Source of the DNA: Eubacterium sp. An11
GTDB lineage: Bacteria; Bacillota; Clostridia; Lachnospirales; Lachnospiraceae
Direction of reading: 5' to 3'
DNA: 64,000 nt
Assembly: GCF_002161065.1 (NCBI RefSeq)
Contig: NZ_NFLV01000018.1
Span: 1-64,000, forward strand
Part shown: in pieces, positions 1 through 64,000 of the stretch
Layout of the letters: every line of letters begins with the position of its first letter
Position numbering within the stretch: the stretch's first letter is position 1
Made by a program: the position numbers and the translations under genes
Notes under the pieces: generated by a model
What the model saw: the letters and a program-made list of their open reading frames with translations, nothing else
What the model was told of the DNA's origin: nothing
Database searches by the model: none

Positions 1-44
1 CTCCTATGGAAAAACATGAAATTTATTTGCAGGCAGCATAAAAT

Positions 45-90
45 CTGCCAGTAGTTTTAATCTACTGGCAGGAAAAATTTATATTTTTTT
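45..90. terminator. Hairpin terminator at the left window edge
   Basis: A perfect 10-bp stem (45-54 with 62-71, CTGCCAGTAG type) encloses a 7-nt loop. On the plus strand it is followed by an A/T-rich run ending in seven T. On the minus strand it is followed by a shorter ATTTTAT tract. It lies just downstream of the stop codon of the minus-strand AraC-type regulator, so it probably ends that transcript, and may act in both directions. Confidence 0.7.
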
Positions 91-154
91 CATTGTCTAC
101 TTGACGGGGAGCAGTTCAATCCGCGCAGGGTCCATGGTTTTTTTCTTATTATTG

Positions 155-913
155 TCATATTCCCTGCTCCTTTCGGTACTGCCTTGGAGTGATTCCCCCT
201 GTATGTTTTTTGAACATTTTGGTAAAATATGCCGTATTGGAATATCCCACTTCCAGCGCAATCTCTGAAATGGACAGCGAGGACTGTGCGAGCATCTGCT
301 TCGCTCTCTCCATCCGCTCCCAGGTAACATAGTCCATCAAAGTAAGTCCCGTATATTTTTTAAACAGACGGGAAAGATAGTCCTCATTAAGATATACCAG
401 AGAAGCCAGCTGCTCTCTTGTAAGAGGTTCCTGAAAATGTTCTGCCACATAATTCTGTACTATGCGGACATTTTCTTCCATCCGGTCAGACTCTCCGTGC
501 AGTTCCTTTATTCTTTTTTCTGTTTTTCTCCTCTTGCGGTTCTTCTCTGCCATCCGTACCGCTTTTCCGAGAACTTTTCTCATTTCCTCCCTGTCTATAG
601 GTTTCAGCAAGTAATCCTGTACCCCAAAATGTACTGCCTGCTGGGCATAGCTGAACACAGCATGACTCGTGAGAAAAATGACCACTGTATCTCTTTCCGT
701 TGTCCGAAGCCATTGTACAAAGTCCAGGCCACTGGCCCGGGGCATTTCAATATCACAAAAAGTAATATCAATTTCTCTTTCTTCACAAATCTGCTGTGCC
801 TGCTTTACACTGTATGCTTTATAAATCTCATGAATTCCGAACTGAGTCCACGGAATCATACATTCCATAGCCTCCACAGCCAATTTCTCATCATCCACCA
901 GCAAAACCCTCAT
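155..913 (-). CDS. Response regulator with AraC-type DNA-binding domain (YesN-like)
   Basis: A two-component response regulator of 252 residues. The N-terminal receiver domain (about 1-120) has the acidic pair D7/D8, the phospho-acceptor D54 in FCDIEMP, and the conserved Lys in the LLKP motif. The C-terminal 100 residues form a double helix-turn-helix AraC domain with the typical ending SISEIALEVGYSNTAYFTKM. Regulators of this class usually pair with a LytS/YesM-type histidine kinase and control sugar transport operons. No kinase is adjacent to the right, so the partner may lie beyond the left edge. The start is supported by a G-rich ribosome binding site about 8 nt upstream. The target genes cannot be read from this window. 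Confidence 0.9.
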   Translation of the reverse strand: MRVLLVDDEKLAVEAMECMIPWTQFGIHEIYKAYSVKQAQQICEEREIDITFCDIEMPRASGLDFVQWLRTTERDTVVIFLTSHAVFSYAQQAVHFGVQDYLLKPIDREEMRKVLGKAVRMAEKNRKRRKTEKRIKELHGESDRMEENVRIVQNYVAEHFQEPLTREQLASLVYLNEDYLSRLFKKYTGLTLMDYVTWERMERAKQMLAQSSLSISEIALEVGYSNTAYFTKMFKKHTGGITPRQYRKEQGI

Positions 914-1100
914 TTATGATTCCCCCCTGTTCTGCTAAATGTATCTTCTGCTTCTGCATTTAAAATACGAAATCTTCTCCATTGTAGAAGACCATTAATT
1001 TGATTATTCTAACAGAACAAAACAAAAAATCATATAATAATTCTGCTGGATACGATAAATTTTCTATAAATTTCTTAAATTTTAGAAAAAAGCTTATATA

Positions 1101-1736
1101 TTACAGATATTTCTCCATCTGCGGAAGTTCAACCCCACATTCTTCTTTCAATCCCTGAAGAATCGACGCCAGTCCGTCTGTGACCTGTACGGCCGTGATG
1201 CCTGCCCGGCGGGCGCCCTCACAGTTCGCCTCCAGATCATCAAAAAAGACCGCATTTTCCGGCTCAATACCGCATTTCTCAATGAGAGTCTGATAGATCA
1301 CATCGTCCGGCTTCATCTGTTTTACCGCATAGGAGAACACGCCGCCGTCCACATAATTTAAAAATGTATATTTCTCGCGGTTGAGCCCCAGCAGTGTCTC
1401 TCCATAATTGGATAAAATGTAGATCTTATATCCCATCTCATGGAGTGTCCGTATCAGCTCCTCCGAATAGGCAAAAGGATGGCACACATTACAGAAATTC
1501 TCCTTCTGCCAGATACGGTCGATATCCTCCGCATATTGAGGAGACTCTTTTTTCATCTCTGCGATGACGTTGGCGTCACCCATGACGCCCCGGTCAAACT
1601 CCTGCCACAGAGGATTCTGGAACATGGCCTTTGCCAGCCCGTCTTTCCGCTCTCCCTCATAACCCATATCTGTCAGAAACTCTCTCCAGCGAAAATGTAT
1701 CAGAACCATTCCCAGATCAAAGATCAATGTTTTCAT
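1101..1736 (-). CDS. HAD-superfamily hydrolase (YihX-like subfamily IA)
   Basis: A haloacid-dehalogenase-fold phosphatase of 211 residues, the usual length for subfamily IA. Motif I is FDLGMVLI, with nucleophile D7 but Gly where most family members have the second Asp. This DLG form is typical of the YihX branch, which in E. coli dephosphorylates alpha-glucose-1-phosphate. Motif II is the ILSN segment, the motif III Lys is in QMKPDD, and motif IV is FFDD. It looks monocistronic, with an AAAGGA ribosome binding site. The substrate is not predictable from sequence. Confidence 0.85.
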   Translation of the reverse strand: MKTLIFDLGMVLIHFRWREFLTDMGYEGERKDGLAKAMFQNPLWQEFDRGVMGDANVIAEMKKESPQYAEDIDRIWQKENFCNVCHPFAYSEELIRTLHEMGYKIYILSNYGETLLGLNREKYTFLNYVDGGVFSYAVKQMKPDDVIYQTLIEKCGIEPENAVFFDDLEANCEGARRAGITAVQVTDGLASILQGLKEECGVELPQMEKYL

Positions 1737-1910
1737 ATGTATGTTTTCCTTTCTCTTTTACGATTATTTCAATAATTATTTTCGTTCTGCATGATCCGGG
1801 CCTTTTCGCTGCCAAATCAAACAGAATCTGCCCGGCCAAACAGAAAAAATTGGCCGCTCATACGCGCAAAGGCGCACGGACAACAATTTTCGTCGCCCAT
1901 GCGCCCATTA

Positions 1911-3956
1911 TTAATGAATCGCAGTTCCTTCCGGAACACTGTCATCTACAAAGATCAGCTTGCAACCACAGTCGTCGTGGGTAGCCGCCAATAACATTCC
2001 GTTGCTCTTCACGCCGGCAAACTTCGCCGGTTTCAGATTCGCCAGAACAATAATCTTTCTGCCGATCAGTTCTTCCGGTGTATACTCATCACGAATGGAA
2101 GACACAATGATTCTCTCTCCCAGTCCGTCGAAGAGAGTGATCTTTAAAAGTTTCTCCGCATTCTTCACGATCTCGCAGGCAGTCACTTTGCAGACACGCA
2201 TATCCATCTTATCAAAATCATCGATGGTAATCTGCGGTTTTACCGGAGCAATAGCCGCTCTTCTCGCCTCTTCTTCCGCCGCCGCTTTGGCTGCAGCCGC
2301 TTCCTCTGCTGCAATTCTCTCTGCCTCAGCCCTGGCTGCCGCTGCCAGTTCTTTCTCCTCCTCGGTCTGTGGTGTGGAGAAATCCAGCAGGGAGAGGTAT
2401 CTCTCCGGCTCTACGGCATAGAGGAACAGATAAAGTCTCGGACCTGCTGCCTTGCCAATCATCAGATTATAAGCATTCTTAAAGAAATTAGCCTGCGCCG
2501 CCTTCTTATTTTCCTCGTCAAAATTCGGATCTGCTTCTCTCGGAATAGTGTAAATAAATGCGTTTAACGCATCCAGATCATATCCACCCTTCTGAATATA
2601 ATCATGAAGCAGAGCGATCTCCTTCTTCTCCACCTCATTTAACTGATTATAATAATCCCAGTTCCGGTATCCGAGAAGAGTATTCATGTTCTGCGGCGCA
2701 CATTTCTCCAGCCAGTATTTTGCAAGCTCCAGCCGCTCCGCAAACTCTTCCTTCTTATATGGAGTACCGATCTTCTCAAAGACTGTCTCCAGCATATCTG
2801 CATTGAAGTCAACCACAGAACCGAAATTCACGATCTGCTGCATCGGCACCGGATGAACGGTTCTGCCTTCAATCATACAATTGTACATGATACCTTCGAT
2901 ATAATCAAAGTTCTTGCCTTTTCCTGCCTGATAAGTTTTGAGCATCTTATCAAACTCAAAATACTGACGAAGGATCTCATCGTCAAAACAGAAATCAAAG
3001 GCCTTGTTCGGCTCAGACTTGGAATAAAGCCACAGAATTACTTCCGGCTGATAAATCTTGAGCAGTGTTTCCGGCGTCAGATTAAGACCGGTGGAACCGG
3101 ACATCTTTCCTGTGGTACCCTTGATTCCGATAAACTCATATCCTTTGAACATCGGCGCGTTGATGCCGAAAATCTTCTTGGCGATGATCTTACTGGTATC
3201 GTAGCTTCCTCCCGGGCTTGCATGATCCTTTCCGCCCGGCTCAAAATCAACGCCTTCCACCATCCAGCGCATCGGCCAGTCAATCTTCCATGCCAGCTTG
3301 CAGTTGAAATCTTTGCTGAAATCCCAGTGTCCGCTGTGTCCACATTTACAGGTATATTCGCAGGTTACGCCGTCTTCAGAAGAGGATGTGATCGTCGTAT
3401 CATCTTTGCCGCAGACCGGACAGTAAATGCTCACCGGATAGTAAGCCTCTCTCTCTTCCGGAGTCGCCTCCTGCTGACGGAACTTGTCCAGAATATCAAA
3501 AATCTCTTTTCTCTTCTGGATGGCCTGAATCACATATTTGGCGTATTTGCCGCTTCTGTAATTCTCGCTCTGTCTTCTGGCATCCACCTTGATACCAAAG
3601 CGAGCCAAAGACCGCTCAAACTCTTTCTCAAAATGCTCCGCATAAGAGCCGCAGCAGCCGTACGGATCCTTCACATCCACATAAGGCTTGCCGATATCTT
3701 CTTCCAGTTCCGGCGCGATTTCCTTTACATTTACCGGAACCTTTCTCAGACGGTCAAACTCATCCCAGGAGAATAACAGTCTCGCTTTCTTTCCCTGTTT
3801 CAAAAGTGCTTTATATACAAAATAGCTGGTGGCTATATCTCTGAAATTACCAATGTGAATGGAACCCGACGGACTGATTCCCGCCGCGCATACGTACTCT
3901 TCTTTGTCCGGAGACCTTTTAATAATATCTTTTGCAATCTTCTCAGACCAATGCAT
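1911..3956 (-). CDS. lysK: Lysyl-tRNA synthetase, class I, with C-terminal tRNA-binding domain
   Basis: Class I (archaeal-type) lysine-tRNA ligase of 681 residues. The Rossmann catalytic core carries HIGN (34-37) and KMSGS (284-288) signatures, and Cys pairs near 179/182 and 203/205 resemble zinc knuckles. After the class I body comes an Ala/Glu-rich, probably helical linker (about 532-575). A Trbp111/EMAPII-type OB-fold tRNA-binding domain follows (576-681), like the one at the end of MetG in this window. The start at 3956 is chosen because GGAGGA lies 6-8 nt upstream. A longer in-frame ORF to 4127 would swallow the promoter. It charges tRNA-Lys in the cytosol, and no class II LysRS is visible in the window. 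Confidence 0.93.
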   Translation of the reverse strand: MHWSEKIAKDIIKRSPDKEEYVCAAGISPSGSIHIGNFRDIATSYFVYKALLKQGKKARLLFSWDEFDRLRKVPVNVKEIAPELEEDIGKPYVDVKDPYGCCGSYAEHFEKEFERSLARFGIKVDARRQSENYRSGKYAKYVIQAIQKRKEIFDILDKFRQQEATPEEREAYYPVSIYCPVCGKDDTTITSSSEDGVTCEYTCKCGHSGHWDFSKDFNCKLAWKIDWPMRWMVEGVDFEPGGKDHASPGGSYDTSKIIAKKIFGINAPMFKGYEFIGIKGTTGKMSGSTGLNLTPETLLKIYQPEVILWLYSKSEPNKAFDFCFDDEILRQYFEFDKMLKTYQAGKGKNFDYIEGIMYNCMIEGRTVHPVPMQQIVNFGSVVDFNADMLETVFEKIGTPYKKEEFAERLELAKYWLEKCAPQNMNTLLGYRNWDYYNQLNEVEKKEIALLHDYIQKGGYDLDALNAFIYTIPREADPNFDEENKKAAQANFFKNAYNLMIGKAAGPRLYLFLYAVEPERYLSLLDFSTPQTEEEKELAAAARAEAERIAAEEAAAAKAAAEEEARRAAIAPVKPQITIDDFDKMDMRVCKVTACEIVKNAEKLLKITLFDGLGERIIVSSIRDEYTPEELIGRKIIVLANLKPAKFAGVKSNGMLLAATHDDCGCKLIFVDDSVPEGTAIH

Positions 3957-4043
3957 TGCTTTTCCTCCTAAATCCAAAACTGTAATCCAACTCTCTGTCA
4001 TTTCCTGAGAACCGCATAACAAGCGGCTCACAGCTAATAAGTC

Positions 4044-4072
4044 ATTATAGCAAATGGCACAGGGCATTGCAA
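4044..4072 (-). promoter_or_regulatory. Sigma-A promoter of lysK
   Basis: On the minus strand, TTGCAA (4067-4072) and a perfect TATAAT (4044-4049) are separated by 17 nt. Transcription would start near 4037, giving an 80-nt leader that contains a 7-bp hairpin (GAGCCGC with GCGGTTC). No T-box signature is present in the leader. The promoter sits immediately after the stop codon of the upstream ADP-ribosylglycohydrolase gene. Confidence 0.8.
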
Positions 4073-4080
4073 GGGGAAGT

Positions 4081-5562
4081 TTAGGAGGAGAAGAGCAAAT
4101 GGTTCGACGGTGACGAATAATCGGCAATGCGCCTGCAGCCCTGGGCCCGCCGCACGCTCTCCACAGTTTCCCGGCAGAGATCCTGCAGGGCTATCTTCCG
4201 GTATTTCCGCATAATAGTGTGTATGGTCGTCCCCAATGGCTCCGTCCACTTTGGCGTCAGAATCTCCGTCCCGTACATAACACCCAGGATATTGAGCACC
4301 GGCGCGGCGGTACAATCCGCGTCCTTGCCCTCCATACAGATAATGGAAGCTGTCCTGTCAAAATCGCCATTGCCGTACCAGAGGGCGATGATCTCCGCTG
4401 CGGCGTTGGGATATACATGGATCCAGTTATAGTCCTTATATTTTATCTCGCACTGCCTCCATGCCTCCCTCCAGCTGTCCTTCTCCCGGCACTGTTCCAG
4501 AGCAAAAATCAGAACCTGATAGAATTCGCTGTCTTCTGGAATACAGTCCGCCGCTTTCACTAACAGCTCCCGCACATCCCGCAGCACAAAAGCCATGGAC
4601 ACAAGGACTGCATTAAAAATTCCACCCAGCAGTCCGCTGTTGGAGTGGGAAATTACACCGTCCCGCACAGCAAGCTCTGCCGCCAGGGCAGGATTGCCCG
4701 GAGCCGCCATGCCGTGGATCATCGTCCGCATCTGTACGCCAATCCAGTCTGAATAATAATTGAGATGCGTCCCACTCTCCGGCGGGCGGATTCCCAGCCG
4801 CAGGTTACGGAGCGCCACTTCCTCCGCCGAGTATCCGTCGGCGATCAGTTCCAGCCATTTTTCCGCAATCTGCTCCGAGGTGACCGCATAACCATGCTCC
4901 CGGAAACTGTCAAGAAATGCAATCTCATAGGTGATATCATCGTTGTACGTCTCCGGCGGACGCAGGTAAGATGTGACCGTTCCGTACACCTTTTCAATAT
5001 TATCGGTATTATATCCTTCCACCTGGGTTCCCAGTGCACCGCCGATGAGCTGTGCCGTCCATCCGGCCTGAATCCGGTCTGCATAATCATCAGAAAATAC
5101 ATCCTCCCGGTCTCCCATCTCCGGAAACGTACTATTTGCCCGGATCTCCTCCCAATCCGTATAAATATGATATTTCCAGTAATCGGAATCTGCATCCTTC
5201 GGCGCTGTATTGAGCAGATAATATATCTGCGCCGTGATCTTCTGTAAAGCAGCCCCGTCTTTCTCTTCCGCCGCCTTCAGGCCCTTATCAATATATTTCT
5301 CCGCCTCCCGGACATCATACCCACGATTTCTCATGCACTGTATGGCCGCCACCACCAGATGACTGGGCGACAGGCTGCCCGGCACCTGACTGATCCAGTC
5401 CCGGAACAGCTTCTCATCGCTGGCATTGCCCGACTCAATATACATATTCCAGTTCATTTCCTGGCTGTCCGTCAGAGGAACCGGATAAGCGTCCGCCATC
5501 CAGGCAGTTTCCCGCTGGCCGGCGGTGGGAAAAGTATTCGTATTCTTTTCATTCTTGATCAT
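4081..5562 (-). CDS. ADP-ribosylglycohydrolase family protein
   Basis: A 493-residue protein of the ADP-ribosylglycohydrolase (DraG/ARH) family. It shows the family start motif QLIGGALGTQVEG, a metal-binding NDDITYEIAFL segment (compare the DD-T motif of ARH enzymes) and the second motif SHSNSGLLGGIFNAV. About 160 residues precede the hydrolase domain, longer than in DraG itself. The enzyme would remove ADP-ribose from a protein or small molecule using Mg ions. The target is unknown, and no ADP-ribosyltransferase gene is next to it. The start at 5562 is preferred over the upstream ATG because GGAGGG lies 6 nt upstream. Confidence 0.88.
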   Translation of the reverse strand: MIKNEKNTNTFPTAGQRETAWMADAYPVPLTDSQEMNWNMYIESGNASDEKLFRDWISQVPGSLSPSHLVVAAIQCMRNRGYDVREAEKYIDKGLKAAEEKDGAALQKITAQIYYLLNTAPKDADSDYWKYHIYTDWEEIRANSTFPEMGDREDVFSDDYADRIQAGWTAQLIGGALGTQVEGYNTDNIEKVYGTVTSYLRPPETYNDDITYEIAFLDSFREHGYAVTSEQIAEKWLELIADGYSAEEVALRNLRLGIRPPESGTHLNYYSDWIGVQMRTMIHGMAAPGNPALAAELAVRDGVISHSNSGLLGGIFNAVLVSMAFVLRDVRELLVKAADCIPEDSEFYQVLIFALEQCREKDSWREAWRQCEIKYKDYNWIHVYPNAAAEIIALWYGNGDFDRTASIICMEGKDADCTAAPVLNILGVMYGTEILTPKWTEPLGTTIHTIMRKYRKIALQDLCRETVESVRRAQGCRRIADYSSPSNHLLFSS

Positions 5563-5586
5563 AATATCCCTCCTTCGCCCCTGCCA

Positions 5587-5615
5587 GTTTCCCATGAAAC
5601 AGTTTCCTACGAAAC
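5587..5615. repeat. Dispersed bipartite motif, copy 1
   Basis: Two adjacent imperfect palindromes, read on the plus strand as TTTCCCATGAAA and TTTCCTACGAAA. They directly abut the terminator at 5614-5653. Related pairs occur near 15717, 24099 and 45870. Confidence 0.5.
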
Positions 5616-5653
5616 AAAAAAACTGCCATCCTGCTTTTCACAGAACGACAGTT
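5614..5653 (-). terminator. Rho-independent terminator after the SRP RNA
   Basis: On the minus strand, a 13-bp stem with some G-U pairs (AACTGTCGTTCTG with CAGGATGGCAGTT) and a 7-nt loop is followed by seven T. It lies about 50 nt after the 3' end of the SRP RNA. Confidence 0.8.
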
Positions 5654-5702
5654 CATTCGCTGTTTATGATAACTGACGGGTAATCCATCTTTTTCACTTT
5701 TT

Positions 5703-5970
5703 TACCGTGCGGTTGGCTTTGTACGACTGCCAACAGACGTTACCTCTACAGTTAGCTCGAACCAGGCACCCTCACGGCACACAAGAAGCACTCCTTAGTG
5801 CTGCTTCGTTCCCGACCTGACACGGTTCAGAGGTTCCTGTTGCGCGAGACCCAATTGTCAACACCACTTATAAAGGGCAGCTCCATCCACAGAACGTCCG
5901 GGGCCAACCATCACTCCTGCTATAGCGGATTGCAGGTACAGGACGCCGCTAACTCCCCAGCTGCACGGTA
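5703..5970 (-). ncRNA. ffs: Signal recognition particle RNA, large Gram-positive type
   Basis: A 268-nt RNA whose ends pair exactly: 5' TACCGTGC (5963-5970) with 3' GCACGGTA (5703-5710). The domain IV hairpin GTCAGGTC...GAACGAAGCAGC is the conserved binding site for Ffh (SRP54). The length and the extra 5' region indicate the Alu-domain-containing SRP RNA of Bacilli and Clostridia rather than the 4.5S form. The pair closing the GGAA tetraloop is swapped relative to the common sequence (UCG/CGA in place of UCC/GGA), a compensatory change. With Ffh the RNA targets nascent membrane and secreted proteins to FtsY and the translocon. Confidence 0.95.
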
Positions 5971-5976
5971 AGTATC

Positions 5977-6005
5977 AGTATAAATGATTTTAAAATATCT
6001 GTCAA
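5977..6005 (-). promoter_or_regulatory. Strong promoter of the SRP RNA
   Basis: A consensus TTGACA (6000-6005) and TATACT (5977-5982) are separated by 17 nt on the minus strand. The predicted start at about 5970 coincides with the first paired base of the SRP RNA, so the two calls support each other. Confidence 0.88.
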
Positions 6006-6048
6006 TGGATATTAAGATAAAAAATGATTGAAAAAAGATTCTCTGATG

Positions 6049-6558
6049 CTATTTTTCTGCATCACCCTCTGAAACTTCCGCTTTCTTCTCCTTCTTTTTC
6101 TGCCGAAGTTTCCGGAAAAACGCCGACAGCATTTCAGAACATTCTTCTTCCAGAACGCCCCGGGTGACCTCCACCTGATGATTAAATTCCTTCATTTGCA
6201 GAAGATTCAGGACAGAACCTCCGCAGCCGGCCTTGGGATTCATGCTGCCAATGACCACCCGGGGAATCCTTGCCTGGACGATAGCTCCGGCGCACATCTG
6301 ACAGGGTTCCAGCGTGATATACATGGTACAGTCCTCCAGACGCCAGTCCCCTGTTTTTTTGCAGGCCTTACTCATGGCAAGCAGTTCCGCATGGGCCAGA
6401 ACTGTTTTATTTTTATTGCGCTTATTATATCCTCTGGCAATAATTCTGCCCTCACTGACAATCACACAGCCGATGGGCACATCCCCGATGGCTTCCGCCT
6501 TCTTCGCCTGTCGGATGGCTTCTTTCATAAACTTCTCATCTTCGGTATATTTTCTCAT
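6049..6558 (-). CDS. tadA: tRNA-specific adenosine deaminase
   Basis: TadA converts A34 of tRNA-Arg(ACG) to inosine, allowing wobble decoding of CGN codons. The 169-residue protein has the zinc deaminase signature HAE (H56, E58) and PCQMC (C86, C89). A Lys/Glu-rich tail forms the last 25 residues. The length and the N-terminal motif EAIRQAKKAEAIGDVPIG fit TadA rather than cytosine or guanine deaminases. It lies upstream of the SRP RNA on the same strand, as in many Firmicutes. Confidence 0.93.
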   Translation of the reverse strand: MRKYTEDEKFMKEAIRQAKKAEAIGDVPIGCVIVSEGRIIARGYNKRNKNKTVLAHAELLAMSKACKKTGDWRLEDCTMYITLEPCQMCAGAIVQARIPRVVIGSMNPKAGCGGSVLNLLQMKEFNHQVEVTRGVLEEECSEMLSAFFRKLRQKKKEKKAEVSEGDAEK

Positions 6559-6660
6559 TTTCCGGCCGCTCTTCCTTTCTCATCTTCTGATTTTTTAAAC
6601 ATAATGTCACTTTTTTAATTCCGCTCATTTTTTCAGCCCGTTTTCCTGATAACACTTTTC

Positions 6661-7944
6661 TTATTCCTGAAGCAGGTGGAGCCAGTAACCAAATCCTCCT
6701 GTTTTAATCCGATTCTCCGTCAGCGATAAAAATATCGGAAACTGATATAGCTGCGCCATATACCGTTCTCGATTCTCATAAATACCCGGAACCCCGACGC
6801 AGTATCTCTCCTCGCCGCCATAGATGACTTTCCCGGCCAGAAGATGATGATATATGGCATATCCCTTCGCCAGAAACTGATTATCAGACAGCCCCCGCGC
6901 TTCGGGACTCAAAGCTTTCAACTGATCAACAGAAATCTGATAACCACTCCGGAAAGCCGGATTAAAAATGTTATCCACAGGCTTCGCCTTTTTTCCGGTA
7001 TCTATCCACATATGATGCAGCACATCTTCCGGTTCTGTGGATAACTTTCGCTCTAACCGCTCCGCTTCCCGGACGGTCTGATTTTCCGCACGATTACCGT
7101 TTTCACGTTCTTCGGCGCCATCTGCCCTATATATTTGAGCGTCCTCCTCCCGGGGATCCGCCGAAGACATTGTTTTCCCTGATGTATCGATTTCCGCACT
7201 ATCTTCCCGGCCCGGCTGATATTCTCTGGCTGTATCCGATGGCTCTGTTTCCAGGATAGTGGAAGTTTTTTCCGCAGAATTCCGGCCATCAGCCGGCCCT
7301 GTCTCCATAATGCTCCGGTCATTCGTCTGCCCTGTTTCCACAACGCCCCGGCCATCGGCCGACCCCGTCTCCATAATACTCTGGTCATTCGTCTGCTCTG
7401 TTTCCACAACGCCCCGGCCGTCGGCCGGCCCCGTTTCCATATAGGGCTGCCCGGGAATCTCCCCTCCCCGAACATCTTCTCCTTCATGTTCAGTCCCGGG
7501 AGCATGATTTTCTTCGTCTTTCCCGTCAGCGTCAGGTGATACCAATTTCTCCCGATAAGTTGTCATCAGTTCTTCCACCGGAATCTCATCGCCAATCCAG
7601 ACACTTCCATAAAAAAGAATTTCCTGATAGAGAAGAATGACGCCATATTGTTTTCTTATATCAAAACCTTCCGGCAAAGTTTTTGCCGGGTAAAACAGTA
7701 CCGTTTCTTCATGATGCCGGGAAGATTCCAGAAGAGCCAGCTGCCACAGCGTCCAGTTCTCGTTTTCCTTTCCATAAAAACAAAGAGCCAGCTTGACATC
7801 CTCCGGCAGCCGCTCATCATCAATCTGCAGAGTAATTTTCAGTCCATTCTTTTTCTGCTCTGCTTTGATGAATCCTTTGCAATCCATCTTATTCTTTTTA
7901 TCATAACGATATAAATACGAGAGAATTCTGTAATATTCGGCCAT
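6661..7944 (-). CDS. Hypothetical protein with two conserved ends (DUF6128-like) and a repetitive centre
   Basis: A 427-residue protein without an enzyme motif that I recognise. The N-terminal 135 residues look like a compact beta-rich domain (start MAEYYRILSYLYRY). The C-terminal 115 residues are Trp/Tyr/Gly-rich and resemble the DUF6128 family common in Lachnospiraceae. Between them lies an acidic, low-complexity segment built on a 22-residue repeat. There is no signal peptide and no clear membrane segment, so it is probably cytoplasmic. The gene is flanked by tadA and rsmA on the same strand with short gaps, consistent with co-transcription. The family name is from memory and is less certain than the gene call. 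Confidence 0.75.
   Translation of the reverse strand: MAEYYRILSYLYRYDKKNKMDCKGFIKAEQKKNGLKITLQIDDERLPEDVKLALCFYGKENENWTLWQLALLESSRHHEETVLFYPAKTLPEGFDIRKQYGVILLYQEILFYGSVWIGDEIPVEELMTTYREKLVSPDADGKDEENHAPGTEHEGEDVRGGEIPGQPYMETGPADGRGVVETEQTNDQSIMETGSADGRGVVETGQTNDRSIMETGPADGRNSAEKTSTILETEPSDTAREYQPGREDSAEIDTSGKTMSSADPREEDAQIYRADGAEERENGNRAENQTVREAERLERKLSTEPEDVLHHMWIDTGKKAKPVDNIFNPAFRSGYQISVDQLKALSPEARGLSDNQFLAKGYAIYHHLLAGKVIYGGEERYCVGVPGIYENRERYMAQLYQFPIFLSLTENRIKTGGFGYWLHLLQE
7282..7441 (-). repeat. 66-bp in-frame tandem repeat inside the hypothetical gene
   Basis: Two full units (7282-7347 and 7348-7413) and a third partial unit, each 66 bp or 22 codons. They encode variants of ETGPADGRGVV followed by ETxQTNDxSIM. 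The unit length is a multiple of three, so copy-number change would keep the reading frame. Confidence 0.85.
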
Positions 7945-8000
7945 GAAAAAACTCCTTTTTTCATTAATGTATTCCCGGTATCACAGATTATGACTCCCTC

Positions 8001-8861
8001 TTATTCCATGAGCAGATCCGCCAGTCTGGCAAACTGCGCCAGATCAAGCTTCTCTCCCCGGATGGAAGCCGGAAGCCCCATCTCTTCCAGAGCTTTTACG
8101 ACCTTTTCTTTTGGAATCTGCAGCTCGCCGGAATTATGAAGGCCGTTCTGAAGAGTTTTCCTTCGCTGATTAAAAGAAGCGCGTATGAGTTTAAACATAA
8201 ATTTTGCATCTTTTACTTCCACCGGCTTCTTCTCGTGGCGTGTCAGACGAATGACCGCCGACCCCACCGCCGGACGAGGCATAAAACAGTTCGGCGGTAC
8301 ATTTGCCACAATGTAAGGCTTGGCATAATACTGTACTGCCAGAGACAGCGCACCGTAGTCCTTGGAGCCGGGACCAGTCTGCATCCGGTCCGCCACCTCT
8401 TTTTGCACCATCACCGTAATGGAAGAAAGGGGCACATCGCTCTCAAACAGTCCCATGATGATTGGCGTTGTAATATAATATGGAAGATTCGCCACCACTT
8501 TGATCGGCCTTCCTCCGTTTTTTTCCCGGGCCAGAGCCGCGATATCCACCTTTAAAATATCCTCATTGATGACCGTCACATTGGAATACTCCGAGAGGGT
8601 ATCATCAAGAATCGGAATCAGATTCCTGTCAATTTCCACGGCGGTCACCTCCCGGGCCGCCTCCGCCAGATACTGGGTCATGGTGCCGATACCCGGGCCG
8701 ATTTCCAGCACAAAATCATCCGGGCCGATTTCAGCGGCAGCGATAATTTTATCCAGCACATGAGTATCAATCAGAAAATTCTGCCCGAATTTTTTCTGAA
8801 AATTAAATCCATATTTCTGAAGAACCGCAATGGTTTCCTGCGGATTCCCTAATGTTGCCAT
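8001..8861 (-). CDS. rsmA: 16S rRNA adenine(1518/1519)-N6-dimethyltransferase
   Basis: RsmA (KsgA) dimethylates two adjacent adenines in helix 45 of 16S rRNA late in small-subunit assembly. The 286-residue protein has the N-terminal signature FNFQKKFGQNFL, the SAM-binding loop VLEIGPGIGTMT, the acidic EIDRNL strand end and the catalytic NLPYYI motif, followed by the helical C-terminal domain. It lies just downstream of tatD and metG, the same order as metS-yabD-ksgA in Bacillus. Confidence 0.96.
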   Translation of the reverse strand: MATLGNPQETIAVLQKYGFNFQKKFGQNFLIDTHVLDKIIAAAEIGPDDFVLEIGPGIGTMTQYLAEAAREVTAVEIDRNLIPILDDTLSEYSNVTVINEDILKVDIAALAREKNGGRPIKVVANLPYYITTPIIMGLFESDVPLSSITVMVQKEVADRMQTGPGSKDYGALSLAVQYYAKPYIVANVPPNCFMPRPAVGSAVIRLTRHEKKPVEVKDAKFMFKLIRASFNQRRKTLQNGLHNSGELQIPKEKVVKALEEMGLPASIRGEKLDLAQFARLADLLME

Positions 8862-8958
8862 ATATATCTCTCCTCTTTTTATTTATGCTCCTTCACGGTC
8901 CGACATAAACATCAAAACCTGATACAGACATCCTGACCTGACAAAAAAACATCATACC

Positions 8959-9726
8959 TCACTGTAATCCGTACAGCCGGCAGGCATTCTCATAGGTTAC
9001 CTGTTCCACTTCTTCCGGAGAAATGTTCCGGAGAGAGGCAATCTCGTCAATCACCAGCGGAAGATAGGCGGAACTGTTGCGTTTTCCCCGGTGAGGCGTC
9101 GGCGCCAGATATGGACAGTCGGTCTCTACCACGATATGTTCCAGGGGAATTTCCGCTGCCACCTTTTTTAATACTTTTGAATTCTTAAAGGTCACCACGC
9201 CCCCGATTCCCAGATAATAGTCAAGCTTTACGTATTCTCTGGCCATCTCCAGAGAACCGGAATAACAGTGGATGACGCCGCCGGTGGTTCCGGCATGTTC
9301 CGCCTTCATGATATCGAACGTATCCTGAGATGCGTCTCTGCTGTGAATCACTACCGGAAGATTTTCCTCTTTCGCCATCCGCAGCTGCCGGACAAACCAT
9401 TCTTTCTGCACCTCTTTTGGATCGGTCATCCAGTAATAATCAAGGCCGATTTCCCCTACCGCCACAACCTTGTCCCGGCGGCAGTACTGCCGAAGCTCTT
9501 CCATCCGCTCCTCATTTAAATCGCTGACTTTGCAGGGATGAATACCCGCGGTTCCATACATAAAAGGATATTTTTCCACCAGCGCAAGAGAACGGAGCAT
9601 ATCATCCCAGCCGTTGCTGATGTTTACCACCCTTTCCACGCCGGCGTCTTTTAAATGAGCGAGAACTTCTTCCCGGTCTTCATCAAACTGTTTATCGTCA
9701 TAATGGGCATGTGAATCAAAAATCAT
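8959..9726 (-). CDS. tatD: TatD family metal-dependent hydrolase
   Basis: A 255-residue TIM-barrel metallohydrolase of the TatD/YabD family, which includes 3'-5' exonucleases and the rnmV-linked DNases. Metal ligands are visible in DSHAHYDD near the N-terminus (H6, H8), VGEIGLDYY, VIHSRDA, a later HCYSG and VETDCPYLAP. The length is normal. It sits between metG and rsmA on the same strand, but a terminator separates it from metG. Confidence 0.93.
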   Translation of the reverse strand: MIFDSHAHYDDKQFDEDREEVLAHLKDAGVERVVNISNGWDDMLRSLALVEKYPFMYGTAGIHPCKVSDLNEERMEELRQYCRRDKVVAVGEIGLDYYWMTDPKEVQKEWFVRQLRMAKEENLPVVIHSRDASQDTFDIMKAEHAGTTGGVIHCYSGSLEMAREYVKLDYYLGIGGVVTFKNSKVLKKVAAEIPLEHIVVETDCPYLAPTPHRGKRNSSAYLPLVIDEIASLRNISPEEVEQVTYENACRLYGLQ

Positions 9727-9755
9727 AACTGCCTCCTCTTTTCAAGTCCACATAC

Positions 9756-9789
9756 AGAAAAACTGCCGCCCACATTTTATGAGCAGCAG
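9756..9789 (-). terminator. Terminator after metG
   Basis: On the minus strand, a 10-bp stem (CTGCTGCTCA with TGGGCGGCAG, including G-U pairs) and a 7-nt loop are followed by TTTTTC. It stands between metG and tatD, so tatD-rsmA may rely on read-through or on its own promoter. Confidence 0.75.
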
Positions 9790-9816
9790 CTTATTCTCAT
9801 TTACAAATACCTTCTA

Positions 9817-11778
9817 TCAGCAGATCTCCGCTCCGGCAGGCATCTTCTTCTCAGGAACCATGAGAGACAGTTCACCATTCTCATCTTCCGCACAGAGAAG
9901 CATTCCTTCCGATAATACGCCGGCCAATTTTGCCGGTTTTAAGTTGACAAGAACCATAACCTTCTTGCCCACCATTTCTTCCGGTGTGTAATGGCCTTTG
10001 ATACCGGATACAATCTGTTTTACCTGGCTGCCGATCTTCACCTGAGAGCAGAGAAGCTTTCTGGACTTCTTTACAGCCTCACAGGAAATAATCTCTCCCA
10101 CCTGGAACTGCATTTTTTCGAAATCTTCAAAAGTGATCTCCTCTTTATTGTCGATGTCAATGACAGGCTCTTCTTCCTTCGGCTCCTCATCAGCTTTGGC
10201 TCTTGCCGCATACATTTCGTCTACTTTTTCGATAACCTCTTTGGCATCCAGTCTGGCAAAAAGGATTTCCGGTTTTTCTACCACTTTATTGCCGGACTGA
10301 TACAGACCGAACATTTCCAGCTCTTCCATGGTTCTCTCGGAAGAATTCAGCTGTTTGAAAATACGTTCTGCGGTCTCCGGCATGAATGGAGCCAGCAGAG
10401 AAGCACCGATGGTGATACTCTCCACCAGATTATAAAGAACAGTGGATAATCGCTGTTTCTGCTCCGGATCTTTTGCCAGCGCCCAAGGCATGGTCTCGTC
10501 GATATATTTGTTGCAGCGTTTAAACAGGTTGAAAATCTCCGTCATGGCATCAGCCACCCGAAGCTTCGCCATCTTATTGACCACATTGTGTTTTGTGCTC
10601 AGCGCAACGGTGATCAGATCTTTATCAAAACCATCTGTCACGCCGCAGTTGGCAACCACACCGCCGAAATATTTGTTGGACATGGAGATGGTACGATTTA
10701 CCAGGTTACCCAGTGTGTTAGCCAGATCAGAATTCATACGCTCTACCAAAAGCTCCCAGGTGATCACACCGTCATTTTCAAATGGCATCTCATGAAGCAC
10801 AAAGTAACGAACGGCGTCCACACCGAATAATTCCACCAGATCGTCGGCATAGATCACATTTCCTTTGGACTTGCTCATCTTGCCGTCTCCCTGCAGCAGC
10901 CAGGGATGTCCGAACACCTGCTTCGGCAGAGGCAGATCCAGAGCCATCAGGAAGATCGGCCAGTAAATAGTATGGAAACGGATGATATCCTTGCCGATCA
11001 GATGCAGATCCGCCGGCCAGTATTTTTCAAACAGTTCATCACTGTTTCCGTCCACATCATATCCAAGACCGGTGATATAGTTGGTGAGGGCGTCCAGCCA
11101 CACATAAACCACATGTTTCGGATCAAAGTCCACCGGAACCCCCCATGAAAATGAGGTACGGGACACACATAAGTCCTGAAGTCCAGGAAGCAGGAAGTTA
11201 TTCATCATCTCATTTTTACGGGATTCCGGCTGAATGAATTCCGGATGTTCATTGATATACTGGATCAGACGGTCCGCATATTTGCTCATCTTAAAGAAAT
11301 ATGCCTCTTCTTTCGCCGGCTGACACGGACGTCCGCAGTCCGGACATTTGCCATCCACCAGCTGAGACTCTGTGAAGAAAGACTCACAAGGCGTACAATA
11401 CATTCCTTCATAATATCCCTTGTAAATGTCGCCCTGATCATAGAGCTTCTTAAAGATCTTCTGTACCTGTTTCTCATGATCTTCATCAGTGGTGCGGATA
11501 AACTTATCATAAGAAGTATTCATCAAATCCCAGATTCTCTTAATCTCTCCGGCGGTCTGATCCACAAACTCTTTAGGAGAAACGCCGGCTTCCTGTGCCT
11601 TTAATTCAATCTTCTGTCCATGTTCATCCGTTCCTGTCTGAAAACGAACATCATAGCCCTCTTTTCTCTTAAATCTGGCAATGGCATCGGCGAGAACGAT
11701 CTCGTAGGTGTTTCCGATATGCGGTTTGCCAGATGTGTATGCAATCGCTGTTGTAATATAGTATGGTTTTTTACTCAT
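9817..11778 (-). CDS. metG: Methionyl-tRNA synthetase
   Basis: Class I methionine-tRNA ligase of 653 residues. HIGN lies at 20-23 and KMSKS in the segment GDGKMSKSKGN. The connective peptide has a CxxC plus CPDCGRPC zinc motif. Then come the helical anticodon-binding domain and a C-terminal Trbp111-type tRNA-binding OB fold (start ITFEDFEKMQ) that supports dimerisation. The start at 11778 is supported by AGGAGG 6 nt upstream, and the ATG six codons further upstream lacks this spacing. No T-box is seen in the leader. Confidence 0.96.
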   Translation of the reverse strand: MSKKPYYITTAIAYTSGKPHIGNTYEIVLADAIARFKRKEGYDVRFQTGTDEHGQKIELKAQEAGVSPKEFVDQTAGEIKRIWDLMNTSYDKFIRTTDEDHEKQVQKIFKKLYDQGDIYKGYYEGMYCTPCESFFTESQLVDGKCPDCGRPCQPAKEEAYFFKMSKYADRLIQYINEHPEFIQPESRKNEMMNNFLLPGLQDLCVSRTSFSWGVPVDFDPKHVVYVWLDALTNYITGLGYDVDGNSDELFEKYWPADLHLIGKDIIRFHTIYWPIFLMALDLPLPKQVFGHPWLLQGDGKMSKSKGNVIYADDLVELFGVDAVRYFVLHEMPFENDGVITWELLVERMNSDLANTLGNLVNRTISMSNKYFGGVVANCGVTDGFDKDLITVALSTKHNVVNKMAKLRVADAMTEIFNLFKRCNKYIDETMPWALAKDPEQKQRLSTVLYNLVESITIGASLLAPFMPETAERIFKQLNSSERTMEELEMFGLYQSGNKVVEKPEILFARLDAKEVIEKVDEMYAARAKADEEPKEEEPVIDIDNKEEITFEDFEKMQFQVGEIISCEAVKKSRKLLCSQVKIGSQVKQIVSGIKGHYTPEEMVGKKVMVLVNLKPAKLAGVLSEGMLLCAEDENGELSLMVPEKKMPAGAEIC

Positions 11779-11887
11779 CTCTGCCTCCTGTTCCAAATAT
11801 CAGCGCCGGCAGCGTTCCGAACACACCGTTCGTTCCTTTCCATAAAGAAACAAACCGTGTACCAGCGCTTTTTCTGCGTATTTTTTT

Positions 11888-11916
11888 ATTATAGAATAAA
11901 CAAGTCTGTTCGTCTA
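11888..11916 (-). promoter_or_regulatory. Probable promoter of metG
   Basis: On the minus strand, a perfect TATAAT (11888-11893) is preceded at 17 nt by TAGACG (11911-11916), a moderate -35 match. The leader to the metG start would be about 100 nt. It lies in the divergent region shared with the DUF885 lipoprotein gene, which has its own TATAAT at 11963-11968 on the plus strand. Confidence 0.5.
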
Positions 11917-12013
11917 TGGTCAAAATACTGAAAAATTAATAGTTTTCAGTTCCAAAACATAGTATAATATGGAAAACTTTTCATTCAACACCCATTGAAG
12001 GGAGTCCTCCGAT

Positions 12014-13840
12014 ATGTTACTGACACGAATTTTAAGATTTTTTTCACCGAAACGGCGGCTTTTCCTGCCCGTAACGCACACTGTCCGCCGCCATTTTTCT
12101 GCTGTCCGCCAGCTGATTCTGCCGCTTTTTTTCATTCTGGCTCTCACCGGCTGCAGCGAACCGGACCGCGTCTCCCAGAAACAATTTGATACATTTCTGG
12201 ATAACTGTTTCAAAGAATATGTCTCTTCCGACACCGTCACCCTGCACTTTAAACTTTCTGATCCCTCTGCTTATGGTATCGACGAAAATATCTCTCCATC
12301 CTACGGAGATTTCTCTGTGGCAAAACAGACAGAACTTTGCCAGCGCTCCTCGGAGCTTCTCAAAGAACTGAACACCTTTGATCCTGATACCCTGTCTGAA
12401 GAGGATGCGTTTATCTGGCGGATTTTAAAAAATTATCTGGAGACTTCCGTCGACTCCAAAGATTACATTCTCTACCAGTCTTTTCTTGGAACCAACGGCC
12501 TGCAGTCCCAGATTCCGGTCACCTTGTCCGAATACTATTTTGACGATGAAAAAGATATCCAGGACTATCTGGCCCTGATCAATCAGGTACCGGAACTTTT
12601 TGATCAGCTTCTCGACTTTGAACAGCAGCGCCGGGAAGCCGGATTTATCAGTCCCGATTTTGTGGTCTCCGATACCATCGATCAGATTGACCAGTTTCTG
12701 ACCGCCTCCGGGGACGATAACCTGCTCATCGAAACCTTTGAAGATAAGATAGAAAATGTATCGGATCTGGGAAAAGATCAGAAACAGACCTACATAAACA
12801 ACAACCGCTCTCTGGTGCGTCAGGTGGTTCTTCCGGCTTTTAAATCCCTCCGGGACTCCCTGGAAGAATACCTGGACGACAGTTCAGATAAAGAACGCCT
12901 CTGTCAGTATGACGGCGGAAAAGAATATTACGAACTGCTCCTGTCCTCCAACGTAGGCACGGACATGACGCCGAAAGAATGTATTCAGGCACTGGAAGAC
13001 ACACTTCAGGAGACCGCCTCCGACATCGTCACTCTCACTCAGGAGAATTCTGACCTTTATACGGATTATCTGACGGCAGAGCCGTTACTCACAGACACCC
13101 AGGAGATCCTCACAGAACTGGAAAATGACACGCTCATTGATTTTCCGGAACCGCCGGATGTCTCCTACACCTTAAAAAATGTACCAGACGCTCTCTCATC
13201 GACTTCGGCCAGCGCATTTTATCTTCTTCCGCCCATTGACAGCAAGGAAGCAAATGTCATCTATATCAATCAAAGCCGTGTGGACAGCCGGGATCAGTTC
13301 TCCACCCTGGCCCATGAGGGCTACCCGGGCCATCTGTATCAGACCAACTACTATCTGAGTACGGATCCCCACCCTGTCCGTTCTGTGCTTCGCTGCGACG
13401 GATATGACGAAGGCTGGGGCACCTACGCCCAGCTCTACAGTTATAATTATATGGAGTTTAAAGACACAGACCGGGAAACCACTGCTCTTCTGCGGCAGTT
13501 ATACAGGGATAATGATATCCTTTCTTTAGCTTTGTCATCCCTCAGTGATTTATACGTCAATTATGAGGATTACACGGAAGAAGAGCTGACTGCATATCTC
13601 TCTGATTACGGCGTTGAGTCAGAGGGCGCCCGCTCCATTTACGAGTATGTCATCGAGAATCCGACTACCTATCTCTCCTACAGCATCGGCTGGTACGAAT
13701 TGGAACAGCTTCGTAACACCATGGAAGAAGAGCTTGGGAGTCATTTCGATATCAGTGAATATCATGAGGCAGTGCTGTCCTGCGGTTCCTGTCCGTTTTC
13801 TCTTCTCGAAGAGCAGGTTTCTTCATTAATGACTGAATGA
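12014..13840 (+). CDS. DUF885 family lipoprotein, putative zinc metallopeptidase
   Basis: A 608-residue secreted lipoprotein. The N-terminus has a long basic n-region, a hydrophobic core and a lipobox LTGC with Cys at 47, so it should be anchored to the outer face of the membrane. The DUF885 signature HEGYPGH (first His at 434) is an HExxxxH-type metal motif, and DEGWGTYAQ follows about 35 residues later. The family is distantly related to carboxypeptidase-like zincins, but the natural substrate is not established here. GGGAG lies about 10 nt before the ATG. The gene stands alone, divergent from metG. Confidence 0.85.
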   Translation: MLLTRILRFFSPKRRLFLPVTHTVRRHFSAVRQLILPLFFILALTGCSEPDRVSQKQFDTFLDNCFKEYVSSDTVTLHFKLSDPSAYGIDENISPSYGDFSVAKQTELCQRSSELLKELNTFDPDTLSEEDAFIWRILKNYLETSVDSKDYILYQSFLGTNGLQSQIPVTLSEYYFDDEKDIQDYLALINQVPELFDQLLDFEQQRREAGFISPDFVVSDTIDQIDQFLTASGDDNLLIETFEDKIENVSDLGKDQKQTYINNNRSLVRQVVLPAFKSLRDSLEEYLDDSSDKERLCQYDGGKEYYELLLSSNVGTDMTPKECIQALEDTLQETASDIVTLTQENSDLYTDYLTAEPLLTDTQEILTELENDTLIDFPEPPDVSYTLKNVPDALSSTSASAFYLLPPIDSKEANVIYINQSRVDSRDQFSTLAHEGYPGHLYQTNYYLSTDPHPVRSVLRCDGYDEGWGTYAQLYSYNYMEFKDTDRETTALLRQLYRDNDILSLALSSLSDLYVNYEDYTEEELTAYLSDYGVESEGARSIYEYVIENPTTYLSYSIGWYELEQLRNTMEEELGSHFDISEYHEAVLSCGSCPFSLLEEQVSSLMTE

Positions 13841-13942
13841 GAAAAACTTTCAAATGAAGGATTTTCCCGTTTCTTTTTCTCCTTCCTTCAAAAATGAATT
13901 TTAACTCCAGAAAAATTTCTTCCATAAAATATAATTTTATGT

Positions 13943-13970
13943 TTGAAAAATGCCGAAAAGAGTGTATAAT
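13943..13970 (+). promoter_or_regulatory. Promoter of pckA
   Basis: TTGAAA (13943-13948) and TATAAT (13965-13970) are separated by 16 nt. Transcription would start near 13977, leaving a leader of about 145 nt before the pckA start. Confidence 0.75.
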
Positions 13971-13976
13971 ACCCCT

Positions 13977-14121
13977 GTATGAGAGAAAAGACTATTTTGC
14001 AACATTTTATAATGAATCTTGCAAAATTTCCCCACAACTGTGGGTATTGGGATGAATCATCCCCCAAACTACCGCGTGTAAGTTGACACACAAAACAACA
14101 GAACATATTCAGGAGGTTATT
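13977..14121 (+). promoter_or_regulatory. Structured 5' leader of pckA
   Basis: The leader holds three inverted repeats: TTTTGCAA with TTGCAAAA (13995-14002 and 14019-14026), CCCACA with TGTGGG (14031-14044), and a stem around 14047-14067. The first, 16 nt apart and close to the start site, could equally be a protein operator. AGGAGG follows at 14111-14116. It matches no riboswitch class that I recognise. Confidence 0.45.
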
Positions 14122-15711
14122 ATGATGGAAACATATGGTCTTGAGAAATTGGGCATTGTGAACCCAAAAGCAGTTTATCGCAACCTGACACCTGCACAGC
14201 TGACAGAGGCTGCCCTTGCCAGAGGCGAAGGAAAGCTCTCCAACAAAGGTGCCCTGGTTGTTACAACAGGTAAATATACCGGACGTTCCCCAAAAGATAA
14301 GTTTATCGTAGACACACCGGCTGTGCATGATGATATTGCATGGGGAAATGTCAACGTTCCGATTGAGAAAGCTAAATTCGACGCCATCAAGGCAAAAGTC
14401 GTTGCATACCTTCAGAACAGAGAGATCTTCTTATTCGACGGTATGGCTGGCGCAGATCCTGTCTGCACAAGAAAGTTCCGTATTGTCAATGAGCTGGCAA
14501 GTCAGAATCTGTTCATCCGTGACCTGTTGATCCGTCCTACAGCAGAAGAGCTTGAGAACTACGGCGAGCCTGATTTCACCATCATCGCAGCTCCGGGCTT
14601 CAAATGCGTGCCGGAAATCGACGGTGTGAACTCCGAAGCAGCTATCATGATTGATTATGAGGCAAAACTGGTTGTCATCTGTGGTTCTCAGTATTCAGGA
14701 GAAATGAAAAAATCTGTCTTCTCCGTAATGAACTACTTAATGCCAAAGGAAGGCGTTCTTCCAATGCACTGCTCCGCCAACATGGATCCGGAGACTCAGG
14801 AAACAGCTGTATTCTTCGGTCTGTCCGGAACAGGTAAAACAACTCTTTCCGCTGACCCTAACCGTAAACTGATCGGTGACGACGAACACGGCTGGTCCGA
14901 GAGAGGTATCTTCAACTTCGAGGGCGGCTGCTACGCAAAATGTATCAACCTTACAGAAGAAAACGAACCGGAAATCTACAATGCCATCAAGTTTGGCAGC
15001 CTTGTGGAAAACGTAGTAATGGATGAGGAGACCCGTGAGTTTGATTTCACAGATGACTCTCTTACAGAGAATACCCGTGTAGGCTATCCTGTAGATTTCA
15101 TCTCCAACGCACAGGTACCAGGTATCGGCGGAATCCCTAAGGTTGTTATCTTCCTGACCGCTGACGCATTCGGCGTACTTCCTCCAATCGCAAGACTGGA
15201 TCAGGATGCCGCTATGTACCACTTTGTAACAGGATTTACCTCCAAACTGGCAGGAACAGAGCGTGGAATCACAGAACCACAGCCGACATTCTCTACTTTA
15301 TTCGGTGAACCATTCATGCCAATGGATCCTTCCGTATACGCTAACATGCTGGGTGAAAGAATCCAGAAATACAACACTAAAGTATATCTGGTAAATACCG
15401 GCTGGACAGGCGGCCCTTACGGAGTCGGAAGCCGTATGAAACTGAAATATACCCGTGCTATGGTAACAGCTGCCTTAAACGGAAGCTTTGATAACGTAGA
15501 ATACAAACACGACGATATCTTCAATCTTGATATCCCACAGAGCTGCCCGGATGTTCCATCTGAGATCATGAACCCTCGTGATACATGGGCAGACAAAGAT
15601 GCTTACGATGCACAGGCTAAGAAACTGGCTAAGATGTTCCAGGATAACTTCGAGAAGAAATACCCGAACATGCCTGAAAACATCAAAGCAGCAGGCCCAA
15701 AAGCTGAGTAA
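14122..15711 (+). CDS. pckA: Phosphoenolpyruvate carboxykinase (ATP)
   Basis: Catalyses oxaloacetate + ATP to phosphoenolpyruvate + CO2 + ADP, or the reverse CO2-fixing reaction in fermenting gut anaerobes. The 529-residue protein has the N-terminal TGRSPKDKF substrate-binding motif, the kinase P-loop GLSGTGKTTLS and the metal-binding LIGDDEHGW motif. All are diagnostic for the ATP-type rather than the GTP-type enzyme. Two ATGs (14122 and 14125) lie 5 and 8 nt from AGGAGG, so the start is known only to within one codon. The gene is monocistronic with its own promoter and terminator. Confidence 0.97.
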   Translation: MMETYGLEKLGIVNPKAVYRNLTPAQLTEAALARGEGKLSNKGALVVTTGKYTGRSPKDKFIVDTPAVHDDIAWGNVNVPIEKAKFDAIKAKVVAYLQNREIFLFDGMAGADPVCTRKFRIVNELASQNLFIRDLLIRPTAEELENYGEPDFTIIAAPGFKCVPEIDGVNSEAAIMIDYEAKLVVICGSQYSGEMKKSVFSVMNYLMPKEGVLPMHCSANMDPETQETAVFFGLSGTGKTTLSADPNRKLIGDDEHGWSERGIFNFEGGCYAKCINLTEENEPEIYNAIKFGSLVENVVMDEETREFDFTDDSLTENTRVGYPVDFISNAQVPGIGGIPKVVIFLTADAFGVLPPIARLDQDAAMYHFVTGFTSKLAGTERGITEPQPTFSTLFGEPFMPMDPSVYANMLGERIQKYNTKVYLVNTGWTGGPYGVGSRMKLKYTRAMVTAALNGSFDNVEYKHDDIFNLDIPQSCPDVPSEIMNPRDTWADKDAYDAQAKKLAKMFQDNFEKKYPNMPENIKAAGPKAE

Positions 15712-15716
15712 TGCCA

Positions 15717-15747
15717 ATTTCTGAAATAACGTTTCCTATGAAGTAAA
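15717..15747. repeat. Dispersed bipartite motif, copy 2
   Basis: AATTTCTGAAATAACG is followed by TTTCCTATGAAGTAAA, abutting the pckA terminator. It matches the two-part arrangement at 5587-5615 and 24099-24130. Confidence 0.45.
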
Positions 15748-15790
15748 AAACCTCCGGGCGGAGCACTGAGTCTCTGTCCGGAGGTTTTAT
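15745..15790 (+). terminator. Terminator of pckA
   Basis: A CCTCCGG stem (15751-15757) pairs with CCGGAGG (15778-15784) and is followed by TTTTAT. The stem is preceded by a run of A, so it may also stop minus-strand transcription from the gene at 15838. Confidence 0.8.
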
Positions 15791-15837
15791 AATCCATTTT
15801 AATCCATTCATGTCATAAAATTTTAGCTTACGACACT

Positions 15838-16116
15838 TTAATTAAAAAATCCAGCAGTATAAAAACATTCAATGAGAATTACAATGACCAGAAGCTTCGT
15901 GTACAGATCATTGGCCTTAAACTCATACTCCGGATTCTTTCTTTTATAAAAGAACACAATACCGATCAAAACCAGAAGCACCACCACAGACACCACGAAC
16001 AGCGGCACCGTAAACGCTATGATTCCCAGGTCCGTCAGCAGAAACTCCAGTACCAGGATCGGCGCCACCACATAGTAAAGCGCGATATTGATCTTGTCCA
16101 TCATTTTATCATTCAT
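15838..16116 (-). CDS. Small membrane protein, hypothetical
   Basis: A 92-residue protein with three predicted membrane segments: about 11-35, 36-56 (ending before the basic KRKNPEYEF loop) and 75-91. I recognise no family. GAGGA lies about 8 nt before the start. It stands alone on the minus strand, convergent with pckA. The composition and hydrophobic pattern are those of a real protein rather than a shadow ORF, but nothing points to a function. Confidence 0.7.
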   Translation of the reverse strand: MNDKMMDKINIALYYVVAPILVLEFLLTDLGIIAFTVPLFVVSVVVLLVLIGIVFFYKRKNPEYEFKANDLYTKLLVIVILIECFYTAGFFN

Positions 16117-16444
16117 AAATTTTTCCTCGATTCTTTTTATTATCCAATTGTATCATATAAATCAGGGAATATCCAGCAGAGACCACTGCAGACACCGGTT
16201 GGGAAAGCAGGAGGGCAGAAAAGTATTGCTTTTCAAAGTGTTATTTTAGCCACGAAAACAGGGCCGCTGCCAAACACGTACTGTATAAGATATTATGATC
16301 CTAAATCTATAATATCTGTACAATCAGCATGTTCTGCAACGACCCCATATGTAGACGTCATGTGTAAACGAAAGATTCAAATTAGAATCTCATGTGCAGA
16401 CGAAATATCTAAACCAGAATCTCATGCGTAAACGAATATCTAAA
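16117..16444. other. Intergenic region with repeats, no gene seen
   Basis: About 330 bp without a convincing ORF. It contains a hairpin AGATATTA...TAATATCT near 16290-16320 and three degenerate 30-33-bp tandem repeats at the right end (listed separately). Nothing else is recognised. Confidence 0.6.
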
Positions 16445-16457
16445 CTAGAATCTCAGT
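16365..16457. repeat. Three degenerate tandem repeats at the 3' end of a gene
   Basis: Three units of 30-32 bp (16365-16396, 16397-16428 and 16429-16457) share the core TAAACGAA...TAGAATCTCATG. The last unit includes the stop codon and final codons of the secreted protein gene at 16445, so the array appears to have grown from that gene's 3' end. Confidence 0.65.
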
Positions 16458-17149
16458 GTTCTGTAGAAATATACAGATCCCTGATAGTAGTTACCACAGG
16501 TGATATTCTTCTTGGTGTTTACCTGAATTCTCAGATAATATGTCTTTCCAATCTTAAATGCTTTCTTCTTGAACTTGGTCAGCTTAAGTTTTTTGCCTGG
16601 TTTTAAATTCTTAACCTTTTTAAATCCGCCTGTGGACTTCTTGGACATATAGATGGTGTAATTCTTTACGCCGTTAATCTTAGGAACCTTGATCGTGCAG
16701 GCCTTCTGATTCTTCACGCCCTTAAACTTAAACTTGTTGTTCATGGCAGTAGTAAAAGCCTTCGGCTCTGACCATGCGGAAGTAGCAGTACCATTTAATC
16801 CAGAAACCTTCTGAACTCTATAATAATACACTGTATTTTTAGACAATCCAGTAAATCTGGCATATGATGTAGTATCATCAACTGCGATCAATCTATCATT
16901 CGCATCAAATAATCCGACCCTGTTCCATCCATCACCATATTGATAATTTACAGAAATGCCAGCTGTTGATTTATCCTCACTAATATAAGATACACCAAAA
17001 TCTGGAAGATTCATTGTCTGAACCTGACCATCAGCGCTTCCAATCTGCATTTCCACGTCCGCTGCGTTCACCTTTGCTCCCAGGGCAAATACCATGCACA
17101 TAGCAAAAGCCGCAGCAAATAATCCCAATGACTTTCTTAATTTTTTCAT
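16445..17149 (-). CDS. Secreted protein with fibronectin type III-like domain
   Basis: A 234-residue exported protein. A classical signal peptide (basic start, hydrophobic 9-24, likely cleavage after KVNA near 29) is followed by a Fn3-like beta-sandwich (about 45-132) with the typical motifs FTGLSKNTVYYYRVQ and AWSEPKAFTT. A second Lys-rich module (about 140-225) has the pattern KINGVKNYTIYMS and KTYYLRIQVN seen in Lachnospiraceae surface proteins. There is no LPXTG or other anchor, so it is probably released or bound by charge. AAGGAG supports the start. Its binding partner is unknown. Confidence 0.8.
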   Translation of the reverse strand: MKKLRKSLGLFAAAFAMCMVFALGAKVNAADVEMQIGSADGQVQTMNLPDFGVSYISEDKSTAGISVNYQYGDGWNRVGLFDANDRLIAVDDTTSYARFTGLSKNTVYYYRVQKVSGLNGTATSAWSEPKAFTTAMNNKFKFKGVKNQKACTIKVPKINGVKNYTIYMSKKSTGGFKKVKNLKPGKKLKLTKFKKKAFKIGKTYYLRIQVNTKKNITCGNYYQGSVYFYRTLRF

Positions 17150-17328
17150 AGCATTACTCCTTTTTGTTATTTGAAGAATTGTGAATCTCCTGACATTAGA
17201 ATATCATATAAAACTTCCCATGGCAACAACTATTTTTTCGTTAATTATTCACAAAAAAGTCATAAAATAATCACATTTCTGTATTAGCAGCCACGCCAAA
17301 GATCTGTTAGATTTTTGCCTTTAATATT

Positions 17329-18468
17329 TCATGATTCTGTGGCGAGAGTACGCACAGCCTCAATCCCCTGCCGGATTTCCTCCATGGTGTTAAAGTGAGA
17401 GAAACTGAACCGAACGGCTCCCTGCTTTTTTGTTCCAAGGGCCTCATGCATCAGAGGCGCACAGTGGGCGCCTGCCCGGGTGGCAATATGAAAACGTGTC
17501 AGAAGTTCATCGCTGACCTGCCCGGAATCATAGTCACCGATATTTAAGGTGATAATGGGTGCCCTCCGGCCGGAATCAAAATCCCCATACACCTTTACCG
17601 ACGGAATCGTTCGTACTCCCTCATAAAAAGTCCGCATCAACAGGTATTCTTTCTCATACAGCTTTTCTGTTCCCTGGTCCTTCAGATATGTCAGCGCTGC
17701 ATGGAGTCCTGCTATCCCATGAGAATTCAGAGTTCCCGCCTCAAGGGCTGTGGGAAGTCCCGACGGATGCGTTTTGCTGTAAGAGTGTACGCCGCTGCCT
17801 CCCACCATGAGCGGGCGGATACTCACCCCTTCTTTTATGAGGAGTCCCCCGGTACCCTGAGGCCCCATCAGACCTTTATGACCAGTGAAACACAGGACAG
17901 AAATGCCCATTTTCTGCATGTCAATAGGCAGCACGCCGGCCGTCTGCGAAGCGTCCACCACCAGACAGAGCCCGTGCCGATGACAGATTTCTCCTATACG
18001 GACAAGGTCCAGTACATTTCCTGTGAGATTAGAAGCATGGGTACAGACGACAGCCCTGGTGGATGGCCGGATATTTTTTTCGAAATCGTCATAATCAATA
18101 TTTCCTCTGGTATCTGCCGGGATTATGGTCAGCGCGACGCCCCTGGTTTCCATGAGATACAATGGCCGCAGCACAGAATTATGTTCCAGAGCAGTGGTAA
18201 TGACATGATCGCCGGGAGCAAATAATCCCTGAATGACTGTATTCAAAGCCATAGTGGAATTCATTGCAAAGACAGTGCGCTCCGGGCTGTCTCCATGGAA
18301 CATTTCGCACAACATACTCCTGGTTTCATATAGAATTCTCATGCTGGACAAGGCCGCGTCATGAGCGCCTCTGGAGGCATTACCCATGGTAAGAATCGCA
18401 TCTTTTACTGCTTCCGCCACCTGCGGCGGCTTTTGTAACGTCGTCGCCGCATTATCAAAATATATCAT
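17329..18468 (-). CDS. Cysteine desulfurase family aminotransferase (class V)
   Basis: A 379-residue PLP enzyme of aminotransferase class V. It starts with the family motif MIYFDNAATTLQKP, has the PLP-binding Lys in FTGHKGLMGP (K198) and a candidate active-site Cys in RAGAHCAPLMHEALGT. This fits the EF2568-type cysteine desulfurase family (TIGR01977), which releases sulfur or selenium from cysteine or selenocysteine. It is divergent from a LysR regulator, an arrangement seen in sulfur/selenium metabolism loci. No iron-sulfur scaffold gene is adjacent, so the acceptor is unknown. Confidence 0.88.
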   Translation of the reverse strand: MIYFDNAATTLQKPPQVAEAVKDAILTMGNASRGAHDAALSSMRILYETRSMLCEMFHGDSPERTVFAMNSTMALNTVIQGLFAPGDHVITTALEHNSVLRPLYLMETRGVALTIIPADTRGNIDYDDFEKNIRPSTRAVVCTHASNLTGNVLDLVRIGEICHRHGLCLVVDASQTAGVLPIDMQKMGISVLCFTGHKGLMGPQGTGGLLIKEGVSIRPLMVGGSGVHSYSKTHPSGLPTALEAGTLNSHGIAGLHAALTYLKDQGTEKLYEKEYLLMRTFYEGVRTIPSVKVYGDFDSGRRAPIITLNIGDYDSGQVSDELLTRFHIATRAGAHCAPLMHEALGTKKQGAVRFSFSHFNTMEEIRQGIEAVRTLATES

Positions 18469-18611
18469 AACTCTCTCCTTACTCCGTTTTTTCAGACAGC
18501 CTGCATTTCAACGGTGCAGACTGTATTTTCTGCTGTATCAGTAAAATTTGATACAATTATAACATTTCCCCGGGACAGTCATACGCAAATTCTACGGATT
18601 CCCGTTAAAGA

Positions 18612-18663
18612 ATTTATAGATTATCTCAATAATTTGTAGTAGGATTAAGATAAATCTATAAAT
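18612..18663. promoter_or_regulatory. Inverted repeat upstream of lysR, possible operator
   Basis: A perfect 11-bp inverted repeat, ATTTATAGATT (18612-18622) and AATCTATAAAT (18653-18663), lies 20 bp before the LysR start in the divergent region shared with the desulfurase gene. The 30-bp gap is compatible with two LysR-dimer sites, but an RNA hairpin is possible too. Confidence 0.45.
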
Positions 18664-18682
18664 CACAGGAAGAGGCGTACTT

Positions 18683-19582
18683 ATGGAATTTAAACAGCTT
18701 GAAGCATTTGTGGCTGTTGTGGAATGGAACAGCTTTTCCGAAGCGGCTAAACATATTTATCTCACCCAGCCTACCATCAGCTCACACATCCGCTCTCTGG
18801 AAACAGAATTAAATACCACCCTCCTCAACCGGACCACCAAACATATGGAGGTCACAGAAGATGGGCAATATTTATATGAAGAGGCGCAGAAATTATTAAA
18901 ACTTCGCGGCCGGATTTACGAAAAATTCAGTCAGAATCCGGTCAGCACCATCCGGCTCGGCGCTTCCACCATCCCTGCCCTCTATCTTCTGCCGAATGTA
19001 CTGCCGGTTTTCAGAAAAAAACATCCGATATACCAATTTGAGCTGTGGCAGTCCGACAGCATGGGCGTTCTGGACCGGCTGCAGGAACACCACCTTGATC
19101 TTGGCTTCGTGGGAACAAAAGTTAATCTGCCGGACTATACCTTTATCCCCTTTGCCAGAGATGAACTGATCATCGCCGCGCCCGCCAATGATTACTACAG
19201 GCAGCTGCAAGAGGAGCATGCCAGTCTGGAACGGCTCATGCAGGAACCGGTGATTCTCAGAGAAAACAGCTCCGGAACCCGAAAAGAAGCCACTTTATTT
19301 CTGGAGAGGATGCATATTTCCGTCTCAGAATTAAATGTGGTGGCGCAGATGAACGATCAGGAGATGATAAAATCCTTTATTCGAAAGGGCCTGGGAATCT
19401 CCATCATGTCCGGTTTTTCTGTGGCTGAAGAAGAAAAAAACGGCTCCATTCTCGTCTTTCATCTGGGAGAAGCTTCCAGCTGGCGCAATCTGTATATTGT
19501 ATATGAAAAAAACAAAAAACTACCACAACATATTCAGCAATTCGTTCATACAATCTGCCATATGTTCATGGAGAAACCTTGA
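18683..19582 (+). CDS. LysR family transcriptional regulator
   Basis: A 299-residue LysR-type regulator. The N-terminal winged helix (about 1-60) carries FSEAAKHIYLTQPTISSHI, and the C-terminal periplasmic-binding-like effector domain starts near 90. It is divergent from the desulfurase-like gene and probably controls it together with itself. The resemblance to the regulators linked with selenium metabolism is suggestive only. The effector may be a sulfur or selenium compound, but this is inferred from context. Confidence 0.9.
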   Translation: MEFKQLEAFVAVVEWNSFSEAAKHIYLTQPTISSHIRSLETELNTTLLNRTTKHMEVTEDGQYLYEEAQKLLKLRGRIYEKFSQNPVSTIRLGASTIPALYLLPNVLPVFRKKHPIYQFELWQSDSMGVLDRLQEHHLDLGFVGTKVNLPDYTFIPFARDELIIAAPANDYYRQLQEEHASLERLMQEPVILRENSSGTRKEATLFLERMHISVSELNVVAQMNDQEMIKSFIRKGLGISIMSGFSVAEEEKNGSILVFHLGEASSWRNLYIVYEKNKKLPQHIQQFVHTICHMFMEKP

Positions 19583-19668
19583 CTTTTCTACAATTTTTCT
19601 TTAAAATAGCCATATAATTGATTATTTTTCAGACATTATGCATAATATATTTATGGAGGAGAAGTATT

Positions 19669-20592
19669 ATGGCAGCAAAAATTTTGATGGTTGGAAGTAT
19701 TATGATGGATTTAATCTTACAGATGCCGAGGATTCCACACCCCAGTGAAAGTCTTCTTGGCACCTCCTATTCCAATGCTGGCGGCGGCAAGGGAAGCAAT
19801 TCCGCCGTTGCAGCCGCAAAGGCCGGCGGAGATGTATCCGTCTGCGGTACTCTGGGACAGGACGCCAACGGGGAGGCACTGCTCGGCATGTTAAAAGATG
19901 TGGGCATTGATGTATCTAATCTGCGTCTGAAAGAGGGCGCCAACACCGGTATGGCTGTTATCATGCTGGAGGAAAACGGTATGAATCGTCTCGCCATCTA
20001 CACCGGCGCCAACAATGACACTACACCGGCATCTGTAGAAGAAGCATTTAAAGATAAAGAATACGACGCTTTGATGATGCAGCTGGAGATTCCTCTGGAA
20101 AGCAATGTGCGGGCCTTTGAGCTTGCCAAAGAGCGAGGCATGATCACCTGTCTTGACGCCGGCCCTGCGCAGGATTACCCGATTGAAAAGTTCCAGGGTA
20201 TCACCATTCTCTCTCCAAACGAGACGGAGACAGAAGCCCTCGTCGGTATTCTTCCAAAAGACGATGACACCTGCGTGGCAGCCTGCAAGATTTTGCATGA
20301 ACGTTCCAATTGTAAATATGTTGTTTTGAAGATGGGCGATAAAGGCTCCTTTATTTACGGAGAAGGCATCTGCCAGATGGTTCCTACCTTTAAAGTTGAA
20401 GCCGTGGACCCAACTGCTGCCGGCGACTGCTTCACCGGAGTTCTGGTAAAACAGTATGCCGAGACCGGCGATATTGTCGCTTCCGCCAGATATGCCAGCG
20501 CGGCAGCCGCAATTTCCGTACAGCATCTGGGCGCACAGCCATCCCTTCCATCCAAGGATGCCATTGAAGCATTTCTTGCCGAACGGGCATAA
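19669..20592 (+). CDS. rbsK: Ribokinase-like PfkB family sugar kinase
   Basis: A 307-residue PfkB-fold kinase. It has the sugar-binding NAGGGKGSNSAVAAAKAGG start motif of ribokinases, an N-E motif in SPNETETEAL, and the catalytic signature DPTAAGDCFTG with Asp as base. The product would be ribose-5-phosphate from ribose and ATP, or a related sugar phosphate. No ribose transporter lies beside it. The start at 19669 is taken because GGAGGAG lies 7 nt upstream, and the longer frame to 19618 has no such site. It has its own terminator. Confidence 0.85.
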   Translation: MAAKILMVGSIMMDLILQMPRIPHPSESLLGTSYSNAGGGKGSNSAVAAAKAGGDVSVCGTLGQDANGEALLGMLKDVGIDVSNLRLKEGANTGMAVIMLEENGMNRLAIYTGANNDTTPASVEEAFKDKEYDALMMQLEIPLESNVRAFELAKERGMITCLDAGPAQDYPIEKFQGITILSPNETETEALVGILPKDDDTCVAACKILHERSNCKYVVLKMGDKGSFIYGEGICQMVPTFKVEAVDPTAAGDCFTGVLVKQYAETGDIVASARYASAAAAISVQHLGAQPSLPSKDAIEAFLAERA

Positions 20593-20622
20593 TTGACCTA
20601 ATCTAACATACATACTGATTCT

Positions 20623-20657
20623 GGCTGTCCTTCCACCAAGGGCAGCCTTTTCATTTT
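20623..20657 (+). terminator. Terminator after the ribokinase gene
   Basis: GGCTGTCCTT (20623-20632) pairs with AAGGGCAGCC (20638-20647) with one wobble, and is followed by TTTTCATTTTT. Confidence 0.8.
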
Positions 20658-20798
20658 TATCAACATCACGAGTGAAAATATGCTGCTTCCGCATGTCTGT
20701 CTGTCAAATATGCAGTATTCATGCGCCTGGGACTTGTATTCACCTTGAAAAAATGGTAAGATAACCTGATTAGTTTTTTAGAAAGGAATGGCTTTCCC

Positions 20799-22157
20799 AT
20801 GAGAAACGATGAAAAAATAGATATCCAGCTCAATGAAGTTTCCGATGAGAACCTGAGTGCGGAAGAGATTGCGCAGCAGCATTACAACACAGCGCTCAGA
20901 TATATCAATATTGCCGAACACATGAAACAGTTTGAGGAGCAGGATAAATATTATCACCGGGCAATCAAATATCTTCGTCTTGCCCGTCCATATATGGAAG
21001 TTCGTCCATTGCTCCGTGATCTGCGCAAAAAGAAATACACTGCCCGGGCAGAGGGAAAGATTGCCCTCTACGAGGAAGCCTGTCAGATTCGTGACAGGGC
21101 TAAAACACCGAACGATTACTATTCCGCCCAGACAGTTTTTGAAAGAATTCACCGTCACGAGCTCAAACATAAAATTCCGGAACGAAAAGTTTCCCCTGAA
21201 TTATACGAACGCCTCTGTCAATGCACAGACTCCGAACAGCAGGCCGCTGCCTGCGGAGAGATGGCCGCAAAAAAAGCGGCGGAAATGAAACGGCACAGTC
21301 TCTTTGTGAGCATTTGTTTTATCGCCGTTATCATCGCACTCCTGGCTTTCTCCAGGACTACCGCCTTCTATCAATGCGCGGGAGCAGCTCTCTCTTTCAT
21401 CGGAGATCACGACACCTCATGGCACGCTTACAATGTAGTTTATGAGCGTACCGGCGATGCCGGCGCCTATGAGAAATATCAGGAACAGCGATATCAGGCT
21501 GCTCTGGCTGCCGAAGACAGCGATGACGCCGACACCCTTAACACGGCCTACGCGGATTTTTACACCCTCGCCAGAGACAACTATAAAGACAGCGCGCAGC
21601 ATCTCATCGCCATGGAAAAAGACAATATCCGCCAGACAGAGCTGGGAGACATCGTCATGTTTGCCAATCTGGAATGGCGTGTACTGGAAAAACAGGATGA
21701 CCAGGCGTTGCTGATCAAAGATAAATCCATCAGCGATATTCCGTTCAGGACTGTGAATACCGCGGACGCAAAAAAAGAGGAAAATGACTCCTCCACATGG
21801 GAGAATTCTTCCGCCAGAAGCTGGCTCAACAGCACCTTCCTGGATGAGAACTTCTGCCAGACAGAGATCGATGCATTGAAGGAAACCAAAGTTACCGCAG
21901 AACACAATCCGGTATACGGCACGAATGCCGGCCATGACACCACCGACAAGGTTTATCTGTTAAGCTCCAGCGAAGCTTCCCGCTACCATGACATTCTCCA
22001 CGGTACGGAGACCTGCTGGTGGCTGCGCACACCGGGCGCATACGAAGGCTCCATGAGCTTCGTCTACCCGGACAAGACTGTGATGAATTACGGATATGAC
22101 TCCACCGACGATACCTTCACCATCAAGCCGGTAATGTGGGTGGATATCACGGAATAA
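20799..22157 (+). CDS. Membrane-anchored DUF6273 domain protein
   Basis: A 452-residue protein with a cytoplasmic-looking helical N-terminus rich in Tyr/Arg/Glu (1-165, tetratricopeptide-like character), one membrane segment (about 168-187), an extracytoplasmic helical linker and a C-terminal DUF6273 domain (about 276-450). That domain includes LGDIVMFANLEWRVLEKQ, SARSWLNSTF and WWLRTPG, motifs shared with many Clostridia surface proteins of unknown role. The topology suggests a sensor or scaffold coupling outside to inside, but this is inference. It is monocistronic between two terminators. Confidence 0.8.
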   Translation: MRNDEKIDIQLNEVSDENLSAEEIAQQHYNTALRYINIAEHMKQFEEQDKYYHRAIKYLRLARPYMEVRPLLRDLRKKKYTARAEGKIALYEEACQIRDRAKTPNDYYSAQTVFERIHRHELKHKIPERKVSPELYERLCQCTDSEQQAAACGEMAAKKAAEMKRHSLFVSICFIAVIIALLAFSRTTAFYQCAGAALSFIGDHDTSWHAYNVVYERTGDAGAYEKYQEQRYQAALAAEDSDDADTLNTAYADFYTLARDNYKDSAQHLIAMEKDNIRQTELGDIVMFANLEWRVLEKQDDQALLIKDKSISDIPFRTVNTADAKKEENDSSTWENSSARSWLNSTFLDENFCQTEIDALKETKVTAEHNPVYGTNAGHDTTDKVYLLSSSEASRYHDILHGTETCWWLRTPGAYEGSMSFVYPDKTVMNYGYDSTDDTFTIKPVMWVDITE

Positions 22158-22184
22158 TAACTGAATAATATCAGATAAAGATGA

Positions 22185-22225
22185 AAACTGGCAGGACGCG
22201 TATGAATGCTCCTGCCAGTTTTATA
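22185..22225. terminator. Bidirectional terminator between convergent genes
   Basis: A perfect 12-bp stem (AAACTGGCAGGA 22185-22196 with 22210-22221) is flanked by A on the left and T on the right. It can therefore stop both the DUF6273 gene and the convergent fhs gene. Confidence 0.85.
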
Positions 22226-22264
22226 TGTCATCATAAACATTTCTTATTCGGAAAATAAACTATC

Positions 22265-23935
22265 CTAGAACAGCCCCGTAATCTTTCCGTCGTCGTCCAC
22301 GTCGATGCCGAAGGCTGCTGGCTTCTTCGGCAGACCAGGCATGGTCATGATAGCTCCTGTGAGGGCTACCACAAATCCGGCGCCGGCGTTGACAAATACG
22401 TCGCGGACGTTGATGTTGAAGCCTTCCGGACGTCCCAGTTTGGTCTGATCGTCGGACAGAGAATACTGGGTCTTTGCCATGCAGACCGGAAGGTTGCCAA
22501 ATCCAAGATCTGTCAGCTTGTCAAGCATCTTGGATGCGGCCGGATCGAAATTGACGCCATCTGCTCCGTAGATTTCTTTGGCGATGGTGTTGATTTTCTC
22601 CTTTAACGGCATCTCATCCGGATACAGTACATGGAAGTTGCTCTCTTTATTCTCCAGGGTGTTCAGCACTTTTTCTGCCAGAGCGATTCCGCCCTCACCG
22701 CCTTTTGCCCAAACTTCGGACAGGGCAAATTCACAGCCTCTCTCCTCACAGAAATTACGGATATACTCGTATTCTGCCTGGGTATCGGTGATAAAGGAGT
22801 TCAGAGTTACCACGATCGGTACACCGAACTTCTGCAGGTTCTCAATGTGTTTCTCCAGATTGCAGATACCCTTTGCCAGAGCGTCCAGGTTTTCGGTGGA
22901 AAGCTGATCCTTCGGCACGCCGCCGTTATATTTCAATGCGCGGACTGTGGCAACCAGAACAACGGCGTCCGGTTTCAGATCTGCCATCCGGCACTTGATA
23001 TCCATGAACTTCTCTGCGCCCAGGTCTGCGCCGAAACCTGCCTCTGTGATAACGATATCCGCAAGCTTTAATGCGCTCTTTGTAGCACGGACACTGTTAC
23101 AGCCGTGAGCGATATTGGCAAACGGTCCGCCATGGACGATGGCTCCGGTATTCTCCAGAGTCTGGATAAGGTTTGGTTTGATGGCATCTTTTAAGAGTGC
23201 TGCCATGGCTCCCACAGCTTTAAGCTGTCCGGCAGTTACCGGGTTGCCGTCCAGATCATAAGCCACGATGATCTTGGAGAGACGCTCCTTCAAATCAGCC
23301 ATATTTTCTGCCAGACAGAGGATTGCCATAATCTCTGTGGCAACTGTGATCACGAAATGATCCTCTCTCACGAAACCGTCCGCTTTCTTTCCGAGACCAA
23401 TAACAATGTTACGAAGAGCACGGTCATTCATGTCAAGACAACGTTTCCAGATAACCTGTCTTGTATCAATGCGAAGCTCGTTGCCCTGCTGAATATGATT
23501 ATCCAGCATAGCTGCCAGCAGGTTGTTGGCGGAAGTGATAGCGTGGAAGTCTCCTGTGAAATGCAGATTCAGATCTTCCATCGGAACAACCTGCGCATAT
23601 CCTCCGCCGGCAGCGCCGCCCTTGATACCGAAACAAGGCCCCAGAGATGGTTCACGAAGAGCCAGGAGACATTTCTTGTCAAGCTTTGCGAGAGCCTGTG
23701 CCAGACCGATGCTGGTGGTTGTCTTTCCCTCTCCTGCCGGAGTCGGATTAATAGCGGTCACGAGCACCAGCTTGCCGTCCGGACGGTTCTCAATCTCTTT
23801 TAACAGCTCATCGGAAAACTTTGCTTTATATTTTCCGTATAATTCCAAATCGTCCTCACCAATGCCATACTTGGCTGCCACATCGCGGATTGGCAGCATG
23901 TTTGCTTCCTGTGCAATCTGAATATCTGTCTTCAT
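22265..23935 (-). CDS. fhs: Formate-tetrahydrofolate ligase
   Basis: Makes 10-formyl-tetrahydrofolate from formate, ATP and THF. It feeds purine synthesis and, in acetogens, the methyl branch of the Wood-Ljungdahl pathway. The 556-residue protein has the usual length, the P-loop-like [12 protein letters not shown] (about 65-74), a conserved [15 protein letters not shown] segment and the C-terminal family motifs. The start at 23935 is preceded by a GAAAGGAAAG site. About 200 nt upstream lies a ZTP riboswitch with a terminator on the same strand, which is the expected control for this pathway. Confidence 0.97.
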
Positions 23936-24004
23936 AAATACTTTCCTTTCTTTTTTATCTTTACATCAACGGTTTTCTCATAGAAATCAGCTTACCAAAT
24001 AAGA

Positions 24005-24095
24005 AAGAATCCTGCAAAGTAGGATTCTCCGCCTGCGGTGGGTCGCGAAAGCGGCATCTTCCTATCCGCCGCAGTGCGATCCTCGCGGAGCGTTT
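24005..24095. repeat. Nested inverted-repeat element between the fhs riboswitch and fhs
   Basis: Two nested stems are seen on either strand: CTCCGC (24027-24032) with GCGGAG (24085-24090), and CTGCGG (24033-24038) with CCGCAG (24069-24074). The plus strand continues into CGTTTTTTAT, terminator-like. A further minus-strand hairpin GAATCCT...AGGATTC (24006-24026) followed by TTTCTT lies next to it. The sequence is GC-rich compared with its surroundings and looks like a mobile or dispersed intergenic element, but I cannot compare genomes. Confidence 0.45.
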
Positions 24096-24098
24096 TTT

Positions 24099-24130
24099 AT
24101 TTCATGGGAATGCAATTTCCTATGAAATAA
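24099..24130. repeat. Dispersed bipartite motif, copy 3
   Basis: ATTTCATGGGAAT is followed by GCAATTTCCTATGAAATAAG, next to the riboswitch terminator. The two halves match those at 5587-5615. Confidence 0.5.
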
Positions 24131-24160
24131 GAAAAGGGCAACTTCAAGAAGAAGCTGCCC
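24128..24160 (-). terminator. Riboswitch-controlled terminator upstream of fhs
   Basis: On the minus strand GGGCAGCTTC (24151-24160) pairs with GAAGTTGCCC (24136-24145), followed by TTTTCTTA. The 5' arm overlaps the conserved CTGGGCA of the ZTP aptamer, so ligand binding and terminator formation exclude each other, the standard ON-switch design. Confidence 0.85.
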
Positions 24161-24245
24161 AGACGGTCGGCTGATAACAGACAGCGAAAAAGCGCTGTCT
24201 CTCCGGCCACACTGTGTAAACTCACATATCCGTCAGCGGCCGGAT
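24155..24245 (-). promoter_or_regulatory. ZTP (pfl motif) riboswitch controlling fhs
   Basis: On the minus strand the aptamer has a first stem CCGGCC (24238-24243) with GGCCGG (24203-24208) enclosing the conserved GCTGACGGA internal-loop sequence and a TGTG hairpin. A GAGAGACAGCG linker hairpin follows, and then the hallmark 3' pseudoknot sequence CCGACCGTCTGGGCA (24156-24170). These match the pfl/ZTP class, which senses ZMP/ZTP when 10-formyl-THF is short and turns on fhs, purH or folD genes. The aptamer runs straight into a terminator and lies upstream of fhs, exactly the expected target. Confidence 0.9.
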
Positions 24246-24336
24246 CATCTGTCACTGCAAATGGTGACAAACATACCATTATGATATCTTGTCAGAAAAA
24301 CTTCCGTCTTCCCGGCAAATTCTTAAAATCATCTAT

Positions 24337-24365
24337 ATAATTGCATATTTGAAAATCTTTGTCAA
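24337..24365 (-). promoter_or_regulatory. Promoter of the ZTP riboswitch-fhs transcript
   Basis: TTGACA (24360-24365) lies 17 nt from AATTAT (24337-24342), a moderate -10, on the minus strand. A start near 24330 gives about 85 nt before the aptamer. Confidence 0.55.
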
Positions 24366-24435
24366 CACAAAAAATTCAGCTGGAATGCTAAAATTTTCGG
24401 ATATGTCAAAATTGCTGCCGGGAACATTCCGTTCT

Positions 24436-25101
24436 TTATTTCACCAGATATCTTCCTGTATTTTCAGCTGTATTCTCATAAAACTTTAAGTTCAGCTGTT
24501 TTGCTCTTTTTTCCAGAGAACGGATTTTCTTCATACATTTTTTATAAGAAACTTTTTTGCCATTTACTTTCATATCAGAATAGTAAACGTCGTAACCCAT
24601 ATCGGCGTTATATTTTTTTACGGTTTTCCCTTTCGCGGAGGCTGGCGTATCTGAAATCTGATATTTCGCCAGGGTAATCTTTTTCCCGTTTTTGCCCAGA
24701 CGATAGTAGGAATTCTGTATAACACCCGTATTGGCATAAGAATCCACAAAGAAATTCTTATTTTTATAAATGTAAACATTGGTAAAATGTCCCAGAGACT
24801 TTACTCTTCCTTTTTTATATGTATAGATTCGATGCCATCCGTCCATATGGGACGCCTGCACATATCGTACAATTAATTCTTTCACTCCGTCCTTATTGAT
24901 ATCTGCGGCAGCAAATAACACATCAGAAGAAGGGATGCTTGTCCATTCTGACCACTGGATCTGATCCTGCGACAAAAACTGATGGTAGGCTGTCATGGCT
25001 TTTTTGTTCTTTTTGGCTGATGCCGCATTGGTCTGCATCGGCAGCAGCAGAGTCAGCACACACAAAGCGCACAACATAGCTATTACATTTCTTTTTTTCA
25101 T
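24436..25101 (-). CDS. Secreted hypothetical protein with FG-GAP/EF-like motif
   Basis: A 221-residue exported protein with a clear signal peptide (hydrophobic 7-20, likely cleavage after TNAAS near 29). The segment AAADINKDGVKELIVRY is the calcium-binding DxNxDG loop typical of FG-GAP/VCBS-like and EF-hand-like repeats. The rest is basic and Tyr-rich with no known catalytic motif. It is a standalone gene on the minus strand upstream of the fhs leader, so its 3' end lies only about 70 nt from the fhs promoter. Its function is unknown. Confidence 0.75.
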   Translation of the reverse strand: MKKRNVIAMLCALCVLTLLLPMQTNAASAKKNKKAMTAYHQFLSQDQIQWSEWTSIPSSDVLFAAADINKDGVKELIVRYVQASHMDGWHRIYTYKKGRVKSLGHFTNVYIYKNKNFFVDSYANTGVIQNSYYRLGKNGKKITLAKYQISDTPASAKGKTVKKYNADMGYDVYYSDMKVNGKKVSYKKCMKKIRSLEKRAKQLNLKFYENTAENTGRYLVK

Positions 25102-25232
25102 ATCATTCTCTCCTTTTGCCTTTTTTCTATAAGTATACTCTGCCAGAAATGGAATGTCGACTTTATTTTTTATATGTAAAATAAATAATTTTTATATTAT
25201 AATAGATTATATATATTACTCAGGAGGTATCC

Positions 25233-26150
25233 ATGAATCTGTATCATCTTCGATATTTTATTGAGCTGGTCCACACCAGACATTACACAAAAGCCGCCGC
25301 AAAGCTGGGCATCACCCAGCCAAGCTTAAGCCACGCCATCTCGCAACTGGAAAGCGAACTGGGCGTCCCTCTTTTTGAACGAAACGGACGCAACACCACC
25401 CTCACCTGTTTCGGAGAAGAGTTTCTCTCTTATGCAGAAAATTCCCTGAACATCCTCGACAACGGCATTGACTCCCTGAAACACAGCGCCCGGGGAAACG
25501 GTCTCATTCGCCTTGGCTTCCTGCGCCCTCTGGGAGTGGAATTCATTCCAACTCTGGCTGCCGGATTCTTACAGCAGCACCCTGAGCTGGATATTCATTT
25601 TATTTTCCGTACCGGTTCCACTTCTTTCCTGCTGGACGGTCTTATCGCCAAGGATTACGATCTGATTTTCAGCTCTCAGATTCCTGAGGAATACCAGCAG
25701 TATCATCTGACCAAAACGCCTGTGGCCTATCAGGATCTGGTGGTCATCGTACCGAAAAATCATCCTCTGGCAGACAGACAATCCGTATCTCTCGGGGAAA
25801 CTCTGCCTTATCCTTATATTTACTTTGCAAAGGGAGCCGGCATCCGCAATGATATTAATGAACTTTTTCAAATCCTCGGCAGCCGTCCGTCCATCGCCTA
25901 CGAGGTGGAAGAAGACCAGGTGATCGCCGGCCTGGTGGCCCGGAACTTCGGCATCGCCATCGTTCCTTATATGGATCTGCTGCGTCGGCTGGATGTGCAG
26001 ATTTTAACCATCGAAAAACCCGCCTACAAGCGGGAAATCTTTATGGTCAGCAGTCAAAACACTTATCTTACCCCATCCGTTCAGTTATTCCAGAAATATG
26101 TATATGAACAGGATTTCCCCGGAAAAGGAAAAAAGAAAATCGTTTTATGA
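25233..26150 (+). CDS. LysR family transcriptional regulator (CysB/CynR-like)
   Basis: A 305-residue LysR regulator. The helix-turn-helix is in the first 60 residues (YTKAAAKLGITQPSLSHAIS), and the effector-binding domain runs from about 90 to 295. AGGAGG lies 6 nt before the ATG. It precedes the alpha-galactosidase gene on the same strand but is separated from it by a weak terminator, so regulation of that gene is plausible but not shown. Confidence 0.9.
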   Translation: MNLYHLRYFIELVHTRHYTKAAAKLGITQPSLSHAISQLESELGVPLFERNGRNTTLTCFGEEFLSYAENSLNILDNGIDSLKHSARGNGLIRLGFLRPLGVEFIPTLAAGFLQQHPELDIHFIFRTGSTSFLLDGLIAKDYDLIFSSQIPEEYQQYHLTKTPVAYQDLVVIVPKNHPLADRQSVSLGETLPYPYIYFAKGAGIRNDINELFQILGSRPSIAYEVEEDQVIAGLVARNFGIAIVPYMDLLRRLDVQILTIEKPAYKREIFMVSSQNTYLTPSVQLFQKYVYEQDFPGKGKKKIVL

Positions 26151-26154
26151 GATA

Positions 26155-26185
26155 AGGGGCTGTTTTATAACAGTCTCTTTACATT
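26155..26185 (+). terminator. Weak terminator after the LysR gene
   Basis: AGGGGCTGTT (26155-26164) and AACAGTCTCT (26169-26178) form a stem with two G-U pairs, followed by a short TTTAC run. It may allow read-through into the alpha-galactosidase gene. Confidence 0.45.
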
Positions 26186-26301
26186 TCTTTTGCTCAAATT
26201 TCACAAATATCGCACATAACGTCTGGTTTTGCCAACATTAAACCATGTACCAATTCCACTTTCCCCTCTATAATATCAGAAAAAGAAAGGAGATGAACAA
26301 A

Positions 26302-27492
26302 ATGATTGCACAATTACCTCCTATGGGATGGAATTCATGGAATACTTTTGGGAAAGACATATCAGAAGAGTTATTATTTCAAATTACAGATACAATTATT
26401 GAGGAGGGATACCGTGAAGCCGGCTATGAATACGTCATTGTGGACGACTGCTGGGCTCTGAAAGAGAGAGACCCGGAAGGTAATCTGGTCCCGGATCCTG
26501 AAAAATTTCCTCACGGTATGAAAGCTGTAGCCGATTATATTCACAGCAAAGGGCTGAAATTCGGTATTTATTCCTGTGCAGGTATTCTGACCTGTGCCGG
26601 CTATCCGTCCAGCTACGACCACGAATATCAGGACGCCAGACAATTTGCCCGGTGGGGTGTTGACTACCTGAAATATGATTTTTGTAATTTTCCGGACAAC
26701 GCCGACTGCAAAAACCGTTATCTCACCATGAGTATGGCTTTAAAGGCCAGCGGCAGAGAAATTCTGTTCGCCGCCTGCAACTGGGGCACCGAAGATTCCT
26801 GGAACTGGATGCGTTCCATCGGCGCTCACACCTATCGTTCCACAGGAGATATTTTTGACAATTATCAATCCTTTATACGGATTTTTCAGTCACAGCTGCC
26901 TCATTTCAGTCAGTCCGCTCCTTTCTGTTTCAACGATATCGATATGCTGACTGTCGGCATGTATAACAAAGGAAATGTGGCCATAGGCAAAGCCTGTACC
27001 GACAACGAGTACCGGATGCAGTTTTCCCTCTGGTGCCTGGCAGGTTCCCCTCTGATTATTGGAGCAAATATCCTCGAACTGAATCCTGCCATGAAAGAAC
27101 TTCTTCTCAACAAAAGGCTGATCGCCATTGATCAGGATCCGGAATGCCGTCCTCCTTATCTGGTGTCTCAGAGAAGCGTAAAAATTCCGGAAGAAGACAG
27201 AGAAAACGCCATTGAGCCGCTCCGCTGCATTAAAGATCAGCTTTACATTTTCCTTAAGATTCTTTCTGACAATACATTTGTTGTTGCTTATTACAATCTG
27301 TTTGAGCAGGAACAGGAAATGCTCTTCTCTTTCGCAGACGCCGGCATCCCTTATGCCAGCGGATACGGATTTACCATGGAAGATGCATTTACCGGGGAAT
27401 CCATCGGTGTCGTGCGGGATTATCAGAGAGTGACGGTTCCAGGTCACGACTGCAAACTTTATATCTGTAAGCTGGTGGACTGCAATGCGTGA
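26302..27492 (+). CDS. Alpha-galactosidase, glycoside hydrolase family 27
   Basis: A retaining exo-alpha-galactosidase of 396 residues, without signal peptide, so probably acting on imported oligosaccharides such as melibiose or raffinose. The (beta/alpha)8 barrel begins with PPMGWNSWNTF. VDDCW follows, with the nucleophile Asp in YLKYDFCN (D126) and the likely acid/base in FNDIDML (D212). A beta-sandwich domain ends the protein. The start at 26302 gives an 8-nt gap to AAAGGAG. The ATG nine bases upstream would overlap the ribosome binding site. It overlaps the next gene by 8 bp and is followed by a sugar-binding lipoprotein gene. Confidence 0.92.
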   Translation: MIAQLPPMGWNSWNTFGKDISEELLFQITDTIIEEGYREAGYEYVIVDDCWALKERDPEGNLVPDPEKFPHGMKAVADYIHSKGLKFGIYSCAGILTCAGYPSSYDHEYQDARQFARWGVDYLKYDFCNFPDNADCKNRYLTMSMALKASGREILFAACNWGTEDSWNWMRSIGAHTYRSTGDIFDNYQSFIRIFQSQLPHFSQSAPFCFNDIDMLTVGMYNKGNVAIGKACTDNEYRMQFSLWCLAGSPLIIGANILELNPAMKELLLNKRLIAIDQDPECRPPYLVSQRSVKIPEEDRENAIEPLRCIKDQLYIFLKILSDNTFVVAYYNLFEQEQEMLFSFADAGIPYASGYGFTMEDAFTGESIGVVRDYQRVTVPGHDCKLYICKLVDCNA

Positions 27493-27775
27493 TACTTCTC
27501 TGATCTATGCCCCAAAAAAAGCCAAAACGGCTACTTCCGACTCTGATAAGACAGAATCACCTGCCGCCGGCTCTGTGTGTACCAGATGTGGGACTTCTCT
27601 CTCCCATGACGAAATTGCCCTGACAAAAAAGCTTGTCAACCGCGGCACCACCCGGTACTACTGCCTTTCCTGTCTGGCCGCTGCCTTTGAAGTAAGCGAA
27701 CAGGATCTGCAGAATAAAATTCGGTTTTTTAAGAGGATCGGATGTACTTTGTTTCATCCGGATTCTTATGAATAA
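27485..27775 (+). CDS. Small four-cysteine (zinc ribbon-like) protein, hypothetical
   Basis: A 96-residue protein with CTRCG near 32 and YYCLSCLA near 59, a Cys4 pattern that probably binds zinc or a metal cluster. The first 30 residues are polar and likely disordered. Its start overlaps the alpha-galactosidase gene by 8 bp, indicating translational coupling and a shared role. I do not recognise a named family. DNA binding, protein adaptor or redox roles are all possible. Confidence 0.75.
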   Translation: MRDTSLIYAPKKAKTATSDSDKTESPAAGSVCTRCGTSLSHDEIALTKKLVNRGTTRYYCLSCLAAAFEVSEQDLQNKIRFFKRIGCTLFHPDSYE

Positions 27776-27814
27776 ACATTTACTATAATTTTTCAAAATG
27801 AAGGAGGAAAAACT

Positions 27815-29095
27815 ATGAAGAAACTATTCAAAAAAGCTGCTGTCATTGGTATGGCCGGAATTCTCACACTTTCCGCAGCCGCCTGTGGTTCCAGTGACGA
27901 AAGCGCCAATGACGGAAAAGTTGCCATCACTATTTTCAATTCCAAAACGGAAATTCAGGAATATCTGGAAGAAGCGGCAGCAACTTACGGCGAGCAGAAT
28001 AACGTGGATATTGAAGTATATTACTCCAATGATACCGTTGCAGCTCATCTCTCATCCAAATATGCGGCTTCCGATCCTTACACTATCGCCATGACCGATG
28101 CTAAAGATATCTATAATCTTGCATCTGAATACTGCACAGATTTAAGTGATCAGCCTTGGGTGAGCGATACTGATTACGCCATCTCCGTGGACGGAAAAGT
28201 TGTTGGCTTCCCGGTATGTGTGGAAGCAAGAGGTCTTCTCTACAACGCGGACGCCATCGAAGCTGTCACCGGAGAACCTTTTGATCCGTCAACTATCCAG
28301 ACTCTGGATGATCTGACTGCCATGTGCGACAGACTGGTTGCCGGCGGTATGGAAGCTCCAACAGCCATCTTAAAACCTGACTGGTCCCTGGGCGCTCATT
28401 ATATCCAGCAGGTATATGAAGAGAGAGAAGATGTGGACGGTTTTGTAAACTCCCTCTTTGAAGGAACCGCAGATCTGGCCAATGACGCCAAATACAACGC
28501 TATCATGGATACATTTGATGTTCTGAAAAAATATAACAAATTCAAAGACATGGCAGTATCTGTAGAAGACGAGCAGGTACATCAGGCACTGTCCGAAGGT
28601 GAAGTTGCCTTCCAGTTCGGCGGTTCCTGGGAATGGAACGATATCATCGACTATGATTACACAGGAAATGTAGGCATCATGCCTCTTCCTCAGGATATCC
28701 AGGATGCTTACACCGGATGTATCGTGGGCGGCGGTTCCAAATTCTTCTATATCGACAGCAGTGAATACACCACAGACGAACAGAGAGAAGCTGCCAAAGG
28801 TTTCCTGAACTGGATTGTTGACTCAGACGAAGGAAAAACATTAATTTCTGACACATGCGGTATGGTATCTCCGTTCAAGAGCAACACTGTACCATGTACC
28901 AACGCTCTGGGCGCCATGGTAAAAGAGTACGCAGACGCAGGTAAAATGGTTCCGAACTATGACTTCGACCCGGACGATCATTTATCCGTTGTGGGCGCAC
29001 ATATGCAGGAATACCTTGCCGATAAGATTGACCGCACTCAGCTGGCTACTGATATCGAGGAGTATTGGAAAAACGCCACTCCAATTGCTCATTGA
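27815..29095 (+). CDS. Extracellular solute-binding lipoprotein (ABC sugar transporter type)
   Basis: A 426-residue family 1 solute-binding protein. The signal peptide ends in the lipobox SAAAC (Cys 24), so it is lipid-anchored outside the cell. The body has the hinge-type fold with AITIFNSKTE at the start, FQFGGSWEWND in the middle and FLNWIVDSDEGK near the end, typical of carbohydrate-binding components. AAGGAGG precedes the ATG. It lies 40 nt after the Cys4 gene, so it is likely co-transcribed with the alpha-galactosidase. No permease or ATPase gene follows, so the membrane partners must be encoded elsewhere. Confidence 0.9.
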   Translation: MKKLFKKAAVIGMAGILTLSAAACGSSDESANDGKVAITIFNSKTEIQEYLEEAAATYGEQNNVDIEVYYSNDTVAAHLSSKYAASDPYTIAMTDAKDIYNLASEYCTDLSDQPWVSDTDYAISVDGKVVGFPVCVEARGLLYNADAIEAVTGEPFDPSTIQTLDDLTAMCDRLVAGGMEAPTAILKPDWSLGAHYIQQVYEEREDVDGFVNSLFEGTADLANDAKYNAIMDTFDVLKKYNKFKDMAVSVEDEQVHQALSEGEVAFQFGGSWEWNDIIDYDYTGNVGIMPLPQDIQDAYTGCIVGGGSKFFYIDSSEYTTDEQREAAKGFLNWIVDSDEGKTLISDTCGMVSPFKSNTVPCTNALGAMVKEYADAGKMVPNYDFDPDDHLSVVGAHMQEYLADKIDRTQLATDIEEYWKNATPIAH

Positions 29096-29187
29096 TATAA
29101 ATTATCCTTCTCTAAAAAATGAAAGAGCCGGGCATTCCAATGCCTTCCGCCTTTCAAATGAAATACAGACATGACTGTCTGTTTCAT

Positions 29188-29230
29188 CAAAAACGGCTGT
29201 CCGATATGATTCGGGCAGCCGTTTTGTCTT
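29188..29230. terminator. Terminator between the binding-protein gene and araC
   Basis: A 13-bp stem AAAACGGCTGTCC (29190-29202) with GGGCAGCCGTTTT (29213-29225), with one G-U pair, is followed by GTCTT. The symmetrical A/T flanks suggest action in both directions. A second hairpin (ATGAAATACAGACA type) lies just before it. Confidence 0.8.
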
Positions 29231-29254
29231 ACTCATTTGATTTCCCTTTATATA

Positions 29255-30136
29255 CTACATTCCTTTTTCCTTCATCTTCTCTCTGTATTTTCTCGGACTG
29301 AGCCCGAATTTATTTTTAAATGTTTTGGAAAATGTAAGCGGATTCTCATATCCCACCTTCTCCGATATGGCCTGCACAGACAGACTGGTGGTCCGCAGCA
29401 GCCGGCTTCCCTGCTCCATGCGGTAATTTAACAGATACTCCTGAGGAGAAATATTCAGCTTTTCCTTGAAAATGTGCGTCAGATAATATCGGGAAATTCC
29501 GATAAAAGAAGCCACCTCGCTGATGCGGGTATTCGAATAATGCTCATGCATGTATTCCAAAGCCGTATTTACATAAATCTCCGGGGAATAATCATAAACC
29601 TCCGTCTTATCTTTATCATCCCTGTTCTCATACTGGGATTCTACCAAAAGAGCGATAATCTCATAAAGCAGAGATGTACGGATAAGCTCGTTGGCCACCG
29701 TCAGCTCATGATGATTAAGAATCTTTTCCGTAATCTCCAGAAAACGCTCCGGCTCAATATAAGTTTCTCTCACCGGACACTCCTTGGTAAGCCCCGCCTT
29801 TTCCAGAAAATATCCCGCTCTCGTTCCTCCGAATGACACCCAGGTATAATGCCACGGATCTTCCGGGTCCGAATAATAATACGTTTCAATATCCGGCGGA
29901 ATCACAAAAATCTGTCCTCTCCGCAGCTGATAGGACTTCCCGCCGATTTCCAGCGTTCCCTTCCCATGCAGAACAAAATGTACATGATAATCCTCCCGCA
30001 CCGAAGGCCCGTAAGATTTATCCGGCTTGCATCGTTCTATACCGCATACCGTCAGACACAGTTCCTCATTAGCCTTGATCTCACTGCCCAGCCAGCGGAA
30101 ATTCGCGTCGATCCTGTAATTTTTATCTACCTCCAT
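29255..30136 (-). CDS. AraC family regulator with cupin sensor domain
   Basis: A 293-residue regulator. The N-terminal cupin-like domain (about 30-160, motif HFVLHGKGTLEIGGKSY) binds a sugar ligand. The C-terminal AraC/XylS domain (about 190-290) has two helix-turn-helix units and ends SPRKYREKM. It is convergent with the alpha-galactosidase and binding-protein cluster and is a good candidate for its regulator (compare MelR or RafR), though no operator was identified. GGGGA precedes the start. Confidence 0.9.
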   Translation of the reverse strand: MEVDKNYRIDANFRWLGSEIKANEELCLTVCGIERCKPDKSYGPSVREDYHVHFVLHGKGTLEIGGKSYQLRRGQIFVIPPDIETYYYSDPEDPWHYTWVSFGGTRAGYFLEKAGLTKECPVRETYIEPERFLEITEKILNHHELTVANELIRTSLLYEIIALLVESQYENRDDKDKTEVYDYSPEIYVNTALEYMHEHYSNTRISEVASFIGISRYYLTHIFKEKLNISPQEYLLNYRMEQGSRLLRTTSLSVQAISEKVGYENPLTFSKTFKNKFGLSPRKYREKMKEKGM

Positions 30137-30300
30137 ACTTTATCCCCTTCCCCGTCAGTTCATATCATTATTTTATGTTTCTGTCTGTCCCATTTTTTAT
30201 GTTCCTTTTATGACTTTTTCACTAAAATCATTTTACCAAAAAACAGACTTTTTTGCCTGTACATTTTTATTTTTCAATATATGTAAATCTGAAAAAACAG

Positions 30301-30349
30301 TTGACTTATGTCCGAAATCGTATATAATAAGGATGTACGAAATCATACA
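30301..30349 (+). promoter_or_regulatory. MarR-gene promoter with two operator sites
   Basis: TTGACT (30301-30306) and TATAAT (30323-30328) are 16 nt apart. CGAAATCRTAYA occurs twice, at 30313-30324 (inside the spacer, touching the -10) and at 30338-30349, exactly 25 bp apart. The second copy is a near-perfect 16-bp palindrome, TGTACGAAATCATACA. This is the layout expected for negative autoregulation by the MarR protein encoded next. Confidence 0.7.
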
Positions 30350-30371
30350 TTAATTAAAAAGGGGTTGACTT

Positions 30372-30803
30372 ATGCACTATTTGAAAGCAAATCAATATAC
30401 ATATCTTGCCGGCGAAATCAATGCACTCTATCATGAGGCCGCCGTCAAAACGGGTGTCTCTGACAGCGTGCAGAACATTTTATATGTCATTTGTGAAAAG
30501 GGGGACCGCTGCCTGCAGAGTGAGATCAGCAGACTGACAGGCATCAGCCGGCAAACCATCAATTCCGCCATTCACAAGTTGGAAAAAGAAGGAATCATAA
30601 GACTGGAACAGGGCAAGGGGAGAAATACGATTGTCTGTCTGACCGAAGAGGGCAAAAACTACGCCCGCCGTAAAATTTACCCGCTGTTTGAAATCGAAAA
30701 TAAAATCTGGGCAGATTGGACGGAAGAAGAACAGCAGCAATATTTGCTCCTCACCCAAAAGTATCGGGACGGACTGAAAAAATATATGGAAACCGCTTTT
30801 TAA
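30372..30803 (+). CDS. MarR family transcriptional regulator
   Basis: A 143-residue winged-helix regulator. The recognition region SRLTGISRQTINSAIHKLEKEG and the beta-wing GKGRNTIVCLTEEG are typical of the MarR family. A palindromic site overlaps its own promoter. Downstream, after 120 bp, is an RNHCP-domain gene on the same strand, which is likely in the same unit. The inducer is unknown. Confidence 0.9.
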   Translation: MHYLKANQYTYLAGEINALYHEAAVKTGVSDSVQNILYVICEKGDRCLQSEISRLTGISRQTINSAIHKLEKEGIIRLEQGKGRNTIVCLTEEGKNYARRKIYPLFEIENKIWADWTEEEQQQYLLLTQKYRDGLKKYMETAF

Positions 30804-30923
30804 TGCAACAATACCGCCCCACAAAATGTGGCGGCCAGCGGCATTTTTCCTTGGCGGCTTTTCTCCTTGGAAACGTATTCTGGAAATGTATTTTCAGGCG
30901 CCGTCCCTTCAGGGAGGTAAAAA

Positions 30924-31358
30924 ATGAACAGAGAAAATAAAAGAAAACCATATCAGAAAGGCTACTATAAAACACATCCATGCAATGACAGTTTTACCTG
31001 CAAGGTCTGCGGACGCCCGGTCGTATCTGCCGATTCCGGCAGCAATCACCGCAATCACTGTCCCAACTGTCTCTCAAGCCTGCATCTGGACATTGAGCCG
31101 GGCGACCGGGAATCCGACTGCGGCGGCATCATGGAACCGGTGGGCGTCTGGGTCAGAAACAAGGGAGAATGGGCAATCATCCACCGCTGCAAACGCTGCG
31201 GACATTTGAGTTCCAACCGGGTCGCCGCGGACGACAATCCCATGAAACTTATGTCTATCGCCATGCGGCCACTGTCCAGACCACCGTTTCCTCTGGAACG
31301 CATCGAGGAAATGACCGCGTTGATGGGCGGAGACGGCTGTCTCTATAACACAAAGTAG
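30924..31358 (+). CDS. RNHCP domain protein
   Basis: A 144-residue protein carrying the RNHCP domain. The motif HRNHCPNCLSSLHLD gives the family its name, preceded by FTCKVCGRPV and followed by HRCKRCGHLS. These are three CxxC pairs that should bind one or two zinc ions. The Arg-Lys-rich first 17 residues suggest nucleic-acid contact. The family is widespread, and its role is not known. AGGGAGG lies 6 nt before the ATG. Confidence 0.88.
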   Translation: MNRENKRKPYQKGYYKTHPCNDSFTCKVCGRPVVSADSGSNHRNHCPNCLSSLHLDIEPGDRESDCGGIMEPVGVWVRNKGEWAIIHRCKRCGHLSSNRVAADDNPMKLMSIAMRPLSRPPFPLERIEEMTALMGGDGCLYNTK

Positions 31359-31519
31359 GTACAATTGCTATAATATAGACATAATTTATAATTTCATAAA
31401 AAATATTCATTAGAATTATATCCTTCCCGGTGGTACAGTTATACCGTAAAATCATATCAAACCGTGCATTTACACTGCACGGCAATGGCAATATATCTTA
31501 TCACCAGGAGGGATTTTTT

Positions 31520-32191
31520 ATGTCTACAACCGATACTCCTTATACATTCCGCGGAGAGCTGGCGCTGGTTCTCGCCGTCATCATCAACAGTTTCGGCGTG
31601 GTGCTGATGCTTCACTCCGGTTCCGGCATCTCCGCCATTTCAAGTGTTCCCTACGCTTTTTCAGAGGTGTTCCCCATACTGACACTGGGTACCTGGACAT
31701 ACATTTTCCAGGGACTGCTCATCGCTGTCCTCATGATCATGAGAAAACGTTTTGTCGTTTCTTATCTGTTCAGCTTTGTAGTGGGATTTTTCTTTGGCAT
31801 CATGATCGATGTACATGAAATGTGGGTTACTCTTCTGCCGACAACACTGCCGCTGCGGATTCTGTATTTTATCGTCAGCTATCTTGTGATTTCTTTCGGC
31901 ATCGCCATTTCAAACCGCTGTCAGATGCCGATTATCCCGACGGATCTTTTCCCACGGGAATTTTCCGAGATAACCAGCATCCGTTATTCCAGAGTCAAGA
32001 TTTCCTTCGATGTTATCTGTCTGCTGGTCACCGCCTGCATGACATTTTTCTGTCTGGGACATCTGAAAGGCCTCGGCATCGGCACCATCTTCGCCGCCTT
32101 TACCATGGGAAAATGTATCGGAATCATGGGTGAAAAAATGGACAAAAAAGTCGCTTTCACGTCTTTTTTGTCCACACATAAACTAGCGTAA
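31520..32191 (+). CDS. YczE/YyaS/YitT-type membrane protein
   Basis: A 223-residue integral membrane protein with five or six hydrophobic segments (first about 13-33, last about 178-200). It matches the YczE-like family of Firmicutes, whose biochemical role is unclear. The start at 31520 is chosen from AGGAGG 8 nt upstream. The in-frame ATG at 31430 has no ribosome binding site. Its stop codon directly abuts the stop of the convergent gltX gene without any terminator between them. Confidence 0.82.
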   Translation: MSTTDTPYTFRGELALVLAVIINSFGVVLMLHSGSGISAISSVPYAFSEVFPILTLGTWTYIFQGLLIAVLMIMRKRFVVSYLFSFVVGFFFGIMIDVHEMWVTLLPTTLPLRILYFIVSYLVISFGIAISNRCQMPIIPTDLFPREFSEITSIRYSRVKISFDVICLLVTACMTFFCLGHLKGLGIGTIFAAFTMGKCIGIMGEKMDKKVAFTSFLSTHKLA

Positions 32192-33652
32192 TTAACCAAT
32201 GGCCGCTTCAATCTTAGCGATGGCTGCCTCAATCCGGGAGAGGGTCTCATCCTTGCCGATGACTTCCATAATCTCGGTGGCGCCGCCCGGCGTCATCTGC
32301 TTGCCGGACACAGCGGTACGAACCGGCCACATCACAAATCCGTTCTTATATTCATGGTCTGCGGCAAACTGACGAAGAGTCTGATAAAGAGCATCGTTGG
32401 AGTAATCTTCCTGCTCTTTCAGAACCGGAAGAAGTTCTTTTAACACTACCAGTGACTTCTCCGGTGTCGTCTTGTTCTTTTTGTGCGTGTACATAGCCAC
32501 ATCATATTCCGGCACCTGCTCGAAGAAATCCACCATCTCATAGATATCCGGGAAAATCTCGATTCTCGTCTTTACCAGAGCAGCAATCTTCTTTAAATCA
32601 TAATCCTTTGTGATAGCTTTTTTCAGATACGGTTCTGCCATTTCATAGAACTTATCAAAATCCATGGCTTTCAGGTATTCGCCGTTCATCCATTTGAGCT
32701 TCGTCATATCAAAGACCGCCGGAGACTTACTGATATGATGATAATCAAAGGCTTCCACCAGCTCATCCAGCGAAAAGATCTCTCTGTTATCAGACGGGCT
32801 CCATCCAAGAAGAGCCACAAAGTTTACAACGGCCTCAGAAACAAATCCCTGCTCGATCAGATCCTCGTAGGAGGAATGTCCGGAACGTTTGGAGAGCTTC
32901 TGATGTTCCTCATTGGTGATCAGCGGACAGTGAATGTATTTCGGTTCTTCCCAGCCGAAAGCCTGATACAGACGGGTATACTTCGGTGCAGAAGACAGAT
33001 ATTCATTTCCTCTTACCACATGAGTAATTCCCATCAGATGATCGTCCACTACATTGGCAAAATTGTAGGTCGGATATCCGTCGGATTTAATGAGAATCAT
33101 ATCGTCCAGCTCTTCATTTGGCTGAGAAATATCTCCATAAATCTCATCATGGAAGCATGTCACACCTTCATTTGGAATATTGGCACGAATGACAAACGGC
33201 TTGCCGGCTGCCAGGTTCGCCTCAATCTCTTCTTTGGACAGATGCAGACAGTGCTTATCGTAAGTACTGATCTCCTTGCCTCCCACTACTCTTTTCAGAG
33301 AATCCAGACGTTCCTGATCACAGAAACAGTAGTATGCTTCACCTTTGTCAATGAGTTCTTTGGCATATTTCATATAGAGACCGGAAGCACAGCGCTCACT
33401 CTGAACATAAGGGCCACATCCGCCGTCCTTGTCCGGACCTTCATCATGCTTCAGTCCCGTGTCTTCCAACGTACGGTAAATAATAGGAAGAGCTTCATCC
33501 ATAAATCTCTCCTGATCCGTGTCTTCAATCCTCAAAATAAAATCTCCGCCCTCATGTTTCGCAATGAGATATGCATATAACGCAGTACGCAGATTACCCA
33601 CATGCATTCTTCCCGTCGGGCTCGGAGCAAATCTTGTTCTGATCTTGCTCAT
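32192..33652 (-). CDS. gltX: Glutamyl-tRNA synthetase
   Basis: Class I glutamate-tRNA ligase of 486 residues. The HIGH-type motif is HVGN (17-20) in [14 protein letters not shown], and the KMSKS-type motif is KLSKR in [14 protein letters not shown]. The helical C-terminal anticodon-binding half is complete. In Lachnospiraceae this enzyme is commonly non-discriminating, with GatCAB converting Glu-tRNA-Gln, but this cannot be read here. The start at 33652 is supported by GAGAGGAAG. The ATG 7 codons upstream lies within that purine-rich site. Confidence 0.95.
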
Positions 33653-33985
33653 ATTTTCTTCCTCTCTTTCCAAATGTATTGTCGGACCGGGGTTTCTTTC
33701 CCGGTAAATGTACTGTATCGCCAGGGGCTTTTCCCCACGGCAGCTGTTACGCCCATATCACAGGGACATTCTCCCCGGTATTATAGTATAAAACCCTGGC
33801 GGAAACAAGCCATATTCTAAATTCCAGCGATGATTCCTCTTACAAAAACATAACAACAAAGTAAAAAATCTGAAAGATGCCTTCCGGGAAAAAATTGCGC
33901 AAAACCTCATTTTATGCTAGTGTAGTGGCAGGCTATGAGACACACGCCGCTTTCCGCGGCCTCAAATACACAAAGGAGGACATTT
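33653..33985. other. Divergent intergenic region gltX / membrane protein
   Basis: About 330 bp without a gene. It holds the gltX promoter (33780-33808) and a GC-rich gltX leader with short hairpins around 33680-33760. A weak plus-strand promoter candidate (TTGCGC at 33895, TAGTGT at 33918) precedes the membrane protein gene. No T-box or riboswitch was recognised. Confidence 0.55.
33780..33808 (-). promoter_or_regulatory. Promoter of gltX
   Basis: On the minus strand TTGTTT (33803-33808) lies 17 nt from TATAAT (33780-33785). The leader to the start codon would be about 120 nt. Confidence 0.65.
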
Positions 33986-34675
33986 ATGTTTTCAGATTTC
34001 ATTACATTTATCACAGAACTGCCCGCTCAGCTCTTACACACAGGTACCTTTCTTCCGGATTCTTTTGAAACCGGAGCCGCCCATCTGGATACCATCAGCA
34101 ATTATATCGACGGTATCGATACCTCTTACAAGATCATCGCCACCACCGTTTCTCTGATCATCGCTCTTCTGGGCTGCTTTTTCGGCTACAAGCTGTCCAA
34201 ACTGTTCATGAGCCTCACCGGACTTCTGGTTGGCGCCGTTGCCGGAGGCATGATCGGCGCATCTTTTCTTGATGGTTCCGGAGGCGTCATTGCCGTCTGC
34301 GCACTGGTGGGAGCGGTGGTTCTTTCCATCCTTGCCTACCGCATCTATCAGGCCGGCATCTTTCTTCTATGTTTTGGACTGGCTTTCATGGCCGCCGCAT
34401 CCGTCCTTCCATTCACAGGAGACATTCAGTTCTTCCTGTCCGTGGTAGTCGGATTCATCGTCGGATCCCTGGCGCTCCGCTTCATCCGGCCGGTGATCAT
34501 CATCACCTCAGCCGTTGTCTGCGGTTCCTCCGCAGCCGGATGTCTGACCGTACTGGGACAGTACATGAACATGGATCTTCTGTCCTCCTATCCGCTGCTG
34601 CTGACAGTCTGCATTATCGCTTTAGGCGCACTGGTACAGTTCCTGACCACATCGGGCGGAAAACACAGCCGCTAG
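33986..34675 (+). CDS. Multi-pass membrane protein (DUF4203-like)
   Basis: A 229-residue protein. The first 48 residues are amphipathic or soluble, followed by about seven hydrophobic helices rich in Gly/Ala/Ser with small-residue packing motifs (VGAVAGGMIGASF, LVGAVVLSILAY). The pattern resembles the TM7S3/TMEM198-like DUF4203 family. AGGAGGA lies 6-7 nt before the ATG at 33986. Function and substrate are unknown. It lies alone between divergent gltX and convergent nrdG. Confidence 0.75.
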   Translation: MFSDFITFITELPAQLLHTGTFLPDSFETGAAHLDTISNYIDGIDTSYKIIATTVSLIIALLGCFFGYKLSKLFMSLTGLLVGAVAGGMIGASFLDGSGGVIAVCALVGAVVLSILAYRIYQAGIFLLCFGLAFMAAASVLPFTGDIQFFLSVVVGFIVGSLALRFIRPVIIITSAVVCGSSAAGCLTVLGQYMNMDLLSSYPLLLTVCIIALGALVQFLTTSGGKHSR

Positions 34676-34729
34676 GCATCCCGACTGACAGCTGTGGGAA
34701 TCATCAGATGGCATTTGTCATCCATCCTA

Positions 34730-35257
34730 TCAATCTTCATGTTCCCACAGCACGGTCTTTCCGGCCGCCAGGCTCTTTGGCACATCAATGAGCCTCTGGT
34801 TGGAAGACCCCCGGAACAACAGACTGATATCCTTTAACTCTTCTATGAACGGGCCGTCCACCAGCACATCAATGAGCTGTAAGAGCGGCCCTGTATACCG
34901 CCACTTCGGCACCATCCGCTCCAGAATATCTTTCTCAAACACATATCCTGTATAACACCAGATGGTCTTGTCCGGAAATCTTCGTTTCACTTCTTTAAGA
35001 AACGGCAGCAGTTCCTGCTGGTTCACATATTCCATAGGCTCGCCGCCCAGCACCGTCAGGCCGCTCACATAGGAAGGCTCCAGCCATTTAAAAATCTGCT
35101 CCTGAGTCTTCTTCGTAAAAATTTCTCCATATTTAAAATCCCAGGTTTCTTCATTGAAGCATCCCTTGCAGTGATGGGTACAGCCGCTGACAAAGAGAGA
35201 AACCCGCACGCCGATGCCATTGGCGATATCGCTTTTTTTAATGTTGCCGTAATACAT
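34730..35257 (-). CDS. nrdG: Anaerobic ribonucleotide reductase activating protein
   Basis: A radical SAM activase of 175 residues that installs the glycyl radical on NrdD. The [4Fe-4S] motif is CTHHCKGC (C26, C30, C33), with the family start GIGVRVSLFVSGC and the downstream VLGGEPM SAM-binding motif. Its partner nrdD is 4.8 kb upstream on the same strand. The two are usually adjacent, and here a PfkB kinase and a toxin-antitoxin pair separate them. It lies 20 bp after the kinase gene and probably shares its transcript. Confidence 0.95.
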   Translation of the reverse strand: MYYGNIKKSDIANGIGVRVSLFVSGCTHHCKGCFNEETWDFKYGEIFTKKTQEQIFKWLEPSYVSGLTVLGGEPMEYVNQQELLPFLKEVKRRFPDKTIWCYTGYVFEKDILERMVPKWRYTGPLLQLIDVLVDGPFIEELKDISLLFRGSSNQRLIDVPKSLAAGKTVLWEHED

Positions 35258-35277
35258 TTATTTCTTCTCCTTTTCTA

Positions 35278-36198
35278 CTATTTCAAAAACTCCTCCACAC
35301 TCTCCCGGCTCTTCACTCCCGTGGTCGCCCCGATACTCTGCACACATACCGCCGCACAGGCCATTCCGTACTGGCAGCACTCCCGGAGATTTCCGCCGTG
35401 AAGCAGAGCGGAGATAAATCCAGCCACAAAGTTGTCGCCGCCACCCGTAGAATCCACTGCATCCACAGAATAGGCCGGCATGGAAAACTGGCCCTGTCCG
35501 CCGCTGACGGTGCAGCCTTTCTCGCCGGTTTTGATGATGACATTTTTTACGCCGAGACTGCGGAAATGTTCCGCCATGGCCATGCATTCCGTCTCTCCGG
35601 TGTAATACTCCCCCTCATTTTCATTGGGGAAAATGTAATCGATGAGCGGAAGGATTTCCCGGATATCATCGAGAGCCAGTTTTCGGTAGGTGGGCATCTT
35701 CGTGTCTGCGCAGAGGATGGCGCCCTGTGCCTTGGCCGCCCGGGCGAGACGGATGATCGTATCGCTGTTGTCCAGGGGCGCCCGGAACAGGCTGGCAAGA
35801 GAGACAACTTTCGCTCCCTTTATGGCATGTTCGGACGGTGCGTAACCGGTGAGCATGGTAGCTTCACTGTTGACGGATATGCGGGTGCCGTCCCGGTTGA
35901 CCATGAGATTGGCAATGGGTGTGGTGAGGGAATCACTCTGCGTCACATCGCTGACGTCGATGCCGCGGGCCTCCATCTCATGGAGAATCAGATTACCGGC
36001 CACATCATTGCCCACGCCGCAGACCAGCTTCACCTGATGCCCCAGCCGCGACAGAATCACCGACTCGTTGAGGGCGTCTCCGCCGGTGTTCAGACTGATT
36101 TTTTCCGCCCGGTATACATTTTTCTTGTGGGGCTTTTCTTCCTTACCCCTGGTGATGCAGTCGATGACTGCCTGCCCGATACATACGATTTCTGCCAT
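35278..36198 (-). CDS. PfkB family carbohydrate kinase
   Basis: A 306-residue ribokinase-fold kinase. The N-terminal motif is LNTGGDALNESVILSRLG, and the catalytic signature DSTGGGDNFVAGF has its Asp base. It resembles fructokinase and 2-keto-3-deoxygluconate kinase branches, and the substrate cannot be fixed. GGAGG precedes the start. It lies between the AbiE toxin gene (24 bp) and nrdG (20 bp), all in one direction, so it may be transcribed from the AbiE promoter or from an unseen internal one. Confidence 0.88.
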   Translation of the reverse strand: MAEIVCIGQAVIDCITRGKEEKPHKKNVYRAEKISLNTGGDALNESVILSRLGHQVKLVCGVGNDVAGNLILHEMEARGIDVSDVTQSDSLTTPIANLMVNRDGTRISVNSEATMLTGYAPSEHAIKGAKVVSLASLFRAPLDNSDTIIRLARAAKAQGAILCADTKMPTYRKLALDDIREILPLIDYIFPNENEGEYYTGETECMAMAEHFRSLGVKNVIIKTGEKGCTVSGGQGQFSMPAYSVDAVDSTGGGDNFVAGFISALLHGGNLRECCQYGMACAAVCVQSIGATTGVKSRESVEEFLK

Positions 36199-36222
36199 GT
36201 ATTCCCTCCTGTTTATTTCTTT

Positions 36223-37137
36223 CTATTTACTCCATACATTTTCTTTTGCCGACCACGTTCCAAAAAAATCTTTTTGATTTAGTATAGCTTCATATATTGG
36301 ACCAATAAACAAGGCAATTTGATTTAGTACGGAAATAAAATCCGGTTTTTCAAGTCCCGGTCCTGGATTATAATTATTCCATAACGTTCTCATAAATTCA
36401 TTTTGATGAAATAATTTTATTTTTTCTAAACTATCTTTTTTATATGTAGTTCCTCTGTGTTTCAAAGTTTCAAAAATAGCCCTGTATAATACCGCTCCAT
36501 CAAAATCAAATATCTTTGACCAATAGAAAATATCATAAAAATCTTTCATTCTACTGGAAGCTGACATTCGTTTCAAAATAGCATCAAACTTTTCTGCCAT
36601 CGTACTTTCCAAAGAGTATGTATAAATATCCGGTTCTTTAAAACCTGCCAACCGGGTTGTTACCGTTCTCTTTATCGGTGCAGGTATTATCACATCATCA
36701 ACTCCAATATCAACAGAAAAAGGAATTATAACATTTTTTATACAAGCTTTCATATTGATTCCTACACCTGAATATTTCTTTTCTGGCGTAATTTCTTTTA
36801 TCCCAAGAACTTGAATATCTATAAAGTCATTTCCAGTATCCATCTGACATATTTCCTTAATTATTTTTTCCATACCCGAAATATCATTGGATAATTTTCT
36901 GAGCATAAAATCAATATCCATAGTAGGTCTGCCCTCAAAATGAGATATTATATATAAAAACATCCCACCTTTTAAAACAAAATTTCCGGCATATCGGGAT
37001 ATTTCCAGTTTACGAAGAAATTCCTCCTGTGCAAACAGTTGGAGACAAGTCTGATAATTAATTCCCGTTTCCCTGGACTGTTTTTTTAATCTGGAAAGAA
37101 CTGAGGCTCCCATATCTTTAATTTCTTTTACAGCCAT
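36223..37137 (-). CDS. abiEii: AbiEii-type nucleotidyltransferase toxin (type IV TA)
   Basis: A 304-residue nucleotidyltransferase of the AbiEii/AbiGii family. Conserved elements are the KGG motif (K56), the catalytic acidic pair in MDIDFML (D74, D76), the AEKFDAIL Lys motif and SRMKDFYDIF. Toxins of this class (for example MenT/AbiEii) add nucleotides to tRNA and halt growth, giving abortive infection defence. The start overlaps the antitoxin gene by 10 bp, the normal coupled arrangement. The region is clearly richer in A+T than its neighbours, suggesting horizontal gain. Confidence 0.9.
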   Translation of the reverse strand: MAVKEIKDMGASVLSRLKKQSRETGINYQTCLQLFAQEEFLRKLEISRYAGNFVLKGGMFLYIISHFEGRPTMDIDFMLRKLSNDISGMEKIIKEICQMDTGNDFIDIQVLGIKEITPEKKYSGVGINMKACIKNVIIPFSVDIGVDDVIIPAPIKRTVTTRLAGFKEPDIYTYSLESTMAEKFDAILKRMSASSRMKDFYDIFYWSKIFDFDGAVLYRAIFETLKHRGTTYKKDSLEKIKLFHQNEFMRTLWNNYNPGPGLEKPDFISVLNQIALFIGPIYEAILNQKDFFGTWSAKENVWSK

Positions 37138-37715
37138 ATTCCTATCATCCTTCTTGCCTTTTTTTCCACACCCAGTCTTGCCGCATATTCCATTAATCTG
37201 GCAGAATCTTTATCCTTATCTCCCACATATCTTTGGATTATAGTATTCAACACCTCTCCATCCATTGTATTGATATGTCTGAGACAATCACAGATAATTC
37301 TTTCTCTATCATATATTTTTACAGTTATCCCGTCAATCTTTCCCTCACTCACACCTATTCCTAACCTGTTTGCAGAAATAAAATGCGGTTTTATTTGAGG
37401 AAAATCTATTTTAAATTTATTTCTTGCCGATCTATTATCCACTGCGATATGCCATATACCAGGTACACGGTCGGTATATCCATAATACATTGCTGCGGAC
37501 ATATCACAAACAATGGCATCCGGAAATAGTGCACTTATGACTGAAACTTCTGAGAAAGCTTTTTCGTCCTGCCATTGGTAGTAACCATATTTAATCTTCT
37601 CTACAAGACCTTCTGCCATCAACTCTTGAAGAATCTGATAGGATACCCCTTCCCTTTTAAGTTCACACGTGCGCATGATTCCTCCGTATTGTTTAAATAT
37701 TGATTCATAATTCAT
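37128..37715 (-). CDS. abiEi: AbiEi-type antitoxin (type IV TA)
   Basis: A 195-residue antitoxin partner of AbiEii. The N-terminal winged helix (about 1-55, MRTCELKREGVSYQILQELM) binds DNA, and the C-terminal domain (about 60-180) contains the conserved RERIICDCLRH region of AbiEi proteins. It represses its own operon and counters the toxin without stable binding in the known type IV systems. The start at 37715 is chosen because AGGAG lies 7 nt upstream. A 15-bp inverted repeat covering the predicted transcription start is its likely operator. Confidence 0.9.
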   Translation of the reverse strand: MNYESIFKQYGGIMRTCELKREGVSYQILQELMAEGLVEKIKYGYYQWQDEKAFSEVSVISALFPDAIVCDMSAAMYYGYTDRVPGIWHIAVDNRSARNKFKIDFPQIKPHFISANRLGIGVSEGKIDGITVKIYDRERIICDCLRHINTMDGEVLNTIIQRYVGDKDKDSARLMEYAARLGVEKKARRMIGIWL

Positions 37716-37740
37716 AAACACACTCCTGCCCACTTCCAAA

Positions 37741-37810
37741 ACAACTTTATACAAATTTTAATCAGTTTTTGTATTAAGTTGTATTATACACAGAAAATGA
37801 AAAAAATCAA
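37741..37810 (-). promoter_or_regulatory. AbiE promoter and inverted-repeat operator
   Basis: On the minus strand TTGATT (37805-37810) lies 16 nt from a perfect TATAAT (37783-37788). Directly downstream is a 15-bp inverted repeat with one mismatch, ACAACTTAATACAAA and TTTGTATAAAGTTGT (37768-37782 and 37741-37755), with a 12-bp gap. It covers the start point and so should block transcription when AbiEi binds. Confidence 0.75.
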
Positions 37811-37844
37811 TTCAGAATGATAAAAAATATTTTATTCCGAAAAA

Positions 37845-37880
37845 TAAAAAACCTCCGTACGAATTAAATTCATACGGAGG
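37845..37880 (-). terminator. Terminator of nrdD
   Basis: On the minus strand CCTCCGTATGAAT (37868-37880) pairs with ATTCGTACGGAGG (37852-37864) over 13 bp with a 3-nt loop, followed by TTTTTTATTTTT. It separates nrdD from the AbiE-kinase-nrdG unit. Confidence 0.9.
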
Positions 37881-37888
37881 TATCAAAA

Positions 37889-40051
37889 TTACAGATGCAT
37901 AACCCTCTCTTTAATCTCCTGGGTTCTTCCCTGGTTCCAGAACTGGGTTCCGATGTAGCCGCAGGTTCTTCTGGCCACGTTCATCTTGTTCTGGTCTTTG
38001 TTGCCGCAGTTCGGACATACCCAGATGAGTTTGCCGTGTTCGTCGCTCTCGATCTGGATTTCTCCGTCGTAGCCGCAGACCTGACAGTAATCGCTCTTGG
38101 TATTGAGCTCTGCGTACATGATATTGTCATAAATGTGTTTCATGACTGCCAGAACCGCCTCGATGTTGTTCTGCATATTCGGCACTTCCACATAGCTGAT
38201 AGCTCCTCCCGGGGACAGTTCCTGGAACTGAGCCTCGAAGGACAGCTTGTCAAAGGCGTCGATCGGCTCTGTGACATGTACGTGATAGCTGTTGGTAATA
38301 TAGTTCTTGTCTGTCACACCCGGAATGATGCCGAAACGCTCCTGCAGGCATTTGGCAAACTTATAAGTGGTGGATTCCAGAGGAGTGCCGTACAGGCTGA
38401 AATCGATGTTGCCCTCCTCTCTCCATTTAGCGCAGGCGTCATTCATGTGCTGCATAACCTTGAGGGCAAATTCTTTGCCTTTCGGGTCTGTGTGGCTGAC
38501 GCCCATCATGTAACGGGTACACTCGCAGAGTCCCGCATAGCCGAGGGAGATGGTGGAATAACCGCCGTAGAGCAGTTTATCAATCTTTTCTCCCTTCTTC
38601 AGACGGGCCAGAGCGCCATTCTGCCAGAGGATCGGAGCCACATCGGAAGGAGTACCCTTCAGACGATTATGACGGCACATAAGGGCCTCATGACAGAGTT
38701 CCAGACGCTCGTCAAAGATCTCCCAGAATTTATCCATATCTTTTCCGGAGGAGCAGGCCACATCCACCAGATTCAGGGTCACAACGCCCTGGTTGAATCT
38801 TCCGTAGAACTTCGGCTTGCCGTTTTCATCTTTATATACAGTCAGGAAGGAACGGCATCCCATACACGGGTAGCAGTTGCCCTGTTTTAACTTCTTCATC
38901 ATTTTCTCGGAAATGTAATCCGGAACCAGACGTTTTGCCGTACATTTGGCTGCCAGCTTAGTCAGATACCAGTATTTGCTGTCTTCATGGATGTTATCCT
39001 CTTCCAGCACGTAAATGAGCTTCGGGAACGCCGGCGTAATATACACGCCCTTTTCATTTTTTACACCAAGAATCCGCTGATTGAGCATTTCCTCAATGAT
39101 CAGCGCCAAATCGTCCCTTGCCGGTCCTTCTTCCACCTCATCCAGGTACATGAACACCGTCACGAACGGTGCCTGACCGTTGGTGGTCATGAGGGTGATG
39201 ACCTGATACTGGATCACCTGTACGCCCTGCTTGATCTCTTTGCGGACACGCATCTCGGCGATCTCGTTGATCTTTTCCTCATTAATCGGCATGCCCTCTT
39301 CTTCAAACTCTTTCCGCACTTCCTTCCGGAACTTATCCCGGCTGATCTGCACGAACGGAACCAGATGGGAGAGAGTGATGCTCTGGCCGCCGTACTGGGA
39401 GCTGGCAATCTGTGCCACACTCTGCGTGGCGATATTGCAGGCGGTGGAGAAACTCTTCGGCTTCTCAATCATCACATCACTGATCACCGTACCGTTCTGC
39501 AGCATATCTTCCAGATTCACCAGGCAGCAGTTATGCATGTGCTGGGCAAAATAATCGGAATCATGGAAATGTATGATACCCTGTTCGTGAGCTTCCACGA
39601 TATGTTCCGGCAGAAGGAAACGTTTTGTGATATCCTTGCTGACCTCTCCGGCCATATAGTCTCTCTGGACACTGTTGACCGTCGGATTCTTATTGGAGTT
39701 CTCCTGAATGACCTCTTCATTGTTGCACTCCAGGAGACTTAAAATCTGTTTATCAGTGGAATTGGACTTACGAACCAGCGCCCGCTTATACCGGTAAGTG
39801 ATATAATTACTTGCCACACGGAACGCTTTCTGATTCATGATCTGATTCTCCACCAGATCCTGTATCTCTTCCACACTCAGCGCACGGCCCATACCCTCAC
39901 AGATGATTTCCACATTTTTCGCGATTTCCTCAATCTGCTCATCGCTCATCTGATCTTGCAGCACAACACTGTTGTTGGCCTTCTTTACCGCGTTATTGAT
40001 CTTGCTTCTGTCAAACTCGACTTCCATGCCGCTTCTCTTGATAATCTTCAT
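37889..40051 (-). CDS. nrdD: Anaerobic (class III) ribonucleoside-triphosphate reductase
   Basis: A 720-residue glycyl-radical enzyme that reduces ribonucleoside triphosphates to deoxyribonucleotides without oxygen, normally using formate as reductant. An N-terminal ATP-cone (about 1-95, MKIIKRSGMEVEFDRSK) gives allosteric control. The C-terminus has the zinc motif CQVCGY plus CPNCGN and the glycyl-radical site RRTCGYIG (Gly 698). GAGG precedes the start. Two NrdR boxes overlap the promoter. The activase NrdG is encoded downstream, beyond the inserted genes. Confidence 0.97.
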   Translation of the reverse strand: MKIIKRSGMEVEFDRSKINNAVKKANNSVVLQDQMSDEQIEEIAKNVEIICEGMGRALSVEEIQDLVENQIMNQKAFRVASNYITYRYKRALVRKSNSTDKQILSLLECNNEEVIQENSNKNPTVNSVQRDYMAGEVSKDITKRFLLPEHIVEAHEQGIIHFHDSDYFAQHMHNCCLVNLEDMLQNGTVISDVMIEKPKSFSTACNIATQSVAQIASSQYGGQSITLSHLVPFVQISRDKFRKEVRKEFEEEGMPINEEKINEIAEMRVRKEIKQGVQVIQYQVITLMTTNGQAPFVTVFMYLDEVEEGPARDDLALIIEEMLNQRILGVKNEKGVYITPAFPKLIYVLEEDNIHEDSKYWYLTKLAAKCTAKRLVPDYISEKMMKKLKQGNCYPCMGCRSFLTVYKDENGKPKFYGRFNQGVVTLNLVDVACSSGKDMDKFWEIFDERLELCHEALMCRHNRLKGTPSDVAPILWQNGALARLKKGEKIDKLLYGGYSTISLGYAGLCECTRYMMGVSHTDPKGKEFALKVMQHMNDACAKWREEGNIDFSLYGTPLESTTYKFAKCLQERFGIIPGVTDKNYITNSYHVHVTEPIDAFDKLSFEAQFQELSPGGAISYVEVPNMQNNIEAVLAVMKHIYDNIMYAELNTKSDYCQVCGYDGEIQIESDEHGKLIWVCPNCGNKDQNKMNVARRTCGYIGTQFWNQGRTQEIKERVMHL

Positions 40052-40193
40052 ACTCTCTACCTCGATTTCCTGTCAAATGTTATGTCTATATGGATAATTC
40101 CGGTGCTGTGGTTTTGGTTCCAAAAACTTCCGGAAGAGCCTTACCAAACATACTGCCGGAAAAAATTGTCTCTCTCATTTCATGAGCATTGCC

Positions 40194-40247
40194 ATTATAG
40201 CACAACAAATCGTGCCATGCAACATATTATTCTACTATATATTGTGT
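40194..40247 (-). promoter_or_regulatory. nrdD promoter with two NrdR boxes
   Basis: On the minus strand TTGCAT (40217-40222) and TATAAT (40194-40199) are 17 nt apart. Box 1 ACACAATATATAGTAG (40232-40247) lies upstream of the -35 and closely matches the NrdR consensus. Box 2 GCACGATTTGTTGTGC (40200-40215) fills the spacer exactly. Their starts are 32 bp apart, three helical turns, the hallmark spacing of NrdR repressor sites. Confidence 0.85.
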
Positions 40248-40288
40248 TTCTTGGGGATTCAAAAGAATAAGTTATCAGACATAAAAAG

Positions 40289-40383
40289 AAGCTGCCACAT
40301 TCTGCAGCCCACATCTGGATATGATAGCCGACTTTTCCGGCTCTGTCAATATCCAGATGTGAATACATCACTTGTGACAGCTT
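40289..40383. other. 95-nt nested stem-loop element downstream of the amidase gene
   Basis: Three nested stems are present: an outer AAGCTGCCACA (40289-40299) with TGTGACAGCTT (40373-40383), a middle perfect 13-bp CACATCTGGATAT (40310-40322) with 40349-40361, and an inner AGCCG with CGGCT (40326-40342). On the minus strand it ends in CTTCTTTTTATG, so it can serve as terminator of the amidase transcript. The size and three-tier layout exceed a normal terminator and recall a miniature mobile element or small RNA. Confidence 0.6.
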
Positions 40384-40466
40384 AATGCTATATTTCCATA
40401 TTATTTTTTATTATTTTAAACAGATGGATTCCAGCATATTGCCGGAATCCGTTTTTAAACTTCTGC

Positions 40467-41582
40467 TTATAATTTACCCTCGGACTGCAGATAACCAACA
40501 ATGGCCTGATAAAGCTCCTGACCATAACGGGTCGCGTTGGCGTTCATCTGTCTGGCTTCCGTAGAATTGCTGATGAAACCATACTCAATGAGGCAGGCTG
40601 GCATTTTTGTCCGGTTCAGAACGCTCAGGTCTGTTCTATTCTTGAGGCCTCTGTTGGTAAATCCTGTGGTCGATACCACGGATTTCTGGATATACGTTGC
40701 CAGCTCTCTGGAGGTGAGTCCATTTTTCGCTGTCACTGTATTCCGGCTGGAATTATACAGAGTCTCCGTTCCATGAGCCGAAGCCGATGCAGAGTTAATA
40801 TGGATACTTACAAACAAATCTGCGTCATAGTTGTTAGCCAGATTACTTCTGTCTGTCAGACTTGGATATGTATCCGATGTTCTTGTATAGTACACCTTAA
40901 ACCGGCTGTCATTATCAAACATTCTCTTGGCGCCCAGAAGAATGGAGAGTGTCATCGTTTTCTCTCTGTAACCATTTCCCGTCGCTCCGGAGTCCATGCC
41001 GCCGTGTCCCGCGTCGAGAACCAGGGTGATCTGTCCGTTTTCCGCTGAGGAATTGGAGGAACTGCTGCTTGAGGATGTCGTTGCGGAGTTCACCGCTCCT
41101 TTCATCTTGATCACGCCATTTTTCAGCTTATAAGTGATTCCGAGACGGCTGCAGACACTCTTTAAAGGCACTGCCCATTTGGTCTTTCCGCTTGGATAAG
41201 TCACCTGCATAGCCGGTGCGCTCATCCGGGATTTCTCACCGTTGACGGTCACATTTCGGCTTCCATTTTTCAATACGATAACATTGGAACGATACTGCAT
41301 GGTCAGCGTATTGCCGCTGCTTTTTACTGTCACTTTCAGGGAACTTTTCTTGAAAAGCTTATTAACCGGTCCCATGTAGCAGCCATTCTTCAGGAAAATC
41401 GGCTGTTTCGCTACCTTGATTTTGCTGTTATTTACGTAAGCATATGTTTTCTTTCCGCCGAATGATTTCGTTTTTCCTTTGTACACCACCGTCACTCTGG
41501 AAGATGCATCCACCTGCGCAGCCGGCGCTGTCAGACTGAAACACATAATAATGACCATCAATAAACCTAACCATCGTTTCAT
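40467..41582 (-). CDS. N-acetylmuramoyl-L-alanine amidase (Amidase_3), secreted
   Basis: A 371-residue exported cell-wall hydrolase that cuts the bond between muramic acid and the stem peptide. It has a signal peptide (about 1-27). A copper-amine-oxidase-N-like domain (about 45-170, a substrate- or wall-binding fold without enzyme role) and a Ser-rich linker (about 172-182) follow. The zinc amidase domain (about 185-370) has metal ligands in DAGHGGMDSG, the REKTM Glu, HINSASAS and the catalytic Glu in LIEYGFISN. Such enzymes act in cell separation or sporulation. It lies 30 bp downstream of a response-regulator gene. Confidence 0.92.
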   Translation of the reverse strand: MKRWLGLLMVIIMCFSLTAPAAQVDASSRVTVVYKGKTKSFGGKKTYAYVNNSKIKVAKQPIFLKNGCYMGPVNKLFKKSSLKVTVKSSGNTLTMQYRSNVIVLKNGSRNVTVNGEKSRMSAPAMQVTYPSGKTKWAVPLKSVCSRLGITYKLKNGVIKMKGAVNSATTSSSSSSSNSSAENGQITLVLDAGHGGMDSGATGNGYREKTMTLSILLGAKRMFDNDSRFKVYYTRTSDTYPSLTDRSNLANNYDADLFVSIHINSASASAHGTETLYNSSRNTVTAKNGLTSRELATYIQKSVVSTTGFTNRGLKNRTDLSVLNRTKMPACLIEYGFISNSTEARQMNANATRYGQELYQAIVGYLQSEGKL

Positions 41583-41612
41583 CGTTATAAAAATCCCCTT
41601 TCCTTGTATTTT

Positions 41613-42287
41613 TTAAACGTCAAAGCAGTATCCCACGCCATACACAGTCTGTATATAAGGGTATTGCTTTGTAAGCTTCGCTCTCAGTTTCTTTACCAAA
41701 GTATCCACACTGCGGTATCCGCCAATGTAATCATATCCCCACACGGAATCCAGGATCTTATCTCTGGATAAAATCATTCCTTTGTGTTTGATAAAGTATT
41801 CCATTAAATCGAATTCTTTCGCTGTAACCTTCAGAGCCTTCCCCTCAAGATAAATCTTTCTGCTCTCATAATCAATGGTAATCGCTCCTGCTGTCTCCAC
41901 AGAAAGCTTTTTCTCCGAAAATCTTCTGAGGATTGCTTCCACATGAGCCTCCAGAAGAGGCAGGGGAACCGGTTCTGCCATGTAATCATCAATCTTCTTG
42001 GAATAAGCGTACAGCTGAGTGTCAAGACGGCTGTCCTTTGATATAATGATAATCGCCATATCTGATACGGCCCGGACCTTCTCAATGATATCGTATCCTT
42101 TTCGTCCGGAATCATCTATATAAAATACAAATACTTCCGGCTTATGTCTTCCCTTGGAAATGATATCCATCAATTCATCCAAATCCGAACAACTTATGAC
42201 GCCATATCCGCTTTCCTCAAAGTAAGCTTCCATCTGGCGGCACTCTTCTTCTTTCTGATTAAAAATCATCAGTCTGCTCAGAAGCAT
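41613..42287 (-). CDS. OmpR/PhoB-type response regulator with atypical receiver
   Basis: A 224-residue protein. The C-terminal winged helix (about 130-222, LEGKALKVTAKEFDLMEYF and SVDTLVKKLRAKL) is a standard OmpR DNA-binding domain. The N-terminal receiver keeps an Asp in FYIDDSG but has FNQKEEE where the acidic Mg-binding pair should be. The usual LKP Lys is missing (AEPVP). It therefore may not be phosphorylated normally. No histidine kinase gene is adjacent. It precedes the cell-wall amidase gene, a possible target. Confidence 0.85.
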   Translation of the reverse strand: MLLSRLMIFNQKEEECRQMEAYFEESGYGVISCSDLDELMDIISKGRHKPEVFVFYIDDSGRKGYDIIEKVRAVSDMAIIIISKDSRLDTQLYAYSKKIDDYMAEPVPLPLLEAHVEAILRRFSEKKLSVETAGAITIDYESRKIYLEGKALKVTAKEFDLMEYFIKHKGMILSRDKILDSVWGYDYIGGYRSVDTLVKKLRAKLTKQYPYIQTVYGVGYCFDV

Positions 42288-42485
42288 CTGCCATCTCCCT
42301 TTCCTTTACTTGTTAAAATTATATTACGTAAAAGTGTTCTAAAAATGACTTATTTAAAATTATTGTAACATTTTCTCTCACAAGTGTACAGAATTACCAG
42401 AAAAGAAACCGACGATACATGTTATCATTTTACAAAAAATTATTACAAAAAACAAGCCTGCACACATGTTTTGTTTACAATGTAC

Positions 42486-42514
42486 AAAGGCTTTGTAATG
42501 AATACAAAGCCTTT
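42486..42514. terminator. Hairpin after aroF, probable terminator
   Basis: A perfect 12-bp inverted repeat AAAGGCTTTGTA (42486-42497) and TACAAAGCCTTT (42503-42514) with a 5-nt loop lies 32 nt after the aroF stop. The T-run is only three bases outside the stem, so efficiency is uncertain. Confidence 0.55.
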
Positions 42515-42545
42515 CGTAATATCTTATTTATAAAAATTATTAATT

Positions 42546-43580
42546 TTATAACAAATCTGCGATTTCATAGATCAACTGCTCAGATTTTTCCCATCCAAGA
42601 CAAGGGTCTGTGATGGATTTACCATAACAGCCTCCGCCAATCTTCTGACATCCATCTTCAATATAACTCTCGATCATTAATCCTTTCACCAGTTTTCTGA
42701 TGTCTTTTGATATCCGGCAGCTGTGAAGAACCTCTTTGGCAATCCGGATCTGTTCCATATAATTTTTACCGGAATTGGAATGATTGGTATCAATGATGAC
42801 TGAAGGGTTCTTCAGGTTGGTCTCCTGATATAATTCATAAAGCTGCATCAGATCTTCATAATGATAATTCGGGAAAGTCTGACCGTGCTTATCCACATAT
42901 CCCCGCAAAATTGCGTGTGCGTATGGATTTCCCATGGACTCCACTTCCCATCCCCGGTAGATAAACATATGACCGCTCTGAGCCGCTGTAATGGAATTCA
43001 TCATAACACTCAGATCTCCGCCGGTCGGATTCTTCATTCCCACCGGAACGCCGGCGCCGCTGGCCACCAGACGATGCTCCTGGTTCTCCACGGAGCGGGC
43101 GCCTACAGCCACATACGATAATAAATCTGAAAGATATCTCTGATTTTCCGGATACAGCATTTCATCAGCGCAGGTCAGACCGCTTTCCAGAATCGCTTTC
43201 TGATGAAGCTCCCGGACAGCAATGATTCCCTGCCACATATCCGGCTTCTTTTCCGGGTCAGGCTGATGAATCAGCCCCTTGTATCCGCCTCCCGTAGTAC
43301 GAGGCTTATTTGTATAAATTCTCGGAACGATCCAGATTTTATCTTTTACTTTTTCCTGTACCTTTGCCAGCCTGGAAACATAGTCCAGCACTGAAGACTC
43401 ATTATCTGCAGAACACGGGCCGATGATGAGCAGAAGCCGGTCGGACTTTCCTTCAAAAATCCTTGCAATCTCCGGATCTCTCTCATTTTTAATCTTAACT
43501 ACTCTCTCATCTGCCGGAAACTGCTTCTTCAGATCTCTCGGTATCGGCAATTTTCTATAGAAATTCATCTGCATATCCAT
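42546..43580 (-). CDS. aroF: 3-deoxy-7-phosphoheptulonate (DAHP) synthase, type I
   Basis: First enzyme of the shikimate pathway, joining phosphoenolpyruvate and erythrose-4-phosphate. The 344-residue protein has the AroF/G/H-type signatures LLLIIGPCSADN, ARSVENQEHR and GMKNPTGG near the middle, and SNSGKNYMEQ towards the C-terminus. No chorismate mutase domain is fused. The start at 43580 follows AAAGGAG at 10-11 nt. A short upstream ORF with a strong ribosome binding site overlaps it. Which aromatic acid inhibits it cannot be predicted reliably. Confidence 0.93.
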   Translation of the reverse strand: MDMQMNFYRKLPIPRDLKKQFPADERVVKIKNERDPEIARIFEGKSDRLLLIIGPCSADNESSVLDYVSRLAKVQEKVKDKIWIVPRIYTNKPRTTGGGYKGLIHQPDPEKKPDMWQGIIAVRELHQKAILESGLTCADEMLYPENQRYLSDLLSYVAVGARSVENQEHRLVASGAGVPVGMKNPTGGDLSVMMNSITAAQSGHMFIYRGWEVESMGNPYAHAILRGYVDKHGQTFPNYHYEDLMQLYELYQETNLKNPSVIIDTNHSNSGKNYMEQIRIAKEVLHSCRISKDIRKLVKGLMIESYIEDGCQKIGGGCYGKSITDPCLGWEKSEQLIYEIADLL

Positions 43581-43641
43581 GATACTTTTTTCTCCTTTTC
43601 TTCCAAAAATCTGATTTTTCAATGAATGTAATCATGATCAC
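43555..43641 (-). CDS. Possible 28-residue upstream ORF overlapping aroF
   Basis: A GTG start at 43641 lies 6 nt after AAAGGAGGG, a stronger ribosome binding site than that of aroF itself. The ORF has 28 codons, is rich in Lys/Arg and includes Phe, Tyr and one Trp. It stops 26 bp inside aroF in another frame. It could be a leader peptide or a translational coupling device, but coding is unproven. Confidence 0.3.
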   Translation of the reverse strand: MIMITFIEKSDFWKKRRKKYHGYADEFL

Positions 43642-43840
43642 AGAAACCCTCCTTTTCCGCATTGCAGCGTGGCTCCCGCAATCATTGCATTTTTTTATTA
43701 TTTTCCTTATAATAAACAGGTGATTTGCATAATGAAAGCCTATTGCAGTCACCAGAAGCTATCTTAACATAAAAAAATCAAAAGTACAACACTTTTTCGC
43801 TTTAAAGTAAAAAATTATCTGTAAAGGAGTAATCGCAATC

Positions 43841-45748
43841 TTGAATACAATCATTGACACTTTATCACAGGCTTTCCGCCTTGTTCAAAATGCCGGACAG
43901 CCCCTCTCTTTTGAAAACAACTGCATACAGAATATGTTCCTTCTTCCGTCCCGCATCGAGGCTTTCCACGATGACGGGCTTTTTCTCAAATTTATCGAAA
44001 ATCTTCTCCGGGAACGGAACAACTTTTCCTTTCCGGAAAACGCCCGGGAATACGACCGGTACTTTGAAGACTGCATCCGCCTGAAAGAACAGATGCGTTC
44101 CGCCGGTGATCCAGCCAAAACAACAGCAGATCCATTCACCGGCAATACTCTTCCACAATCAAAAGGTCCATCCGCCGGCAATACTCTTCCACAATCAAAA
44201 GGTCCATCCGCCGGCGATACTCTTCCACAATCGGAAGATCCATCTGCCGATAACAGTTTTCCGGAAGATATATGGCTGCAGTGCACCATCAGTCTTTTTG
44301 AAAATCTAAAAACACCCTTTTATTCTGTGTATGCCCAAACTATGCTTGGACTGGAACCATGCTTTAAAGACAGGAGTTTATTCCTTCGGACACTGCAGGA
44401 CTTCTACTCAGTCATCATCAAGTCCACACCGGAAAACCTGCAGCACATCGCCCGCATTGCGAAACGGGCTTCTTCCTATATAATATACCTGAAACAGAAC
44501 GAAAAACTTCTGGCGGATATTCTGCGCTTTCAGCTTGCCTGTTTCACCACAGAAAAGAATATCTGGCTGGTAAAATTATTTAACGAAATGTATACCAGCA
44601 AGATTTCTTCTCTGGATGACATCCGCATCGAGGGATTTCTTGCTGATTTCCAGAAAAAAGAGCTGGACTTTTTATGCCGGCTGACCACCAGTCAGGACGG
44701 ATCCCAGGGCGGGGCGGACCTTGTTCCGGAATCTCTGCTCCGGGAAGCCTCTCCTCTGTCCGAGATGGATTTCCCGGAATATCTCGCTCTTCGAGCACTC
44801 GATTTCTCCGGACTGCGGGAACACGCACCCGAAGAAGTCTTTCCGGGATACCGGCGCCATAGCGGCAGTTCCCATCTGTCCTCCGACAGCATTTTAAATA
44901 AATATGCTTATAACATGACAGCCGCCTCCTATATTACAAACCCTGCCATCGGCAGAGAAGCGGAACTGAATGATCTGGAACTGATTTTGATTTCCCCGAA
45001 AAAGTCTCCGATTCTTCTCGGAGAAGCGGGCGTCGGCAAAACCGCCGTGGCCGAGGGACTTGCCTGGCTTTTGCAGAGAGGACAGGTACCGAACCTCCTG
45101 AAAAACAGGGAAATCTACAAACTGACCACCACCTCTCTTTTAAGCGGCACCAAATATGTGGGCGAGATGGAAGAGCGCATCCGCCAGCTCATGGAAGAGC
45201 TGGACAGACATCCGGAAATCATTTTGTTCATCGATGAAATCCATACCATCGTCGGGGCAGGTTCCACCGAAAGCTCCAATAATGATATCTCCAATATGCT
45301 GAAACCGTATATTGACCGGGGCGATATCAAAATCATCGGCTCCACCACCAGCGATGAGTACCAAAAATACATTCTAAGCGACAAGGCTCTGGCCCGTCGT
45401 TTCTACCCTGTTACCGTGGAAGAACCAGATGCGGATACGACACTCCGCATTCTTCTTGGAACCATCCCTGCCGTGGAATACGAGACGAAGGTGAGGAATG
45501 CATTTTCTCAGGAAGTCACCATTCAGATTCTCCGGACTCTCATCCGACTCTCATCGGAAGACTATCAACCGCAGGATAAGAGGACCCGAAGACCGGAGCT
45601 TCCGCTCACTCTCCTTGAAATGGCTTTTTCCTATGCAGCCCTGCAGTCAAGGGATACCGTATCCAGAGATGATTTCATCAGCGCCGTCCGACACTCGAAC
45701 CTCCTGAAAGCGGAAGTAAAAAACAGTGCAGAACAATATTTTTTATGA
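43841..45748 (+). CDS. ClpA-like single AAA+ ATPase with unrecognised N-terminal region
   Basis: A 635-residue protein. Residues about 370-620 form one AAA+ module of the ClpA/ClpB D1 type: NPAIGREAEL, Walker A GEAGVGKTAVAEG (about 393), Walker B IILFIDEIHTIVGAG (about 460), sensor IIGSTTSDEYQKYI and arginine fingers near LARRFYPV. The second AAA module, the Clp N-domain and any ClpP-binding loop are absent. The first 370 residues match nothing I know and include a 12-residue Pro/Ser tandem repeat. The start is a TTG at 43841, 11 nt after AGGAG. The next in-frame ATG is 28 codons later. A SEC-C protein gene follows on the same strand. Confidence 0.82.
   Translation: MNTIIDTLSQAFRLVQNAGQPLSFENNCIQNMFLLPSRIEAFHDDGLFLKFIENLLRERNNFSFPENAREYDRYFEDCIRLKEQMRSAGDPAKTTADPFTGNTLPQSKGPSAGNTLPQSKGPSAGDTLPQSEDPSADNSFPEDIWLQCTISLFENLKTPFYSVYAQTMLGLEPCFKDRSLFLRTLQDFYSVIIKSTPENLQHIARIAKRASSYIIYLKQNEKLLADILRFQLACFTTEKNIWLVKLFNEMYTSKISSLDDIRIEGFLADFQKKELDFLCRLTTSQDGSQGGADLVPESLLREASPLSEMDFPEYLALRALDFSGLREHAPEEVFPGYRRHSGSSHLSSDSILNKYAYNMTAASYITNPAIGREAELNDLELILISPKKSPILLGEAGVGKTAVAEGLAWLLQRGQVPNLLKNREIYKLTTTSLLSGTKYVGEMEERIRQLMEELDRHPEIILFIDEIHTIVGAGSTESSNNDISNMLKPYIDRGDIKIIGSTTSDEYQKYILSDKALARRFYPVTVEEPDADTTLRILLGTIPAVEYETKVRNAFSQEVTIQILRTLIRLSSEDYQPQDKRTRRPELPLTLLEMAFSYAALQSRDTVSRDDFISAVRHSNLLKAEVKNSAEQYFL
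44132..44263 (+). repeat. 36-bp in-frame tandem repeat in the AAA gene
   Basis: Three full units (44132-44167, 44168-44203 and 44204-44239) and one partial unit encode GNTLPQSKGPSA variants. Units 1 and 2 are nearly identical, pointing to recent duplication in a linker. Confidence 0.85.
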
Positions 45749-45869
45749 AATGCAAATTATTTTCACTATAAAATAACAATACTACCAAAAAAAGAGAGCC
45801 AAAAGCTCATTAATTATAAGGAAAATCACGAAAAAAATAGTATAATGTATCAGGACAACAAAAAAGCAT

Positions 45870-45893
45870 CCATGTAATTTCTTATGAAATAAA
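45870..45893. repeat. Dispersed motif, copy 4
   Basis: CCATGTAATTTCTTATGAAATAAA lies in the gap between the AAA and SEC-C genes. It resembles the TTTCCTATGAAAT half of the copies near 5600, 15731 and 24112. Confidence 0.35.
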
Positions 45894-45927
45894 TACTCTT
45901 TATTATCACTGACAGGAAATATACTAT

Positions 45928-47091
45928 ATGAACACATACAGCAATTACTTATTAACAAGAACAAAAAAAGATTTAATTCAGCTGGCAAAACTTCACGGCA
46001 TGTCCGGATATTCATCCATGAAAAAAGACGAGCTTGCCCGGAATCTTCTGGACTATCTGTATACCCCTTCCGTCATCCATAACTTTTTTGTCTATTTAGG
46101 GGATGACGAACTGAATCTCATACATTTCCCGGAATCCGGACATCCGGCACTATACCGGAGGATGTATGAGGGCGGCTATTGTCTGAAAAATACAGATGGC
46201 TCATACCAGATTCCGCAGCAGCTGATGGAAACTTCCGCAGAACTTTTGACAGGAGCCTTTGAAAAAGAGCGCCAAAGAAAAAGTTTTCTTCTGGACTGTC
46301 TCAACGCTTCAGGGCATTTGTACGGCTGTTTTCCGGCGTCCATTCTTATGAAAATGTACAACGCATACGCGCCAGCACCTTTGAAACGGGAAGATATTCT
46401 GCAGGAAATACGAATCATACCTCCGTATTTCCAAAGTTTTATTCTGGAAAATGATCTGATCATTCAGGAAGCCCTGTACGCCAATGCTTTATATAAGAAG
46501 ATACAGCAATGCCAGGGAACGCTTCCTTTTTATATGCCGGACAAAACACAAATCCGGTATCTGTCCCGTTTCGGATATTTCCCGGAAGATCAGTATACAG
46601 GGCAACTGTCCGAAATTCTTGCCGGCACAGGAGAAATCACCCGGGAAAAAGCCCGGGAACTCAGCGGTGAGATCCAGACTCTGTTCCGTCAGGGCGGCAC
46701 CATGGAGGACGCCGTCACATTTCTTAAAAAATACGCTCGATCCCGGGAACATTCAAAGACAGGCAATCAGAAGACAAAAACTCCAGAGTCAGAAAACCAG
46801 TCGTCCGGATCTCCAAAGGCAGTCAGTCATAAATCCGGCACTCCGGAGCCAAAAGCTTCTCCAGGATATGCCCTGGCAGACATCCTTGACGCGGGCATCG
46901 CCGATGCTTCCGGGCGGAAACTGCTCTCTGCCCTGAACAATGTCTTCTCGCACGCTGCCCTTCTTCTCAACAGAGGATATACAGCGGCGGAAGCCATGAG
47001 ACTTAAACAGAAAAAAGTAAAAATCTATCCCAACAGTCCCTGCCCCTGCGGCAGTGGAAAAAAATATAAAAATTGCTGCGGACGACGTTAA
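45928..47091 (+). CDS. SEC-C motif protein with Rho-N/SAP-like start
   Basis: A 387-residue protein. The first 45 residues (TKKDLIQLAKLHGMSGYSSM) resemble the Rho N-terminal/SAP helical fold used for nucleic-acid contact. A helical body follows. A Ser/Lys/Pro-rich low-complexity stretch lies around 272-310. The C-terminus is a perfect SEC-C zinc motif, PCPCGSGKKYKNCCGRR, as at the end of SecA. It lies 180 bp after the AAA ATPase gene on the same strand. A TATAAT at about 45842 may give it a separate promoter. Function is unknown. Confidence 0.82.
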   Translation: MNTYSNYLLTRTKKDLIQLAKLHGMSGYSSMKKDELARNLLDYLYTPSVIHNFFVYLGDDELNLIHFPESGHPALYRRMYEGGYCLKNTDGSYQIPQQLMETSAELLTGAFEKERQRKSFLLDCLNASGHLYGCFPASILMKMYNAYAPAPLKREDILQEIRIIPPYFQSFILENDLIIQEALYANALYKKIQQCQGTLPFYMPDKTQIRYLSRFGYFPEDQYTGQLSEILAGTGEITREKARELSGEIQTLFRQGGTMEDAVTFLKKYARSREHSKTGNQKTKTPESENQSSGSPKAVSHKSGTPEPKASPGYALADILDAGIADASGRKLLSALNNVFSHAALLLNRGYTAAEAMRLKQKKVKIYPNSPCPCGSGKKYKNCCGRR

Positions 47092-47111
47092 GTCGCCCGC
47101 AGCTTTCTTTT

Positions 47112-48515
47112 TTACCAGTGCACTACCACCGGATACGTGGATTCTATGTTATTGTAAATGGTCTTTACTGCATCATACGGCGTATTGACACATCCATGGG
47201 AACCGTCATATGTATAGATGCTGCCTCCATAACTGCTTCTCCATGAAGAATCATGAATACCCACGCCAGAGTGAGTAAACGGCAGCCAGTAGTCTACCGG
47301 AGATGCATATCCCTGTCCTGTTAATGTATAATTGGTGGTCTTATAGAGAATATAATATACACCTGTCGGCGTTCCCCGTCCAAGACTGGTATTTCCGGTA
47401 ACTACCGGAGTGGAAACTACAGTCTCACCGTTCTTATAGAACCACATGTGCTGGGAACCCAGATCCACTTCCACATAAGTATCTCCGATATCATTCTTTT
47501 TCCGGCTCTTGGCATAGTGAGAATATTCCGGCTCTCTGGTTACTTTCTTTCCCTTTTTGATCTGTTTGACCAGCTTCGCCGTCTCCGCCTTCTGATCAAT
47601 GGTCCATCCGTAAGTTCCGCCCTTCACATCAATATCATTGCCTGCAATGGATGTAAAATGCCGTTCAATACCTACTGTATCATACTTATCGGCAAGCTTT
47701 GCAACATATTTTGCCGCTTTATCCTCATTCACCTTGACTTTAAACTTCTTTGTCACACTGAGCCACTTATTGATGGTACTTCCCGTCAACTCCTGTGTCC
47801 TGTCGTCAAAATCATAGACGATATCCGTGCTGACATATTTATTGAGCGTGTCGTTGGACTGAAGCACCTCTTCAGAATCTTTGGTATAAGCAGGGTTCTC
47901 ATAACAGCCGGCTTCCTCAATATCAATACTGTCATCCTGCCGGATGATCGCCTCTTTGAGCGCCGTATAGAACTCCTCCCTTTTTACCGTGTTACCGTAT
48001 ATCTCATCAACAATATCATAGGAATTCGTCTCTTCATTATACTGAGACCATGCATCCACCGGAGCCACCACCTGATTCTCATCAAAAGCGTTAAGTCCGT
48101 TAAACGCATTCTCATAGGAAGTCTCATCCACTTCCAGAGTCACCCCGTCGGAGTACTTTTTGTTGATAAATGGAAAGGTAATCCAGGCATAAGCCTTCTG
48201 CCCTTCTTTGATTTTCTCCAGTCTTCCGTCATCCACAAAGGTGAGTCCCACATCAGAAGAAGCGACCGATTCTTTTTTATTATCTCTTTCTGCGATGGAA
48301 ATGGTGTATTCTCCCACACCTTTCTCTATCATCTCTTTTACTTTTCCCACACTGTGGAAACCGCATTTATATCCGTTGATTTCCGTTCCCGGAAAAAAAT
48401 GAAAATGAAAAAATACCGAAATCAGGGCATAAATCACTATGACTGCCGCCACAATGACGCCCACTTTTTTTCCTGTACTCCACGAAGAAGTATTCTTACT
48501 CTCCTTCTCTTCCAT
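47112..48515 (-). CDS. Membrane-anchored L,D-transpeptidase (YkuD)
   Basis: A 467-residue wall enzyme that makes 3-3 peptide cross-links or attaches proteins to peptidoglycan. A short cytoplasmic start and one membrane segment (about 17-40) are followed by two putative peptidoglycan-binding PG_binding_4-like units (about 50-300). The YkuD domain (about 340-467) has THSGVGIHD and the catalytic SHGCVNTPYDA with its Cys nucleophile. The length and layout match the VanW/YoaR-YkuD proteins of Clostridia. It is convergent with the SEC-C gene, with only 20 bp between stops. Confidence 0.92.
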   Translation of the reverse strand: MEEKESKNTSSWSTGKKVGVIVAAVIVIYALISVFFHFHFFPGTEINGYKCGFHSVGKVKEMIEKGVGEYTISIAERDNKKESVASSDVGLTFVDDGRLEKIKEGQKAYAWITFPFINKKYSDGVTLEVDETSYENAFNGLNAFDENQVVAPVDAWSQYNEETNSYDIVDEIYGNTVKREEFYTALKEAIIRQDDSIDIEEAGCYENPAYTKDSEEVLQSNDTLNKYVSTDIVYDFDDRTQELTGSTINKWLSVTKKFKVKVNEDKAAKYVAKLADKYDTVGIERHFTSIAGNDIDVKGGTYGWTIDQKAETAKLVKQIKKGKKVTREPEYSHYAKSRKKNDIGDTYVEVDLGSQHMWFYKNGETVVSTPVVTGNTSLGRGTPTGVYYILYKTTNYTLTGQGYASPVDYWLPFTHSGVGIHDSSWRSSYGGSIYTYDGSHGCVNTPYDAVKTIYNNIESTYPVVVHW

Positions 48516-48588
48516 GATTGTGCCCCTTTCTTCTAAATCAACCGGTACGTCTCGGATTCTTTAGTACCCGTCTGAACAATGCATGTCT

Positions 48589-49512
48589 TTAATAATCAAT
48601 CTTATAATTATCTATATTTTCATTCAAATACGCCGGAAAATGTTCCGGATGTTTATGAAAATATGCGATCATCTCTGCTGTGAGGCTGACGCCGCTGGTG
48701 GAATAACAGCCTTCCAGATCCTCCCGCCTTACCCATCTGGCGTCAGATAATTCACTCTTGTCTATATGTATATGCGCATCACCGTCTAATCTTGCAAAAA
48801 AACCTGCTAAAACCGACTGGGATGCCGCCCATGGCTGACTTTTATAATAAACCAGATGGCTGATGGAAAGTCCTGTCTCCTCCATCACCTCTCTCCTGAC
48901 TGTCTCTTCCAGAGTCTCCCCCGGTTCACTGTAACCGGATACCAGAGAAAAATATCCGGATGACGGAGATCGTTTTGTGAGAAGGATCCTGTCTTCCTCA
49001 TAAATCCCCACGATGATAGCCGGATCCATCCTTGGATAGATCACATTTCCGCAGATCGGACATACCATGGCCCGCTCTTTCTTTCCATGCCGGAGACGGA
49101 TACCGCAGGCGCCGCAAAACTTCGTCTTCTCATACCAGCAATACAGATGCCATGCAGTAATCATGGCAAAATTGACGGCTCTTCCTTCCTCATCCTTTTC
49201 CCGGAACATATCAATATCCCGTTTCTCTGCCAGATAGGCAGACGCCAGATATTTAGCCGGAAGAAGAAATAACTTCTTTCCGTCCAGAGAAAGAAGATAG
49301 ACGGCATCCTTCACATATCTCTCCATGGCTTCCTTTCTGTATTCCACCGGAAGAATATCTTCGCAGGTGAGAAACGAGGAGGGCATTCCCTTCTTTCGTT
49401 TTCTCATGTAAACGTTCCTGCCCTGAAAAGCGATGATACAGTCAGATTCTCTTAAAGCTGCTTTTTCGTTATAAACAATATCTATTCTGTGTTCTCCGAT
49501 GTCCTGTATCAT
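48589..49512 (-). CDS. nudC: NAD+ diphosphatase / NAD-capped RNA hydrolase
   Basis: A NUDIX enzyme of 307 residues that cleaves NADH or removes NAD caps from RNA 5' ends. Family features are the zinc ribbon FCGACG plus CPICGN, the NUDIX box with GYSEPGETLEE and REVMEETGL, and the NudC-specific QPWAASQSVLAGFF motif (SQPWPFPxS-type) that recognises the nicotinamide. The start at 49512 is supported by AAGGAG. The upstream ATG has its site too close. Monocistronic. Confidence 0.92.
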   Translation of the reverse strand: MIQDIGEHRIDIVYNEKAALRESDCIIAFQGRNVYMRKRKKGMPSSFLTCEDILPVEYRKEAMERYVKDAVYLLSLDGKKLFLLPAKYLASAYLAEKRDIDMFREKDEEGRAVNFAMITAWHLYCWYEKTKFCGACGIRLRHGKKERAMVCPICGNVIYPRMDPAIIVGIYEEDRILLTKRSPSSGYFSLVSGYSEPGETLEETVRREVMEETGLSISHLVYYKSQPWAASQSVLAGFFARLDGDAHIHIDKSELSDARWVRREDLEGCYSTSGVSLTAEMIAYFHKHPEHFPAYLNENIDNYKIDY

Positions 49513-49765
49513 GAAACTCCTTCTTTCATGTGCTGTCTTCATTCCTTCTAAATCACATTTTCATAGTATAATCCTTTTTTATATTCTATACAACCCGTGA
49601 AGATTAACAATCTATGAAACTTTTGTTACATTTCCGTGTTATCTCATTTTGTATTTCAACAATTGACAGAGAATGTTATAATAAGTTTCATACATGAAAT
49701 CACAAAAATATTATAATATGTATATTATATGGACAACATATGGCAGATAAAGGAAGATATAACTT

Positions 49766-50728
49766 ATGGACCAATTACTATCCGTCATCATCCCTTCTTT
49801 TAATGAGGAGGGCATGATACCAAAAACTTCAAAGACTATATCGGGACTTCTGGAAGAGGCCGAAATCTCTTACGAGCTGATTTTTGTCAACGACGGTTCC
49901 ACAGATACTACCTGGGAAAAGATCCGCCAGGAAGCTTCCGGCAATTCCTGTGTAAAAGGCGTCAATTTTTCCAGAAATTTTGGAAAGGAATCCGCCATAT
50001 ACGCCGGCCTGTTTTACGCCTCCGGAGACTGCTGCGTGGTCATCGACTGCGATCTGCAGCATCCCCCTGAAAAGATCATAGAAATGTACCATCTCTGGGA
50101 GAAGGGATATGAGATTGTGGAGGGTGTCAAACATTCCCGGGGAGAAAAAGAGAGTCCCGCTCATTTTTTTGCCGCCCGCTGCTTTTATAAAATCATCAGC
50201 CGTCTCACGGATATCGATATGACCCGGGCGTCGGATTTCAAACTGCTGGACCGGAAAGCCGTCAACGCCCTGCTGAATATTCGGGAGAAAAATGCATTTT
50301 TCCGCGCGCTTTCTTCCTGGATCGGTTTTAAGACCACCAGCGTCGAATTTGATGTGAGAGAAAGAGAAATCGGGGAGACCAAATGGTCCACCTGGTCGCT
50401 GATCAAGTACGCCGTCTCCAACATTTCTTCTTTTTCCGCGGCGCCCATGCAGATCGTCTCCCTGCTCGGCTCCGTCATGCTGCTGATTTCTCTGATCCTG
50501 GGCGGAATCGCTCTCTATCAGAAAATCATCGGAACCGCCCTGGAAGGTTTTACCACTGTGATCATCATCAATCTGTTCACCGGCAGCATCATCATGCTGA
50601 GCCTCGGTATCATCGGTTATTATATTTCAAAGATTTATGATGAGATACAGGGAAGACCAAAATATATCGTCCGGGGCATCTGCGGTGACCTGAAAAATAC
50701 ACCTAAAGAACCAAAAGATGTTCTTTGA
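49766..50728 (+). CDS. Family 2 glycosyltransferase (GtrB/DPM1-like)
   Basis: A 320-residue membrane glycosyltransferase. The GT-A domain (1-225) has SVIIPSFNEEG, FVNDGSTDTT and the metal-binding DCDLQHPPE. Two C-terminal membrane helices (about 232-255 and 268-292) and the end motif KIYDEIQGRPKYIV are typical of GtrB/YfdH and Csb-like enzymes that transfer a sugar from UDP to undecaprenyl phosphate. Its sugar-lipid product would be used outside the membrane. The gene ends 46 bp before the next start on the same strand, suggesting an operon. Confidence 0.92.
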   Translation: MDQLLSVIIPSFNEEGMIPKTSKTISGLLEEAEISYELIFVNDGSTDTTWEKIRQEASGNSCVKGVNFSRNFGKESAIYAGLFYASGDCCVVIDCDLQHPPEKIIEMYHLWEKGYEIVEGVKHSRGEKESPAHFFAARCFYKIISRLTDIDMTRASDFKLLDRKAVNALLNIREKNAFFRALSSWIGFKTTSVEFDVREREIGETKWSTWSLIKYAVSNISSFSAAPMQIVSLLGSVMLLISLILGGIALYQKIIGTALEGFTTVIIINLFTGSIIMLSLGIIGYYISKIYDEIQGRPKYIVRGICGDLKNTPKEPKDVL

Positions 50729-50774
50729 ATGGTTTTTCTTCTGTGTTAGAATAATCATGAGGGAGATTACCATT

Positions 50775-51596
50775 ATGATTATGAAAGAAATTCAGCGAAT
50801 TGCCAATTCGTATTTCAATTATTTTAAATTAAAAGATGTGAACCTGCGGTTTATTCTGGCCGACGACATGTATGAATGTCAGAAAAAATACGGGTTCAGC
50901 GATGAAGATATCAAGACTCTGGACGAAGCCACTGCCCGCCAGAACTGGAAGCATGTGGCCGCCTGCATGAAGTATCCCCGTTCCATGGATGAACCGTTTT
51001 ATCTTATCTTCAAGCGGCCGTACATAGAGCGGGTGGAAGACTGCGAGCTTTATCGTCTGGTTTTCCACGAGCTGACCCATATGTGCGATTACAAAGATTA
51101 CGCCCGGCTGAACCACCTTTCCTCCTATGAGGAGCTGTTCAGTAATCCGGAGACCGTTCTTTTCCAGCACTGGTCAGAATATCACGCTGAGCGCAGAGGC
51201 TACGCCGCCTGGCTCAAGCACCGCTACGGCGTCCAGTTAAAATACAGCCCGGACAAGATCGGCATCATGGAGCGGGAGACCATGGATAATATCCGATATT
51301 ACGGAGAGCACTACACCAACACAGCGGAGTACGGCTCCACCCGTCAGATTTATTTTACCATGCATCTTCTGGCCCGCATGAGCATCTGGATGCAGATCCT
51401 TCCATACCAGGTCAGCGATATTTTATCCAAAGAACCTTTTAATTACCGGGGTATCATCTGGATCAAGAAGCTCATGTATCTGTTCAGCAAATATCCGGAA
51501 ATCGGACAGATGAACGACCACTTCATGGATATCGCGCATATTGTTGCCGAGAACATGTCGCTGACCAGAGAGGAACTATGGGAAGTTGTATCCTGA
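50775..51596 (+). CDS. Putative zincin metallopeptidase, hypothetical
   Basis: A 273-residue cytoplasmic protein with the zinc-binding motif HELTH (98-102) and, about 37 residues later, EYHAERRG, whose Glu could be the third ligand (gluzincin type). No signal peptide or membrane segment is present. I do not recognise a named family. The start at 50775 is suggested by GGGAG 9 nt upstream. It follows the glycosyltransferase gene closely and is ended by a terminator, so the two probably share a transcript. Confidence 0.75.
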   Translation: MIMKEIQRIANSYFNYFKLKDVNLRFILADDMYECQKKYGFSDEDIKTLDEATARQNWKHVAACMKYPRSMDEPFYLIFKRPYIERVEDCELYRLVFHELTHMCDYKDYARLNHLSSYEELFSNPETVLFQHWSEYHAERRGYAAWLKHRYGVQLKYSPDKIGIMERETMDNIRYYGEHYTNTAEYGSTRQIYFTMHLLARMSIWMQILPYQVSDILSKEPFNYRGIIWIKKLMYLFSKYPEIGQMNDHFMDIAHIVAENMSLTREELWEVVS

Positions 51597-51652
51597 CCAG
51601 TCTCCGGTGCATCTTACATAATTGTATATATTCGCATTATGAAACATACCAG

Positions 51653-51696
51653 CCTTCAAGAGTCAGATATCCATTCCGGCTCCTGAAGGTTTTTTG
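51653..51696 (+). terminator. Terminator after the zincin gene
   Basis: CCTTCAAGAG (51653-51662) pairs with CTCCTGAAGG (51680-51689) with one mismatch, followed by TTTTTTG. Confidence 0.8.
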
Positions 51697-51712
51697 ATGA
51701 TAAAAACTCTCT

Positions 51713-52285
51713 TTAAGAATTCTCTTTAAAAATTTTTTTCCCATAATAATCTTTTATCATGTTAAGCTCCTCCTCAAACAGGCAGTATTGCGGACTCCTG
51801 CTCTTTACTTTTTCAAGACATTTCTCCAGGGACATCCACTTTACCGACTCCACCTCACTCTCCTGCAGACGAAGTTTCGTCACATCCACCGGTTTCTCAT
51901 AGAGATACACGTGACTGATTTCATGATTCCGAAACGGCTTCCCGTAAAAAATCTCCTCACTGTACCCTTCATGAATCCCCAGAAAGAGCAGATCTTCTTC
52001 CGATGCCTCAATGCCAAGCTCCTCAGCAAGTTCCCGGATGGCTGATGGAAGATACTCCTGGCCGGCAGGAAGATGACCGGCAGAAGAAATATCATAACAT
52101 CCCGGATAGGCGTCTTTATGGGCGCTTCTTTTCTGGAGGAGAACCTCACACTGTCCTTCTTCATTCCGGCGGGCGATCCACACGTGGGAAGTCCCATGAA
52201 TGTCCCCGTCTTCATGTACCTTCTCTCTGGCTTTCACCTGTCCGGTCCGTCTGCCATCTTTTGTTCTGATATCAAGATATTCCAT
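51713..52285 (-). CDS. NUDIX hydrolase (IDI-like)
   Basis: A 190-residue NUDIX protein. The NUDIX box is GHLPAGQEYLPSAIRELAEELGI, written here from G to I with the REL-EEL core intact. The start MEYLDIRTKDGRRTG and the HGTSHVWIARR segment are shared with isopentenyl-diphosphate isomerase-like NUDIX enzymes of Firmicutes, but the isomerase Cys/Glu set is not evident. It probably hydrolyses a nucleoside or prenyl diphosphate. AAGGAGG precedes the start. Confidence 0.88.
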   Translation of the reverse strand: MEYLDIRTKDGRRTGQVKAREKVHEDGDIHGTSHVWIARRNEEGQCEVLLQKRSAHKDAYPGCYDISSAGHLPAGQEYLPSAIRELAEELGIEASEEDLLFLGIHEGYSEEIFYGKPFRNHEISHVYLYEKPVDVTKLRLQESEVESVKWMSLEKCLEKVKSRSPQYCLFEEELNMIKDYYGKKIFKENS

Positions 52286-52524
52286 TTGTATTCCTCCTTT
52301 TTGTCTTGTCCTGCAAAAACAATACTACAATACATGTAATAATTTATACAATAAATGTAATTTATCGTTGCTTTTATTATCTAAATCTTATACAAACAAA
52401 AAAATGTCAAAAAAATTTCTTATATTTACCGAAAAATAGCATAAAATCTCCCTAATATTTACTATCCAAAAACAACATCTTTTGTTATAATAATTATAAT
52501 ACAAATATCAGGGAGGTAATATAT

Positions 52525-52629
52525 ATGCGCATGACCTTAAACAGAATGACTCTTGAACACATCACTCTTGAACATATCGGATTTGTTCACCACGGATTTG
52601 GTGTTGAATTACCAGTTTATCTTCTGTAA
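52525..52629 (+). CDS. 34-residue peptide gene upstream of an HTH regulator
   Basis: The ORF is 35 codons including stop, below usual ORF-track limits. GGGAGG lies 8 nt before the ATG, and two TATAAT boxes (52486-52491 and 52495-52500) lie just upstream. A 13-bp hairpin follows the stop. The peptide has a pentad repeat TLNRM-TLEHI-TLEHI and a hydrophobic end, GVELPVYLL. This complete small transcription unit lies 86 bp before a small HTH regulator gene. It could be a signalling peptide, a leader peptide or a small toxin. No known family is recognised. Confidence 0.6.
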   Translation: MRMTLNRMTLEHITLEHIGFVHHGFGVELPVYLL

Positions 52630-52634
52630 TTGAG

Positions 52635-52664
52635 CAAAGAGTTTGCCAGAGGGCAAACTCTTTG
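52635..52664 (+). terminator. Hairpin after the 34-residue peptide gene
   Basis: CAAAGAGTTTGCC (52635-52647) pairs with GGCAAACTCTTTG (52652-52664), 13 bp with a 4-nt loop. There is no long T-run, so it may attenuate transcription into the HTH gene rather than stop it fully. Confidence 0.55.
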
Positions 52665-52715
52665 TCCATGCACAGCTTTTTCCATTTACCATTAAGAAGG
52701 GACGATGGTGATACT

Positions 52716-53036
52716 ATGAATAAAGATTTAGGAAAAAAAGTCAAAGAGCTTCGAATCGCTAACCATCTGACACAGGATCAGGTAGCAAAAGCTCTTGGTG
52801 TAACTCCGGGTTACATCAGTAATGTAGAGAACAACCGAAGCCTTATGACACTGAGAATGCTGACTTATTACGCTCAGCTCACCGGCATGTCTCTGGACTA
52901 TCTCGCCGGTACCATCGATGAGGATTATAAAGAGACTTCTCTGGACAGAGAGCTTTTATATCTCATCCGGGATTTCTCTCCTGAAAAGAAGGAGAAATTA
53001 ATTCAGTTAGTACAGTTACTGGAAGATTATAAGTAA
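52716..53036 (+). CDS. Small XRE-family HTH regulator
   Basis: A 106-residue protein. The HTH_3 domain fills residues 1-65 (HLTQDQVAKALGVTPGYISNVE), followed by a short helical dimerisation tail. It is in the size class of SinR/Xre regulators. The start at 52716 is preceded by GGTGAT, a moderate site. The longer frame to 52662 would run into the hairpin. Because the 34-residue peptide gene lies directly upstream, the peptide may be the target or the ligand of this regulator. Confidence 0.88.
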   Translation: MNKDLGKKVKELRIANHLTQDQVAKALGVTPGYISNVENNRSLMTLRMLTYYAQLTGMSLDYLAGTIDEDYKETSLDRELLYLIRDFSPEKKEKLIQLVQLLEDYK

Positions 53037-53052
53037 GTAATTTATACATCGA

Positions 53053-53670
53053 CTATCTGATTTCTTTGATGGCTGCCATACCGCCACGGCGGTACATGCC
53101 GGTGGCCCATAATCGCTGAAAATCAGCTTCCTGCTCTTCGCCATAGGTATGATATTTTAAAATACTTCTTTCGTTTTTTACATCATAGCCAGTGATCATA
53201 AACCAGTGCCAGTTCAAATCTTTAAAACTTTTATCCCTATGACGGAGCAGTAGAAAAGGAACCGGAAGGTTCTTTTTCAATGCATTTTTTACAAATATTT
53301 CCGCCTCTTCAAAGGATTTCTCCCCCGGGCACACATCAAACGTTACATCATATCCCCTGTCATTTAAATACTTTCCATATCCGTCCGTAAAAAGGGAAAG
53401 CTTTGCCACGCCTCCCATTCTTGGATGAATGTACGGCTTCATCACCATGGAAAAGTCCACATACTGCTTTCTCGTCATGTGCTCCGGATCATAAGGACAG
53501 CAATCCGCCAGTCCCAGATTCTTAGAAAGACAGATGGACAGATCACAGGCGGCCAGCGCCGCGCATCCTCCCAGGTACATCCAGAAATCCGTACACCAGT
53601 CCTGATTGCCTCCCGGAGTGCCCTCTATATTAAAATAGTCAATGATTATGGATTGTTTATTCTCTATCAT
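53053..53670 (-). CDS. Hypothetical protein, possible papain-fold (C39-like) peptidase
   Basis: A 205-residue protein without signal peptide. The N-terminal segment WCTDFWMYLGGCAALAACD (candidate nucleophile C36) and the later NWHWFMITGYD (candidate His) with a following Asn/Asp are laid out as in C39/papain-like peptidases, but the canonical Gln-x5-Cys-Gly is not perfect. It is Cys-rich in the first 60 residues. It is convergent with the HTH gene, 16 bp away. The assignment is tentative. Confidence 0.6.
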   Translation of the reverse strand: MIENKQSIIIDYFNIEGTPGGNQDWCTDFWMYLGGCAALAACDLSICLSKNLGLADCCPYDPEHMTRKQYVDFSMVMKPYIHPRMGGVAKLSLFTDGYGKYLNDRGYDVTFDVCPGEKSFEEAEIFVKNALKKNLPVPFLLLRHRDKSFKDLNWHWFMITGYDVKNERSILKYHTYGEEQEADFQRLWATGMYRRGGMAAIKEIR

Positions 53671-53747
53671 GGTCCTTCTTCTTTTCTGTAAGATATTATT
53701 AGACTATACTACACTGTTCTTTTTTTTGCAACGCCCGCATGATTTCC

Positions 53748-54275
53748 TCACAGGATCATCCCGGTGATTACCACGCTGGCGATGGTCCCTGCTATAGTGG
53801 CAAACATAGCTCCCGGCAGAGTCCATCTGGTTTTGGTCACTTTCACGCTCATATAATAGATCGTCATGGTATAGATCACCGTTTCCGTACAGCTCATCAT
53901 AATGGATACCATGGTGCCGATACTGGAATCCGGACCATATTCTTTAAAAATGTCCAGCACAAAACTGGTGGCCGCCGATGAAGAAAAAATACGGACGAGG
54001 AAGACCGGAAGCACCGCCGCAGGAATGCGGAGCAGCCTTCCCACCGGTTCCAGAAGCCCAGATACAAAATCAAGGGCGCCGGACACCCGGAAAATTCCAA
54101 TAGAGACCAGCAGAGCTACCATGGTAGGAGCAATTTTTATGACAATCTTGAACCCTTCCTTCACCCCGGACAGAAAGTCCTCATATACATCTGTTTTATT
54201 GAAAAAGCCGTAAATCACTATATAAAACATGATAAAAGGTACGATAAAATCAGAAAAATAGAGGAAACCTCTCAT
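53748..54275 (-). CDS. spmB: Spore maturation protein B
   Basis: A 175-residue membrane protein with about five hydrophobic segments and the nucleoside-recognition (Gate) motif seen in SpmB: VKEGFKIVIKIAPTMVA, then ILDIFKEYGPDSSIG-like text near the middle. With SpmA it is needed for spore core dehydration and heat resistance. Its ATG overlaps the spmA stop by 4 bp, so the pair is translationally coupled. Confidence 0.93.
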   Translation of the reverse strand: MRGFLYFSDFIVPFIMFYIVIYGFFNKTDVYEDFLSGVKEGFKIVIKIAPTMVALLVSIGIFRVSGALDFVSGLLEPVGRLLRIPAAVLPVFLVRIFSSSAATSFVLDIFKEYGPDSSIGTMVSIMMSCTETVIYTMTIYYMSVKVTKTRWTLPGAMFATIAGTIASVVITGMIL

Positions 54276-54913
54276 GGGCGTCTCCTCCTTTTCTTTCTAA
54301 GCGTTTCCATCCCTTTAATAAACAAAATACCTGCCAGCGTCGATATGGCTGTGGAAACGATGGAGGGAAGCACAATGGAAGCCGGCTCCACCGATCCGTA
54401 CTGGCTCCTGTAGGCAATCATATTGATGGGAATCAGCTGCAGCGACGAGATATTTAACACCAGAAAGGCGCACATCATATCCGAAGCCCGACCTCCCCCG
54501 GTATCCGGCGGCCTTTTTCTGCCTGACGGCACATTCTCTGTTCTGCTGTCCAATGCTTTCAATTCCTGCATAGCCTTCAGTCCCGCCGGCGTTGCGGCCC
54601 ATCCAAGTCCAAGCATATTGGCTGCCATATTTGCCGCGATGTACTCGCTGGCTTTATGACCAGAAGGAATATCCGGAAACAGCCAGTGGATAAACGGATA
54701 CATCACACGGGCAATTTTTCTCATCAGACCGCTTTTCACCGCAATTTCCATCATGCCGTTCCAGACGCCGATGACGCCCAGCATAAAAATGCAGAGATTT
54801 ACCGCTTCTGTGGCCGAATCAATAAAAGACTCCGTCACCTCTCCCATGGTTCCCTGAAAGGAGGCAAAAAGAATCCCTCCTGCCATCATCACGACCCATA
54901 AAATGTTCAGCAT
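54272..54913 (-). CDS. spmA: Spore maturation protein A
   Basis: A 213-residue membrane protein of the SpmA family. It shows the Gate-like segment GVWNGMMEIAVKSGLM, the MYPFIHWLFPDIP motif and NMAANMLGLGWAATPAGLKAM, all characteristic. A charged insert, SRTENVPSGRKRPPDTGG, occupies the cytoplasmic loop. Together with the coupled spmB gene it indicates a spore-forming host. No sigma-E or sigma-G promoter could be assigned with confidence. Confidence 0.93.
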   Translation of the reverse strand: MLNILWVVMMAGGILFASFQGTMGEVTESFIDSATEAVNLCIFMLGVIGVWNGMMEIAVKSGLMRKIARVMYPFIHWLFPDIPSGHKASEYIAANMAANMLGLGWAATPAGLKAMQELKALDSRTENVPSGRKRPPDTGGGRASDMMCAFLVLNISSLQLIPINMIAYRSQYGSVEPASIVLPSIVSTAISTLAGILFIKGMETLRKKRRRRP

Positions 54914-55080
54914 CTTTTTACCAGTCTTCTTTTTGTTCCATTATATGGACGATGCCACCAAAAAATGTACTGCATTTTCCTTATGCTTTTAGGAAATTCC
55001 ATACTTCCACTGATGTATTCTCCATGGGATATATTTCCGCTGTCAGCTGCAGCCGAAGCGCAGATACAGTCATATCCCCG

Positions 55081-55539
55081 CTACAGCCGAAGTCCCTTGA
55101 TATCTTTGATCCTTGACAAAATCATATTACAGCTGCACTCTGTCACTCCCGGCAATTTATCAATGGTCTGTGAAACCAGCGCTTCCATCTCCTCGTGGGA
55201 TGAGGCCACCGCATGGACATGGAGACGGCTTTTGCCCGTCACCCGGTAAATCTGAGTGATGGTGTCATTTTTTTTGAGAACTTCCGCTGCCTCCATCAAA
55301 GCCTCCGGTTTTGTCTCTATTTCAAAGTAGCAGGATACCGCTCCGCTTATCTTCTGCGGATTGATGATGGTGGTATACTCCTCAATAATTCCTTTATCCT
55401 CCAGAGCCTGTACCCGCATTTTCACAGCCACCCGGGATATCCCGATCTGCTGTCCGATCTCTGAATAAGACATGCGGGCATTTTTGATCAACAGCTGGAC
55501 AATCTTCTGATCCAATTCATCCAGACCATCCAAAAACAT
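55081..55539 (-). CDS. Lrp/AsnC family transcriptional regulator
   Basis: A 152-residue Lrp-type regulator. The helix-turn-helix is at about 10-55 (MSYSEIGQQIGISRVAVKMR), followed by the RAM ligand-binding domain (about 70-150). It is divergent from a MATE exporter gene, and an AT-rich palindrome covers that promoter. It therefore probably regulates export of an amino acid or related compound. The direct target is inferred, not shown. Confidence 0.9.
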   Translation of the reverse strand: MFLDGLDELDQKIVQLLIKNARMSYSEIGQQIGISRVAVKMRVQALEDKGIIEEYTTIINPQKISGAVSCYFEIETKPEALMEAAEVLKKNDTITQIYRVTGKSRLHVHAVASSHEEMEALVSQTIDKLPGVTECSCNMILSRIKDIKGLRL

Positions 55540-55635
55540 GTTCTCTCACCTCCTGCTTCTCGCTTTATTTCTGGTTATTATACGATATCCGCACAGTATA
55601 AGTCAATCCGGTGCAAACATAACGCAATTATCTAT

Positions 55636-55687
55636 TTGACTTTTATACATTGCAATACTATAATTAATTACGATTGTTAATTAATTA
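55636..55687 (+). promoter_or_regulatory. MATE-gene promoter with overlapping palindrome
   Basis: TTGACT (55636-55641) and TATAAT (55659-55664) are 17 nt apart. A 10-bp inverted repeat TAATTAATTA (55661-55670 and 55678-55687) with a 7-bp gap overlaps the -10 and start point. It is a candidate operator for the divergent Lrp-type regulator. Confidence 0.6.
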
Positions 55688-55716
55688 ATTTCGAAAAGAA
55701 AGCACTGGTGATTATC

Positions 55717-57063
55717 ATGGAAAATGAACTGACACATGGACCTGTCATGAAGACCATGCTGCGTTTTGCCATCCCCATGATTTTAGGGGATCTTTTGCAG
55801 CAATGTTACAATATTGCCGACACGCTGATCGTGGGACGCTTTCTGGGAGAGGAAGCTCTGGCCGCCGTCGGCTCTGCTTTCTCCCTCATGACGTTTCTCA
55901 CATCCATCATTCTCGGTCTCGCCATGGGAAGCGGAACGGTCTTTTCCATCCGTTTCGGAGAGAAAGACGACATCGGGTTAAAAGAAGGAATCCTTGCATC
56001 CTTCTGTCTTCTGGGTATCGTCACCATCTTCTTAAATATCCTTATTTTTGCCGGCATTGACGGCATTATCTGGTTTCTCCGCACACCGGAAGAGCTGAAG
56101 GGTATGATGAAAGATTACCTTATGGTCATTTTTGCGGGAATGATCGGTATCTTTCTTTATAACTTTTTTGCTTCCCTGCTGCGTTCTCTGGGTAACTCCG
56201 TGATTCCTCTGATATTCCTGGCGGTATCCGCCGTCCTGAATATTATCCTGGATCTTTTCTTCGTGGCCGTCCTTCACCGGGGCGTGGCCGGAGCCGCCGA
56301 AGCCACGGTGATTTCCCAGTATGTATCCGGAATCGGAATCACCATCTACACCCGCATAAAGTTTCCGGAGTTTCTTCGCAGAGATGAAAATGTACGTCTC
56401 CGGTTCAGCAGGATCAAGGAGATTACCAGTTTTTCGGCTCTCACCTGCCTGCAGCAATCCATCATGAATCTGGGTATTCTGGCCGTGCAGGGGCTGGTCA
56501 ACAGCTTTGGCACCACCATCATGGCTTCCTTTGCCGCTGCCGTAAAGATTGATGCCTTTGCCTATCTTCCGGTGCAGGATTTCGGCAACGCATTTTCCAT
56601 TTTTGTGGCACAGAACTTCGGGGCCAAAAAAACAAAGCGTATCAAAAAAGGAATACGCACCGCTTTTTTGACCTCTGTTGCCTTCAGCGTGGCTGTTTCT
56701 CTCTGTGTATTTCTCTTTGCCGAACCTCTGATGTCACTGTTTATCGATGCAGGAGAGACAGCTGTCATCGCAGAAGGCGCCCGGTATCTCCGTATTGAAG
56801 GGTCCTTTTATTTCATGATCGGAATCCTCTTTCTCCTTTACGGCTTATACCGTGCTCTGGGAAGACCCGGCATGTCTGTGGTCCTGACCATCGTATCCCT
56901 GGGCATTCGTGTCGCCCTGGCCTATGCTCTGTCCGCCATTCCTGCCCTGGGCGTTGTGGGCATCTGGTGGTCTGTACCCATTGGCTGGTTCCTGGCCGAC
57001 GCGTTGGGGATCGGATATTATCTCATTCGAAGGAAACAGCTTTTACTGACAGACAAATCTTAA
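55717..57063 (+). CDS. MATE family efflux transporter
   Basis: A 448-residue exporter with twelve membrane helices in two symmetrical halves (breaks near 215-235). Family motifs are ILGDLLQQCYNIADTLIVGRF in helix 1, MGSGTVFSIRFG near 65 and FVAQNFGAKK in the second half. It uses a Na or proton gradient to expel drugs, metabolites or peptides. The start at 55717 is the ATG after GGTGAT, three codons inside the longest frame. It is divergent from the Lrp-type gene. Confidence 0.92.
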   Translation: MENELTHGPVMKTMLRFAIPMILGDLLQQCYNIADTLIVGRFLGEEALAAVGSAFSLMTFLTSIILGLAMGSGTVFSIRFGEKDDIGLKEGILASFCLLGIVTIFLNILIFAGIDGIIWFLRTPEELKGMMKDYLMVIFAGMIGIFLYNFFASLLRSLGNSVIPLIFLAVSAVLNIILDLFFVAVLHRGVAGAAEATVISQYVSGIGITIYTRIKFPEFLRRDENVRLRFSRIKEITSFSALTCLQQSIMNLGILAVQGLVNSFGTTIMASFAAAVKIDAFAYLPVQDFGNAFSIFVAQNFGAKKTKRIKKGIRTAFLTSVAFSVAVSLCVFLFAEPLMSLFIDAGETAVIAEGARYLRIEGSFYFMIGILFLLYGLYRALGRPGMSVVLTIVSLGIRVALAYALSAIPALGVVGIWWSVPIGWFLADALGIGYYLIRRKQLLLTDKS

Positions 57064-57078
57064 AATATGAAAAATAGA

Positions 57079-57113
57079 AAAATCCGAAGACTTTTTCTCA
57101 GTCTTCGGATTTT
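57079..57113. terminator. Bidirectional terminator between convergent genes
   Basis: A 14-bp stem AAAATCCGAAGACT (57079-57092) with AGTCTTCGGATTTT (57100-57113) has A on one side and T on the other. It serves both the MATE gene and the cytidylate-kinase-like gene. Confidence 0.88.
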
Positions 57114-57117
57114 CCTT

Positions 57118-57717
57118 TTATTCCTGTTTGCCCATGGCATACAGGAGAATCTTCGCACATTCATCCGTGGAGAGAATGGAAGTATTCAGCTCCAGATCAT
57201 AATTTCCCCGGTCTCCCCAGTCTTTCTGGGTCCAGAATTTGAAATAATTCCTTCTTGCCTTATCTCTCTTATCTATCATTTTTCTGGCTTCCGCCTCTGA
57301 AACCTTTTCTGTCTCCACAATTCTCTGAATTCTCTTTTTCTCATCGGAGGAATAGATAAATACCCGGAGTACATTTGGATTGTTTTTGAGAATGTGTGTG
57401 GCGCATCGTCCGATAAATACGGAAGGGCCTTCTCTCTGCAGTCTCTGAATAGTTTCTCCTACCTCATATCCCATCTGATAAATCTTGGACTGATCATTGC
57501 CCTGGCTGTATCCCGCTGCCATGGAAATATTAAACAGCAGGCTTCCCGTCCATTTTTCATCATATGTATTTAATATATTGGCGGACTCTCCGTACCGTTC
57601 CGTCACTTTTTCCAGCAGATTGCCGTCATAATACGAGATTCCGGCAGCCTCAGCCACCTTCATTCCAACTTCTCTGCCTCCGCTTCCAAATTCTCTTTCT
57701 ATTGCAAGTGATTTCAT
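57118..57717 (-). CDS. Cytidylate kinase-like family protein
   Basis: A 199-residue P-loop kinase of the cytidylate-kinase-like family (not the housekeeping Cmk). It starts MKSLAIEREFGSGGREVG, where the loop GSGGREVG replaces the usual GxGxGKS. It contains VFIGRCATHIL, RIVETEKVSEAEA and RRNYFKFWTQKDWGD, typical of this Clostridia family. The substrate may be CMP/dCMP or another small molecule. The start at 57717 follows GGAAGG. An in-frame longer version overlapping alr is less likely. Confidence 0.85.
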   Translation of the reverse strand: MKSLAIEREFGSGGREVGMKVAEAAGISYYDGNLLEKVTERYGESANILNTYDEKWTGSLLFNISMAAGYSQGNDQSKIYQMGYEVGETIQRLQREGPSVFIGRCATHILKNNPNVLRVFIYSSDEKKRIQRIVETEKVSEAEARKMIDKRDKARRNYFKFWTQKDWGDRGNYDLELNTSILSTDECAKILLYAMGKQE

Positions 57718-57814
57718 AGAACTTCCTTCCTTTCCTGTTAATATTATATGAGGTTTCATCACCGGCTGTCCGGGAGCAGACCGCATGCGCCGTGTACTTT
57801 CAGCCGATGGAAAT

Positions 57815-58939
57815 CTATCCAAAATAAACTCTTTTTACCCTCTGGCCCACATCGCAGACAAATTCATAGTTAAAACTTCCGGATAAGTCCGCCATGTCCT
57901 CCACGGAGATTCTCTCCTCTCCGTCCTGGCCGATGAGAGTGACCACATCTTCTATTTTTACATCCGGAATATCCGTGATGTCCACCATGGTCTGGTCCAT
58001 GCAGACTCTTCCCACAATCGGCGCTCTGTGTCCATGGATCAGCACCCATCCCTTATTGGAAAGGCTTCTTGGATAACCGTCCGCATAACCAATGGAGATG
58101 GTTGCGATCCGGCATGGATGGTCTGTCACATAAGTGGCCCCATAGCTGATTCCCCGGTTCATCTCCGGCTCCATGATATTGACCACATGCGTCCTCCAGG
58201 ACATGGCAGGCTGCAGATCCAGGGTATCTTTATTCACTTCTTCAGACGGATACAAGCCATAAAGAATGATACCCGCCCGCACCATATCAAACCGGTGGTG
58301 GTCAAATTCCATGATTCCCGCACTGTTGCACAGATGTTTTACCGGGATGGCAATATGACTTTCTTCCAGCAGACTCACGAAATGATCATATCGTTCCATC
58401 TGCTCTTCTGTATAAGATTTATCTTCCATGTCCGCACAGGAAAAATGAGAAAACAGACCTGTGATCTCCAGTCCCGGCAGATTCCGAATCTCCTTTACCA
58501 AAGCAAGTCCCTTCTCATCCGGGGTAATGCCGATTCTGGTCATTCCCGTATCCAGAGCAATATGTATTTTTGCCGTTTTTCCGGCCCGGACAGCCTCTTC
58601 TGACATCTTTTCCGCCGTCTCCATGGAATAAATGGTCTGCTCCACATCGTACCGTAAATTCAGGCCGTACAGAGACGGGGAGGTGTATCCCAGTACAAGG
58701 ATCGGCTTGTCGATCTCCGCCTCCCGAAGCTCCACCGCCTCCTCGATGGTCGCGACACCAAAGTAATCCGCTTCCTGGTCAATGTATTTGCCAATCTCCA
58801 CGGCGCCGTGTCCGTAGCCGTCCGCCTTGATCACGGCCATCACTTTGATATCTTTTCCTGCTTTCTTCCTGATATTTAACATATTCTGGCGGATAGCCTT
58901 TAAGTCCACCTCACACCAGGTTCTCAAATATGGTTCCAT
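57815..58939 (-). CDS. alr: Alanine racemase
   Basis: A PLP-dependent racemase of 374 residues making D-alanine for peptidoglycan. The PLP Lys is in AVIKADGYGHGA (K38), and the catalytic Tyr of the opposite face is in the GISYGATY segment. The C-terminal beta domain ends with DLSGSFNYEFVCDVGQRV. It lies upstream of the kinase-like gene and downstream of rsmI, all on the minus strand. Confidence 0.96.
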   Translation of the reverse strand: MEPYLRTWCEVDLKAIRQNMLNIRKKAGKDIKVMAVIKADGYGHGAVEIGKYIDQEADYFGVATIEEAVELREAEIDKPILVLGYTSPSLYGLNLRYDVEQTIYSMETAEKMSEEAVRAGKTAKIHIALDTGMTRIGITPDEKGLALVKEIRNLPGLEITGLFSHFSCADMEDKSYTEEQMERYDHFVSLLEESHIAIPVKHLCNSAGIMEFDHHRFDMVRAGIILYGLYPSEEVNKDTLDLQPAMSWRTHVVNIMEPEMNRGISYGATYVTDHPCRIATISIGYADGYPRSLSNKGWVLIHGHRAPIVGRVCMDQTMVDITDIPDVKIEDVVTLIGQDGEERISVEDMADLSGSFNYEFVCDVGQRVKRVYFG

Positions 58940-58962
58940 TTTTCTGTGCTCTTCTTTCCTTT

Positions 58963-59805
58963 TTATTTATTTAATAATGCATTGTAAACGTCCCGTTTCG
59001 GGATTCCCCGGTCTTTTGCCACCAGCTTCATGGCCTCCTTCCGGTCTTTTCCCTCATCCAGGTACAACGCCATGTGTTCTTCGAGAGATAATTCCATCCA
59101 TTTTTTCTGTTCTTCTTCTTTTAACTCCCGGCGGCTCTTTCCCTCAAAGACCAGAACATATTCACCCCGGGGTTCATTTTCTTCATAAAAAGCGATAACT
59201 TCATCGAGGGTACCCCTCAGCTTTTTCTCATATTTCTTTGTGAGCTCCTTGCACACCGTCATATTCCGGTTGCCCAGATATTTCCGGCATTCTTTTAAGG
59301 TCTTTTTGAGATGGTGAGGCGCCTCGTAGAGAATGATCGTCCTCGTCTCATTTTTAAGCGCATTTAAAATCTCCTCCCTTTCTTTTTTGTCATAGGGAAG
59401 AAATGCCTCGAAGGCAAAACGTCGGGTAGGCTGCCCGGACATGGTCAGCGCCGTGATGCAGGCACACGCTCCCGGAAGTGAAGTCACCGGAATGTTGGCG
59501 TCCAGACACTGGCGGACCAGCTCTTCGCCCGGATCGGATATTCCCGGCGTCCCGGCATCGGTAATCAGCGCCACATTGACGCCCTGTTTCATTTTTTCCA
59601 CAAGAACCGCTGCCTTTTCAATTTTATTATATTCGTGATAGCTGGTGAGCTTTGTCTTAATCTCAAAATGATTCAGCAGCCGGATACTGTTTCTGGTATC
59701 CTCCGCCGCGATCAGATCCACCTCTTTTAAAGTCCGGAGCACCCGGAGCGTGATATCCTCCAGATTGCCGATGGGCGTCGCGCACAAAAACAAGGTTCCT
59801 GTCAT
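58963..59805 (-). CDS. rsmI: 16S rRNA cytidine(1402)-2'-O-methyltransferase
   Basis: A 280-residue SAM-dependent methyltransferase of the tetrapyrrole-methylase fold. It starts LFLCATPIGNLEDITLR and has AEDTRNSIRLL, the glycine-rich ALITDAGTPGISDPG and the TSLPGACA motif, with a C-terminal helical extension. It modifies C1402 in the ribosome decoding centre. GGAGG lies 6 nt before the start. It follows trmN-like, the yabB-yabC order of Bacillus. Confidence 0.96.
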   Translation of the reverse strand: MTGTLFLCATPIGNLEDITLRVLRTLKEVDLIAAEDTRNSIRLLNHFEIKTKLTSYHEYNKIEKAAVLVEKMKQGVNVALITDAGTPGISDPGEELVRQCLDANIPVTSLPGACACITALTMSGQPTRRFAFEAFLPYDKKEREEILNALKNETRTIILYEAPHHLKKTLKECRKYLGNRNMTVCKELTKKYEKKLRGTLDEVIAFYEENEPRGEYVLVFEGKSRRELKEEEQKKWMELSLEEHMALYLDEGKDRKEAMKLVAKDRGIPKRDVYNALLNK

Positions 59806-59843
59806 GATTTTCCTCCAAATGTCATTTCTGTATCCTTTTCCAC

Positions 59844-60665
59844 TTACACCCGGCCGCCGTATATGCTGTAGATTTCATTCATATAGGAGCCGTCCTTTTT
59901 GTAGATGATCAGCGGAGACTCCACAGTGATTCGCTGACGTCCGCCTTTTACTGCCTCGATGAGAACCATATTAGGTTCTTTATCCACGTAAGGATACACG
60001 AGACGCATCCGTTTGGGTTCCAGTTTATTTTCTTTCAGACAATAAAAAATCTCCGCCAGACGAAACGGACGGTGCACCATGATCAGATGGCCGGTTTCTT
60101 TCAGAAGCCATTTTGCCGCCAGCACCACATCCTCCAGAGAACAAAGTATCTCATGTCTCGCGATGGCCTTGCCATAATTTTTATTAGTCTGTCCGTGGTG
60201 GCCTGTCATATAAGGGGGATTGCAGGTGACATAATCAAAAGAACCCTGAGGATAATGTTCTTTTACTTCCCTCACATCTCCCTCAGTCATCATGATCCTG
60301 CCATCGAGACCGTTCATCGTTACGCTTCTTCTGGCCATATCCACACAGTCTTTCTGGTATTCCAGACCTTCGATATATGCTGCCTCGTATTTAGCTTCCA
60401 GAAGAATAGGAACGATCCCTGTACCGCTGCATAAATCCATCACCCGGCTGTCTTTTTTGATTCCGGCATAATCCGAGAGCAGAACGGCGTCCATGCCAAA
60501 GCAGAACTTATCCGGATTCTGTATGATCTTGAAACCGTTAATCTGAAGATCATCCACTCTCTCGTTGGGATTCAGAATTATGCGGCCGTTATCCGCCTGA
60601 TCCATTTCTTTATTCCGTTGTAGTCTATCGCTGTCCGCCTTATTTTTCTCCTGATCCAGCCCCAT
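59844..60665 (-). CDS. trmN: tRNA1(Val) adenine-N6-methyltransferase-like (YabB)
   Basis: A 273-residue Rossmann methyltransferase. It has the SAM loop MDLCSGTGIVPILLEAK and the catalytic NPPYMTGHHG (N6-adenine type NPPY). The N-terminal INGFKIIQNPDKFCFGMDAVLLS motif is diagnostic of the TrmN6/YabB family that methylates A37 of tRNA-Val. A charged N-terminal extension of about 30 residues is unusual and could mean the true start is further inside, though AGGTGG precedes the chosen ATG. Confidence 0.9.
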   Translation of the reverse strand: MGLDQEKNKADSDRLQRNKEMDQADNGRIILNPNERVDDLQINGFKIIQNPDKFCFGMDAVLLSDYAGIKKDSRVMDLCSGTGIVPILLEAKYEAAYIEGLEYQKDCVDMARRSVTMNGLDGRIMMTEGDVREVKEHYPQGSFDYVTCNPPYMTGHHGQTNKNYGKAIARHEILCSLEDVVLAAKWLLKETGHLIMVHRPFRLAEIFYCLKENKLEPKRMRLVYPYVDKEPNMVLIEAVKGGRQRITVESPLIIYKKDGSYMNEIYSIYGGRV

Positions 60666-60718
60666 TTATTATACCACCTGTTTTACTTTTCTCATACGAA
60701 AATATTTTAAGAAAATCA

Positions 60719-61621
60719 TCACTGCAGCTTCGATTTTCTTTCTTTTTTCTCCAGTGCTTCCAGTCTCTTAAGCTCGTCATCCATCTTTACTTTTTCTTTT
60801 TTTCGTCTCGGACGAAAATGTAAATCTTCCACTTTGTACTCTGCGATCTCTTTTTCACCTTTCTCATTGGTGATCAGAACCTTCACGCGCTGTCTGAGCA
60901 CGTTGACGCTCTGCACGGTTCCCTTGCCGCCTCCGACGATTTTTACTTCGCTTCCCACATCCGGAAGTTTACTGTTTAAGTATTCATAGGTTTCCTGCTC
61001 ATTTTTCAGGCAGCACATGAGTCTGCCGCACACGCCGGAAATCTTTGTTGGATTCAGGGAAAGATTCTGTTCTTTTGCCATCTTAATGGACACCGGAATA
61101 AACTCCGATAAAAATGTATTGCAGCAAAGGTTGCGTCCGCAGATACCAATACCACCCATGATTTTGGTCTCGTCCCTCACGCCGATCTGCCTCAGTTCAA
61201 TCCTCGTCTTAAATACAGAGGCCAGATCTTTTACCAGCTCCCGGAAGTCGATTCTTCCCTCCGCGGTAAAATAAAACAAAACCTTATTATTGTCAAAAGT
61301 ATACTCGCAGTCTATGAGCTTCATCTCCAGACCGTGCTTTTTGATCTTCTCAAGACAGATACCAAAGGCTTCTTTGCTTTTTTCCTGATTCTTTCGATGA
61401 ATCTTTTCATCTTCTTCCGTGGCAATACGAAGGACAGGTTTCAGCGTGGAAATGATCTTCTCTTCTTCCACCTCTCTGTCTCCCAGAACAACCCGTCCGT
61501 ATTCCACTCCTCTGGCAGTCTCCACAATGACACTGTCACCTATTTTCACGCCCAGATTTCCGCCGGAAAAATAATAAATCTTCCCGTTATCCCGGAAACG
61601 GACTCCTATTACTTTTGTCAT
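60719..61621 (-). CDS. ricT: PSP1 domain protein RicT (YaaT)
   Basis: A 300-residue PSP1-domain protein. In Bacillus, RicT with RicA and RicF carries iron-sulfur clusters and helps RNase Y process mRNAs, with effects on sporulation and biofilm. The Cys signature GICGRNLCCNTFL and GVCGRLMCCLKNE is complete. A Lys-rich tail (from about 275) is additional. The start overlaps the holB stop by 4 bp, so the two are coupled. RicA and RicF genes are not in the window. Confidence 0.93.
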   Translation of the reverse strand: MTKVIGVRFRDNGKIYYFSGGNLGVKIGDSVIVETARGVEYGRVVLGDREVEEEKIISTLKPVLRIATEEDEKIHRKNQEKSKEAFGICLEKIKKHGLEMKLIDCEYTFDNNKVLFYFTAEGRIDFRELVKDLASVFKTRIELRQIGVRDETKIMGGIGICGRNLCCNTFLSEFIPVSIKMAKEQNLSLNPTKISGVCGRLMCCLKNEQETYEYLNSKLPDVGSEVKIVGGGKGTVQSVNVLRQRVKVLITNEKGEKEIAEYKVEDLHFRPRRKKEKVKMDDELKRLEALEKKERKSKLQ

Positions 61622-62658
61622 GTATTACCTCCATCATTACATTTATCTCTGATAAACATCAGTAAAACCTCCAGGGAGGCGTCATAATTCACATTGGCTC
61701 TGAGCCTTGCTCTCGTGTGTTCTATCTCAAGAAAAACCGCGTTGAGTGATTCAAAAGAAAGCTTCTGACTTTGTTTTTTGATATAAAGATATTCCTCTTT
61801 AAAAATTATCTCATTTTCTCCGCCGGCCAGCTTCATCACCAGCACATCCCGAAACCACATTAACAGGATATCCAGAAAATCACCCACCGATTCTTTCCAT
61901 TTTTTCAGGTTCTTCACCTGTTCCGCCAGAGTGGAAGGCTCTGCCTCATGAATATATTGTAACACAGAAACAGAAAATTGTCGCAGCTCCAGGAATTCTT
62001 CCGACAGGGCGGCATTGACTGCCTTTCCCATATTTCCCATGGAGAATCCCACGCAGAACTGCGCAGTCTGGTCAGGCACATGAAGATGATTCACCAGATA
62101 ATCTCTGATGGCCCCGTCCGGTACAGGCTTCATCGAAAGCAGAATACATCTGGACAGGATCGTCGGCAGGAACGCTCCCCGGTTGGTGGTGAGCAGCAGA
62201 ATGATTCCATAAGACGGCGGTTCCTCAATGGTCTTTAAAATGGCGTTCTGGGCCGCAGGATTCATTTTCTCCGCCTCGTCCACGATATAAATCTTATAAG
62301 GCCCTTTGTAAGGCATCACATCCATGGTGCCCACAATCTGCTCCCGGACCTCTCCCACACTGATCACTCCCGGCTTCTCATGCGTCACCCAGATTACATC
62401 CGGATGATTCTTATGTTCTACCTGTATACAGGAGGCACAAGTGCCGCAGGCCTCTGTGAGATCTGTTCCTTCCTTCTCTCTCTGCGCCTGCCTTGTCTCA
62501 CATTGAAGAATCTTTGCAAAAGCCGCTGCAATCATTTTTTTGCCGCTTCCCCTCTCTCCCTCAATGATATAGGCATGGGAAACTTTATTCTGTTGTAATG
62601 CTGTCCGGAAATGATCTTTCAGCACTTCATTCCCGAGAATATCCTTCAAATCTGGCAC
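61618..62658 (-). CDS. holB: DNA polymerase III subunit delta'
   Basis: Clamp-loader subunit of 346 residues. The AAA+ fold has IIEGERGSGKKMIAAAF (Walker A), a zinc-binding CGTCASC module (about 70-77), DEAEKMNPAAQNAILKTIEEPP (Walker B to sensor region) and a C-terminal helical collar domain. It helps load the beta clamp at the replication fork. It lies between tmk and ricT, the order found in Bacillus, although the small genes yaaQ and yaaR are missing here. Confidence 0.95.
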   Translation of the reverse strand: MPDLKDILGNEVLKDHFRTALQQNKVSHAYIIEGERGSGKKMIAAAFAKILQCETRQAQREKEGTDLTEACGTCASCIQVEHKNHPDVIWVTHEKPGVISVGEVREQIVGTMDVMPYKGPYKIYIVDEAEKMNPAAQNAILKTIEEPPSYGIILLLTTNRGAFLPTILSRCILLSMKPVPDGAIRDYLVNHLHVPDQTAQFCVGFSMGNMGKAVNAALSEEFLELRQFSVSVLQYIHEAEPSTLAEQVKNLKKWKESVGDFLDILLMWFRDVLVMKLAGGENEIIFKEEYLYIKKQSQKLSFESLNAVFLEIEHTRARLRANVNYDASLEVLLMFIRDKCNDGGNT

Positions 62659-62703
62659 TGCTCTTCATCCTTCAACTTCATATTATCTAAACCAGTCCGT
62701 TTT

Positions 62704-63357
62704 TTAAACCGGTCCGTCTTTCTGCCGCTGATTCCGCATGGCTTCGATTCTTCTGTGAATCTCTTCCCGGATCTGCTGCTGAATCTGTTCTGCAGCAGCC
62801 GCCCCGTCAATATATATGACTTCTTTTCTTCCTGACAAAACTTCTCTGTATCCTCTGGACACCATGGCATGAAAATCTATACTTTCCTGTTCCATTCTGT
62901 CCAGTTTTTTCTGTACTTTTTTCCTCCGGATTCCTTCCTCCTCTGAGATATCGATAAAGAAAATGCAGTCCGGCTCATATTTTCCAATCCCCGGACGATT
63001 GACTGCGGCCACCGTGTCAGTTCCAAGTCCTCTGGCAATACCCTGATAGACGATGGAAGAATCCACAAAACGGTCACTGATAACGATTTTCCCTGCCTCA
63101 AGAGCCGGTCCGATAACCTCCGCCATGAGCTGCGCCCGGGAAGCCGCATAGAGAAGCATCTCTGTCACATCAGACATTTCCTTATATTCCGGATTCAATA
63201 TAATCTTTCTCACTGCCTCCCCGATTGCCGTGCCTCCCGGCTCTCTGGTGATCAGACACTCGCAGCCGATCTTATCCAGATACTCTTTCAGAAGCGCAAT
63301 CTGTGTTGATTTGCCGGAACCATCCGGTCCCTCCATCACGATGAATATTCCTTTCAT
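62704..63357 (-). CDS. tmk: Thymidylate kinase
   Basis: A 217-residue P-loop kinase that phosphorylates dTMP to dTDP. The P-loop is EGPDGSGKSTQ (9-19). The DR motif is in VISDRFVDSSIVYQG, and the EPGGT motif in TREPGGTAIGEAVR. The length matches the bacterial family. It lies between the decarboxylase-family gene and holB. Confidence 0.97.
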   Translation of the reverse strand: MKGIFIVMEGPDGSGKSTQIALLKEYLDKIGCECLITREPGGTAIGEAVRKIILNPEYKEMSDVTEMLLYAASRAQLMAEVIGPALEAGKIVISDRFVDSSIVYQGIARGLGTDTVAAVNRPGIGKYEPDCIFFIDISEEEGIRRKKVQKKLDRMEQESIDFHAMVSRGYREVLSGRKEVIYIDGAAAAEQIQQQIREEIHRRIEAMRNQRQKDGPV

Positions 63358-63379
63358 TTGTATCCTCCTGATATTGTCC

Positions 63380-64000
63380 TTATCGCAGTACGATCATATG
63401 ATCTCCGGATAAACCAAGTACATTATATCCATTATAAATGTAATATCTTAGATTTTCCACTGTTTCTTTCAGTATTTTTTCTCCTGGCACCAGCAGAGGG
63501 ATTCCCGGCGGATACAACATCACATAATCACCGGAAATCCTTCCCTCCGCCTCATCAAGTATCACTTTTTCCTTTTCTTTTCTTTCGCATTGCCAGGACT
63601 CCAGCACCTTTTCATGCATCTTTTTCCCACAGGAAATGTACGACTGAACATTGTTTTCCCATTCCGGGCGCCTGCTTTCTGTCATCTGGATATCTATTTC
63701 TTCATCCAGTTCTTTTAAGGCATCAAATAAAGCATCATACATCTCTTCGCTGTCGCACACGGAAGTCATGGCAATACAATTGGAGCTGTCCGACATTTCC
63801 AGTTCTATATGATAATCCCGCAGTAAACGCTCAAATAAGGTAATTCCATTCCATCCGGTATTCTTCACAGAAAATACCAGTTTACTTCTGTCACAATCCC
63901 GGCATCTGAGATCTTCCCTGTCAATGACATGGATCCGACGCAGTTGTGCACATTTCTTCCGGAAATTCTGAAGGTTATCCACATACTGCTGTACAGCATC
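63380..64000 (-). CDS. Orn/Lys/Arg decarboxylase-family protein, C-terminal part (cut by window edge)
   Basis: The visible 206 residues are the C-terminal part of an aminotransferase-fold decarboxylase-family protein (SpeA/YaaO type). They include the small domain that ends with the conserved YPPGIPLLVPGE motif and a short tail. The frame is open to the last base, so the PLP domain lies beyond 64000. A GTG at 63982 is internal, not a start. The position upstream of tmk equals yaaO-tmk in Bacillus. True substrates of this branch are uncertain. Confidence 0.85.
   Translation of the reverse strand, partial: DAVQQYVDNLQNFRKKCAQLRRIHVIDREDLRCRDCDRSKLVFSVKNTGWNGITLFERLLRDYHIELEMSDSSNCIAMTSVCDSEEMYDALFDALKELDEEIDIQMTESRRPEWENNVQSYISCGKKMHEKVLESWQCERKEKEKVILDEAEGRISGDYVMLYPPGIPLLVPGEKILKETVENLRYYIYNGYNVLGLSGDHMIVLR

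What the first reader, a model, noticed from the sequence alone, without database searches (positions are those of the whole stretch)
43841..47091. Orphan single-AAA ClpA-like ATPase paired with a SAP/SEC-C protein
The ATPase keeps only the D1-like AAA module of ClpA/ClpB, lacks the Clp N-domain and second module, and has about 370 unrecognised residues in front. The next gene joins a nucleic-acid-binding-like start to a SEC-C zinc motif. An unfoldase-like ATPase next to an adaptor-like zinc protein suggests an uncharacterised quality-control or defence system.
Basis: partly seen in the sequence, partly recalled or inferred. Interest (0 to 1): 0.55.

Follow-up and report, generated by a model that had tools for sequence, protein, structure and literature searches.

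The report
Genus-specific single-module Clp-type ATPase
A gut-bacterial genus carries its own stripped-down, probably active protein-remodelling motor with a new helical front domain; its steadiest gene neighbour is a zinc-peptidase-like gene rather than the zinc-motif gene first noticed, and nothing found points to a defence system.

Summary
Window 43841-45748 encodes a 635-residue AAA+ protein with one ClpA/B/C D1-type module, an unrecognised mostly helical front of ~345 residues (not 370), no Clp N-domain and no second module. It is no frameshift remnant: 17 of 23 same-genus genomes searched have an orthologue (one interrupted by a stop codon), and the GVGKT, DEIH, KYVG and RRF motifs are invariant in the 17 aligned rows. 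It is inherited vertically in one genus (probably Anaerobutyricum); the front domain was found in no other genus searched.

The SEC-C pairing is not supported: SEC-C is adjacent in 5 of 18 genomes and has relatives in five other genera without the ATPase. The steadiest neighbour is a HExxH metallopeptidase-like gene (50781-51596): downstream on the same strand in 15 of 17 fetched loci and in the window, directly adjacent in 6, with nearly the same genus-limited distribution. Against a tight pair: it usually has its own promoter-like site, one genome keeps it without the ATPase, and in another they lie 24 kb apart.

Most likely this is a stand-alone single-ring remodelling ATPase, laid out like human Skd3/CLPB but built from D1. 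Partnership with the metallopeptidase (as in Wss1-Cdc48) is possible, unproven. No evidence for defence.

The parts
43841..45748 (+). Single-module Clp D1-type AAA+ ATPase, 635 aa, TTG start
43841..44875 (+). N-terminal region (residues 1-345): 14 predicted helices, no known family, fast-evolving; found in no other genus searched
44131..44249 (+). 36-nt in-frame tandem repeat (3.3 copies) inside a low-confidence linker (residues ~97-136)
44876..45502 (+). AAA+ large subdomain (residues 346-554), aligns to ClpA/B/C D1
45020..45043 (+). Walker A GEAGVGKT (residues 394-401); GVGKT invariant in 17 aligned rows
45152..45163 (+). Pore-loop-1 motif KYVG (residues 438-441), aligned to RYRG of ClpC1; invariant in 17 rows
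45218..45244 (+). Walker B IILFIDEIH (residues 460-468); DEIH invariant in 17 rows
45395..45400 (+). Arg-finger pair RR (residues 519-520), aligned to ALERRF of ClpC1; invariant in 17 rows
45503..45745 (+). Predicted helical lid (residues 555-635); seen in the structure model, not in the ClpC profile alignment, which stops at residue 554
45928..47091 (+). SEC-C protein, 387 aa; adjacent in 5 of 18 genomes, probably not an obligate partner
47032..47085 (+). SEC-C motif (residues 369-386)
50781..51596 (+). Metallopeptidase-like protein, 271 aa from the conserved start (the ORF caller starts at 50718); most constant neighbour of the ATPase gene
51066..51080 (+). HELTH (HExxH) site, residues 96-100; H, E, T, H invariant in 13 rows
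51174..51191 (+). SEYHAE (residues 132-137), invariant in 13 rows, candidate third zinc ligand
   Evidence: the ligand role is inferred

Best explanation
A vertically inherited housekeeping-type AAA+ remodelling ATPase confined, as far as searched, to one genus. A D1 module of the ClpA/B/C family was uncoupled from its own N-domain and from D2 and fused to a new, fast-evolving helical N-domain. It probably forms a single hexameric ring, grips substrates through the KYVG pore loop and uses ATP to unfold or disassemble particular proteins picked by the helical N-domain. With no D2 it should lack the ClpP-docking loop (recalled knowledge), so it should work as a stand-alone remodeller, laid out like Skd3/CLPB, and not as a ClpP feeder. 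Shown: single module, invariant catalytic and pore motifs, vertical inheritance, genus restriction, linkage pattern. Inferred: hexamer, translocation, the N-domain's role, substrates.
For: D1 homology over residues 346-554. GVGKT, DEIH, KYVG and RRF invariant in 17 aligned rows. Confident helical N-domain and a full AAA core with helical lid in the model, pLDDT 80.8. Orphans form one clade (100/100) on a long stem, apart from the genus's own ClpC; the host keeps ClpC and ClpB. The orphan tree shares clades with the SecA tree. Amino-acid constraint on the AAA part (dN 0.085 against 0.27 in the N-domain, G000 versus G020 only). Human Skd3 shows that one Clp AAA module plus a helical repeat domain can be an active stand-alone machine (PMC7343390, passages).
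Against: No oligomer, ATPase or unfolding data. pTM of the model is only 0.49. The lid is not recognisable by sequence. A non-translocating assembly ATPase would look the same. Skd3 uses a D2-type module, not D1. One genome (G007) has an in-frame TAA in the gene and one (G014) lacks it at an otherwise readable site, so it is not strictly indispensable.
Confidence: 0.55

Rival explanations
1. Two-component AAA-metallopeptidase system: the ATPase extracts or unfolds proteins and the cytosolic HExxH metallopeptidase encoded at 50781-51596 cuts them, analogous to Cdc48 with Wss1.
For: The metallopeptidase-like gene is the most constant neighbour: 15 of 17 fetched loci plus the window, always downstream on the same strand; directly next (70-191 nt) in G003, G004, G006, G010, G012, G016; the sixteenth, G017, has it 24 kb downstream on the same strand, and the G013 contig ends. 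Both genes are in 16 of 23 genus-mates and both unseen in 5; in the single-sequence searches neither was found in the 75 genomes outside the genus. HExxH and SEYHAE invariant in 13 rows. AAA plus minigluzincin partnership has a eukaryotic precedent (PMC4559962, abstract and passages).
Against: Both genes share one conserved block, and in the genomes lacking both the block itself was mostly not recovered, so co-absence says little. G014 keeps the metallopeptidase without the ATPase. The metallopeptidase has promoter-like sites of its own: 11 of 18 upstream regions score at least 10 of 12 against 6.4% of shuffles. Very different constraint (dN 0.015 against 0.085 and 0.27). In most genomes other genes have come between them. 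Its model is poor (pLDDT 60.1) and its fold matches weak.
Confidence: 0.22
2. A non-translocating AAA switch or assembly ATPase that uses the helical N-domain to assemble or regulate one complex rather than to unfold proteins.
For: Single ring, unique N-domain and narrow distribution fit a dedicated factor; AAA-core similarity to other AAA groups is seen weakly.
Against: The KYVG pore-loop motif is invariant in 17 aligned rows, which suggests substrate threading.
Confidence: 0.15
3. One reading: ATPase plus SEC-C adaptor forming a quality-control or defence system.
For: Co-directional neighbours with 80-179 nt spacing in 5 of 18 genomes, including divergent G001.
Against: Absent beside the ATPase in 13 of 18 genomes; relatives in five other genera without the ATPase. 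No phage, plasmid or mobile context for the ATPase front domain; PADLOC matches are weak and confined to the AAA core and the SEC-C motif.
Confidence: 0.06
4. Decaying remnant of a ClpA/B/C protein.
For: One orthologue carries an in-frame stop (G007).
Against: Catalytic motifs invariant in 17 aligned rows, 17 of 23 genus-mates keep an orthologue, and the AAA part is constrained.
Confidence: 0.02

Closest known systems
ClpA/ClpB/ClpC (Clp/HSP100 class I), D1 module
   Same: Homologous AAA core with Walker A/B, pore-loop tyrosine and RR fingers
   Different: No Clp N-domain, no D2; unrelated helical N-domain; separate clade from the genus's own ClpC
Human Skd3/CLPB
   Same: Single Clp-family AAA module plus an unrelated helical N-terminal domain; stand-alone disaggregase (PMC7343390, passages)
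   Different: Skd3's module resembles NBD2 and its front is ankyrin repeats; here the module is D1-type and the front matches no Pfam family; no shared descent of the layout shown
Wss1 with Cdc48 (yeast), analogue for the possible metallopeptidase link
   Same: AAA machine and minigluzincin-like HExxH metalloprotease acting together (PMC4559962, abstract and passages)
   Different: Different AAA family; interaction there rests on known binding motifs; here only gene linkage
IetAS (AAA ATPase plus protease defence pair; the description is recalled)
   Same: AAA protein beside a protease-like gene; IetA models give weak AAA-core matches (best 3.1e-5)
   Different: Vertical genus-limited gene, not in a mobile or defence context
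Minigluzincins selecase and jannalysin, for the gene at 50781-51596
   Same: HExxH helix; weak structural alignments (Z 4.1-4.9, 70-91 residues)
   Different: Scores below the range that shows kinship; low-confidence model; extra helical C-terminal half

Membership tests
Clp/HSP100 class I (ClpA/B/C) | D1 AAA+ core with Walker A/B, pore loop, Arg fingers | tested here: met
Clp/HSP100 class I (ClpA/B/C) | Second AAA module (D2) | tested here: not met
   Protein ends after the D1 lid in 17 aligned rows; no second AAA stretch
Clp/HSP100 class I (ClpA/B/C) | Clp N-domain repeat | tested here: not met
   No Pfam match in the window member; no profile similarity to the ClpC N-domain
Clp/HSP100 class I (ClpA/B/C) | Hexameric unfoldase or disaggregase activity | not testable with these tools
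   needs biochemistry
Skd3/CLPB-type single-module remodeller | One Clp AAA module fused to a helical N-terminal domain | tested here: met
   an analogy of layout, not of descent
Skd3/CLPB-type single-module remodeller | NBD2-type module with ankyrin repeats | tested here: not met
   D1-type (5.1e-50 to D1, 2.4e-6 to D2); no ankyrin match in Pfam
IetAS or another defence system | Match to a defence model over the protein, in a defence or mobile context | tested here: not met
   only weak AAA-core matches; housekeeping neighbours; vertical inheritance
Minigluzincin/zincin (gene 50781-51596) | HExxH plus downstream Glu | tested here: met
   HELTH and SEYHAE; invariant H, E, T, H and SEYHAE in 13 rows
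Minigluzincin/zincin (gene 50781-51596) | Zincin fold | tested here: inconclusive
   pLDDT 60.1; no Foldseek match at E 0.001; VIA Z up to 4.9 to selecase
Minigluzincin/zincin (gene 50781-51596) | Curated family score (PhageMetallopep PF18894) | tested here: not met
   13 of 13 members match at E up to 1, best 5.5e-5; the window member has 18.9 bits against a cut-off of 23.7
ATPase plus SEC-C adaptor system | Conserved linkage of the two genes | tested here: not met
   5 of 18 genomes; SEC-C relatives without the ATPase

The most novel reading that the evidence does not exclude
A lineage-specific two-protein ATP-dependent protease built from parts not known to me to work together: a single-ring Clp-D1-derived unfoldase with a new helical substrate-recognition domain, handing substrates to a separate cytosolic minigluzincin-like HExxH metallopeptidase in place of ClpP, a bacterial counterpart in kind to Cdc48-Wss1.
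Probability: 0.2. Interest if true: 0.65.

Novelty: new variant of a known kind. Interest (0 to 1): 0.42.

Why it matters
It is a natural case of a D1-type Clp module working without D2, the usual N-domain or (by inference) ClpP, in human-gut-type butyrate producers. It allows a test of whether a D1-only ring can remodel proteins, a point usually studied with truncated ClpA/B (recalled). If the metallopeptidase proves to be its partner, it would be a new kind of bacterial ATP-dependent protease.

Tried and rejected
Frameshifted two-module Clp: rejected, 17 aligned orthologues end alike. Recent duplicate of the genus's own ClpC: rejected, separate clades with 100/100 and 100/99 support (midpoint root, long stem, 14 chosen viral rows included). 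Phage or plasmid origin: no match for the N-domain or the metallopeptidase in the phage and plasmid records; viral-contig scan of the metallopeptidase: 41 pattern matches, none confirmed. The three uncut short ones group with two-module relatives, so I found no second family of this kind there.

Foldseek with the ATPase model: the AAA part fills the list (50 of 883 matches at E 0.001 seen, all Clp proteins; BFVD search). The PDB list for the metallopeptidase has unrelated helical proteins above selecase (top row Z 5.6).

Co-loss test: inconclusive. G008, G015, G019 and G021 showed no close relatives of the flanking genes tested, and the G011 contig ends 119 bp beyond the DAHP-synthase gene. 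Species trees rest on part of the genomes: 19 rows each. For SecA, G023 was dropped because the longest frame was not SecA, and G010, G014, G019, G021 were not fetched; for ClpC, G010, G013, G014, G017, G018, G023 were not fetched. The rates come from one genome pair, with synonymous changes near saturation.

Absence outside the genus rests on samples: 99 relatives, 397 family genomes and 392 order genomes, partly overlapping, with a heuristic first look. Not in print: searches listed nothing on this protein or on a bacterial D1-only Clp of this kind; I saw listings only, apart from passages of two papers, and the library is a subset of the literature.

Full report
What is there. The window carries the two ORFs as described. 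The ATPase (43841-45748) has one AAA+ module. Its large subdomain, residues 346-554, aligns to D1 of ClpC at 5.1e-50 and only weakly to D2 at 2.4e-6, and to solved ClpC1 D1 at 7.3e-53. NCBIfam ranks ClpA first, far below the score needed to be called ClpA. The structure model (pLDDT 80.8, pTM 0.49) shows a mostly helical N-terminal region with 14 helices, a disordered linker at residues 90-137, the AAA core, and a helical lid that sequence alone does not reveal. The N-terminal part of the window protein matches no Pfam family; among 13 members only two stray weak hits appear.

It is a real, maintained gene. Of 23 same-genus genomes searched, 17 have an orthologue, and none was seen in the 75 other genomes, which show only ClpB/ClpC-type D1 matches. 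One of the 17 (G007) is interrupted by a TAA. In the 17-row alignment (window plus 16, G007 left out) GVGKT, KYVG, DEIH and RRF do not vary. A profile of the N-domain found 2 of 397 family genomes, both of the same genus, and 1 of 392 order genomes, the window's own. The genus is probably Anaerobutyricum: two matching records are titled so and their contig lengths equal those of G022 and G013.

Origin. In a tree of D1 modules the 17 orphans form one clade (100/100) on a long stem, apart from the 18 ClpC rows of the genus. The orphan tree repeats SecA groupings such as G003 with G012 and G016, G005 with G017 and G018, G002 with G009, and G000 with G013, G020 and G022, which is vertical inheritance. 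The host has full-length ClpC and ClpB besides. For G000 against G020, dN is 0.27 in the N-domain and 0.085 in the AAA part, with dS near saturation: the motor is kept while the front changes fast, as expected for a recognition domain.

The SEC-C neighbour. It is adjacent in 4 of 17 fetched loci and in the window. Relatives lie in G026, G038, G039, G054 and G056 of other genera; tblastn of the ATPase found nothing in their loci, and those genomes have only Clp-type D1 matches. In four of the five genomes the spacer shares an element ending in TAGTATAATGTA, which may be an own promoter, though no site there scores above chance.

A better-linked neighbour. The gene at 50781-51596 encodes a 271-residue protein with HELTH and SEYHAE, conserved in 13 of 13 rows apart from the third letter of HELTH. 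It is the most constant neighbour: 15 of 17 fetched loci and the window, always downstream and on the same strand, directly adjacent in six. In G017 it lies 24 kb downstream on the same strand, and in G013 the contig ends. By single-sequence search it occurs in 18 of 99 genomes and 1 of 72 genera; a profile also finds remote relatives in 3 of 397 family genomes, two of them in mobile-element-like surroundings, without the ATPase nearby. Adjacency in two separate clades (G003/G010/G012/G016 and G004/G006) makes it most simply ancestral.

Evidence against a fixed pair: 11 of 18 regions upstream of this gene hold a promoter-like site of at least 10 of 12, against 6.4% of shuffles (the window's own site, 9 of 12, is not above chance); G014 keeps this gene without the ATPase; the gene evolves far more slowly (dN 0.015). 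Its family assignment is weak: PhageMetallopep below the cut-off, anthrax-lethal-factor-type domain in 5 of 13 members; model pLDDT 60.1; selecase and jannalysin at Z 4.1-4.9 under unrelated helical rows.

Mechanism. I favour a stand-alone, single-ring D1-type remodeller. The KYVG loop argues for threading. Skd3 shows that a single Clp module plus a helical front suffices for disaggregation and that its pore-loop tyrosine matters (PMC7343390, passages). Lack of D2 implies lack of the ClpP-docking loop (recalled). The Wss1-Cdc48 case (PMC4559962, abstract and passages) is the model for the bolder reading. Defence is unlikely on context, inheritance and PADLOC.

Noticed in passing
44131-44249: In-frame 36-nt tandem repeat (3.3 copies, 91% matches) in the ATPase linker; absent from the other 16 aligned orthologues.
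   Followed up: partly
L037 (G007): ATPase orthologue interrupted by an in-frame TAA, while the metallopeptidase gene downstream is open; true mutation or assembly error unknown.
   Followed up: no
L067 (G014): Metallopeptidase gene lies 186 nt from the response-regulator gene with no ATPase or DAHP-synthase gene between: a natural ATPase-less site.
   Followed up: partly
L068 (G016:C235): Second, different copy of the metallopeptidase on a 3-kb contig in a genome that also has one at the usual place; perhaps contamination.
   Followed up: no
L064 and L065 (G350, G414): Remote relatives of the metallopeptidase beside relaxase-like or conjugation-like genes (gene roles judged by eye).
   Followed up: no
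L046:7778-9661 (G017): Frame begins with an extra, repeat-like N-terminal stretch of about 39 residues.
   Followed up: no
45749-45927: Spacer between ATPase and SEC-C genes holds AATACTACC followed by TAGTATAATGTA, shared by G000, G020, G002 and G009; meaning unknown.
   Followed up: partly
47075-47103: Strong terminator-like stem (12 pairs, 9 G-C, minus-strand orientation) between the convergent SEC-C and L,D-transpeptidase genes.
   Followed up: no
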